Assembly (NCBI GenBank): GCA_029559435.1
Contig: JAKQBZ010000154.1
Location: forward strand, 1 to 34,790
Direction of reading: 5' to 3'
Source of the DNA: Deltaproteobacteria bacterium
GTDB lineage: Bacteria; Desulfobacterota; Syntrophorhabdia; Syntrophorhabdales; Syntrophorhabdaceae
DNA: 34,790 nt
This document shows positions 1-34,790 of this stretch, in pieces. Below the pieces are notes generated by a model that worked only from the letters and a program-made list of their open reading frames with translations, was not told where the DNA came from and did no database searches. How positions within the stretch are numbered: the first letter of the stretch is position 1; each line of letters opens with the position of its first letter. The position numbers were made by a program, and so were the translations under genes.

Positions 1-152
1 CATTCCCTGAAGAGGTCCACAAGCTCCTTGAGCTCCGCCCGCTCTTTTGCCAGTTTTTTATAGGACTCCAGGTTGGCAAGCGCTTCGGGCTTCACCATCT
101 CTTCCTCTATCTCCTGGTATCTCTTTTCTATCTCCTGGAGCCGTTCAAACAT
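1..152 (-). CDS. prfA: Peptide chain release factor 1, N-terminal fragment (runs off window)
   Basis: Only the first 50 codons are in the window; the rest lies beyond base 1. The translation begins [20 protein letters not shown] and continues with a charged helix ending near LVDLFREG. This matches the N-terminal alpha-helical domain of bacterial release factor 1, the protein that ends translation at UAA and UAG. The ATG at 152..150 overlaps the last base of the rpmE stop codon (TAATG), so the two genes are translationally coupled. The order rho-rpmE-prfA is common in bacteria and supports the call. The GGQ and PxT motifs are out of view, so RF2 is excluded only by context and by the N-terminal sequence. 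Confidence 0.85.
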   Translation of the reverse strand, partial: MFERLQEIEKRYQEIEEEMVKPEALANLESYKKLAKERAELKELVDLFRE

Positions 153-358
153 TATTTTGTCTTTTTGCCATAGCGCTTTTCAAACTTCTCAACCTGGCCG
201 GTCGAGTCTAAGCGCTTCTCCTTGCCGGTAAATATGGGGTGGCATTTTGCGCAGATTTCCACGGTGATCTTGTCTTTGACCGACAGCGTCTCGAAGGTGT
301 TGCCGCATGCGCACTTTACCGTTGCCTTCTTTAAGTCCGGGTGGATCCCTTTTTTCAT
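152..358 (-). CDS. rpmE: 50S ribosomal protein L31, zinc-binding type
   Basis: A 68-residue protein of normal L31 length beginning [20 protein letters not shown]. Cysteines C16, C18, C36 and C39 form the CxC...CxxC zinc site of the C+ form of L31, a protein of the large-subunit central protuberance. The zinc-free paralogue that replaces it under zinc limitation lacks these cysteines. The start ATG lies two bases after the rho stop, and AGGAGG in the last rho codons is its ribosome binding site. It is evidently co-transcribed with rho and prfA. Confidence 0.97.
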
Positions 359-360
359 GT

Positions 361-1603
361 TCAGCCTCCTTTGCTCATAGAATTGAGAAAATCCTGGTTT
401 GACTCTGTGTCGACCATCTTTTCGAGGAGAAACTCCATCGATTCAACGGGGTTCATCGGCTGCAGGACCTTCCTCAGCAGCCACGTTCTTGAAAGGTCGT
501 TGCTTTCCAGCAACAACTCCTCTTTTCTCGTGCCCGATTTGTTTATGTCAATGGCGGGGAAGACCCTCTTCTCCGCGAGCTTTCTGTCAAGATATATCTC
601 CATGTTTCCCGTACCCTTGAACTCCTCGAAGATCACTTCGTCCATCCTGCTCCCCGTGTCTATCAATGCCGTTGCAACGATCGTCAGGCTCCCCCCCTCT
701 TCAATGTTTTTCGCTGCCCCGAAAAAGCGCCTCGGCTTCTGCATCGCAGATGCGTCGATGCCCCCGGAGAGTATCTTCCCGCTTGACGGGACCACGGTAT
801 TATATGCCCTTGCGAGCCTCGTTATGCTGTCGAGCAGTATCACTACGTCCCTCTTGTGCTCCACGAGCCTCTTGGCTTTCTCGATAACGATCTCCGCCAC
901 CTGAACATGTCTAGTGGCGGGCTCGTCAAAGGTCGAGCTTATGACCTCTCCTTTTACCGAGCGTATCATGTCCGTAACCTCCTCCGGCCTCTCGTCAATG
1001 AGGAGGACGATAAGAAAAATCTCTTTGTGGTTCTTCGTAATGCTGTTGGCGATGTCCTGAAGGAGCATCGTTTTCCCGGTCCTCGGCGGGGCGACGATGA
1101 GCCCTCTTTGCCCCTTGCCGATGGGGGTGAAAAGGTCCATTACCCTGGTGGAAAGGCTGCGCTGTCCCGTTTCGAGCTTTATCCTCTCGTCGGGATATAT
1201 AGGGGTAAGGTTGTCGAAGATTATCTTATCCCTGACGACCCCGGGGTCGTCGAAATTTATTGATTCGACCTTTAAGAGGGCGAAGTACTTTTCGTTGTCT
1301 TTGGGGGGGCGGATCTGTCCCGAGGTCGTATCCCCTGTCCTCAGCCCGAATTTCTTGATCTGCGAGGGTGATACGTATATATCGTCCGGGCCGGGCAGGT
1401 AGTTTGAGTCGGTAGATCGCAAAAAACCAAACCCCTCTGAAAGGATCTCCAAAACCCCTTCCCCGTATACCGATTCGTTCTTGTCTACGAAGGCCTGGAG
1501 TATGGCGAATATAAGCTCCTGTTTTCTCAGCCCCGCCGCGTTCTCAACGTTCAACTCCCTTGCCATGTGTGTGAGTTCTCCTATCTTTTTGCTTTTCAGC
1601 GCG

Positions 1604-1614
<11 letters not shown>
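361..1614 (-). CDS. rho: Transcription termination factor Rho
   Basis: A 417-residue protein, the usual Rho length. The N-terminal helical domain (residues 1-45, [18 protein letters not shown]) leads into an OB-fold RNA-binding domain with GFGFLR near 61-66. The ATPase core carries the Walker A motif APPRTGKT at 175-182, then [13 protein letters not shown] and the Walker B strand [16 protein letters not shown]. Rho is a hexameric ATP-driven RNA translocase that releases RNA polymerase at untranslated rut sites. No insertion is seen between the RNA-binding and ATPase domains. The start has GGGAGG upstream inside coaE, whose 3' end it overlaps by 11 bases. It sits between coaE and rpmE in a continuous leftward run. 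Confidence 0.98.
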
Positions 1615-5665
<4,051 letters not shown>

Positions 5666-5781
5666 ATATACTCCTCATATAATTAATATACGCTGTGTAT
5701 ATGTTAAAAAAGATATATATACATAGAAATAAACAGAAAATATTTTATTAACTATGTTTAAAAGATATCAGGAATGTTCAA
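5666..5781. other. AT-rich dnaA-dnaN spacer
   Basis: These 116 bases are strongly AT-rich, with TA-rich runs such as gatatatatacatag, and encode nothing recognisable. The spacer carries the dnaN ribosome binding site (GAGGAG on the minus strand). It has one very degenerate DnaA-box-like word (TGTGTATAT, 5694-5702, two mismatches from TGTGGATAA). In some bacteria this spacer holds part of a bipartite origin, but the DnaA-box evidence here is weak. Confidence 0.4.
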
Positions 5782-7098
5782 TCATGTTGACTTAAGTTTC
5801 TGTATGAGCTTTTCAACAGCGCTTTTTAACTCCTTTTTAACGTTCATATCACCCTTTATTTTGTTAACCGAATGAATAATGGTGGCGTGGTCCTTGCCGC
5901 CAAATTTTTCACCTATACTAACAAGAGAAGAGTCCGTCAGCTCCCGAGAGAGATAAATAGCGATCTGCCTTGGTACAAGAATCGATTTTATTCTCTTTTT
6001 AGATCTTAAATCGGACGGGCTTATTGAAAAATACGAAGACACCGCTTTTATAATCATATCTATGGTGATTTCTCTTCCCTTCTCTTTAATAATATGCCCG
6101 ATCACCTCTTTGACGAGATCGACGCTGATATTTACATTATTTAAAGAAGCAAAGGCGCCAACCCTTATCAAAGACCCTTCGAGCGACCGGATGCTGTCCT
6201 CCGAATTAGAAGCGATAAAAAAGGCAACATCCAGCGGAAGGACAATACCCTCTTGCTCGGCCTTCTTGTTAAGTATTGCAACCTTGGTTTCTATGTCAGG
6301 AGACTGTATGTCGGCAACAAGCCCCCACTCAAAGCGAGACTTAAGGCGTTCCTCAAAATTTTCAATATCCCTTGGAAACTTATCGCTCGTTACGACGATC
6401 TGTTTCATGTTGTCGTAGAGCGTGTTGAATGTATGAAAAAACTCCGCCTGCGTCCTTTCCTTCCCGGCGATAAACTGTATATCATCAATGAGCAGTATAT
6501 CCATCTTTCTAAATCTATTTCTAAACTCCTCCATCTTCTCATATCTGATAGAATTAATAAGTTCATTAGTAAATGATTCGGCCGTTATATAACAAATCCT
6601 GTCAGGGTTAATATCCCCATGGCTGACAAGGAAATTTCCTATGGCATTTAAAAGGTGCGTCTTTCCAAGCCCCACCCCCCCATATATAAATAGCGGGTTA
6701 TAGGTCTTGCCCGGGTTGGTTGCTACCGCAAGACAAGCGGCGTTGGCGAACTGGTTGCTTGAACCCACAACGAAACTTTCGAATGTATACCTCGTGTTGA
6801 AGGATCCATACTGGCTTGGGCGCCTTACAACAACCCCCTTCTTCTCTCCGCGACCATCCTCTTTTTTCAAAACATATTCAATAGTTACATCGTTCTTTAC
6901 AAGATCTTTTATGAGAGAGACCAGTATGGGCTCAAAATTTTCTACGACCCAGTCCCGAAAGAACGCATTCGGCACAAGGATCATGCACCTGTTGTCTTTA
7001 AAGTCGGCCAAGACAAGCGGCTCAATCCATGTTTTATAGCTGTCTTCATTAATTATGTTTGCAATTTTAGGCTTAATTTGTGAAAGAATATCATTCAT
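5782..7098 (-). CDS. dnaA: Chromosomal replication initiator protein DnaA
   Basis: A 438-residue AAA+ protein of normal length. Domain I is at about 1-75 (SYKTWIEPL). Domain II is a short charged linker (80-100). Domain III has YTFESFVVGSSNQFA, Walker A GGVGLGKTHLL (140-150), Walker B ILLIDDIQFI (201-210), and EERLKSRFEWGLVADI, which includes the arginine-containing sensor region. Domain IV ends with the DnaA signature FGGKDHATIIHSVNKI, which reads DnaA boxes. The start ATG has only a weak upstream AAAG. It heads the leftward dnaA-dnaN-gyrB-coaE-rho-rpmE-prfA block. Confidence 0.98.
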   Translation of the reverse strand: MNDILSQIKPKIANIINEDSYKTWIEPLVLADFKDNRCMILVPNAFFRDWVVENFEPILVSLIKDLVKNDVTIEYVLKKEDGRGEKKGVVVRRPSQYGSFNTRYTFESFVVGSSNQFANAACLAVATNPGKTYNPLFIYGGVGLGKTHLLNAIGNFLVSHGDINPDRICYITAESFTNELINSIRYEKMEEFRNRFRKMDILLIDDIQFIAGKERTQAEFFHTFNTLYDNMKQIVVTSDKFPRDIENFEERLKSRFEWGLVADIQSPDIETKVAILNKKAEQEGIVLPLDVAFFIASNSEDSIRSLEGSLIRVGAFASLNNVNISVDLVKEVIGHIIKEKGREITIDMIIKAVSSYFSISPSDLRSKKRIKSILVPRQIAIYLSRELTDSSLVSIGEKFGGKDHATIIHSVNKIKGDMNVKKELKSAVEKLIQKLKST

Positions 7099-7130
7099 CT
7101 TTTGATAATTTTCAACATATTTTCAACAAT

Positions 7131-7139
7131 TGTGGAAAA
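7131..7139 (-). promoter_or_regulatory. Probable DnaA box (TTTTCCACA)
   Basis: Read on the minus strand the site is TTTTCCACA, one mismatch from the consensus TTATCCACA. It lies 33 bases upstream of the dnaA start codon, where it could serve origin binding, dnaA autoregulation or both. Confidence 0.45.
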
Positions 7140-7264
7140 TCTTAGCGTTCTTGAATGGCTTAGAGATTAATCTTAATACTAAAACAAAAAAAATTCAACC
7201 TTTTTTTAGCCTTTGCGGGCACCAAGGCGACATGCTTTTTGTGCCGCCTGCGCGGCAACGGGTA

Positions 7265-7293
7265 TTGCCAAGCCCGCTTAATTTTGTTAGTAT
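7265..7293 (+). promoter_or_regulatory. Putative sigma70 promoter for the thioredoxin-like gene
   Basis: TTGCCA (7265-7270), a 17-base spacer and TAGTAT (7288-7293) are followed after only nine bases by the start ATG at 7303. There is no Shine-Dalgarno sequence in between. The transcript would have a leader of a few bases at most. Confidence 0.45.
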
Positions 7294-7302
7294 AGCCAAC
7301 AC

Positions 7303-7731
7303 ATGAAACCATCCTTTAAGCACCTTCTCTTTCTTTTTGCCCTTTTTCTTTTTGCCCAATCCGCCCACGCAGACCAGGTGTCGGAGGGCCTGAAAAGGGC
7401 AAAGGCCCAGAACAAAGAGGTGGTTATGTATTTCTACAGCCAACACTGTCCATACTGCGACGCCATGGACAGGGATGTGCTTGGCGACGGCACGGTGAGC
7501 GCGACACTTAAAAAAGAGTTTGTCTATATCAGGGTAGACGTCGACAAAATGCCCGGGTATGGGCGCAAGTACCAGATAAGGGGCTATCCAACCACCGTCC
7601 TTGCCGAAAGCGGCGGCAGGGTTATAGCAAAGATACCCGGATATATCCATAAGAATGATTTTTGGAGGGTGCTTACCTACCTTAAGGGCAAGCACTACAG
7701 GACCATGGGCCTGGGCGACTTCCTCCTATAA
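7303..7731 (+). CDS. Secreted thioredoxin-fold protein
   Basis: A 142-residue protein with a clear Sec signal peptide (MKPSFKHLLFLFALFLFAQSAHA; likely cleavage after residue 23) and a small thioredoxin domain. The redox motif is CPYC at 49-52, as in glutaredoxins, in the context MYFYSQHCPYCDAMDRDVL. The cis-proline loop is RGYPTTVL (P96), and IPGYI lies further on. The family is the thioredoxin_2/SoxW/DsbD-C-like group of periplasmic thiol proteins that reduce or exchange disulfides. The specific partner cannot be named. It is a lone gene facing dnaA across the presumed origin, and its stop overlaps the end of the convergent NlpC/P60 gene by six bases. Confidence 0.85.
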   Translation: MKPSFKHLLFLFALFLFAQSAHADQVSEGLKRAKAQNKEVVMYFYSQHCPYCDAMDRDVLGDGTVSATLKKEFVYIRVDVDKMPGYGRKYQIRGYPTTVLAESGGRVIAKIPGYIHKNDFWRVLTYLKGKHYRTMGLGDFLL

Positions 7732-8196
7732 TACCGCCCTGAACGACAGGAGGCTTTTTTGCCAGTAGCTTGAGTCCACATCGTCTACCGCAACGCCCCT
7801 TGACTTTGAGGCGTGTACGAACTCCCTGCCGTTGAGCATGATGCCGACGTGAAGCTCCTTGCTGATTTTAAAAAAAACAAGATCGCCCGGCTGAATGGCG
7901 TCCCTTGAAATTTGATACCCCATTTTGAGAATCCCCGCGGCGCTGACGGGAAGCGCGATGCGCGACTGCCTGAATACATAATATACAAAACCGCTGCAGT
8001 CAAAGGCGTCGGGCCCCTTCGCACCGTTCCTGTACGGTTTCCCGATAAAAGAGGCCGATGTCTGTATAATGTCGCCACGTATGCCAGACGTTGACTCGTA
8101 GATCCTCACCTTCTTTGGCGCACAACCAAAAACGACGGCCAGGAGAAGAAAAACAACGAGGACCCTCCCAAAGAGCGCGCACATAAACCTATCCAT
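7726..8196 (-). CDS. NlpC/P60-family cell-wall peptidase lipoprotein
   Basis: A 156-residue protein. An N-terminal hydrophobic segment ends in the lipobox VVFGC (C25), so the mature protein should be lipid-anchored. An NlpC/P60 cysteine peptidase domain follows: catalytic Cys in DCSGF (C67), His in HVGIML (H116) and a third polar position in FVHAS (H128), with GDLVFFK between. The family cleaves peptide stems of peptidoglycan, usually after D-Glu; this short form resembles Spr/MepS. Start choice: the ATG at 8196 has AGGAGG only one base upstream, while the ATG at 8184 has it 13 bases away. Neither spacing is ideal, and both starts keep the signal sequence. It overlaps the HAD gene slightly and is probably its operon partner. 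Confidence 0.9.
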   Translation of the reverse strand: MDRFMCALFGRVLVVFLLLAVVFGCAPKKVRIYESTSGIRGDIIQTSASFIGKPYRNGAKGPDAFDCSGFVYYVFRQSRIALPVSAAGILKMGYQISRDAIQPGDLVFFKISKELHVGIMLNGREFVHASKSRGVAVDDVDSSYWQKSLLSFRAVL

Positions 8197-8830
8197 GCCT
8201 CCTGAGAATGTCTATGATGCCACCGAGGGACTGCCCGCAACAGGCATGTTTTATGTGGGGCAGCACGTTCTCGTGAGGGTTGAATCCAATGGGAAGACCG
8301 ACGGCCCCGAACATGCCGATATCTCCCTCCCCGTCCCCCACGGCGCAGGCATCTTCCCTGGCAAAGCCTTTTTGACCAAGCAGGGCGTCTATAAGGGAAC
8401 CCTTTTTGTCGTACTCGACGTTGATCTTTACTTCGCCGGTAAGAACCCCGTCTTTGCTGAGAAGCTCGTTCGAAACGGCGCCGTCAATAAAGAGGTCGCT
8501 TTTGACCATGTCTACAAGCGCGGACAGGCCCGTTGACACAATAAAGGTGGAAATGCCCATATCTTTTATGGAGCGGATCGCCTCCCTTGCACCGTCCTGA
8601 TAAGGGATCTGTCTGACCACGCTCATCACGTCGGCAACGGACAGCCCCCTCCAGAGAAGGGCGTCCCTCCTGCAGAACTCGTGATAGTCTATGCCCCCCT
8701 CCCTGAAGAGCCTCTGATACATGTCGGCGTGGTTGTTCCACAGGCCCAGCCTCCTGTGAAGAAACTCCCAGCTGCTCCTTTCCTTGGTCAGCGTGCCGTC
8801 GCAGTCAAGAAAGACGATCTTGATGGGCAT
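8189..8830 (-). CDS. HAD-superfamily phosphatase, phosphoserine-phosphatase-like
   Basis: A 213-residue haloacid dehalogenase-type phosphatase. Motif I is FLDCDGTLT (nucleophile D9, acid D11), motif II VSTG (S99-T100), and motif III/IV includes VEYDKKG and the metal-binding GDGEGD at 165-170. The helical cap between motif I and II (about 15-75) is of the SerB/PSP C1 type. The protein could be a phosphoserine phosphatase, but similar proteins act on other small phosphomonoesters, so the substrate stays open. The start at 8830 has no Shine-Dalgarno sequence, and TATAAA lies five bases upstream on the minus strand. The NlpC/P60 gene follows with a short overlap. Confidence 0.85.
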   Translation of the reverse strand: MPIKIVFLDCDGTLTKERSSWEFLHRRLGLWNNHADMYQRLFREGGIDYHEFCRRDALLWRGLSVADVMSVVRQIPYQDGAREAIRSIKDMGISTFIVSTGLSALVDMVKSDLFIDGAVSNELLSKDGVLTGEVKINVEYDKKGSLIDALLGQKGFAREDACAVGDGEGDIGMFGAVGLPIGFNPHENVLPHIKHACCGQSLGGIIDILRRHG

Positions 8831-8900
8831 GATTTTTTATATCACCGATGGCTGAAAAAATCTATTTTTTATGATCGCGCGATGCACTATACTATGTTTT
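8831..8900. promoter_or_regulatory. Short divergent promoter region with two -10 boxes close to start codons
   Basis: This 70-base spacer separates two divergent genes. On the plus strand TATACT (8888-8893) sits seven bases before the amidohydrolase ATG at 8901. On the minus strand TATAAA (8841..8836) sits five bases before the HAD ATG at 8830. Neither gene has a Shine-Dalgarno sequence. Clear -35 boxes are not seen. Both transcripts may be leaderless. Confidence 0.4.
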
Positions 8901-9734
8901 ATGGAAATTTTCGATGCGCATACACACGTCTTCCCTCCCGAGGTTATAAGGGACAGGAAAAAGATATCCGGACAGGACGAAAGGTTTGCCGTTGTTTACG
9001 GTGACGCGCGAGCCAGGATGGCGGATATCGGCGGGCTCCTGGCCAATATGAAGAAAGACGGGACAGCAAGGTGCGTCGTCAGCGGCTTCTCCTTTCAGGA
9101 CAGCGGGCTCCTCAGGCTGTCAAATGATTATATACTGGAGGCGTCATCGCGAGCGCCCGCCCTTGTTCCTTTTGTCCAGGCAAACATTGGAAACGAGAGA
9201 GAGGCAATAGGCGAACTGGAAAGGTGCTTCGCCCGTGGTGCAAGGGGAGTAGGGGAAATAGCCCTTTACGAGGAAGCCCTCGACGGAAAGTCGCTCAAGA
9301 AGCTGGAAGGCATAGCGAGATGCGCAGAGGAAAGACAAAAGATACTCATGCTCCACACGAACGAGCAGGTGGGGCACGCTTACCGGGGAAAGATGCGCGC
9401 AGACTTCGGGCAAATCCTGGGGTTCATCGGGAGGCACCGCGACCTGGATATAATCCTTTCGCACCTGGGCGGCGGGCTTTGCTTTTATGAGTTTGTGCCC
9501 GAGGTGCGTGAGTGCCTCGGCAGGACCTATTATGATACAGCCGCAGTGCCATTTATCTACTCGACGGACGTCTACAGATTTATCAACGAGTTTCTCTGGG
9601 AAAAGGTGCTTTTCGGGTCAGACTACCCGCTGCTGACGGCGGCGCGCTACAGGGAAGGCATGTCGTTGATGGACAAAGAGAAGCAGGCCCGCGTGTGGTC
9701 CGGCAACGCAAAGAGGATATTTGGAGACGCCTGA
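8901..9734 (+). CDS. Amidohydrolase-family (PF04909-like) metal-dependent hydrolase
   Basis: A 277-residue TIM-barrel hydrolase. The first strand gives the metal ligands DAHTHVFPPE (H6, H8). Later barrel-strand motifs are GVGEIAL, ILMLHTNE (metal His), ILSHLGGG (metal His) and LFGSDYPL (catalytic Asp). The family includes decarboxylases and C-C or C-N hydrolases of the amidohydrolase-2 type; the substrate cannot be read from sequence. An in-frame ATG at 8871 would add ten residues before the first barrel strand and is unlikely. The ATG at 8901 fits the family start and lies seven bases after a TATACT box. The end overlaps the following methyltransferase by 14 bases. Confidence 0.85.
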   Translation: MEIFDAHTHVFPPEVIRDRKKISGQDERFAVVYGDARARMADIGGLLANMKKDGTARCVVSGFSFQDSGLLRLSNDYILEASSRAPALVPFVQANIGNEREAIGELERCFARGARGVGEIALYEEALDGKSLKKLEGIARCAEERQKILMLHTNEQVGHAYRGKMRADFGQILGFIGRHRDLDIILSHLGGGLCFYEFVPEVRECLGRTYYDTAAVPFIYSTDVYRFINEFLWEKVLFGSDYPLLTAARYREGMSLMDKEKQARVWSGNAKRIFGDA

Positions 9735-10284
9735 CTGGGACAAAAGGTACAGGGAGGGGTTTTATGACGGAGCAAGGGGGCCCCACGGCCTTCTGAAACG
9801 ATTTGCGCCTGCCGCCTCACCGGGCATCGCCGTAGACATTGCAATGGGCAACGGCCGGGACGCTGTTTTTCTCGCAGAAAGAGGCTTTTCTGTATATGGA
9901 CTCGAAAGGTCTATGGAGGCAATAAAGCGGGCGCGGCAAAGGGCCGCGGAGAGCGGCGCACACATCTTTGCCGTCCACGGCGATGCGAACAGCCTCCCCT
10001 TCAGAAGCGGATCCGCGGACCTGGTGGTCGTATTCTATTTTTTACTCAGGAACATTATGGAAGAAATCACCCGCATATTGCGGAAAGATGGTATACTGAT
10101 ATACGAGACCTTTTTAAAGAGACAGAACCTCATTGACAGGTACAGGACAGATGAGTACCTGCTGAACGACGGAGAGCTCATCGGACGCTTCCCAGGGATG
10201 GAGCCGCTCTTCTATGAAGAAACGATCACGGGTTTTAAAGGCAAAAAAAAGATTGTAGCGCGATATGCAGGGAGGAAGAGATGA
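9721..10284 (+). CDS. Class I SAM-dependent methyltransferase, TehB-like
   Basis: A 187-residue Rossmann-fold methyltransferase. Motif I is VDIAMGNGRDAVFLAERG (38-55), post-I is VYGLERS, and ADLVVVFYFLLRNIMEEITRILRKDGILIYETF covers the motif II-III region. The NGRDAVFLA wording is typical of TehB-like enzymes that methylate small molecules or oxyanions, but the substrate is unknown. The likely start is TTG at 9721, inside the end of the amidohydrolase gene and preceded by AGAGGA. No ATG is available near the N-terminal WDKRYREG, which is normal for the family. The stop overlaps the next start (ATGA), so the three genes look like one operon. Confidence 0.82.
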   Translation: METPDWDKRYREGFYDGARGPHGLLKRFAPAASPGIAVDIAMGNGRDAVFLAERGFSVYGLERSMEAIKRARQRAAESGAHIFAVHGDANSLPFRSGSADLVVVFYFLLRNIMEEITRILRKDGILIYETFLKRQNLIDRYRTDEYLLNDGELIGRFPGMEPLFYEETITGFKGKKKIVARYAGRKR

Positions 10285-10892
10285 TCGTTGAATGGGATCC
10301 GGCGAGACCGAGAAAGAAGATAACGGGGATTATCAAGGAGGTGCTAAGCAGTGGAGGAATAATCGCGTACCCGACGGACACTGTTTATGGAATGGGGTGC
10401 GATCTCTTTAACATCAAGGCAATAAGGAAGCTCTACCTGGCCAAGCGGCTTGATGAAAAGAGGGCCTTGAGCGTTATATGCAGGGACTTCAAGGATATAA
10501 GCAATTATGCCGTAATGAGCGACTCCGCATTTGAATTGCTGAAGGGTTGTCTGCCGGGCCCCTATACGTTCGTTTTGAAGGCACGGAAGATAATGCCGAA
10601 GCTCCTTATGACCGAAAAGAAAGAGGTTGGCATCAGGATCCCCGACCACCCCGTACCCGTAGCCCTTGCCGGACTGATCGAACGGCCCATCATAAACACC
10701 AGCGCCAGGATCTCGGGCGAAGAGTTCCTCTCTGACCCGAGAGAGATCGAAAAAAGCTTTAAAGACACCGTTGATGTTGTGATCGACGGAGGAATTATGA
10801 TAAGCAGCCCGTCCTCGGTGATCAGGCTGCTGAACGACACCATAGAGGTGCTGAGGGAAGGAAAGGGCTCGCTCAAAAAGATCCTTCCTTAA
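10281..10892 (+). CDS. YrdC/Sua5/YciO-family protein (threonylcarbamoyl-AMP synthase type)
   Basis: A 203-residue YrdC-fold protein. Family marks are GGIIAYPTDTVYGMGCDLFN (residues 25-44), the KR...K nucleotide patch LAKRLDEKRALSVIC, LPGPYTFVL, GIRIPDHPVPVALA, PIINTSARISGEE and SPSSVIRL. Sua5/TsaC makes L-threonylcarbamoyl-AMP from threonine, bicarbonate and ATP for the t6A base of tRNAs reading ANN codons. The length and details also fit YciO, a paralogue whose role is less clear, so the exact symbol is not assigned. It is translationally coupled to the methyltransferase before it, and no gene follows for 377 bases. Confidence 0.85.
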   Translation: MIVEWDPARPRKKITGIIKEVLSSGGIIAYPTDTVYGMGCDLFNIKAIRKLYLAKRLDEKRALSVICRDFKDISNYAVMSDSAFELLKGCLPGPYTFVLKARKIMPKLLMTEKKEVGIRIPDHPVPVALAGLIERPIINTSARISGEEFLSDPREIEKSFKDTVDVVIDGGIMISSPSSVIRLLNDTIEVLREGKGSLKKILP

Positions 10893-11002
10893 CATAGAAT
10901 GAGCGAATAGCAGATAGCCGTCAGCGCACAGCGAAAAACCCGTGATCCGTTAGGCGCGAGGCGTAAAAGGTGGCTCATAGCCGACAGCTCATAGCAAAAT
11001 CA

Positions 11003-11141
11003 AATCCTAAGCACGAATTTCTAAATCCTAAACAAATTCTAATGTTCTAAATCCAAAACATAAATGCCATGCCCTTGCCTCGAACATTTGATATTCGAGC
11101 TTTGATATTGTTTAGGATTTAGAAATTAGGATTTCGTGCTT
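11003..11141. repeat. Long inverted repeat with 20-bp perfect inner arms
   Basis: The inner left arm at 11016-11035 is the exact reverse complement of 11108-11127 (TTGTTTAGGATTTAGAAATT). The flanks continue with shuffled words (gcacgaat against ttcgtgc; aatcctaa against ttaggatt). The 72-base interior contains cgaacatttgatattcgag. It lacks a T-run, so it is not an intrinsic terminator. Confidence 0.85.
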
Positions 11142-11230
11142 GCCTTGCTGTCAGTCATGAGCCATGAGCAGGCTTCGTTGCGTGTTTGCGCCGGATGCCC
11201 CCGGCGACGCATGCCGGTTCAGTCTGCTTT

Positions 11231-11259
11231 GTTTTAACGTTGAACATAGAACATAGAAC
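11231..11259. repeat. Dispersed 29-base repeat, copy 1
   Basis: The 29 bases from gttttaacgttgaaca to catagaac are identical to 34487-34515. Both copies are preceded by ggttcagtct and a T-rich stretch. Each contains the tandem unit gaacata/gaacata. Its role is unknown. Confidence 0.85.
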
Positions 11260-11269
11260 AGATTTCACC

Positions 11270-11551
11270 TCAGCCCTCGCCGATCTCATCGCCGAGCTCC
11301 CTGCCCAGCTTTTTTATGGTTTTTTCAATGCTTCCCGGGTCGCCCTCGTCAAGCCCGGAAAATCTTGAGGGATCAAGAAGCCTTTCAATCCGTTTTTCCC
11401 CGTCCTTAATGACAGATACCCCGGAAAGGATTCTCGTGACGTCTTTGCTGCCGCAATCCTTGCAGTAAGGCTCGATCTCCTCCGTGGCCCTCAAGAGCAA
11501 AAAAGAGGAGACCTTTTTGCAGGTACCGCACCGGTATTCGTAGATCGGCAT
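11270..11551 (-). CDS. FmdB-family zinc-ribbon protein
   Basis: A 93-residue protein beginning MPIYEYRCGTCKKVSSFLLL, the hallmark of the FmdB/CxxC_CxxC_SSSS family. Cysteine pairs C8/C11 and C30/C33 form a zinc ribbon. The tail (45-93) is charged, with RLLDPSRFSGLDEGDPGS, and lacks the serine-rich end of some members. The family was named from a putative regulator of formamide utilisation, but its general function is not established. An upstream in-frame ATG (11593) would add 14 unrelated residues; the ATG at 11551 is chosen because MPIYEY is the family start and GGTGGA lies in front of it. Confidence 0.88.
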   Translation of the reverse strand: MPIYEYRCGTCKKVSSFLLLRATEEIEPYCKDCGSKDVTRILSGVSVIKDGEKRIERLLDPSRFSGLDEGDPGSIEKTIKKLGRELGDEIGEG

Positions 11552-11582
11552 AGCGCTTCCACCGGCCTCAATCTGAATGATG

Positions 11583-11645
11583 CCCCGCAGCAAGCCGCGG
11601 GGTGACGCCGTTCCCTCTCCCCCCGCGGGAGAGGGCGGGGTGAGG
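11583..11645. repeat. REP-like hairpins in the FmdB upstream spacer
   Basis: Two GC-rich palindromes lie side by side. The first is CCCCGCAGCAAGCCGCGGGG (11583-11602), with six-base arms. The second runs from ccctctcc to ggagaggg (about 11613-11635), followed by gcggggtgaggggg. Both wordings look like common extragenic palindromes of bacterial chromosomes. They lie between two divergent genes and have no T-run on either side. Confidence 0.65.
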
Positions 11646-11732
11646 GGGCAGTTCTTTGATAATTATATCGCCGACAGGATGTCCTTGCAAGGCAGCCTGC
11701 CAGACGAGCGGCCCCCCTGACAACCATTTTGA

Positions 11733-11761
11733 TTTACAAAAAGAGACCTTTGGGCTATAAA
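11733..11761 (+). promoter_or_regulatory. sigma70-type promoter giving a probable leaderless methyltransferase mRNA
   Basis: TTTACA (11733-11738), a 17-base spacer and TATAAA (11756-11761) stand six bases before the ATG at 11768. The expected transcription start falls on or next to the start codon. No Shine-Dalgarno sequence is present. Confidence 0.55.
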
Positions 11762-11767
11762 TGCTTC

Positions 11768-12520
11768 ATGGAGAAGATCGTAAAAAGCTATTCCAACCTT
11801 GACCTGCATAGAAAAATAGGCGATATCATAGAGGGGCATTCCAGCAACAAAGAGGAGATACGGGGCGTGGCCGCGGGGCTTGTCGACTGGCAGCGCGTCC
11901 GCACCGTCCTTGACCTGGGCTGCGGATACGGGTGGTTCGAAGAGATCATCGACGGGAGCTTCGACGTTGTATTCGGCATCGACTACCTCAGCGAAAACCG
12001 GGAAGGGTTTCTCAGAATCGCAGAAAAGATAGCAAAAAAAGCCCTGTTTCTGCAGGCCCGCCTCCCGGCAGCCATCGACATGCCTTCGGAGAGCTTCGAC
12101 CTTGTTGTTGCAGCATACTCTCTCTATTTTTTTCCTGAAATGATAGGGGAGGCCAAAAGGCTGCTAAAGGGCGGGGGGCAGTTTCTCGTTATAACGCACA
12201 GCGAGTCAATGCTTACAGAAGGCGAAAAATATTTCGATTTCAGCGAATTAAGGAAGGTGATCCATAGATTTTCGGCAGAGAACGGAGAGGCTTTGTTGAG
12301 AGAGCACTTTGACGACATCGTTCCTGTTGATTATCCGAACGCCCTTGTCTTTGGCAGAAGCGAGGGCGGCGACCTTTCGCAATACATAGACTTTAAAAAA
12401 GAATTTATATCGGTAGACGTCGACCCTGAACTGGTAAAGGAAAAGATGCTCGCAGAATTACAAAGGCTGGGAGTGCTGCGGTTTAACAAGAACGACAGGA
12501 TATTTATTGTAAAGAAATGA
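11768..12520 (+). CDS. Class I SAM-dependent methyltransferase (Methyltransf_11-like)
   Basis: A 250-residue methyltransferase. Motif I is VLDLGCGYGWFEE (47-59), post-I VFGIDYLSEN, motif II SFDLVVAAYSLYFFPEMIGEAKRLL, and motif III LLKGGGQFLVITH. The last 100 residues (HFDDIVPVDYPNALVFGRSEG onward) are not a domain I recognise. The substrate is unknown. The ATG at 11768 is preferred to an upstream TTG (11729) because the -10 box of a good promoter covers the region between them. The gene is coupled by ATGA to the Nudix fusion that follows, so the two products probably act in one process. Confidence 0.82.
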   Translation: MEKIVKSYSNLDLHRKIGDIIEGHSSNKEEIRGVAAGLVDWQRVRTVLDLGCGYGWFEEIIDGSFDVVFGIDYLSENREGFLRIAEKIAKKALFLQARLPAAIDMPSESFDLVVAAYSLYFFPEMIGEAKRLLKGGGQFLVITHSESMLTEGEKYFDFSELRKVIHRFSAENGEALLREHFDDIVPVDYPNALVFGRSEGGDLSQYIDFKKEFISVDVDPELVKEKMLAELQRLGVLRFNKNDRIFIVKK

Positions 12521-13545
12521 AGAGAAGATCTTACTGCAGCTTTTGCGGAAAACAGCTTGACGTGGACACCCTCGAAGGCAAGGACCGCCAGGTCTGCAAA
12601 GACTGCAAAAAGGTATATTATGAAAACCCGCTACCGGTGGCCTCTGTGATCCTCGCAAACAAAGACCGGGAGATATTGCTTGTAAAAAGGGAGCGCGAGC
12701 CGTTCAAAGATATGTGGTGCTGCCCGATCGGGTTTGCCGAGGTGGGCGAGAGCATCGAGGCGGCCGCATTAAGGGAGTTGAAAGAAGAGGCTGGCATTGA
12801 CGGGAGCATTGTTCAGCTCATCGATGTAAGCTCACACAGAAACCCCTTTTACGGGGACCTTCTCATCGTCTCCTTCGAGGCAGAGAAGCTCGGCGGAAAA
12901 GAGAAGGCGGGCGACGATGCAAGCGATTACGGGTATTTTCCCGCAATGAACCTCCCCAAGCTTGCGTTCGATTCCCAGGAGAAGGCGATCCAGAGGTTCA
13001 TAGAGCTTAAGAGGGACCTCTGGAGCATGCACGACTCCCTTGAAACGTTCGTCGAGAGGACCATCCAGGACAAGATCGTGTATCCCGGGAACCTCCTTTC
13101 CGACGAACTGACAATAGCCGTGCAGGAAAATTCGGGCAAGATAGTAGACCTCTGGCTGAACGACATCTCTTCCAACCCTTCAACAAAGTCCTACCACCGC
13201 CACGACAGGGAGGACCTCGTTTCCAGGGCCATGTTCATTCTCGGACAGTTCGAGCAGTGGCTGAAAGGCGCAAAGACGGAGAGCGAGTTCAAGAATTTTT
13301 ATTATATGCTCGGTCGTCAGCGGAGGCAAGAAGGCATACCCCTGGAGGAGCTTGTGAGCTCCCTGAGCATCCTTAAGAAACATATATGGATGTTCACATA
13401 TTCTTTCGGGGTGTGGGAGAAGGCCGTCGATATATACCGCATGTTTGAGCTCGGCGAGAGGCTTGTTTATTTTTTTGATAAGATCGTCTATTATACTGTG
13501 ACGGGTTACAGGTCAGCAGCGAAGCGGTCCGCGAATAGACTTTAA
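12517..13545 (+). CDS. Zinc-ribbon Nudix hydrolase fused to an RsbRD-N-like helical domain
   Basis: A 342-residue protein with three parts. Residues 1-35 form a zinc ribbon (C7, C10, C27, C30). Residues 38-165 are a Nudix hydrolase with a full Nudix box from G72 to I94 (GX5E, then RELKEEAGI), expected to hydrolyse a nucleoside-diphosphate-linked compound. Residues about 170-342 are helical, and their YYMLGRQRRQEGIPLEELVSS segment resembles RsbRD_N/globin-like sensory domains found in stressosome proteins and kinases. That resemblance is from memory of the family pattern. The fusion would join nucleotide hydrolysis to a sensing domain. It starts at ATGA inside the methyltransferase stop. Confidence 0.8.
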   Translation: MKRRSYCSFCGKQLDVDTLEGKDRQVCKDCKKVYYENPLPVASVILANKDREILLVKREREPFKDMWCCPIGFAEVGESIEAAALRELKEEAGIDGSIVQLIDVSSHRNPFYGDLLIVSFEAEKLGGKEKAGDDASDYGYFPAMNLPKLAFDSQEKAIQRFIELKRDLWSMHDSLETFVERTIQDKIVYPGNLLSDELTIAVQENSGKIVDLWLNDISSNPSTKSYHRHDREDLVSRAMFILGQFEQWLKGAKTESEFKNFYYMLGRQRRQEGIPLEELVSSLSILKKHIWMFTYSFGVWEKAVDIYRMFELGERLVYFFDKIVYYTVTGYRSAAKRSANRL

Positions 13546-13598
13546 AAAGCCCTTCCATTATACAAACATAAAAAGCAACAGAATCAGACGAGGCAAAA

Positions 13599-14981
13599 GT
13601 GACAAAGGAAACGGGTGGAAAGACACATAAAAATACGGTTTTGATGGTGACAACGCTGTCCTCTTTTCTAACCCCCATGTCGCTCTCAACGGTGAATGTC
13701 GCGCTGCCGACGATCGCCCAGGAATTTCTCATGAACGCCATCACCTTAAGCTGGGTCGCGACGGCATACATACTGACCGCCGCAGCGCTCCTTATGCCTT
13801 TTGGCAGGATCGCCGACATCTACGGGAGGAAAAAGGTTTTTATCTGGGGCACGTATGTTTTTACGGCGGCATCCTTTCTTCTGGGGATAGCATGGTCTGC
13901 GGGGCTGCTTATTGTTTTCAGGGCCCTTCAGGGCATTGGCAGCGCCATGCTCTTTGCTACTGCAATGGCAATGCTAAGCTCGGCTTTCCCTCCGGGAGAG
14001 CGCGGAAGGGCGCTCGGCATTAATGTGGCGGCGGTCTATTTCGGGCTTTCCTGCGGCCCCCTTTTGGGCGGTGTGCTGACGCAGCACATGGGCTGGAGAA
14101 GCATCTTTTTGTTCAACGTCCCCCTCGGCATAGTTATAATCGTTTTTTCTCTCTGGAAGCTGCGCACAGAATGGGCGGAATCAAAGGGAGAGCCTTTTGA
14201 TCTTGTCGGGTCTTTCATCTATTGCGCGATGCTTGTATCCCTCATGTGCGGTTTTTCCATGCTGCCGGGAACGGCAGGTTCGCTTCTGATCGCCGCTGCG
14301 ATTGCAGGCATTTGCATCTTTGTTGCCTGGGAGCTAAGAACGAGCAAGCCGATCCTTGACATAGCCCTTTTCAGAACGAACAAGGTCTTCACCCTCTCCA
14401 ACATTGCGGCGCTTATCCACTACAGCGCCACATTTGCCGTGAGCTTTCTCTTAAGCCTTTACCTGCAGCACATCAAAGGCTTGAGCCCGCAGGCGACGGG
14501 GGCCGTTCTCATTTCGCAGCCTCTGGTCCAGGCGGCCTTTTCGCCCATCGCAGGAAGGGCGTCCGACAGAATGGAGCCGCGGATCGTCGCCTCAACGGGC
14601 ATGTTCATTACCGCCATCGGCCTGTTTCTCCTGACCTTCCTTGAAGCAGGCACCGGCACGTGGTTCATCGTGTCGACGCTCGCGCTTCAGGGGTTTGGCT
14701 TTGCGCTTTTTTCGTCCCCGAACGCGAACGCGATCATGAGCTCCGTGGAAAACAGGCACTTTGGCGTAGCGTCGTCAATGCTCGGAACGATGAGGCTCCT
14801 TGGGCAGGTGTTCAGCATGGGCATAGCAATGATGGCCTTCGCGCTCTACATCGGTGCCGTTGAGATTGCGCCACAGCACTACCGGATGCTCTTAAAGAGC
14901 ATAACGGCAATATTCACCATCTTTGGTTTTCTCTGCATCGGGGGAGTCTTTGCGTCGCTGACAAGGGGAAGGCTCAGGTAA
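13599..14981 (+). CDS. MFS multidrug-type exporter, DHA2 (EmrB/QacA) family
   Basis: A 460-residue membrane protein with many hydrophobic segments, probably 14 as in the DHA2 drug:proton antiporters. The N-terminal VNVALPTIAQEF is typical of EmrB/QacA proteins. Motif A is FGRIADIYGRKKVF, and RALQGIGSAMLFATAMAML and FGLSCGPLLGGVL (motif C-like) follow. The start is GTG at 13599, with CGAGG upstream. The substrate cannot be predicted. It follows the Nudix gene after 53 bases and may be co-transcribed. No regulator gene of the TetR or MarR type lies next to it. Confidence 0.88.
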   Translation: MTKETGGKTHKNTVLMVTTLSSFLTPMSLSTVNVALPTIAQEFLMNAITLSWVATAYILTAAALLMPFGRIADIYGRKKVFIWGTYVFTAASFLLGIAWSAGLLIVFRALQGIGSAMLFATAMAMLSSAFPPGERGRALGINVAAVYFGLSCGPLLGGVLTQHMGWRSIFLFNVPLGIVIIVFSLWKLRTEWAESKGEPFDLVGSFIYCAMLVSLMCGFSMLPGTAGSLLIAAAIAGICIFVAWELRTSKPILDIALFRTNKVFTLSNIAALIHYSATFAVSFLLSLYLQHIKGLSPQATGAVLISQPLVQAAFSPIAGRASDRMEPRIVASTGMFITAIGLFLLTFLEAGTGTWFIVSTLALQGFGFALFSSPNANAIMSSVENRHFGVASSMLGTMRLLGQVFSMGIAMMAFALYIGAVEIAPQHYRMLLKSITAIFTIFGFLCIGGVFASLTRGRLR

Positions 14982-15040
14982 ACCGATAAAGGCAGCCATC
15001 AGCCGCAAAATGATCAAAACAAAGGCCTGCAAATACGTTT

Positions 15041-15135
15041 TGGATTTTGAATATTAGAATTTGTTCAGTATTTTGATATTCGTGCTTAGGATTTTGTTCT
15101 CATCTCGATATTACGACATACGAACTACGATATGC
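15041..15135. repeat. Degenerate word-repeat cluster between MFS and TPR genes
   Basis: The spacer 14982-15228 has no gene beyond the start of the TPR lipoprotein. Its middle holds ttttgatattcgtgcttagg (15071-15090), whose 16-base core TTTGATATTCGTGCTT recurs at 31501-31516. It also holds GAACTACGATAT (15122-15133), which recurs near 18047. These are members of the same non-coding word family as 10893-11269. Confidence 0.65.
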
Positions 15136-15228
15136 CGTCTACTGTCGGTTGCCCGTAATTATTGTTTTGTAATCCCTGCCCCACGGGGTATAATAGGCGG
15201 GAACCATTTTCGAAAAGAGGAGCGGGTG

Positions 15229-15666
15229 ATGCCGATAAAAAGTTTGTGTTATGTTGTGATTGTCGCGGCCCTTGTTTTTTTTGCACCGGGCTGTTCGGAT
15301 AATCCGAACGAAGGAACGAGCGCAAAAGAATATTACACCAGGGCGTTCAGCTTCGCCCACGCGGGCAACATCGAGGAGGCGATCAACCTGTATACCCTGG
15401 CCATCGAAAAGGACCCTGAATTTATCGATGCCTACTACAACCGGGGCGTCATGCATTTTTTTCTCAGGGAATACAAGCGGGCCATCGAGGATCTGAGCAG
15501 GGTCATTGAAAAGAGGCCAGACCACGTCATGGCATACGCGAGCAGGGGATCTGTATACGATAAGATCGGCGACGACCAGAAGGCCTTAAGCGATTTCCGC
15601 AGGGCGGCGCAGCTTGGAGACAAGGATGTGCAGGAGCACCTGAGGTCAAAGGGCATATCCTGGTAG
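15229..15666 (+). CDS. TPR-repeat lipoprotein
   Basis: A 145-residue protein. The signal peptide ends in the lipobox FFAPGC (C22), followed by SDN; Asp at +3 leaves sorting uncertain. Three tetratricopeptide repeats fill the rest: AKEYYTRAFSFAHAGNIEEA, then AYYNRGVMHFFLREYKRAIE, then AYASRGSVYDKIGDDQKALS. TPRs bind partner proteins. No partner is suggested by the neighbours, and the gene stands alone between repeat-rich spacers. The ATG at 15229 is chosen because AGAGGAGCGGG lies just before it and the signal peptide begins there; longer open sequence upstream (from 15061) is read through repeat DNA. Confidence 0.85.
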   Translation: MPIKSLCYVVIVAALVFFAPGCSDNPNEGTSAKEYYTRAFSFAHAGNIEEAINLYTLAIEKDPEFIDAYYNRGVMHFFLREYKRAIEDLSRVIEKRPDHVMAYASRGSVYDKIGDDQKALSDFRRAAQLGDKDVQEHLRSKGISW

Positions 15667-15671
15667 AAAGA

Positions 15672-15826
15672 CAATACCCAATCACCAATCACCAAGCACC
15701 AATTAATCGCCGATACCCGATATTCCGATAACCAAACAAAAACTTGCCCATATTGTTTCCCGTTTGGGTATTCGGTCATTGGTTATTGGGTATTATTTGG
15801 TGATTGGTCATTGGTGTTTGGTGATT
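15672..15826. repeat. Inverted repeat of ATTGGTGATTGG-type words
   Basis: The left side (15672-15703) is made of caatcacc and caagcacc words, and the right side (15778-15826) of complementary ggtgattgg and tttggtgattc words. Inner partial arms (gatattccgataacc against ggtattcggtc) continue the pairing. The arms are shuffled and imperfect. It lies just after the TPR lipoprotein stop and is separate from the terminator further on. Confidence 0.8.
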
Positions 15827-15895
15827 CTCAACAGTATTGGTGGTCGACCTTTGGCATTGGTTGTTCAGGTTTTAAGGGAATGAAGATAGGGCAAC

Positions 15896-15930
15896 AAAAA
15901 AGGGCTTAAGTTGACCTTAAGCCCTTTTTG
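15896..15930. terminator. Bidirectional intrinsic terminator
   Basis: A perfect stem AAAAAGGGCTTAAG / CTTAAGCCCTTTTT with a five-base loop (ttgac). T-runs stand on both strands. It lies 19 bases after the symporter stop on the minus strand and can also stop plus-strand transcription from the TPR lipoprotein. Confidence 0.9.
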
Positions 15931-15948
15931 ATTTTATTAATGCCTCAA

Positions 15949-17520
15949 CTACTTCTTCGCGGGGAACAGCTTATCGAGCAGTTCCTTTGAAGGCGGTTTT
16001 GTCATGGCGCTTATCGCGAAATAGAGTATGCCGCAGCCGATCACCAGGATCCATTCGAAGGTGCCCATGCCGAGCTGCCTCTTCAGGAGCACTTTCCAGC
16101 CGCCATAGATGCTGAACCCGGTCCCGTAGAGGACGGTGAAGAGGGCGCCCCACTTCGTTGCGCCTTTCCAGTAATAGGATACGGCGGTAACAAAGAAGAA
16201 GATCGCGCCGAGGCCCATGGCCGCAAGGCCCATGAAGATGGAGAGCAGCGGCGGAGGATTGACAAGCGTCCAGTAGAACGGTATGAAGAGGAAAAGGGCG
16301 ATGAGAAAATATCCGAGGTACAGCATCGCCTTGTCAGACACCTGAGGCCACCACAGCTTGATGACGTCGCGGGTGATGTTGGCGCTCATGATAAAGACCA
16401 TGCCGGCAAGGGTCGAGAGGGCCGCCGCAAAAAGACCCATCGTGTAAAGGGTCATCAGGGGTACGCCGCCGACCGCGTAGGCAAGGGCCGGAGCTGCGAG
16501 GTCTGCGCCCCAGGGCTTTACCTTGAGGAGGTTCGAGCCGTAGATCATCCTTGCCACAAGGCCGTTCGAAGAGCAGTCGAGCATGATGGGGATGCCGGCG
16601 ATGATAAAGACGATGGTAAGGAGCGTCCAGTAGCCCTTCTTGTTAAGCTGTCCCATGCCGAGGAACCGGCTCACGTTGTGGGGAAAGCCGATGGCCATGG
16701 TGAAGAAGAGCACAGGCGTGGCGAGGATGCCCACAAGGCTGGAGAAAAGCTGCGTCGGGCCTACTTGAGGGAGCTCGGGCCTCATGAGCTTTATAAGCGC
16801 AGGGCCCACCTTCGGCTCCATGTAGAGCTTCGACGATATTTCGTAGAACCCGCCTGCCCAGACAATAGCCCATATGCCAAGAAGTGCGCCGACCACGCCG
16901 AGGAACGCGCCCTGGAAGGCCATTGACCACTGCGTTCCCACATATCCGCCAAGGACCATGTAGAGCCACGCGATGAAGATGGAAAGTAGGAGGCACCACA
17001 GCGGCGGGAGCCCGGTCGTCGCGTACCATACGCCTCCGGCGGCCTTCAACTGTCCCACACAATACATAAAAAGAAAATAGAGCATGCAAAGCGCCACAAC
17101 GGTCTGAAGCATCTTGCTCTCGAAGCGCCTTCCTATTGTTTCAGGCAGGGTTGCCGCTCCGAGCTTCGCAGAGAATTCCCTTGTCTTCAGGGCGGCAAGC
17201 CAGCAGCAGGGGACGAGCCCGAGGAGGCTCCATATGCCGGCGAACCACATCCCGGAAAACCCGACGGAGTAAACGATGCCGGTGCTGCCGCAGAATGCCC
17301 AACCGGAGAGGTAGGACGCCGCAAGGGCGCAGCCGGTGATCGCGGGGCCGATATCGCGCTTGCCGACAAGGTATTCCTCAAAAGAACCCTTGGTTATCTT
17401 TCTCTTGCTGAGAACCCCGAGCAAGATAGAAATAAAAAGCAGGATGGCGACGCCTATAACGGCTGATATGGTTGTTGCGGGTGTTGGCTTTATCCAATCA
17501 AGATATGTTATCGGACTCAT
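15949..17520 (-). CDS. Sodium:solute symporter (SSS family)
   Basis: A 523-residue membrane protein with about 13 hydrophobic segments, the SSS architecture. Family features include GSFEEYLVGKRDIGPAITGCALAASYLSGWAFCGSTGIVY (substrate and sodium region of the first helices), LGAATLPETIGRRFES, VLGGYVGTQWSMAFQGAFL and the later FPHNVSRFLGM. Members carry acetate, pantothenate, proline or sugars; the substrate here is unknown. The start is set at the ATG at 17520, behind GGGGGTGGAAAG, because the 28 codons upstream belong to a separate small gene in another frame. A terminator follows. Confidence 0.9.
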   Translation of the reverse strand: MSPITYLDWIKPTPATTISAVIGVAILLFISILLGVLSKRKITKGSFEEYLVGKRDIGPAITGCALAASYLSGWAFCGSTGIVYSVGFSGMWFAGIWSLLGLVPCCWLAALKTREFSAKLGAATLPETIGRRFESKMLQTVVALCMLYFLFMYCVGQLKAAGGVWYATTGLPPLWCLLLSIFIAWLYMVLGGYVGTQWSMAFQGAFLGVVGALLGIWAIVWAGGFYEISSKLYMEPKVGPALIKLMRPELPQVGPTQLFSSLVGILATPVLFFTMAIGFPHNVSRFLGMGQLNKKGYWTLLTIVFIIAGIPIMLDCSSNGLVARMIYGSNLLKVKPWGADLAAPALAYAVGGVPLMTLYTMGLFAAALSTLAGMVFIMSANITRDVIKLWWPQVSDKAMLYLGYFLIALFLFIPFYWTLVNPPPLLSIFMGLAAMGLGAIFFFVTAVSYYWKGATKWGALFTVLYGTGFSIYGGWKVLLKRQLGMGTFEWILVIGCGILYFAISAMTKPPSKELLDKLFPAKK

Positions 17521-17672
17521 TCTTTCCACCCCCTTGTTATGATCCAGGTCCCTATGAAGGTCATAAGGAAAAGACCAATGATCAGGACCCACCAGACATA
17601 CCATGGAGCCATCAGCACCGATGGGTCAGGCAATGTAACGGCAGGTGGTACGACTGCTTGTGTTGGTTGCAT
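17517..17672 (-). CDS. 51-residue single-pass membrane protein coupled to the symporter
   Basis: A small gene of 51 codons plus stop. It begins MQPTQAVVPPAVTLPDPSVL and then has a tryptophan-rich transmembrane segment (about 22-45: APWYVWWVLIIGLFLM and onward) ending in the basic tail TRGWKE. A strong AAGGAGGG precedes the ATG at 17672. Its TGA overlaps the symporter ATG (ATGA), so translation is coupled. Small membrane partners accompany some SSS carriers (DUF485/YjcH with ActP, YhdT with PanF), but this sequence does not look like either. It may be an accessory subunit of the transporter; that role is inferred from position only. Confidence 0.75.
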   Translation of the reverse strand: MQPTQAVVPPAVTLPDPSVLMAPWYVWWVLIIGLFLMTFIGTWIITRGWKE

Positions 17673-18065
17673 AGATAACCCTCCTTAATCTTTTATTAAA
17701 GAAAACCGCGCGGAACTTTCACCCCCTTTCAAAATATTCTTTTTAATTAAAAAACAATAAACGAATGACCGTGCAGACAAGATGGTAGTGCTTAGTTGAA
17801 TTGTATACGTTTTAAACCCCCTTCCCCCTTGCCTTTTTTAATAATGATAGTGTTCTACGGGAAAATGTCAAGAAAAAAATCTCCTGATTTTTGTAACTTC
17901 ATTCACAATAAACCGGATTATTCAATATATCGGGCAGATAAAGGCGGCGTACTGCGACAAAAGAACGTACGTGAGCGCCCGTCGCCGAACACCGAACGCA
18001 TCACGCCGAACGGCCTTCCCCGCGATCCCGATATAGGATATAGGAACTACGATATAGGATGTATT
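17673..18065. other. 393-base spacer between smc and the symporter operon
   Basis: No gene is seen. The left third is the presumed leader and promoter region of the leftward symporter operon; it is AT-rich and no promoter can be chosen with confidence. The right part has repeat words: gccgaacaccgaacgcatcacgccgaacgg (about 17982-18011) and gatataggatataggaactacgatataggat (about 18029-18060), which belong to the dispersed word family. No terminator hairpin with a T-run is visible for smc. Confidence 0.6.
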
Positions 18066-21000
18066 TTACAGGCGGACGGAGACCGTCTTCGATATGCCCT
18101 CTTCCTCCATGGTGATCCCATAAATGGTATTGGAAGACTCCATGGTGATCCTGTTGTGGGTGATGAAGACGATCTGAGTTTTTATGCTCATGCCCCTTAT
18201 GATCTCGATGAGCGAGGAGAGGTTGGCATCGTCAAGGGGCGCGTCGATCTCGTCCATGAGCGCAAAAGGGCTTGGCTTTGTGTCCATGATGGACAAAAGC
18301 AGCGCAAGGGATATAAGGGCCTTCTCCCCTCCGGAGAGAAGCTCCATGCGTATAACCTTTTTTCCTGCCGGCTGAACGAACATTTCTATGCCGCCGTTTT
18401 CCTGGTTGACAGAAAGGTAGCCCTTTCCCCCCTTGAACAACATCTCGGTAAATTTCTTAAACGAGTCGTTTATCTTTTCGAAGGTTTCGTTAAAGAGCTC
18501 CTTTGACAGGTTGTCTATCTTTGTGATGGTTTTTTTCAGAGAATCCATCGCGTTTTTCAGGTCCTCTTTCTGCTGCGCGAGAAAAGAGGCCCGCTCTTTT
18601 AGCTCGAGGTATTCTTTCTCGGCCCGGAAGTTGATCTCGCCCATATCGGCGATCTGCCCGGAGATGGCCGCCCGCTCCTCTTCGATGCGGGGATTGGGCA
18701 GCAGCTCAACGCCTTCAGGATTTTCTATGTGATAAACGGTGAGCAGCCTCTCGGTTATCTGGTCTTTCTTGTCGGTAAGGATAGCGATGTCCCTATCCGC
18801 GCCTTCCCGCTTTGACCTGATCTTGTCGATCGCCTTGTTGACCGCGTCGATCCTTTCCTGCAGCGCGTGCTTTTCCGCATGGAGGTTGCCGAGCGCCGTT
18901 TTTAGCTCCTCAAGCCTCGTCAGGTATCTTTCTGAATCAGACCTAAGGTCTTCGTATTCCTTTTCGAATTTTGATATTTTGCCGGCACATTCCCCGATGG
19001 CCGCGCCAAGCCGCTCCGTCTCCTTGTCCTTGCCCAGGATCTCGTCGGCAATATCCTGTATTGCCACGCCTTTTTGCTCTATGTTCTCGTGGAGCATACG
19101 CAGGGCGTTTCTCCTGCGCTCAAGGCCGATGGTTATCTCGTGCCACGCAGAGAGAGAAGCCTCATAGCCCTGCTTGACAGCGGTTAATCCCTCCCTGAGC
19201 GACATCATGTCCGATTCGATATCTTCCTTCTCCTTTTCCAGCAGGGCCTTTTCCTGGAGGAGCTGCACTGCCGATGCCTGCGCTGTCTCATCGAAGACGT
19301 CGAGCCTTGAAGATAGTTCCTGTAATTTTTCGGTAGCGGTTTTTAACTCGGTTTCTACTACGATGATCTCTTTTTCAACGTCGCCGGCCTCTTTCTCTTT
19401 CTCTTCCCGGTATCTTTTTCGCTCCGCGTATGCGCTGTTCGTCGCGTCATACCGGGACTGCAGGTCTCTTACGAAGATCTCCTGCCCCTGAATGACAGCT
19501 GCCAGCTCTTTTAATTCCTTCTCGAGCCGGACCTTTTCTTTGAATTTTTTAAGGTCGACGCCCTTATCATCTTTCTCCCTGATGATAAAGCCGCGGGAAT
19601 CGACGAAAACGGTATCGTTCATGAAGACGCCTTCCTCGCCCTGCTCAATGCGAAGAAGGGCATCCTGCACGGCTTCGATCCATTGTACGTTTATCTCAAC
19701 ATCATCGCCGTTCAGCGTGAACATGCCCCTCTGAGGGAAGAAGACGTAGTTTCCTTCGCCCTTTTCCACGGCCTCCGCGATCCCTGCAGGATCTCTTGCG
19801 GTCAGCACGTGATACTCAAGCTCGCTGGAGAAAAACTTTTCCAGCGCCCTTTCCCTTTCCTCGGCGACCTTGATAAGGTTGATGAGCTTCCCCGTGTCGC
19901 CCCCCGAGGGTTCCGCAGCCTCATCGTAGCCGCCAAGCTGCCGAAAAACATCTTCCTTTGCCTGTTTTTCACCCTTCAGGCGTTCAACGGCATTTTTCGC
20001 CTCATCAAGCTCTTTGGCGCACCGTTCGCTTTCTTTCAGCGTTTCTGATTCGCCGGACAGGGCGGAAAGCTTTTCCTCGACACGCTTTCCCAGCGCCTCT
20101 TTAAGAGAGCTGCAGCGAACCTCCAGCTCTGCTAATATTTCCTTTAGCCGCTGCTCTTCCTGTATTCGCTTCTCTTCCCTCTTCCGCCTTTCCTGGGCGA
20201 TGCGCTCGATCTCCGATATCTTGTTTCTGATATCGGTCAATGCGCTCATGGCGACGAAGAGCTTCGTCCGCCCGTCCTCGACCTTTTCCTCCTGCTCCTC
20301 TATCTTTGCCTTCAGCCCCTCGGTGGTCTCGCGAAGCCTCAGTTCATCCCCCTCTTCTTTTGTCAGGTCAAGGCCATAAGCCTGGACCTGCCGGCCCAGA
20401 TCGGCGATATCGTTTTTGTATGAGTCTGCCCGCGATATCAGGGCAGCCTTTTCTTCCGCCAGCGCCAGCCCCTGTTTCTCAAGCCTTGTTTTTTCTTCGT
20501 TGATGTAGTCGATCTCGACGAGCCTTCCCTCCATGTCCTTTTCCAGGCCTTTTATGTCGATCTCAAGCTGCCGTATGATATTGTCGGTTAATGAGAATTC
20601 GGCGTCCTTCGCACCCAGTTCCTGCTTTAGCTTCTCCTTGCCCTCTTCCTCCTTCCGGGCCTCTTCCTCGACCTCCTGCTGTCTTTCAATGATCTTCCCG
20701 ATACGCTTTGTCAGCCGCGAGTATCCCTGGAGCAGGATGTGCCTGTCTATCTCATGGAGCTTGTCGGCAAGCTCTTTGTAAGCCTTCCACCTTTGCCACT
20801 CCCCCTCTGCCTTTTCGAAGGATTTCGTCACTTCGCTGTAAATATCTTCTACCCTGTCGAGGTTTGTGCTTACCTCGTCCATCCTGCCTATTGCTTCCCG
20901 CTTTTTCTCTTCAAAACGGGTGATGCCGCTTGCCTCTTCTACAACGACCCTTCTTTCAAGGGGCTTCATCTGCGCGAAGTTCTCGATCTTGCCCTGCTCA

Positions 21001-21401
21001 ATGATCGCATAGGTGTTTGCGCCGACCCCCGTGCCGAGGAAGGTGTCATGAATATCCTTGAGCCTTACGATGTTGCCGTTAAGGTAGTATTCATTGGTGC
21101 CGTCCCTGTAGATCCTTCTCTTGACGTTGATCTCTCTGCTCCCGTCGGTGAGATCGACGGAGACCTCGGCGATGTTGACGGGCCTTCTGCCGTTGCTCCC
21201 ATGGAAGATCACGTCGCCCATGTCTTTGATCCTCAGAGATTTTGTCCCCCGCTCCCCGAGCGCCCAGACGATGGCGTCAACGATATTGCTTTTCCCGCAG
21301 CCGTTTGGCCCCACGATAGACGTGATCCCGTCGCCGAACTGGAAGACGGTTCTGTTCAAGAAGGATTTAAAACCGAAAAGTTCAAGCCTTAATAATCTCA
21401 T
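18066..21401 (-). CDS. smc: Chromosome segregation protein SMC
   Basis: An 1111-residue SMC ATPase, slightly short against the usual 1150-1190. The head has MRLLRLELFGFKSFLNRTVF, Walker A GPNGCGKSNIVDAI (31-44) and the Q-loop region. Long charged coiled coils run from about 160 to 480 and 650 to 930. The hinge sits between, around LINLIKVAEERERALEKFFSSELEYHVLTARD. The C-terminal head has signature LLSGGEKALISLALLLSI and Walker B FALMDEIDAPLDDAN, then IVFITHN. SMC with ScpA and ScpB compacts and separates newly copied chromosomes; those partners are not in the window. The start overlaps the gltX stop by four bases, so the two are co-transcribed. Confidence 0.96.
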   Translation of the reverse strand: MRLLRLELFGFKSFLNRTVFQFGDGITSIVGPNGCGKSNIVDAIVWALGERGTKSLRIKDMGDVIFHGSNGRRPVNIAEVSVDLTDGSREINVKRRIYRDGTNEYYLNGNIVRLKDIHDTFLGTGVGANTYAIIEQGKIENFAQMKPLERRVVVEEASGITRFEEKKREAIGRMDEVSTNLDRVEDIYSEVTKSFEKAEGEWQRWKAYKELADKLHEIDRHILLQGYSRLTKRIGKIIERQQEVEEEARKEEEGKEKLKQELGAKDAEFSLTDNIIRQLEIDIKGLEKDMEGRLVEIDYINEEKTRLEKQGLALAEEKAALISRADSYKNDIADLGRQVQAYGLDLTKEEGDELRLRETTEGLKAKIEEQEEKVEDGRTKLFVAMSALTDIRNKISEIERIAQERRKREEKRIQEEQRLKEILAELEVRCSSLKEALGKRVEEKLSALSGESETLKESERCAKELDEAKNAVERLKGEKQAKEDVFRQLGGYDEAAEPSGGDTGKLINLIKVAEERERALEKFFSSELEYHVLTARDPAGIAEAVEKGEGNYVFFPQRGMFTLNGDDVEINVQWIEAVQDALLRIEQGEEGVFMNDTVFVDSRGFIIREKDDKGVDLKKFKEKVRLEKELKELAAVIQGQEIFVRDLQSRYDATNSAYAERKRYREEKEKEAGDVEKEIIVVETELKTATEKLQELSSRLDVFDETAQASAVQLLQEKALLEKEKEDIESDMMSLREGLTAVKQGYEASLSAWHEITIGLERRRNALRMLHENIEQKGVAIQDIADEILGKDKETERLGAAIGECAGKISKFEKEYEDLRSDSERYLTRLEELKTALGNLHAEKHALQERIDAVNKAIDKIRSKREGADRDIAILTDKKDQITERLLTVYHIENPEGVELLPNPRIEEERAAISGQIADMGEINFRAEKEYLELKERASFLAQQKEDLKNAMDSLKKTITKIDNLSKELFNETFEKINDSFKKFTEMLFKGGKGYLSVNQENGGIEMFVQPAGKKVIRMELLSGGEKALISLALLLSIMDTKPSPFALMDEIDAPLDDANLSSLIEIIRGMSIKTQIVFITHNRITMESSNTIYGITMEEEGISKTVSVRL

Positions 21402-22789
21402 GATATCGCTTCTATCGCCCTGCGCAACCTCTTCTCAACGGTTTCTCTTCCGAGGATGCCGATCACCTCGAATATCCCAGGGCTCACGGTCCTGCCGCAA
21501 AGGGAGACCCTGATTGGCTGTATCACATTTACAAGCTTTGTGTTGTAGTCGCGGGCCATATTTTCTATCAGTCTTTTTTGTTCATCCTCATCGATCGAAC
21601 GAAGGCCCTTGAAGCCCTCTAAGAAATTCTCAAGTATAGGCTTCGTCGCAGGCGTCAGAAATTTTTGTTTCGCCGCCTCTTCGTAAGCAACATCGTCGAG
21701 AAAGAAAAAGGCGGCCATCTGCGCCATCTCTTTCAGCGTCCTTGCCCTGCCTTTTAAATTGGCCGTAATGGGCACGAGCATTTCCCTGTTTGATATGGCA
21801 AGGCCAAGGCCTTCCAGGAAAGGAACGAGCCTTTCTGCAACGTCTTCCAGGGGGAGCGTCTTGATATAGTGGCCGTTGAGCCACAGCAGCTTGTCCATGT
21901 CGAAGATCGCCGGGGACTTGCCGACATTGGGGAGGTCGAACATTTCTATCAAGCCCTCCCTTGAAAAGATCTCCTGGTCCCCATGGGCCCATCCCAGCCT
22001 GGCGAGGTAATTCATGAGCGCTTCAGGCAGGAACCCTTCATTTCTGTATTCAAGGAGCGATGTGGCGCCATGGCGTTTGCTGAGGCGGGACCTGTCCTTG
22101 CCGTGTATAAGGGGCACATGGGCAAATTCCGGCATCGGGTAGTTGAGTGCCCTGTAGATGAGGATCTGCCTGGGGGTGTTGTTGATGTGGTCGTCCCCCC
22201 GTATGATATGGGTGATGCCCATAAGCGCATCATCAACGACAACAGTAAAGTTATACGTAGGGGTGCTGTCGCTTCTCAGGATAACAAGGTCGTCAAGCTC
22301 TTCGCACCGGAAGGAAATGGTGCCCCTGACAAGATCGTTGAAGCTTACTTCCCCGGTGAGCGGGGCCTTGAACCGGATAACATGGGGCATATCGCTGGCC
22401 CGGTCATGGGCGTCCCTGCACGTCCTGTCGTAGGTTGGTTTTTTTCCTTCCTTTAACGCGACCTTTCTCTTTTCTTCGAGCATCTCCGGCGTGCAATAAC
22501 ACTTATAGGCACAGCCTTCCCTGAGAAGCCGGTAGGCGTGCTCACGGTAAATGTCCATCCGCTCTTTCTGGAAGTGAGGCCCTTCGTCCCAGTCTATGCC
22601 GAGCCAGCCAAGCCCCTGGAGGATGTCTTGCACGTACACCTCTTTTGACCGCTCGATGTCAGTGTCTTCGATCCTCAGCACAAAGGTGCCGCCTTTGTGC
22701 TTTGAAAAGAGGTAATTAAAAAGCGCAGTCCGCGCCCCACCAATATGGAGATTGCCTGTCGGGCTTGGCGCAAATCTTGTTTTGACCAA
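21398..22789 (-). CDS. gltX: Glutamyl-tRNA synthetase, copy 1
   Basis: A 463-residue class I synthetase. The HIGH-type motif is HIGG (15-18) in FAPSPTGNLHIGGARTAL, the KMSKS-type motif is RLSKR (235-239), and a zinc site C97, C99, Y120, C124 is intact. GluRS joins glutamate to tRNA-Glu and, in bacteria without GlnRS, also to tRNA-Gln for later amidation by GatCAB. A second gltX lies 3.7 kb away, so the two may divide tRNA-Glu and tRNA-Gln. The start is TTG at 22789 with CAGAGGG upstream. The gene leads the gltX-smc operon. Confidence 0.95.
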   Translation of the reverse strand: MVKTRFAPSPTGNLHIGGARTALFNYLFSKHKGGTFVLRIEDTDIERSKEVYVQDILQGLGWLGIDWDEGPHFQKERMDIYREHAYRLLREGCAYKCYCTPEMLEEKRKVALKEGKKPTYDRTCRDAHDRASDMPHVIRFKAPLTGEVSFNDLVRGTISFRCEELDDLVILRSDSTPTYNFTVVVDDALMGITHIIRGDDHINNTPRQILIYRALNYPMPEFAHVPLIHGKDRSRLSKRHGATSLLEYRNEGFLPEALMNYLARLGWAHGDQEIFSREGLIEMFDLPNVGKSPAIFDMDKLLWLNGHYIKTLPLEDVAERLVPFLEGLGLAISNREMLVPITANLKGRARTLKEMAQMAAFFFLDDVAYEEAAKQKFLTPATKPILENFLEGFKGLRSIDEDEQKRLIENMARDYNTKLVNVIQPIRVSLCGRTVSPGIFEVIGILGRETVEKRLRRAIEAIS

Positions 22790-22819
22790 AAGGATTCCCT
22801 CTGAAAAAAACTTTTAGTG

Positions 22820-22848
22820 ATTATAATGGAAAACACATCATTCATCAA
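22820..22848 (-). promoter_or_regulatory. sigma70 promoter for gltX-smc
   Basis: Read on the minus strand: TTGATG (22848..22843), a 17-base spacer and a perfect TATAAT (22825..22820). Transcription would start near 22813, leaving a leader of about 24 bases that contains the CAGAGGG ribosome binding site. Confidence 0.7.
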
Positions 22849-22953
22849 TGAATTTTATTACCAGCAATATCAAGTCCTTACAGGCTTGCCGCGATGCCCG
22901 CACCGGTCCGGCAGCGAAAAATATACCTGTAGAATATTTTTTGACAGGTGTTG

Positions 22954-22959
22954 TATACT
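22954..22959 (+). promoter_or_regulatory. -10 box (TATACT) seven bases before the ankyrin gene start
   Basis: TATACT stands seven bases before the ATG at 22967, the same spacing as at the amidohydrolase gene (8888-8893 to 8901). There is no Shine-Dalgarno sequence. A TTGACA at 22941 is only seven bases upstream of the box, so it cannot be its -35 element. Confidence 0.4.
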
Positions 22960-22966
22960 TATATTG

Positions 22967-23572
22967 ATGAGCAACCCGTACACGGAGCAGTTGTTTAAGG
23001 CCTGCGAGCAGGGCAGCACTGAAAACGTGGAGCTCTTCATTGAAAAGGGCGCCGAGGTCAACGCTGCTGACGGGAACGGCTCCACGCCGCTCATGTACGC
23101 GGCAATGAACGGGTTCACCGACACCGCGAGGATACTTATAGACAACGGCGCTGACTGCAGCATCAAAAACAAGCAGGGGCTTACCGCCCTTACCTATGCC
23201 TGTTGGAACAAGCACGTAGGGGTTATACGGCTATTGACCTCAAGGGGCGTTGAGGTGAACGTGAAGGACTCAAACGGCGACACGCCCCTTATGTGTTCCT
23301 GCAAGAATGGCCAGATCGAGGCCGCGAACCTCCTTATAGGAAGCGGTGCGGATATAAATATTGCAGACCGGCAGGGCGACACGCCCCTTACCTGTGCCAT
23401 CGAGGGAAAGTATATCGGGATGGCGAACCTGCTCATCGCAAGGGGCGCGGACATCACACCAAAGAACCATCACGGCAAAACAGCCCTTGATATAGCCACA
23501 GAAAAGGGGCTTGTACGGCTTGTTAACGATCTTAAGTACAGACTGCAGGAACTTCAGAAGAAACAACCCTGA
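22967..23572 (+). CDS. Ankyrin-repeat protein
   Basis: A 201-residue protein built of about five 33-residue ankyrin repeats after a short N-terminal cap. Typical pieces are NGSTPLMYAAMNGFTDTARIL, GDTPLMCSCKNGQIEAANLL, and GKTALDIATEKGLVRLVNDL, with NGADCSIKNK- and GADINIADR-type turns. It ends in a basic helix, LQELQKKQP. Ankyrin repeats bind proteins. There is no signal peptide or membrane segment, so it is predicted cytoplasmic. The open frame extends upstream to 22817, but the ATG at 22967 begins the repeat-like sequence and follows a -10 box. It lies alone between divergent gltX and carD, and no partner is obvious. Confidence 0.82.
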   Translation: MSNPYTEQLFKACEQGSTENVELFIEKGAEVNAADGNGSTPLMYAAMNGFTDTARILIDNGADCSIKNKQGLTALTYACWNKHVGVIRLLTSRGVEVNVKDSNGDTPLMCSCKNGQIEAANLLIGSGADINIADRQGDTPLTCAIEGKYIGMANLLIARGADITPKNHHGKTALDIATEKGLVRLVNDLKYRLQELQKKQP

Positions 23573-23697
23573 CCCTTTCCGCCGCTAATCACAGCCTGGT
23601 TTTCCTCTTGCCTCGCAGCATCCACGCGGCAATTCATGTGCGCACGCGGGCCGGTGCGTAATTGTATACAAAATAATGATATGAAAACAAATACTTA

Positions 23698-23727
23698 TTG
23701 AATTCTTTTCTATGTTTATGTTACAAT
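23698..23727 (+). promoter_or_regulatory. sigma70 promoter for the carD operon
   Basis: TTGAAT (23698-23703), an 18-base spacer and TACAAT (23722-23727). Transcription would start near 23734, with a leader of about 40 bases carrying GGAGG before the carD ATG. The rest of the 202-base spacer after the ankyrin gene shows nothing recognisable. Confidence 0.6.
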
Positions 23728-23774
23728 AAGAAGACGGAAAATATTAAAAACAACAATCGTCGATTGGAGGCACG

Positions 23775-24278
23775 ATGTTTCATGTAGGAGAAATTGCTGT
23801 TTATCCAGGTCACGGTGTTGGGAAAATAGAGTCCATTGAAGAAAAAGCATTTTCAGGCACGAAGCAGTCTTTTTACATAATCAGGATTCTCGATACCGAC
23901 ATGACTATTATGATCCCCGTTGATGGCGCCAACAACGCAGGGCTCAGGGCGGTTATCGCTTCCGGGCAGGTGAAGAAGGTTTACGAGATCCTGAAAGACA
24001 AGAACATGGTCCACGATAACTCGCCATGGAACAGGCGGTACAAAGATTACATGGAGAGGATAAAGAGCGGCTCTATCTTCGAGGTCGCCACGGTGTTAAA
24101 GGAATTATACGGCCTGAAGCACTGGAAAGAGCTTTCTTTCGGGGAAAAGAAGATGTTCGAGACGGCGAGGAACCTTATTAAAAAAGAGCTCTCTGTTGCG
24201 CTTGCCACGAACGAGGAAAAGATAGAGAAGGAGCTCGAGAAGATCTTCTCTAACAATCACAACAATCACAAGGGCTGA
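23775..24278 (+). CDS. CarD/CdnL-family transcription regulator
   Basis: A 167-residue protein. The N-terminal half is a CarD_CdnL_TRCF RNA-polymerase-interacting domain: MFHVGEIAVYPGHGVGKIESIEEKAF, then YIIRILDTDMTIMIPV. The C-terminal half is all-helical with WNRRYKDYMERIKSG, the shared CarD/CdnL tail that contacts promoter DNA. Such proteins bind the RNA polymerase beta subunit and stabilise open promoter complexes, often at rRNA promoters. A good promoter and GGAGG precede it. It heads the row of genes up to the response regulator at 30863. Confidence 0.93.
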   Translation: MFHVGEIAVYPGHGVGKIESIEEKAFSGTKQSFYIIRILDTDMTIMIPVDGANNAGLRAVIASGQVKKVYEILKDKNMVHDNSPWNRRYKDYMERIKSGSIFEVATVLKELYGLKHWKELSFGEKKMFETARNLIKKELSVALATNEEKIEKELEKIFSNNHNNHKG

Positions 24279-24280
24279 CT

Positions 24281-25327
24281 TTGGATCTATTGATTCAGAT
24301 AGTTCTCGTTGCTGTCACCACAATCTCCGGGTACTTCATATTAAAAGAGATCTTTGCCAATACCCTCTGGTCATTGCTCGGCGCTGTCCTGGGCATCGGC
24401 TTCGGGTATATCATCCTGAAGCTGGAAGAGAAGCTGAAGGATATCCCCCTGAAGATCATCTTCGGCAGCCTTTTGGGGACGACGATAAGCCTCGTCGTCG
24501 CAGACCTTTTTATCTCCCGGCTTCTGCTGGCGCTTATAAAAGACATACCCATAACGCTGCCGATATATATCCTCTTTTACTTCGTCATGGGCTATATCGG
24601 CTTCAGGATAGGGAAGGAGAAGAGCAAGAGCCTCGACCTTTCGAAGGTCCCCCTCCTCGACAGGATAGAGAACGACGAGGACGTGAAGATCCTCGATACG
24701 AGCACCATCATAGACGGCAGAATAGCAGACATCTGCGAAACCGGTTTTATTGAAGGGACCTTTGTTATCCCTCAGTTCGTCCTTTATGAGATCCAGCATA
24801 TCGCAGACCATAGCGATACGGTAAAGCGAACCAGGGGGAGGAGGGGCCTCGACGTGCTCCACCGGCTGCAAAAGCAAACCTTTGTCAAGGTCAAGATCGT
24901 AGACTATGATTTTCCGAAACTGAAAGAGGTGGACACAAAGCTGATAGCCCTTGCAAAGAAGCTGACCGGCAAAATATTAACAAACGACTACAACCTGAAC
25001 AAGGTAGCAGAGCTCCAGGGGATAGAAGTGCTCAACATGAACCAGCTTGCCGCATCTTTAAGGCCCGCCATGCTGCCGGGCGAGCAGATGAACGTCAAGG
25101 TTCTTAAGGAAGGGAAGGAGCACGGCCAGGGCATCGGCTATCTCGACGACGGCACCATGGTCGTTGTCGATGACGCAAAGAAGCTCCTCGGCAAATCGGT
25201 TGATGTAGTTGTTACGAGCGTGCTTCAGACCACATCGGGCCGCATGATCTTTGCGAAGCTGAAAGAACAGGCCGAGAAGGAATTCTATTTTCCTGACGAA
25301 TACCAACTAAAGGAACAGGCCCGGTAA
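24281..25327 (+). CDS. Membrane PIN-TRAM domain protein (YacL-like putative ribonuclease)
   Basis: A 348-residue protein. Four transmembrane segments occupy about residues 3-20, 30-47, 58-88 and 92-110. A PIN nuclease domain follows with the acidic set D139 (KILDTSTIIDGR), E170 (FVLYEIQHIAD), D191, D218 and D236 (ILTNDYNL). A TRAM-like RNA-binding domain lies at 265-330 (LKEGKEHGQGIGYLDDGTMVVV). It resembles YacL of Bacillus and many MEP-operon neighbours; the physiological RNA target is unknown. The start is TTG at 24281, two bases after the carD stop, with AAGGG upstream; no ATG lies near enough to preserve the first membrane helix. Confidence 0.88.
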   Translation: MDLLIQIVLVAVTTISGYFILKEIFANTLWSLLGAVLGIGFGYIILKLEEKLKDIPLKIIFGSLLGTTISLVVADLFISRLLLALIKDIPITLPIYILFYFVMGYIGFRIGKEKSKSLDLSKVPLLDRIENDEDVKILDTSTIIDGRIADICETGFIEGTFVIPQFVLYEIQHIADHSDTVKRTRGRRGLDVLHRLQKQTFVKVKIVDYDFPKLKEVDTKLIALAKKLTGKILTNDYNLNKVAELQGIEVLNMNQLAASLRPAMLPGEQMNVKVLKEGKEHGQGIGYLDDGTMVVVDDAKKLLGKSVDVVVTSVLQTTSGRMIFAKLKEQAEKEFYFPDEYQLKEQAR

Positions 25328-25330
25328 TCT

Positions 25331-26029
25331 ATGAGAACACTGGCGATCATCCTTGCAGGCGGTGCAGGGAAGAGGATGGGAGCAGCCACAAACAAGCAGT
25401 TTCTGCTTATCGACAATAAGCCCATAATAGTGCACACCCTCCAGATCTTTGAAGAGTGCCGTGCGATAGACGGCATCTATCTTGTCGTGAACCAGAAGGA
25501 CCTTCCAATGATCCAGGAGGAGATCCTTGAAACATACCGCTTCAACAAGATCCTGAAGCTGGTTATCGGCGGAAGGCTCAGGCAGGATTCCGTGAGAAAT
25601 GGCCTTGAAGCCATAGAAACCCCTTGTGATATTGTCATAATCCATGATGGTGCAAGGCCCTTTGTCTCGCCGTCTTTTATTGATAAAGGCATCTTTCTTA
25701 TGGAGATGTTCGATGCCGTTATTCCCGCGCTCCCCGTGAAAGACACGATCAAGGCAGTTTCAAAAGAAGGCTTTGTCCAGAAAACCCTGGAGAGAGACTC
25801 TCTCTGGCACGTGCAGACTCCGCAGACGTTCAAGTACGACCTGATCACAAAGGCCTACAGGGAAGGCGTGGCAAAGAAGCTTTACGGCTATGACGATGCA
25901 ACCTTTCTTGAGCACATGGGGAAAAAGGTGAAGGTCATCGAAGGTTCTCCCTACAACATCAAAATAACCACCCCGGAAGACCTTATCATCGCAAGGGGCA
26001 TGCTCTCACAGCTCAAGGGCAATCTATGA
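25331..26029 (+). CDS. ispD: 2-C-methyl-D-erythritol 4-phosphate cytidylyltransferase
   Basis: A 232-residue nucleotidyltransferase, normal IspD size. It joins CTP and methylerythritol phosphate to give CDP-ME in the MEP isoprenoid pathway. The nucleotide loop is ILAGGAGKRMGAATNKQFLL (residues 7-26), followed by VIGGRLRQDSVRNGLEA, VIIHDGARPF, PALPVKDTIK, and the C-terminal KVKVIEGSPYNIKITTPEDL. It starts three bases after the PIN-TRAM stop and overlaps ispF by four bases, the usual ispDF arrangement. Confidence 0.96.
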   Translation: MRTLAIILAGGAGKRMGAATNKQFLLIDNKPIIVHTLQIFEECRAIDGIYLVVNQKDLPMIQEEILETYRFNKILKLVIGGRLRQDSVRNGLEAIETPCDIVIIHDGARPFVSPSFIDKGIFLMEMFDAVIPALPVKDTIKAVSKEGFVQKTLERDSLWHVQTPQTFKYDLITKAYREGVAKKLYGYDDATFLEHMGKKVKVIEGSPYNIKITTPEDLIIARGMLSQLKGNL

Positions 26030-26508
26030 GGATTGGCATAGGGTATGATTTTCACCGCCTCGTAGAGGGGAGGAGCCTTTATCTCGGCGGGGTCGAGATA
26101 CCGCACGAAAAAGGCCTTCTGGGCCATTCCGATGGAGATGTGCTTATTCACGCCATCTGTGATGCCATTCTCGGCGCAATGGCCGTAGCAGACATCGGCT
26201 TTCATTTTCCCCACGACGATGAGTCGATCAAGGGCATAAGCAGCGAGAAGATACTCTCTTTTGTTATTGACATAATGAAGCGAAGAGGGTTCAGGATCGT
26301 CAATATAGACACCGTGGTCATCGCGGAAGAGCCAAGGATAGTTCACCACAGAGAGGTCATCAGAAGAAACCTCGCCCATATTATGGGGATAGGCAAGGGG
26401 ATGGTGAACGTCAAGGGAAAAACTGCGGAAGGGCTCGGCATTATAGGTGAAAAAGAAGGCATCGCCGTACACGCAATCGCGCTCCTCGAAACAAGTCAAG
26501 AGGTATGA
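26026..26508 (+). CDS. ispF: 2-C-methyl-D-erythritol 2,4-cyclodiphosphate synthase
   Basis: A 160-residue IspF, normal for the trimeric zinc enzyme that cyclises CDP-ME 2-phosphate to MEcPP. Active-site pieces are RIGIGYDFHRLVEGR (metal ligands Asp and His), GLLGHSDGDVLIHAICDAILGA, and DIGFHFPHDDE, with the C-terminal VNVKGKTAEGLGIIGEKEGIAVHAIALL. It is translationally coupled to ispD. The intervening kinase IspE is not in the window. Confidence 0.97.
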   Translation: MRIGIGYDFHRLVEGRSLYLGGVEIPHEKGLLGHSDGDVLIHAICDAILGAMAVADIGFHFPHDDESIKGISSEKILSFVIDIMKRRGFRIVNIDTVVIAEEPRIVHHREVIRRNLAHIMGIGKGMVNVKGKTAEGLGIIGEKEGIAVHAIALLETSQEV

Positions 26509-26529
26509 TAGCCGGAACACGGGTTTAAT

Positions 26530-27906
26530 ATGGTCAAGGTGAGATTTGCTCCAAGCCCTACGGGCTACCTTCACGTCGGCAATACGAGAACGGCGCTGAT
26601 GAACTACCTCTTTGCAAGAAAGGAGCGGGGAACGCTTGTGCTCCGCATCGAAGATACGGACATCGAGAGATCTACCGTAGACTACGAAAGATCTGTTTTA
26701 GATGACCTGGAGTGGCTCGGGATCTCCTGGGACGAAGGCCCGGTGCGGCAGACGGACAGGCTGGCGGCCTATCGCGCATACGCAGGAGACCTCCTTGAAA
26801 GAGGCCTTGCCTACAGGTGCTACTGCCCCGAGGAAGAGCTCGAAAGGAAGCGAAAAGAGGCTATGCGGAAAGGCGAGCCGCCGAGGTATGACGGAACCTG
26901 CAGGGACCTGTCGCCGACAGCCAGGGAACGGATAGAGGGCGAAGGAAGACCTTTTGTTGTAAGGTTCAGGTCGTCCGGAAAACCTGTCCATTGGGCCGAT
27001 AGGATTTGCGGCGACTTCCACTTTCCACACCATGCCGTAGATGATTTTATTCTCCTCAAGCAGTCGGGGGTCCCTTCATATAACTTTGCGGCCGCCGTGG
27101 ACGACATTGAGATGGAAATAACACACGTTATCAGGGGGGCTGACCACGTGCCGAACACCCCCAAGCAGATCATGCTTATCGAGGCCCTTGGCAAAACGCC
27201 CCCGCAATATGCCCACCACTCGCTGCTTCTTGGAAATGACCGGAAGCCGTTGAGCAAAAGGCATGGCGCAGCGAGCGTGCGGGATTTCCGGGAGATGGGG
27301 ATTCTCAGCGCGGCGCTTACAAATTACCTCGGCGTCCTGGGAAGAAGCGTTCCGCAGGGAATCCTGGGCATGGACGAGCTCGCGGCAACATTTTCCCTGT
27401 CGTCCTTTTCGCCTTCCGACGCGATCTTTGATATTGATAAGCTGACCTGGTTCAACAAGGAATACCTGCGAAGCGCCGGCCCCGAAGAGATCATGGAAAT
27501 GCTGGGCCTCCGGGGCGATTACGGAGGCAAGATCCTGGCTTTGCGGGAAAACGCTTCAACCCTGAAGGACATGAAAGAATATCTGCGCATCTTCGAAGAC
27601 GCCTCAGTGGATGAGGAAGGCCGCGCATACCTGTCTCAGGCCGGGTCGCTGGATAGCTTCGCGCAGGGACTAAGAGATCTGCTCGCCGAAAACAATTCCC
27701 TTCCCTTCGATGAACTGGTCAGGGCGATGGAAGGCAAGGGAGGATTCAAAAGGAAAGAGCTCTTTATGGTTTTGCGGATACTCTTCACGGGGAGAAAGAG
27801 CGGCCCCCCGCTGAAGGACATATTCCATCTGATCCCGAAAGATATTATAATAGAGCGGATCGGCCGCTGCCTCACAGATGGAAGCGGGAAGGGCACAAAA
27901 GGATAA
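26530..27906 (+). CDS. gltX: Glutamyl-tRNA synthetase, copy 2
   Basis: A 458-residue class I synthetase clearly different from copy 1 at 21398-22789. The motifs are HVGN (15-18) in FAPSPTGYLHVGNTRTAL and PLSKR (240-244), with zinc ligands C97, C99, Y120 and C124 at the same positions as copy 1. The anticodon-binding C-terminal domain differs more than the catalytic half. In bacteria with two GluRS, one is often specialised for tRNA-Gln; which copy does this here cannot be read directly. It follows ispF after 21 bases and is probably co-transcribed. Confidence 0.94.
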   Translation: MVKVRFAPSPTGYLHVGNTRTALMNYLFARKERGTLVLRIEDTDIERSTVDYERSVLDDLEWLGISWDEGPVRQTDRLAAYRAYAGDLLERGLAYRCYCPEEELERKRKEAMRKGEPPRYDGTCRDLSPTARERIEGEGRPFVVRFRSSGKPVHWADRICGDFHFPHHAVDDFILLKQSGVPSYNFAAAVDDIEMEITHVIRGADHVPNTPKQIMLIEALGKTPPQYAHHSLLLGNDRKPLSKRHGAASVRDFREMGILSAALTNYLGVLGRSVPQGILGMDELAATFSLSSFSPSDAIFDIDKLTWFNKEYLRSAGPEEIMEMLGLRGDYGGKILALRENASTLKDMKEYLRIFEDASVDEEGRAYLSQAGSLDSFAQGLRDLLAENNSLPFDELVRAMEGKGGFKRKELFMVLRILFTGRKSGPPLKDIFHLIPKDIIIERIGRCLTDGSGKGTKG

Positions 27907-27910
27907 GACG

Positions 27911-29383
27911 ATGAAAGGGAAGAACCTTTATGCATCGGTAAAGAGCGTCTTCCGCAGCCTCTCGCTGAAGACGCAGCTGCTCGTCATCCTCCTTTTTCTC
28001 CTCGTCATGTCGGTAAGCTCCCTGACCATCATTTACTCGCAGGCCGAAGAGAAGCTCCTTGACAAGCTGAGCGAGAATATCGACGACATTACCAAGGCCA
28101 TACAGATAAGCGTGGAAGAGCTTACCTACAGGGGAGACAGCACGGAAAGGCTGAAGAGCTACGTCGACATGCTCAACAAGAAGGGAATTAAAGAGATATC
28201 CATCGTAAGCGACACGTCGGAGGTCATCGCCAGCTCGAACCCGAAAAAGATCGGGACAGTAGAGAGGGTCGGAGAGAAAAAGAGCTGGCGAAAAAAAGAC
28301 CTCATGATAACGGCAAGGCTCGGGGAGGAGAGCAAAAAGGATCCCCAGAGGCTCTATAACGTGATAACGCCCGTCTCCATCAAGGGGCAGAACATAGGAT
28401 ACATCCACATCAATATAGCCCTCGACGACTACAAGCTATTGCAGAGCAGGAGCCACATGAAGAGGATCCTGAGCATGGTCTTTGCGTTCAGCATCGGCAT
28501 CATCATCTGCCTCATCTTAGCTGAAAAATATACCGAGCCCATCAAGAAGATCGCCAACGCGAGCAAGAAGATCGCCGAAGGGGAATTGGTGAAGATAAGG
28601 GAAACGGACCGCAAAGACGAGATAGGGGTGCTTGTCAGGAGCTTCAACGAAATGGTGGACAAGCTGGACGAGCGCAAGGAGCTGGAAGATAAGCTGAAAA
28701 AGACGGAGCAGCTTTCAATGATCGGGCAGCTCTCGTCCGGAATAGCACACGAGATAAGGAACCCCCTCAATTTTCTCACGCTCTCCATAGGCCACATCAA
28801 AGAGAGGGTGGTGGAATCAGAGATAGGCGACAAAGAGGACCTCAAGTCCCTGCTCGACAGCCTGCTGAAAGAGATATACAGGATCAACGAGCTGATACAC
28901 AACTTCCTTTTCCTGGGGAAGCCGATAGCGCTCAACAGGGAATGGGTGTCCCCTGAGACGCTGATCAGCGAGGCGCTGTCTATCGTGCGGGACAAGGTGA
29001 GAAGCGGGATCACGATGGAGGTCCAATGCAGCGAGAACGGGTTGCGGGCATACTGCGACAGGGAATATACGAGGATATGCCTGATAAACCTCATTTTAAA
29101 TGCCGTTCAGGCCATAGACGAAGATAAAGGGCTGGTGAGGATCAGGTGCGGCAAGGAGGGCTCCTTCTTGTACATTGCGGTCAGCGATACAGGAGGGGGG
29201 ATCGAGAGCGATGACCTGCAAAAGGTTTTTGAGCCCTACTATTCAACGAAGAAATTCGGCATCGGCCTTGGGCTTGCCATTACAAAACGCTTTGTTGAAG
29301 AGCACGGGGGGACAATCACCTTAGAAAGTACGGTAGGGAAAGGCACCACCATGAAGCTGAGGATACCTGCCCATGAAGCATGA
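27911..29383 (+). CDS. Membrane sensor histidine kinase (HAMP-HisKA-HATPase)
   Basis: A 490-residue sensor kinase. TM1 is about 22-43, an extracytoplasmic sensor spans 44-183, TM2 is 184-204, then HAMP (205-257). HisKA follows with the phospho-accepting H280 in SSGIAHEIRNPLNFL, and the ATPase with the N box LINLILNAVQAIDEDKG, G1 VSDTGGGIES and G2 FGIGLGLAITKRFVEEHGG. The dimerisation region resembles NtrB/ZraS-type kinases that partner sigma54 regulators. The signal is unknown. The ATG at 27911, with AAAGGA upstream, is preferred to an upstream in-frame start inside gltX. The next gene, overlapping by 11 bases, is its cognate regulator. Confidence 0.92.
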   Translation: MKGKNLYASVKSVFRSLSLKTQLLVILLFLLVMSVSSLTIIYSQAEEKLLDKLSENIDDITKAIQISVEELTYRGDSTERLKSYVDMLNKKGIKEISIVSDTSEVIASSNPKKIGTVERVGEKKSWRKKDLMITARLGEESKKDPQRLYNVITPVSIKGQNIGYIHINIALDDYKLLQSRSHMKRILSMVFAFSIGIIICLILAEKYTEPIKKIANASKKIAEGELVKIRETDRKDEIGVLVRSFNEMVDKLDERKELEDKLKKTEQLSMIGQLSSGIAHEIRNPLNFLTLSIGHIKERVVESEIGDKEDLKSLLDSLLKEIYRINELIHNFLFLGKPIALNREWVSPETLISEALSIVRDKVRSGITMEVQCSENGLRAYCDREYTRICLINLILNAVQAIDEDKGLVRIRCGKEGSFLYIAVSDTGGGIESDDLQKVFEPYYSTKKFGIGLGLAITKRFVEEHGGTITLESTVGKGTTMKLRIPAHEA

Positions 29384-30863
29384 CAGGGGAAGCATTCTCG
29401 TTGTAGAAGACGACAAGAACCAGAGGGGGATCATCAGGACGATCCTCATGAAGGAGGGGTTCTACATAGAGGATGCGGAGCGCGGGAAAAGGGCAATCGA
29501 CATCATGAGGGCAAATAGTTTTGACCTTGTCCTTACCGACCTGCGGCTGCCCGACATTGACGGCACCGAGGTGCTGAAGGAGGCGAAAGCGCTCAACAAG
29601 CTCTGCCACGTCATTATCATCACGGCCTTCGGATCCATACCTTCGGCCGTGGAGGCGACAAAGCTCGGCGCATTCTACTATCTCGAGAAGCCTTTTGAAA
29701 AAGATCAGCTCCTCCTCGTGATCAACAATGCAATGAACCAGGTAAGGTTGCTGAAAGACAATATTATGCTGAAGGACCAGCTTGTTGACCGGTTCCACCT
29801 CGACAACATTGTGGGTGTTCACGGGAGCATGGAATCGCTGTACAAGATCGTCCTGAGGGTAGCGCCGACGAGCTCCACGGTGCTCATCTATGGAGAGAGC
29901 GGCACGGGAAAGGAGCTTTTTGCAAAGAGCATTCACTACAACAGCCCCAGGAAAAACAAGCCATTTTTTGCCATCAACTGCGCGGCGATCCCGGAGACGC
30001 TCCTGGAGAGCGAGCTCTTTGGATACGAGAAGGGCGCCTTTACCGGCGCGGCCTCACGGCACAACGGGCTCTTCGAGCAGGCGAACGGCAGCACCCTGTT
30101 CCTCGACGAGATAGGCGACCTCACGTTAAGCACCCAGGCAAAATTGCTGAGGGCCATTCAGGAGAAAGAGATAAGGAGGATAGGGGGCAGAGAAACGATC
30201 AAGCTGGACGTGCGGATCATCGCCGCAACGAACAAGAAGCTCGAGGACGAGATAGCAAGGGGACGGTTCAGGGAAGACCTTTACTACCGCCTGAACGTCA
30301 TCGCCTTTTCCATTCCGCCGCTTCGGGAAAGGACGACGGATATACCGCTGCTAATAGAATACTTTCTCAAGAGGCTTGACGGGTCACACGGAACAAAGAA
30401 GGCCCTTGATCCAGGCACCCTCCACGCGCTTTTGCAGTATTCCTGGCCCGGCAACGTGCGGCAGCTTGAATCGGTGATCGAGAGGGCCTATGTGATGTGC
30501 GACGGAGATGTTATCGGCATTGACCATGTGCCGGAAGAGGTAAGGCACGGCAGCGTGTCCGATGCGTCCATTGAGAAATTGCGTTCCTCCATAGACCATC
30601 TCATTGACGCTAAGCTTACCGCGGCCGAGTACCGCCTTTATCTTTACCTTACGAAGCTTGACCCGCTGGACGAAAAATTTCATGAGCAGCTTGAACCGAA
30701 AGAGATTATCGAGAGGCTCGGCATCAACAGGGACACATTTTTCGTCGGGATCGGGAAGCTTAGAGACCTCGGGCTATATGATTATAAGGCGAAGGCAGGG
30801 CAGGGAAGGCATTCCTCTCAGGTCAAGCACCCACGGAAGGCCCACTCGGAAATATCCGACTAA
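29373..30863 (+). CDS. Sigma54-dependent response regulator with an atypical C-terminal domain
   Basis: A 496-residue NtrC-family regulator. The receiver domain has [10 protein letters not shown], phospho-acceptor D56 ([13 protein letters not shown]) and K106. The AAA+ domain has Walker A GESGTGKE (174-181), the sigma54-contact loop GAFTGA (221-226), Walker [12 protein letters not shown] and the [15 protein letters not shown] segment. Instead of the usual Fis-type helix-turn-helix, residues 415-475 ([12 protein letters not shown] ... [17 protein letters not shown]) look like a different, perhaps winged-helix, DNA-binding domain. The final codons (SEISD-stop) are written over by the first of two palindromic sites. 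It most likely activates the sigma54 promoter just downstream. Confidence 0.92.
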
Positions 30864-30895
30864 CCCGCCTTATTTTAGTCGGAAATATCCGACTA
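30846..30895. promoter_or_regulatory. Tandem palindromic activator sites (putative UAS)
   Basis: The 17-base word TCGGAAATATCCGACTA occurs exactly twice, at 30846-30862 and 30879-30895, a centre-to-centre distance of 33 bp or about three helical turns. The second copy sits in a full palindrome, TAGTCGGAAATATCCGACTA (30876-30895), with eight-base arms; the first has five-base arms and covers the response-regulator stop codon. They lie about 97 and 130 bases before the expected start of the sigma54 promoter. No T-run follows, so this is not an intrinsic terminator. Confidence 0.75.
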
Positions 30896-30956
30896 TCACA
30901 GGAATTCACACCCCCTCATTTTTATAATAGTCTTTATTTTTAATACGTTATGATGC

Positions 30957-30972
30957 TGGCACGGTAAATGCA
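30957..30972 (+). promoter_or_regulatory. Sigma54 (RpoN) promoter
   Basis: TGGCACG (30957-30963), four bases, then ATGCA (30968-30972). This matches TGGCACG-N4-TTGCA except for one base, with the correct GG-to-GC spacing. Transcription would start near 30983, giving a leader of about 40 bases to the ATG at 31024. The promoter is placed right behind a sigma54 activator gene and its probable binding sites. Confidence 0.75.
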
Positions 30973-31023
30973 AATAATTTTAACAAAGAAAATCAAACCA
31001 TAAACGGGAGGAGGTGAAAAAAT

Positions 31024-31338
31024 ATGAAGAAGATTTTCATGATCGCACTCGTAATTCTGATCAGCGTGGCATTCGTTACAACGGTGTTCGCACAGGCACC
31101 GAAGAAGGATGCTCCGAAACCTGCAGCAGCCGACAAGCCGGCAGTGAAGGCAGAGAAGCCCGAAGCAAAGGTAGAGAAGCCTGCAGTGAAGGCAGACAAG
31201 CCAGAGAAGGCGAAGAAAGAAAAGAAGGTAAAAAAAGAAAAGAAGCCGAAGAAAGAAAAGAAGGAAGCTCCGGCAAAGGCAGAGCCTGCAAAACCTGCAA
31301 CGCCGCCAGCACCGCCAGCACCGCCAGCAAAGAAGTAA
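31024..31338 (+). CDS. Secreted Lys/Pro/Ala-rich low-complexity protein
   Basis: A 104-residue protein. The Sec signal peptide (about 1-23, ISVAFVTTVFA, cleaved before QAPKKD) exports an 80-residue mature part made almost only of K, A, P, E, V and D. It has repeats of the AEKPEAKVEKPAVKADKPEK kind, a KKEKK block and a PPAPPAPPAKK end. It should be highly basic and unfolded. No known family is assigned; similar low-complexity compositions occur in wall-spanning linkers and histone H1-like tails, though the latter are not secreted. GGGAGGAGGTG precedes the start, a sigma54 promoter lies upstream, and a strong terminator follows. It is the probable target of the two-component system before it. 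Confidence 0.85.
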   Translation: MKKIFMIALVILISVAFVTTVFAQAPKKDAPKPAAADKPAVKAEKPEAKVEKPAVKADKPEKAKKEKKVKKEKKPKKEKKEAPAKAEPAKPATPPAPPAPPAKK

Positions 31339-31355
31339 TATCTTTGCAGACAATC

Positions 31356-31385
31356 AAGGGGCGGGATCTTCCCGCCCCTTTTTTT
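31356..31385 (+). terminator. Intrinsic terminator after the secreted protein gene
   Basis: A perfect ten-base stem AAGGGGCGGG / CCCGCCCCTT with a five-base loop (atctt) is followed by a T-run. It begins 17 bases after the stop codon at 31338 and closes the sigma54 transcript as a single-gene unit. Confidence 0.92.
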
Positions 31386-31479
31386 GTTGCTATAAAGCAG
31401 ACACAGTTCAGGCACGAAATACTAAACACGATAGAACCCCTAAATCGTGAGCTGTAAGGGGTTAAGTCGCCTCACGCCT

Positions 31480-31521
31480 GACGCCTTACGGATATTTTGC
31501 TTTGATATTCGTGCTTCGGAT
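31480..31521. repeat. Short word-repeat cluster after the terminator
   Basis: The remaining spacer (31386-31521) holds no gene. TTTGATATTCGTGCTT at 31501-31516 is an exact copy of part of 15072-15087, and gatattttgctttgatattcg is of the same family as 10893-11269. The priA stop codon lies just beyond it. Confidence 0.6.
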
Positions 31522-33483
31522 TTAGATATTCGGCGGATCTACCTCAATGCGCACGCCGGGCATGTCGTATATTTCCAGGAGGGTTTGATAAAGGATCTCG
31601 TCGTTTCCCTTCAGGATCATCTTCCACCTGTATGCCTTTTTTTTCTTCAGGAGAGGGCCCGCCATATGGTCGATGAGGCCCTGCTGCGCCAACGCCTCTT
31701 TTATTCTTTGTACAACAGGCAACCCCGCCTCTTTTGTTTTTTTTACAACTTCTGCCAGGAACACCCTCGTAAACGGCGGGAAATCCGAAGCCTTCCTCTT
31801 GTTCAGTTCATCTATGTAGAACGTCTCCATGTTGAGGAAGTCCGCGGGGCTTACCTTTCTCTTGCTGTCCATAAAAAAGAAGACCTCGCTGGGGGTGAGG
31901 GCGTCAAGAAGATTGATAAGGGCATGGAACATCTTCTCGTCCGACCTGTACCCGGCCATGCGCCGCATGTCTTCCCAGCCAAAGAGCGCAAGCGCATGGA
32001 CATGAATGCCATAAAGCTTGGAGAGGGGCTGGGTTCCTATAAGGACATAGGGCTGCCTGCCGGGCAGAACCGGGGGCTTCGCCCTCTTTTTCCCGGCATT
32101 ACCGGATAACCTTGCAACGGGATATTGAGGGAAAGCTTCCTTGAGATGTTCTTCGATGTATTCGGCGCCGATCTGGCCGAACCGTATTATGTTCCCCCCG
32201 CAATGGCGGCACCGCTCCTCGAATGCAAAATCCCCTGCACAGGCGCTGCACGCAAGCCTTCCCGTTTCTTTGTGGTAGCTCAGCACGCTCTCGCACCGGG
32301 GGCACAGGAAGGGATTTTTGCACTCCGCGCACTGGATAAAAGAACCGTAATCCTTTCTGGGGGTGAAGACCGCAATGCTTTCCCCTCGCTCAAGCACCTT
32401 GCCTGCCGTCGCAGCCAGTTCATCGAGCAGCAAACCGTACGATGCGGCCTTCGCCTCATGCACATTTTCATCGTAATGCCTTTCCCCGAGCCATGCGCTG
32501 TCAATAAAAACAAGCCTCTTTTCCCGGGCACGGTGGTATGACTCGATCGACGGGGAAGCGCTGCCGATAAAAAGCGCGGCCTTTTCTGTCTCTGCCCTTT
32601 GCATCGCAACGGTTGGCGGATTGAACCTGAAGCCCTCCTCGTTTCTGTAATCGTCTTCTTCATCCCTTTCCACGATGAGGCATGAAAGCCTGTTGACAGG
32701 GAGAAAAACAGCGCTTTTGTTGCCAAGCACCAGGCATCCATGGCCCTGCCTTGCCTTGAAATAGGCCTCCATCCGCTTTTTTAACGGTATCGATGAGCCG
32801 TACCAGAAAACGCGGTCTCTGAATGCCGCTGAAAGGGTGCGGGAAAAATAGGCGCCTGCGGAGAAGTAGTCAGGGAGGAGCATTATGACGCTGTTGCCTT
32901 TTTCCAGATGAGTCGAGATAAGCTGGAGGTACCTTTCAAGGCGGCTTGAAATTGCCCCGGCATAAAGCGCCTTCTCTCCGCCCGCATCACTTCCCCCTAT
33001 AGTATCGGCCGGCAGGAAATCCGCCCCTGTCAATGTGTCAAAAAGCGTGGCGGACCCTTCCCTGAGATATTGCAGAAGGTCAACCTTCCCCGTGGCCCTT
33101 AACGCCTTCCGGAGGGGCATGCCGTCGAGGGCCCCCAACGACCGGGCGTTGGCCTTGACACAAAGATAGCGTTCAATATGGGGGTTCGGGGGCAGCGCAT
33201 ATTTCAGGACAATGCCAAGAGGGGTAATATAATAGCGCGATGCCCATTCGACAAGGCCTTCAAGGGGAGAGGTGAGAAGGGGGAAGGGGTCGAGCACCTC
33301 GGCAACCTCTTTAAGCCCCTTGCCGGTTCCCTCTTCGATGCCCGCGACAAAACCCGTCAGCGTTTTGTTGTGGAAGGGAACGGCAACCCTGCTGTATTTC
33401 CGGATGTAGGGCCCCCATTCATCGGGCGAGAAATATGAGAATGTTTTTGTTACGGGGATCGGTAAGGCAACATGAACGATCAT
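31522..33483 (-). CDS. priA: PriA-family primosomal protein lacking ATPase motifs
   Basis: A 653-residue PriA, short against 730-800. The N-terminal DNA-binding domain begins MIVHVALPIPVTKTFSYFSP. All eight zinc cysteines are present (C385, C388, C394, C397, C412, C415, C425, C428), and the C-terminal RVFLAEVVKKTKEAG region is kept. The helicase motifs are ruined. Walker A GVTGSGKTE is replaced by GAISSRLER (176-184). The DEEH of Walker B is replaced by ERDE (272-275). GTQMIAKG becomes GTQPLSKL, and the QxxGRAGR arginine finger is missing. Known PriA restarts stalled replication by loading DnaB; some lineages (for example Deinococcus) carry helicase-dead PriA. It overlaps murI by four bases. 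Confidence 0.88.
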   Translation of the reverse strand: MIVHVALPIPVTKTFSYFSPDEWGPYIRKYSRVAVPFHNKTLTGFVAGIEEGTGKGLKEVAEVLDPFPLLTSPLEGLVEWASRYYITPLGIVLKYALPPNPHIERYLCVKANARSLGALDGMPLRKALRATGKVDLLQYLREGSATLFDTLTGADFLPADTIGGSDAGGEKALYAGAISSRLERYLQLISTHLEKGNSVIMLLPDYFSAGAYFSRTLSAAFRDRVFWYGSSIPLKKRMEAYFKARQGHGCLVLGNKSAVFLPVNRLSCLIVERDEEDDYRNEEGFRFNPPTVAMQRAETEKAALFIGSASPSIESYHRAREKRLVFIDSAWLGERHYDENVHEAKAASYGLLLDELAATAGKVLERGESIAVFTPRKDYGSFIQCAECKNPFLCPRCESVLSYHKETGRLACSACAGDFAFEERCRHCGGNIIRFGQIGAEYIEEHLKEAFPQYPVARLSGNAGKKRAKPPVLPGRQPYVLIGTQPLSKLYGIHVHALALFGWEDMRRMAGYRSDEKMFHALINLLDALTPSEVFFFMDSKRKVSPADFLNMETFYIDELNKRKASDFPPFTRVFLAEVVKKTKEAGLPVVQRIKEALAQQGLIDHMAGPLLKKKKAYRWKMILKGNDEILYQTLLEIYDMPGVRIEVDPPNI

Positions 33484-34304
33484 GAAGAGAGAAGGAAATC
33501 TTTGAAATCGAGGTTCTTTAGGGATTTAACGCGTGTCAGCTGCTCACCGAGGAGGCGGCCGCCGATCTCTTCGAACGCCTCCGGCGCATCGGTCACGAAA
33601 TACTCATAGCTGCCCTTGGCCGTATCGTTCAGGAGGCCCTTTTTCTCTAAGACATTTTTGACCTCTTTTGCAGTTTCCCGGCCTGTGTGTACGATCGTTA
33701 CGCCTTTGCCCATAACCTTTTTTATCACCTTCTCCAGCGCAGGATAATGCGTGCACCCCATGACAAGGACATCGATGTCCGATCGCCTCAGGTCATGAAG
33801 GTATTTCTCTGCCATGAGATGCGCGACCTCATCGTTCTCGAGCCCTTCTTCCACGATAGGGACAAAGAGCGGACATGGCCGCGAGATGACAGCGGTATCG
33901 GGGCTGATCTTTTTAATGGACCTTTCATATGCCGTGCTCTTTATCGTGCCTTTTGTGCCGATAACGCCTATCCTGCCGTTCTTTGTATGGCCCACCGCTT
34001 CTTTTGCGCCGGGATCGATGACGCCGATCACAGGGATCGGCAGCTTTTTCTGGAGGATGTTCAGGGCGAACGCCGATGAGGTGTTGCAGGCGATGACGAG
34101 GAGCTTTATCCCCTTGGTAAGAAGAAATAGCGCGCTTTCAAGGGCATACCTCGTGACGGTCTGCGGCGACTTGTTCCCGTAGGGCAGGCGCGCCGTGTCG
34201 CCGAAGTAGACGATGTGCTCATGGGGCAGGAGCGCCTTCACCTCTTTCAGCACCGTGAGCCCGCCGACGCCCGAATCGAACATGCCTATCGCAAGTTTCC
34301 GCAT
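33480..34304 (-). CDS. murI: Glutamate racemase
   Basis: A 274-residue glutamate racemase, normal size, making D-glutamate for peptidoglycan. It has the substrate loop GMFDSGVGGLTVLKEV, YFGDTARLPYGNKS, the first catalytic cysteine in VIACNTSSAFAL and the second in VMGCTHYPALEKV. The promoter directly in front (TTGACA-17-TAATCT) ends six bases before the ATG at 34304, and no Shine-Dalgarno sequence is present, so translation may start on a leaderless mRNA. The stop overlaps the priA start (ATGA), so murI and priA form one operon. Confidence 0.96.
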   Translation of the reverse strand: MRKLAIGMFDSGVGGLTVLKEVKALLPHEHIVYFGDTARLPYGNKSPQTVTRYALESALFLLTKGIKLLVIACNTSSAFALNILQKKLPIPVIGVIDPGAKEAVGHTKNGRIGVIGTKGTIKSTAYERSIKKISPDTAVISRPCPLFVPIVEEGLENDEVAHLMAEKYLHDLRRSDIDVLVMGCTHYPALEKVIKKVMGKGVTIVHTGRETAKEVKNVLEKKGLLNDTAKGSYEYFVTDAPEAFEEIGGRLLGEQLTRVKSLKNLDFKDFLLSS

Positions 34305-34310
34305 GGAAAA

Positions 34311-34339
34311 AGATTATGGTACGGTGGGTGAAATGTCAA
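34311..34339 (-). promoter_or_regulatory. Strong sigma70 promoter abutting the murI start
   Basis: On the minus strand, TTGACA (34339..34334) is followed by a 17-base spacer and TAATCT (34316..34311), then six bases and the murI ATG. This is the best-matching sigma70 promoter in the window. The transcript would begin at about the start codon. Confidence 0.75.
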
Positions 34340-34486
34340 GGGATATAAGGAAGCTGAAAGCTTTCAGCGATCAGCGTTCAGCACACAGCGAAACCTGTCT
34401 CTCGTCCCTTGCAGCTCGCTCCTCGCAATACGCCCGACACCAGATGCTCTCATTACATATTCCGCCAGGTTCAGTCTATTTTGTTT

Positions 34487-34515
34487 GTTTTAACGTTGAA
34501 CATAGAACATAGAAC
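34487..34515. repeat. Dispersed 29-base repeat, copy 2
   Basis: Identical to 11231-11259, 23 kb away. It is followed at once by another gttgaac unit, so the tandem is longer here (gaacata-gaacata-gaacgttgaac). Confidence 0.85.
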
Positions 34516-34607
34516 GTTGAACGGGTTTTATTCCTTTGTGGCCATCGGGAAAGAATTTCATTGCATTTTTATGGCCCTTAGAGGAAGATTACAAAAGGGG
34601 CGGGTTC

Positions 34608-34733
34608 ATGGGGGATCAATCAACCGATAAGAGATTTTGTAGGATATCAATTGAAGGTTCCTACTGCCATCCCCGGGGAAAGTGTTCGTGGATATTTATA
34701 ATTTTATGGACGTCCCCCATCGGCCTAATGTAA
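34608..34733 (+). CDS. Possible 41-codon small ORF, unrecognised
   Basis: An ATG preceded by AAGGGGCGGG opens a 41-codon frame beginning MGDQSTDKRFCRISIEGSY and ending in a hydrophobic stretch. An overlapping frame (ATG at 34706) stays open to the window end. Either could be the start of a gene cut by the window edge, or a decayed gene with a shift between the two frames. Neither matches a family I recognise. This entry records a possibility only. Confidence 0.2.
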   Translation: MGDQSTDKRFCRISIEGSYCHPRGKCSWIFIILWTSPIGLM

Positions 34734-34790
34734 ATGTTCGGAAACATATAATTATGAGTCAACGATCCCTTCTTTGTGAATGCTTTGGTA

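Follow-up and report, generated by a model that had tools for sequence, protein, structure and literature searches.

A zinc-ribbon Nudix hydrolase with a predicted globin-fold tail, paired with a methyltransferase in Syntrophorhabdaceae and other families

The window, by which we mean the whole stretch of 34,790 nucleotides analysed, encodes a zinc-ribbon Nudix hydrolase that carries a C-terminal tail predicted to be a globin fold of the non-heme RsbRD_N/HisK_N (pXO2-61-like) type. The linkage of this fusion to one methyltransferase family is near-perfect. We give a probability of about one half to the reading in which a sensor gates the Nudix hydrolase and the enzyme acts within a two-enzyme module with the methyltransferase. 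The features of the locus are listed in Table 1.

Table 1. Features of the locus (positions are those of the window unless another locus is named)
Feature	Position	Strand	Basis or remark
SAM methyltransferase gene, coding for 250 aa with ATG 11768 as start	11768..12520	+	Methyltransf_11; longer TTG start at 11729 possible
ATGA stop/start overlap of methyltransferase and Nudix genes	12517..12520	+	direct sequence reading
Nudix-globin fusion gene (tail fold predicted)	12517..13545	+	342 aa, translated ORF
Zinc-ribbon cysteines C7-C10...C27-C30	12535..12606	+	invariant in 23/23 aligned fusions
Nudix hydrolase domain, residues 38-165	12628..13011	+	PF00293; fold match to 3cng and NudC
Nudix box GFAEVGESIEAAALRELKEEAGI, residues 72-94	12730..12798	+	ORF translation; invariant columns
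Long helix 152-184, predicted linker from Nudix domain to tail	12970..13068	+	AlphaFold2 full-protein model
Sensor-type domain with predicted globin fold, apparently without heme, residues 194-341	13096..13539	+	tail model, Foldseek, VIA-align, 3pmc profile, RsbRD_N/HisK_N
MFS transporter, accessory neighbour	13599..14981	+	MFS_1 187.4 bits
Methyltransferase-Nudix single ORFs	L118 (G320) 2987-4525; L137 (G281) 2877-4367

The fusion gene and its Nudix half

The first half of the protein is a zinc-ribbon Nudix enzyme with a perfect box, as an earlier note on this DNA had proposed. In a Pfam scan of the ORF, NUDIX (PF00293) matched residues 40-159 with 68.5 bits against a cut-off of 21.1. Zn_ribbon_Nudix (PF14803) matched residues 6-36 with 22.0 bits, under its cut-off of 25.6, and the four cysteines are conserved in every fusion aligned. 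The stretch GFAEVGESIEAAALRELKEEAGI fits the pattern of a Nudix box. Residues C7, C10, C27, C30, G72, E78, R86, E87, E90 and E91 are invariant across the 23 aligned fusions. The closest named locus is from a Syntrophorhabdaceae MAG (L061), with a tail 98% identical to that of the window.

Two other ideas about the gene were tried and rejected. Stop-codon recoding was considered due to TAG codons inside the matches of three congeners; reading TAG as a stop gives normal ORFs of 336 aa for all three genomes (L041, L042, L043), and in L005 the TAG codons sit at the extreme end of the gene. A function in anti-phage defence was suggested by PADLOC matches to PDC-S07 and mad2, which span just the Nudix and methyltransferase domains.

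Predicted fold of the tail

Modelled alone with AlphaFold2, the tail forms eight helices (mean pLDDT 84.3, pTM 0.79) with the arrangement of a globin, rather than the coiled helical extension that the earlier note had considered. The model of the full protein (pLDDT 79.1, pTM 0.47) does not fix the relative orientation of the domains, and pLDDT falls below 50 within residues 178-191, where the linker helix ends. The tail had been described as about 170 residues long; the domain proper is somewhat shorter (about 150 residues, from 194 to 341) and is reached by that helix.

Foldseek searches with the tail model returned globin sensors, pXO1-118 and pXO2-61 in the upper rows and neuroglobin and phycobiliproteins in the lower ones, with a best E of 4.8e-3 and no match at or below 0.001. 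The N-terminal domain of RsbR (2bnl) ranked 39th. In VIA-align, rows 1-15 are all globin domains (mostly heme sensors) or pXO1-118/pXO2-61, with Z of 13.2-15.9 over 130-144 residues; for five test models that are mostly helical the best Z was typically 14, which means that a Z of 14-16 is not decisive by itself and the sequence-profile match described below carries much of the argument for a globin. The individual values are Z 15.9 for DosC (140 aligned residues, rmsd 2.0), 15.5 for BpeGReg, 15.0 for pXO1-118, 14.5 for AfGcHK and 14.3 for pXO2-61 (130 aligned, rmsd 2.3). Further globin-like proteins, phycobiliproteins for example, follow at Z 12-13.

Sequence relationships of the tail

The earlier note had likened the tail to the N-terminal domain of RsbRD. 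Alone, the window tail scored 18.1 bits with RsbRD_N (PF14361; cut-off 24.3), a match that includes the segment singled out in that note, GRQRRQEGIPLEELVSSLSI (residues 266-285), and 18.1 bits with HisK_N (PF09385; cut-off 24.4). With the whole protein as query the scores were 16.4 and 15.9 bits. Four of nine tails scanned passed the RsbRD_N cut-off: one belongs to a genuine Nudix fusion (L023, 30.1 bits) and three are stand-alone homologues (L022, 31.0; L024, 28.9; L027, 26.8). The other five were not over it, among them two fused tails (L033, L049) for which the scan gave no hit. The HisK_N cut-off was passed by just one of the nine (L024, 26.0 bits). At E <= 0.1, RsbRD_N matched 11 and HisK_N 10 of 15 tails.

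A profile built from these 15 tails and searched against the PDB matched the non-heme globin sensor pXO2-61 best (3pmc, E 5.7e-6). The related pXO1-118 gave a weaker match (3pmd, E 0.013) and was outranked by orotidine decarboxylase (3ru6, E 0.0045), presumably a chance hit. The resemblance recurs in relatives and agrees with both the profile-to-structure and the fold comparison, and is therefore more than chance. Assignment of the tail to the RsbRD_N/HisK_N domains is supported, and the outcome that it would turn out to be a known Nudix-associated domain unrelated to RsbR did not occur.

No STAS domain was identified in the fusion ORF by the Pfam scan, and RsbRD_N, the one stressosome family searched for across the window's genome, matched this gene alone at E <= 1. 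These results give no sign of a tie to a stressosome.

Conserved residues and the heme question

We aligned the tails of 61 relatives, 44 from fusions (2 of them broken) and 17 from stand-alone proteins. The most conserved positions are D321 (61/61), W213 (60/61) and R315 (59/61). Helix F, which would carry a proximal histidine, probably corresponds to residues 255-271, going by the order of helices in the tail model. No column within 255-271 has a histidine in 5 or more of the 61 tails. Position 289 is a histidine in 48 of the 61 tails, but H289 sits on the following helix, predicted to be helix G.

One stand-alone tail (L030), the sole one among 15, matched Protoglobin (PF11563) with 16.9 bits and E 0.0065, under the cut-off of 25. 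Profile-profile and HMM comparison of the tails with globin-coupled sensors of relatives, for which 10 of 12 loci were used after two that failed the His-motif filter were dropped, gave nothing significant (best E 0.018, 4.2 bits). Given this lack of significant similarity, tail residues cannot be mapped one-to-one to those of the heme sensors. From the missing histidine in predicted helix F, which carries the argument, and the missing similarity to heme-sensor globins, we infer that the tail is a non-heme globin domain.

Distribution

At E <= 1e-3 the tail was detected in 45 genomes out of 99, a count to which the genome of the window contributes. Within the window's own family it is present in 36 of 39 genomes and missing in G008, G027 and G028. 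In a phylum-wide sample of 297 genomes searched at E <= 1e-40, 60 genomes matched. Full-length fusions are present in 27, and broken ones in 2 more (over contig ends in G307 and over two adjacent ORFs in G326), which gives 29 genomes with a fusion. A tail-less Nudix relative is encoded in 28 genomes, and 3 have a tail-only match. A single scan of contigs yielded 27 loci; among their titles are Syntrophorhabdaceae, Syntrophorhabdus, Syntrophus, Syntrophobacterales and unspecific delta- or proteobacterium. Plasmid records held partial Nudix matches only, none of the 18 covering 80%.

Ten loci with stand-alone tails were read by eye and have varied neighbours. At two of the loci with stand-alone globin-fold proteins (L027 4949-5419, L028 5063-5533) the gene lies directly before one for an NfnA-like oxidoreductase, followed in L027 by an NfnB-like gene (both by eye). 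Genome G074 has two tail-type genes in tandem at each of two places (L031 5048-6414, L036 4987-5947). One member of the L031 pair, 275 aa long, has a long hydrophobic C-terminal part.

Linkage to a methyltransferase

The ATGA coupling noticed earlier was read at the junction of the two genes, and the link proved stronger than had been suggested. The upstream gene matches Methyltransf_11 with 41.7 bits (cut-off 21.2). Of 43 single-ORF fusions examined, 40 are immediately preceded on their own strand by a homologue of this methyltransferase gene, with a 4-base overlap in 25 of the 40; the 43 were drawn from loci L021-L060 and L118-L157, with the window and further loci outside the count. Loci L050 and L157 are cut by contig ends, and in both genomes the methyltransferase is on another contig. 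The one exception is L021, from a genome (G043) that is 79% complete, where no methyltransferase was identified at E <= 1e-10.

Across the phylum sample, the methyltransferase profile (E <= 1e-30) matches 31 of 297 genomes. These are exactly the 29 fusion genomes and two in which methyltransferase and Nudix form one ORF. The chance of identical random sets is about 1e-42, a value that is merely illustrative because the genomes are related and, with eight families represented, the co-occurrence is not phylogenetically independent. In two genomes of the window's family without the fusion (G027, G028), the methyltransferase was also not found. In G281 and G320 the methyltransferase and a zinc-ribbon Nudix are a single polypeptide without the globin tail. 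The tail is thus not needed everywhere. Among the tail-less Nudix loci that are not fused to a methyltransferase (26), we examined 18, and none has a methyltransferase within the flanks covered. These flanks are about 3 kb on each side for most loci, while four have just 0.6-1.5 kb on one side; the examined set comprised 20 of the 28 tail-less loci, the two methyltransferase-Nudix ORFs included.

A midpoint-rooted tree of the Nudix domains was built from stretches of at least 150 residues that score above 100 bits. A supported split (100/98) places 46 rows on one side and 17 tail-less rows on the other. The 46 comprise 41 fusions with a methyltransferase (window included), the 2 methyltransferase-Nudix proteins, 2 fusions whose locus has no methyltransferase (L021, L050) and the tail-less protein of G008.

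The methyltransferase is of class I and, in the search for solved structures, had no close relative; the best match is 1xxl (YcgJ), with E 1.9e-13 over profile positions 47-192. Residues H14, N27, H144, E151, N191, K241 and D243 are invariant in 16 aligned rows and are, from their conservation, candidates for the active site.

Other genes of the locus

Clustering of the neighbouring genes revealed no further member of the module that is conserved from family to family. An MFS transporter follows the fusion in 18 of 26 loci, all from the window's family (18/23, and 0/3 in other families). In the other families, cytochrome c-like and ResB-like genes follow (L048, L056), or a ResB-like gene alone (L058), as judged by eye. 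The tail-less Nudix gene of G008 (L136 3070-4207), which is also without a methyltransferase, is overlapped by an MFS transporter ORF.

Genes for Rho, GyrB and DnaN are encoded on the reverse strand of the window at 361-7098, together with an ORF that is DnaA-like (by eye, from its homologue). The module may therefore be near a replication origin. Two genes for glutamyl/glutaminyl-type tRNA synthetases, about 4 kb apart, are at 21398-22789 (reverse strand) and 26530-27906 (forward strand).

On an Azoarcus plasmid (L201 575-3534), a tail-less zinc-ribbon Nudix gene follows genes for UbiD, UbiX and DUF120 in a phenylphosphate carboxylase cluster. Speculatively, this Nudix might supply dimethylallyl phosphate for synthesis of prenyl-FMN. 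No relatives of UbiD, UbiX or DUF120 were identified among the ORFs of 80 loci compared (blastp, E <= 1e-5). The window's genome has two UbiD matches, at places other than the fusion locus.

Possible function

The tail may be a sensor. In the mechanism proposed, the globin domain would bind a small non-heme ligand or signal, and the ligand in its pocket would act via the helix at 152-184 to alter how the Nudix domain works or assembles. Both enzymes, methyltransferase and Nudix, would act on the same metabolite or in consecutive steps, and the shared substrate may be some nucleoside-diphosphate-linked compound. RsbR and the non-heme globin sensors that control sporulation offer precedents. Points against a sensor-gated module are the methyltransferase-Nudix proteins without a tail, the fusion of G043 without a methyltransferase, and the Nudix protein of G008, which has neither. 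The tail could also serve only dimerisation or substrate binding. A more tentative proposal, which may well prove wrong, is an undescribed two-enzyme pathway or signalling circuit of anaerobes: a metabolite linked to a nucleoside diphosphate would be made or marked by the methyltransferase and destroyed on demand by the Nudix enzyme, gated by a heme-free globin sensor.

Several alternatives to sensor gating can be weighed against these observations. It is possible, if doubtful, that the globin-fold tail is a structural module for dimerisation or scaffolding that perhaps docks the methyltransferase and senses nothing. D321, W213 and R315 could be conserved for structural reasons, and the two methyltransferase-Nudix proteins manage without the tail. 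VvRsbR, whose N-terminal domain is of the globin-coupled type with heme, is dimeric within its stressosome (PMC9237108). However, stand-alone copies occur in diverse contexts, which would be expected of a sensor or adaptor more than of a scaffold with a fixed role. We think it unlikely that the pocket of the tail holds the hydrophobic part of a substrate, with the Nudix enzyme specific for a lipid- or prenyl-like diphosphate. Globin folds do enclose a hydrophobic pocket, and the related Azoarcus enzyme is encoded beside UbiX, UbiD and DUF120, but no relatives of these three were identified among the 80 loci compared, the Azoarcus protein (181 aa) has no tail, and the linker helix suggests a separate domain.

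It is improbable that the Nudix enzyme is under heme-based control, with the tail as a globin-coupled sensor responding to O2, NO or redox state. The Syntrophorhabdaceae hosts are anaerobes, DosC, BpeGReg and AfGcHK are among the nearest folds, and both the weak Protoglobin match of one stand-alone tail and the frequent H289 could be read in favour of heme. Against this, H289 is on predicted helix G, the stretch assigned to helix F is without a conserved histidine, and the globin-coupled sensors of relatives showed no significant similarity to the tails. Least credible of all is an ordinary housekeeping Nudix with the tail and the methyltransferase as neutral neighbours. Many Nudix domains carry additional C-terminal parts, and tail-less relatives exist in the phylum sample (28/297), but co-inheritance of the methyltransferase with the fusion or the single-ORF protein, in identical sets of 31 genomes, disfavours this explanation, as do the single-ORF methyltransferase-Nudix proteins and conservation across the eight families.

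If the more tentative proposal of such a pathway or circuit is correct, this would be the first Nudix enzyme known under the control of a globin-fold sensor. Non-heme globin sensors are known to precede kinases and STAS domains in proteins, and few of their signals have, to our knowledge, been resolved. Fusion to an enzyme that can be assayed directly would provide a simple readout for finding the ligand of a non-heme globin, and the near-strict pairing with a methyltransferase is a concrete entry to a pathway. Routine annotation would show just 'NUDIX hydrolase' and 'class I SAM methyltransferase'.

Comparison with known systems

In the open-access literature we found no paper on a Nudix enzyme joined with RsbRD, RsbRD_N or a non-heme globin domain. 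Nothing on topic joined Nudix, globin and sensor domain there, and for RsbRD_N, PF14361 and HisK_N the mycobacterial stressosome was the sole relevant topic. The combination of Nudix and globin tail and the pairing with a methyltransferase thus appear undescribed in that literature, with the parts being of known kinds. The architecture may already be present in domain databases through automatic annotation.

The zinc-ribbon-like part and the Nudix fold are common to the fusion and its fold matches, 3cng and NudC. The database entry for 3cng names only a NUDIX hydrolase. Identity with NudC, an NAD(H) pyrophosphatase, is not supported: the fusion scored 49 bits with NCBIfam NF001299, for which 158 are needed, and it lacks a NudC-type motif after the Nudix box.

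The globin-coupled sensors DosC, BpeGReg, AfGcHK and HemAT share the overall fold of the tail, with an alignment over model residues 1-168 that includes the first helix. Unlike them, the tails have no conserved histidine in the expected helix and no significant similarity in sequence. The domain order of known globin-coupled sensors is also the opposite of that in this fusion. RsbRD_N is the N-terminal domain of the stressosome protein RsbRD; homologues of the tail exceed its cut-off, and the predicted fold of the tail is comparable to that of the RsbR N-terminal domain (2bnl), whereas the window tail stays under it and the fusion has no STAS domain. The closest likeness is to pXO2-61, pXO1-118 and HisK_N, which provide the best PDB profile match and Z of 14.3 and 15.0 (the two pXO proteins), and with which the tails agree in being without a conserved heme-ligand histidine. 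Those domains stand alone or before a histidine kinase, whereas the tail of the fusion follows a Nudix enzyme at its C-terminal side.
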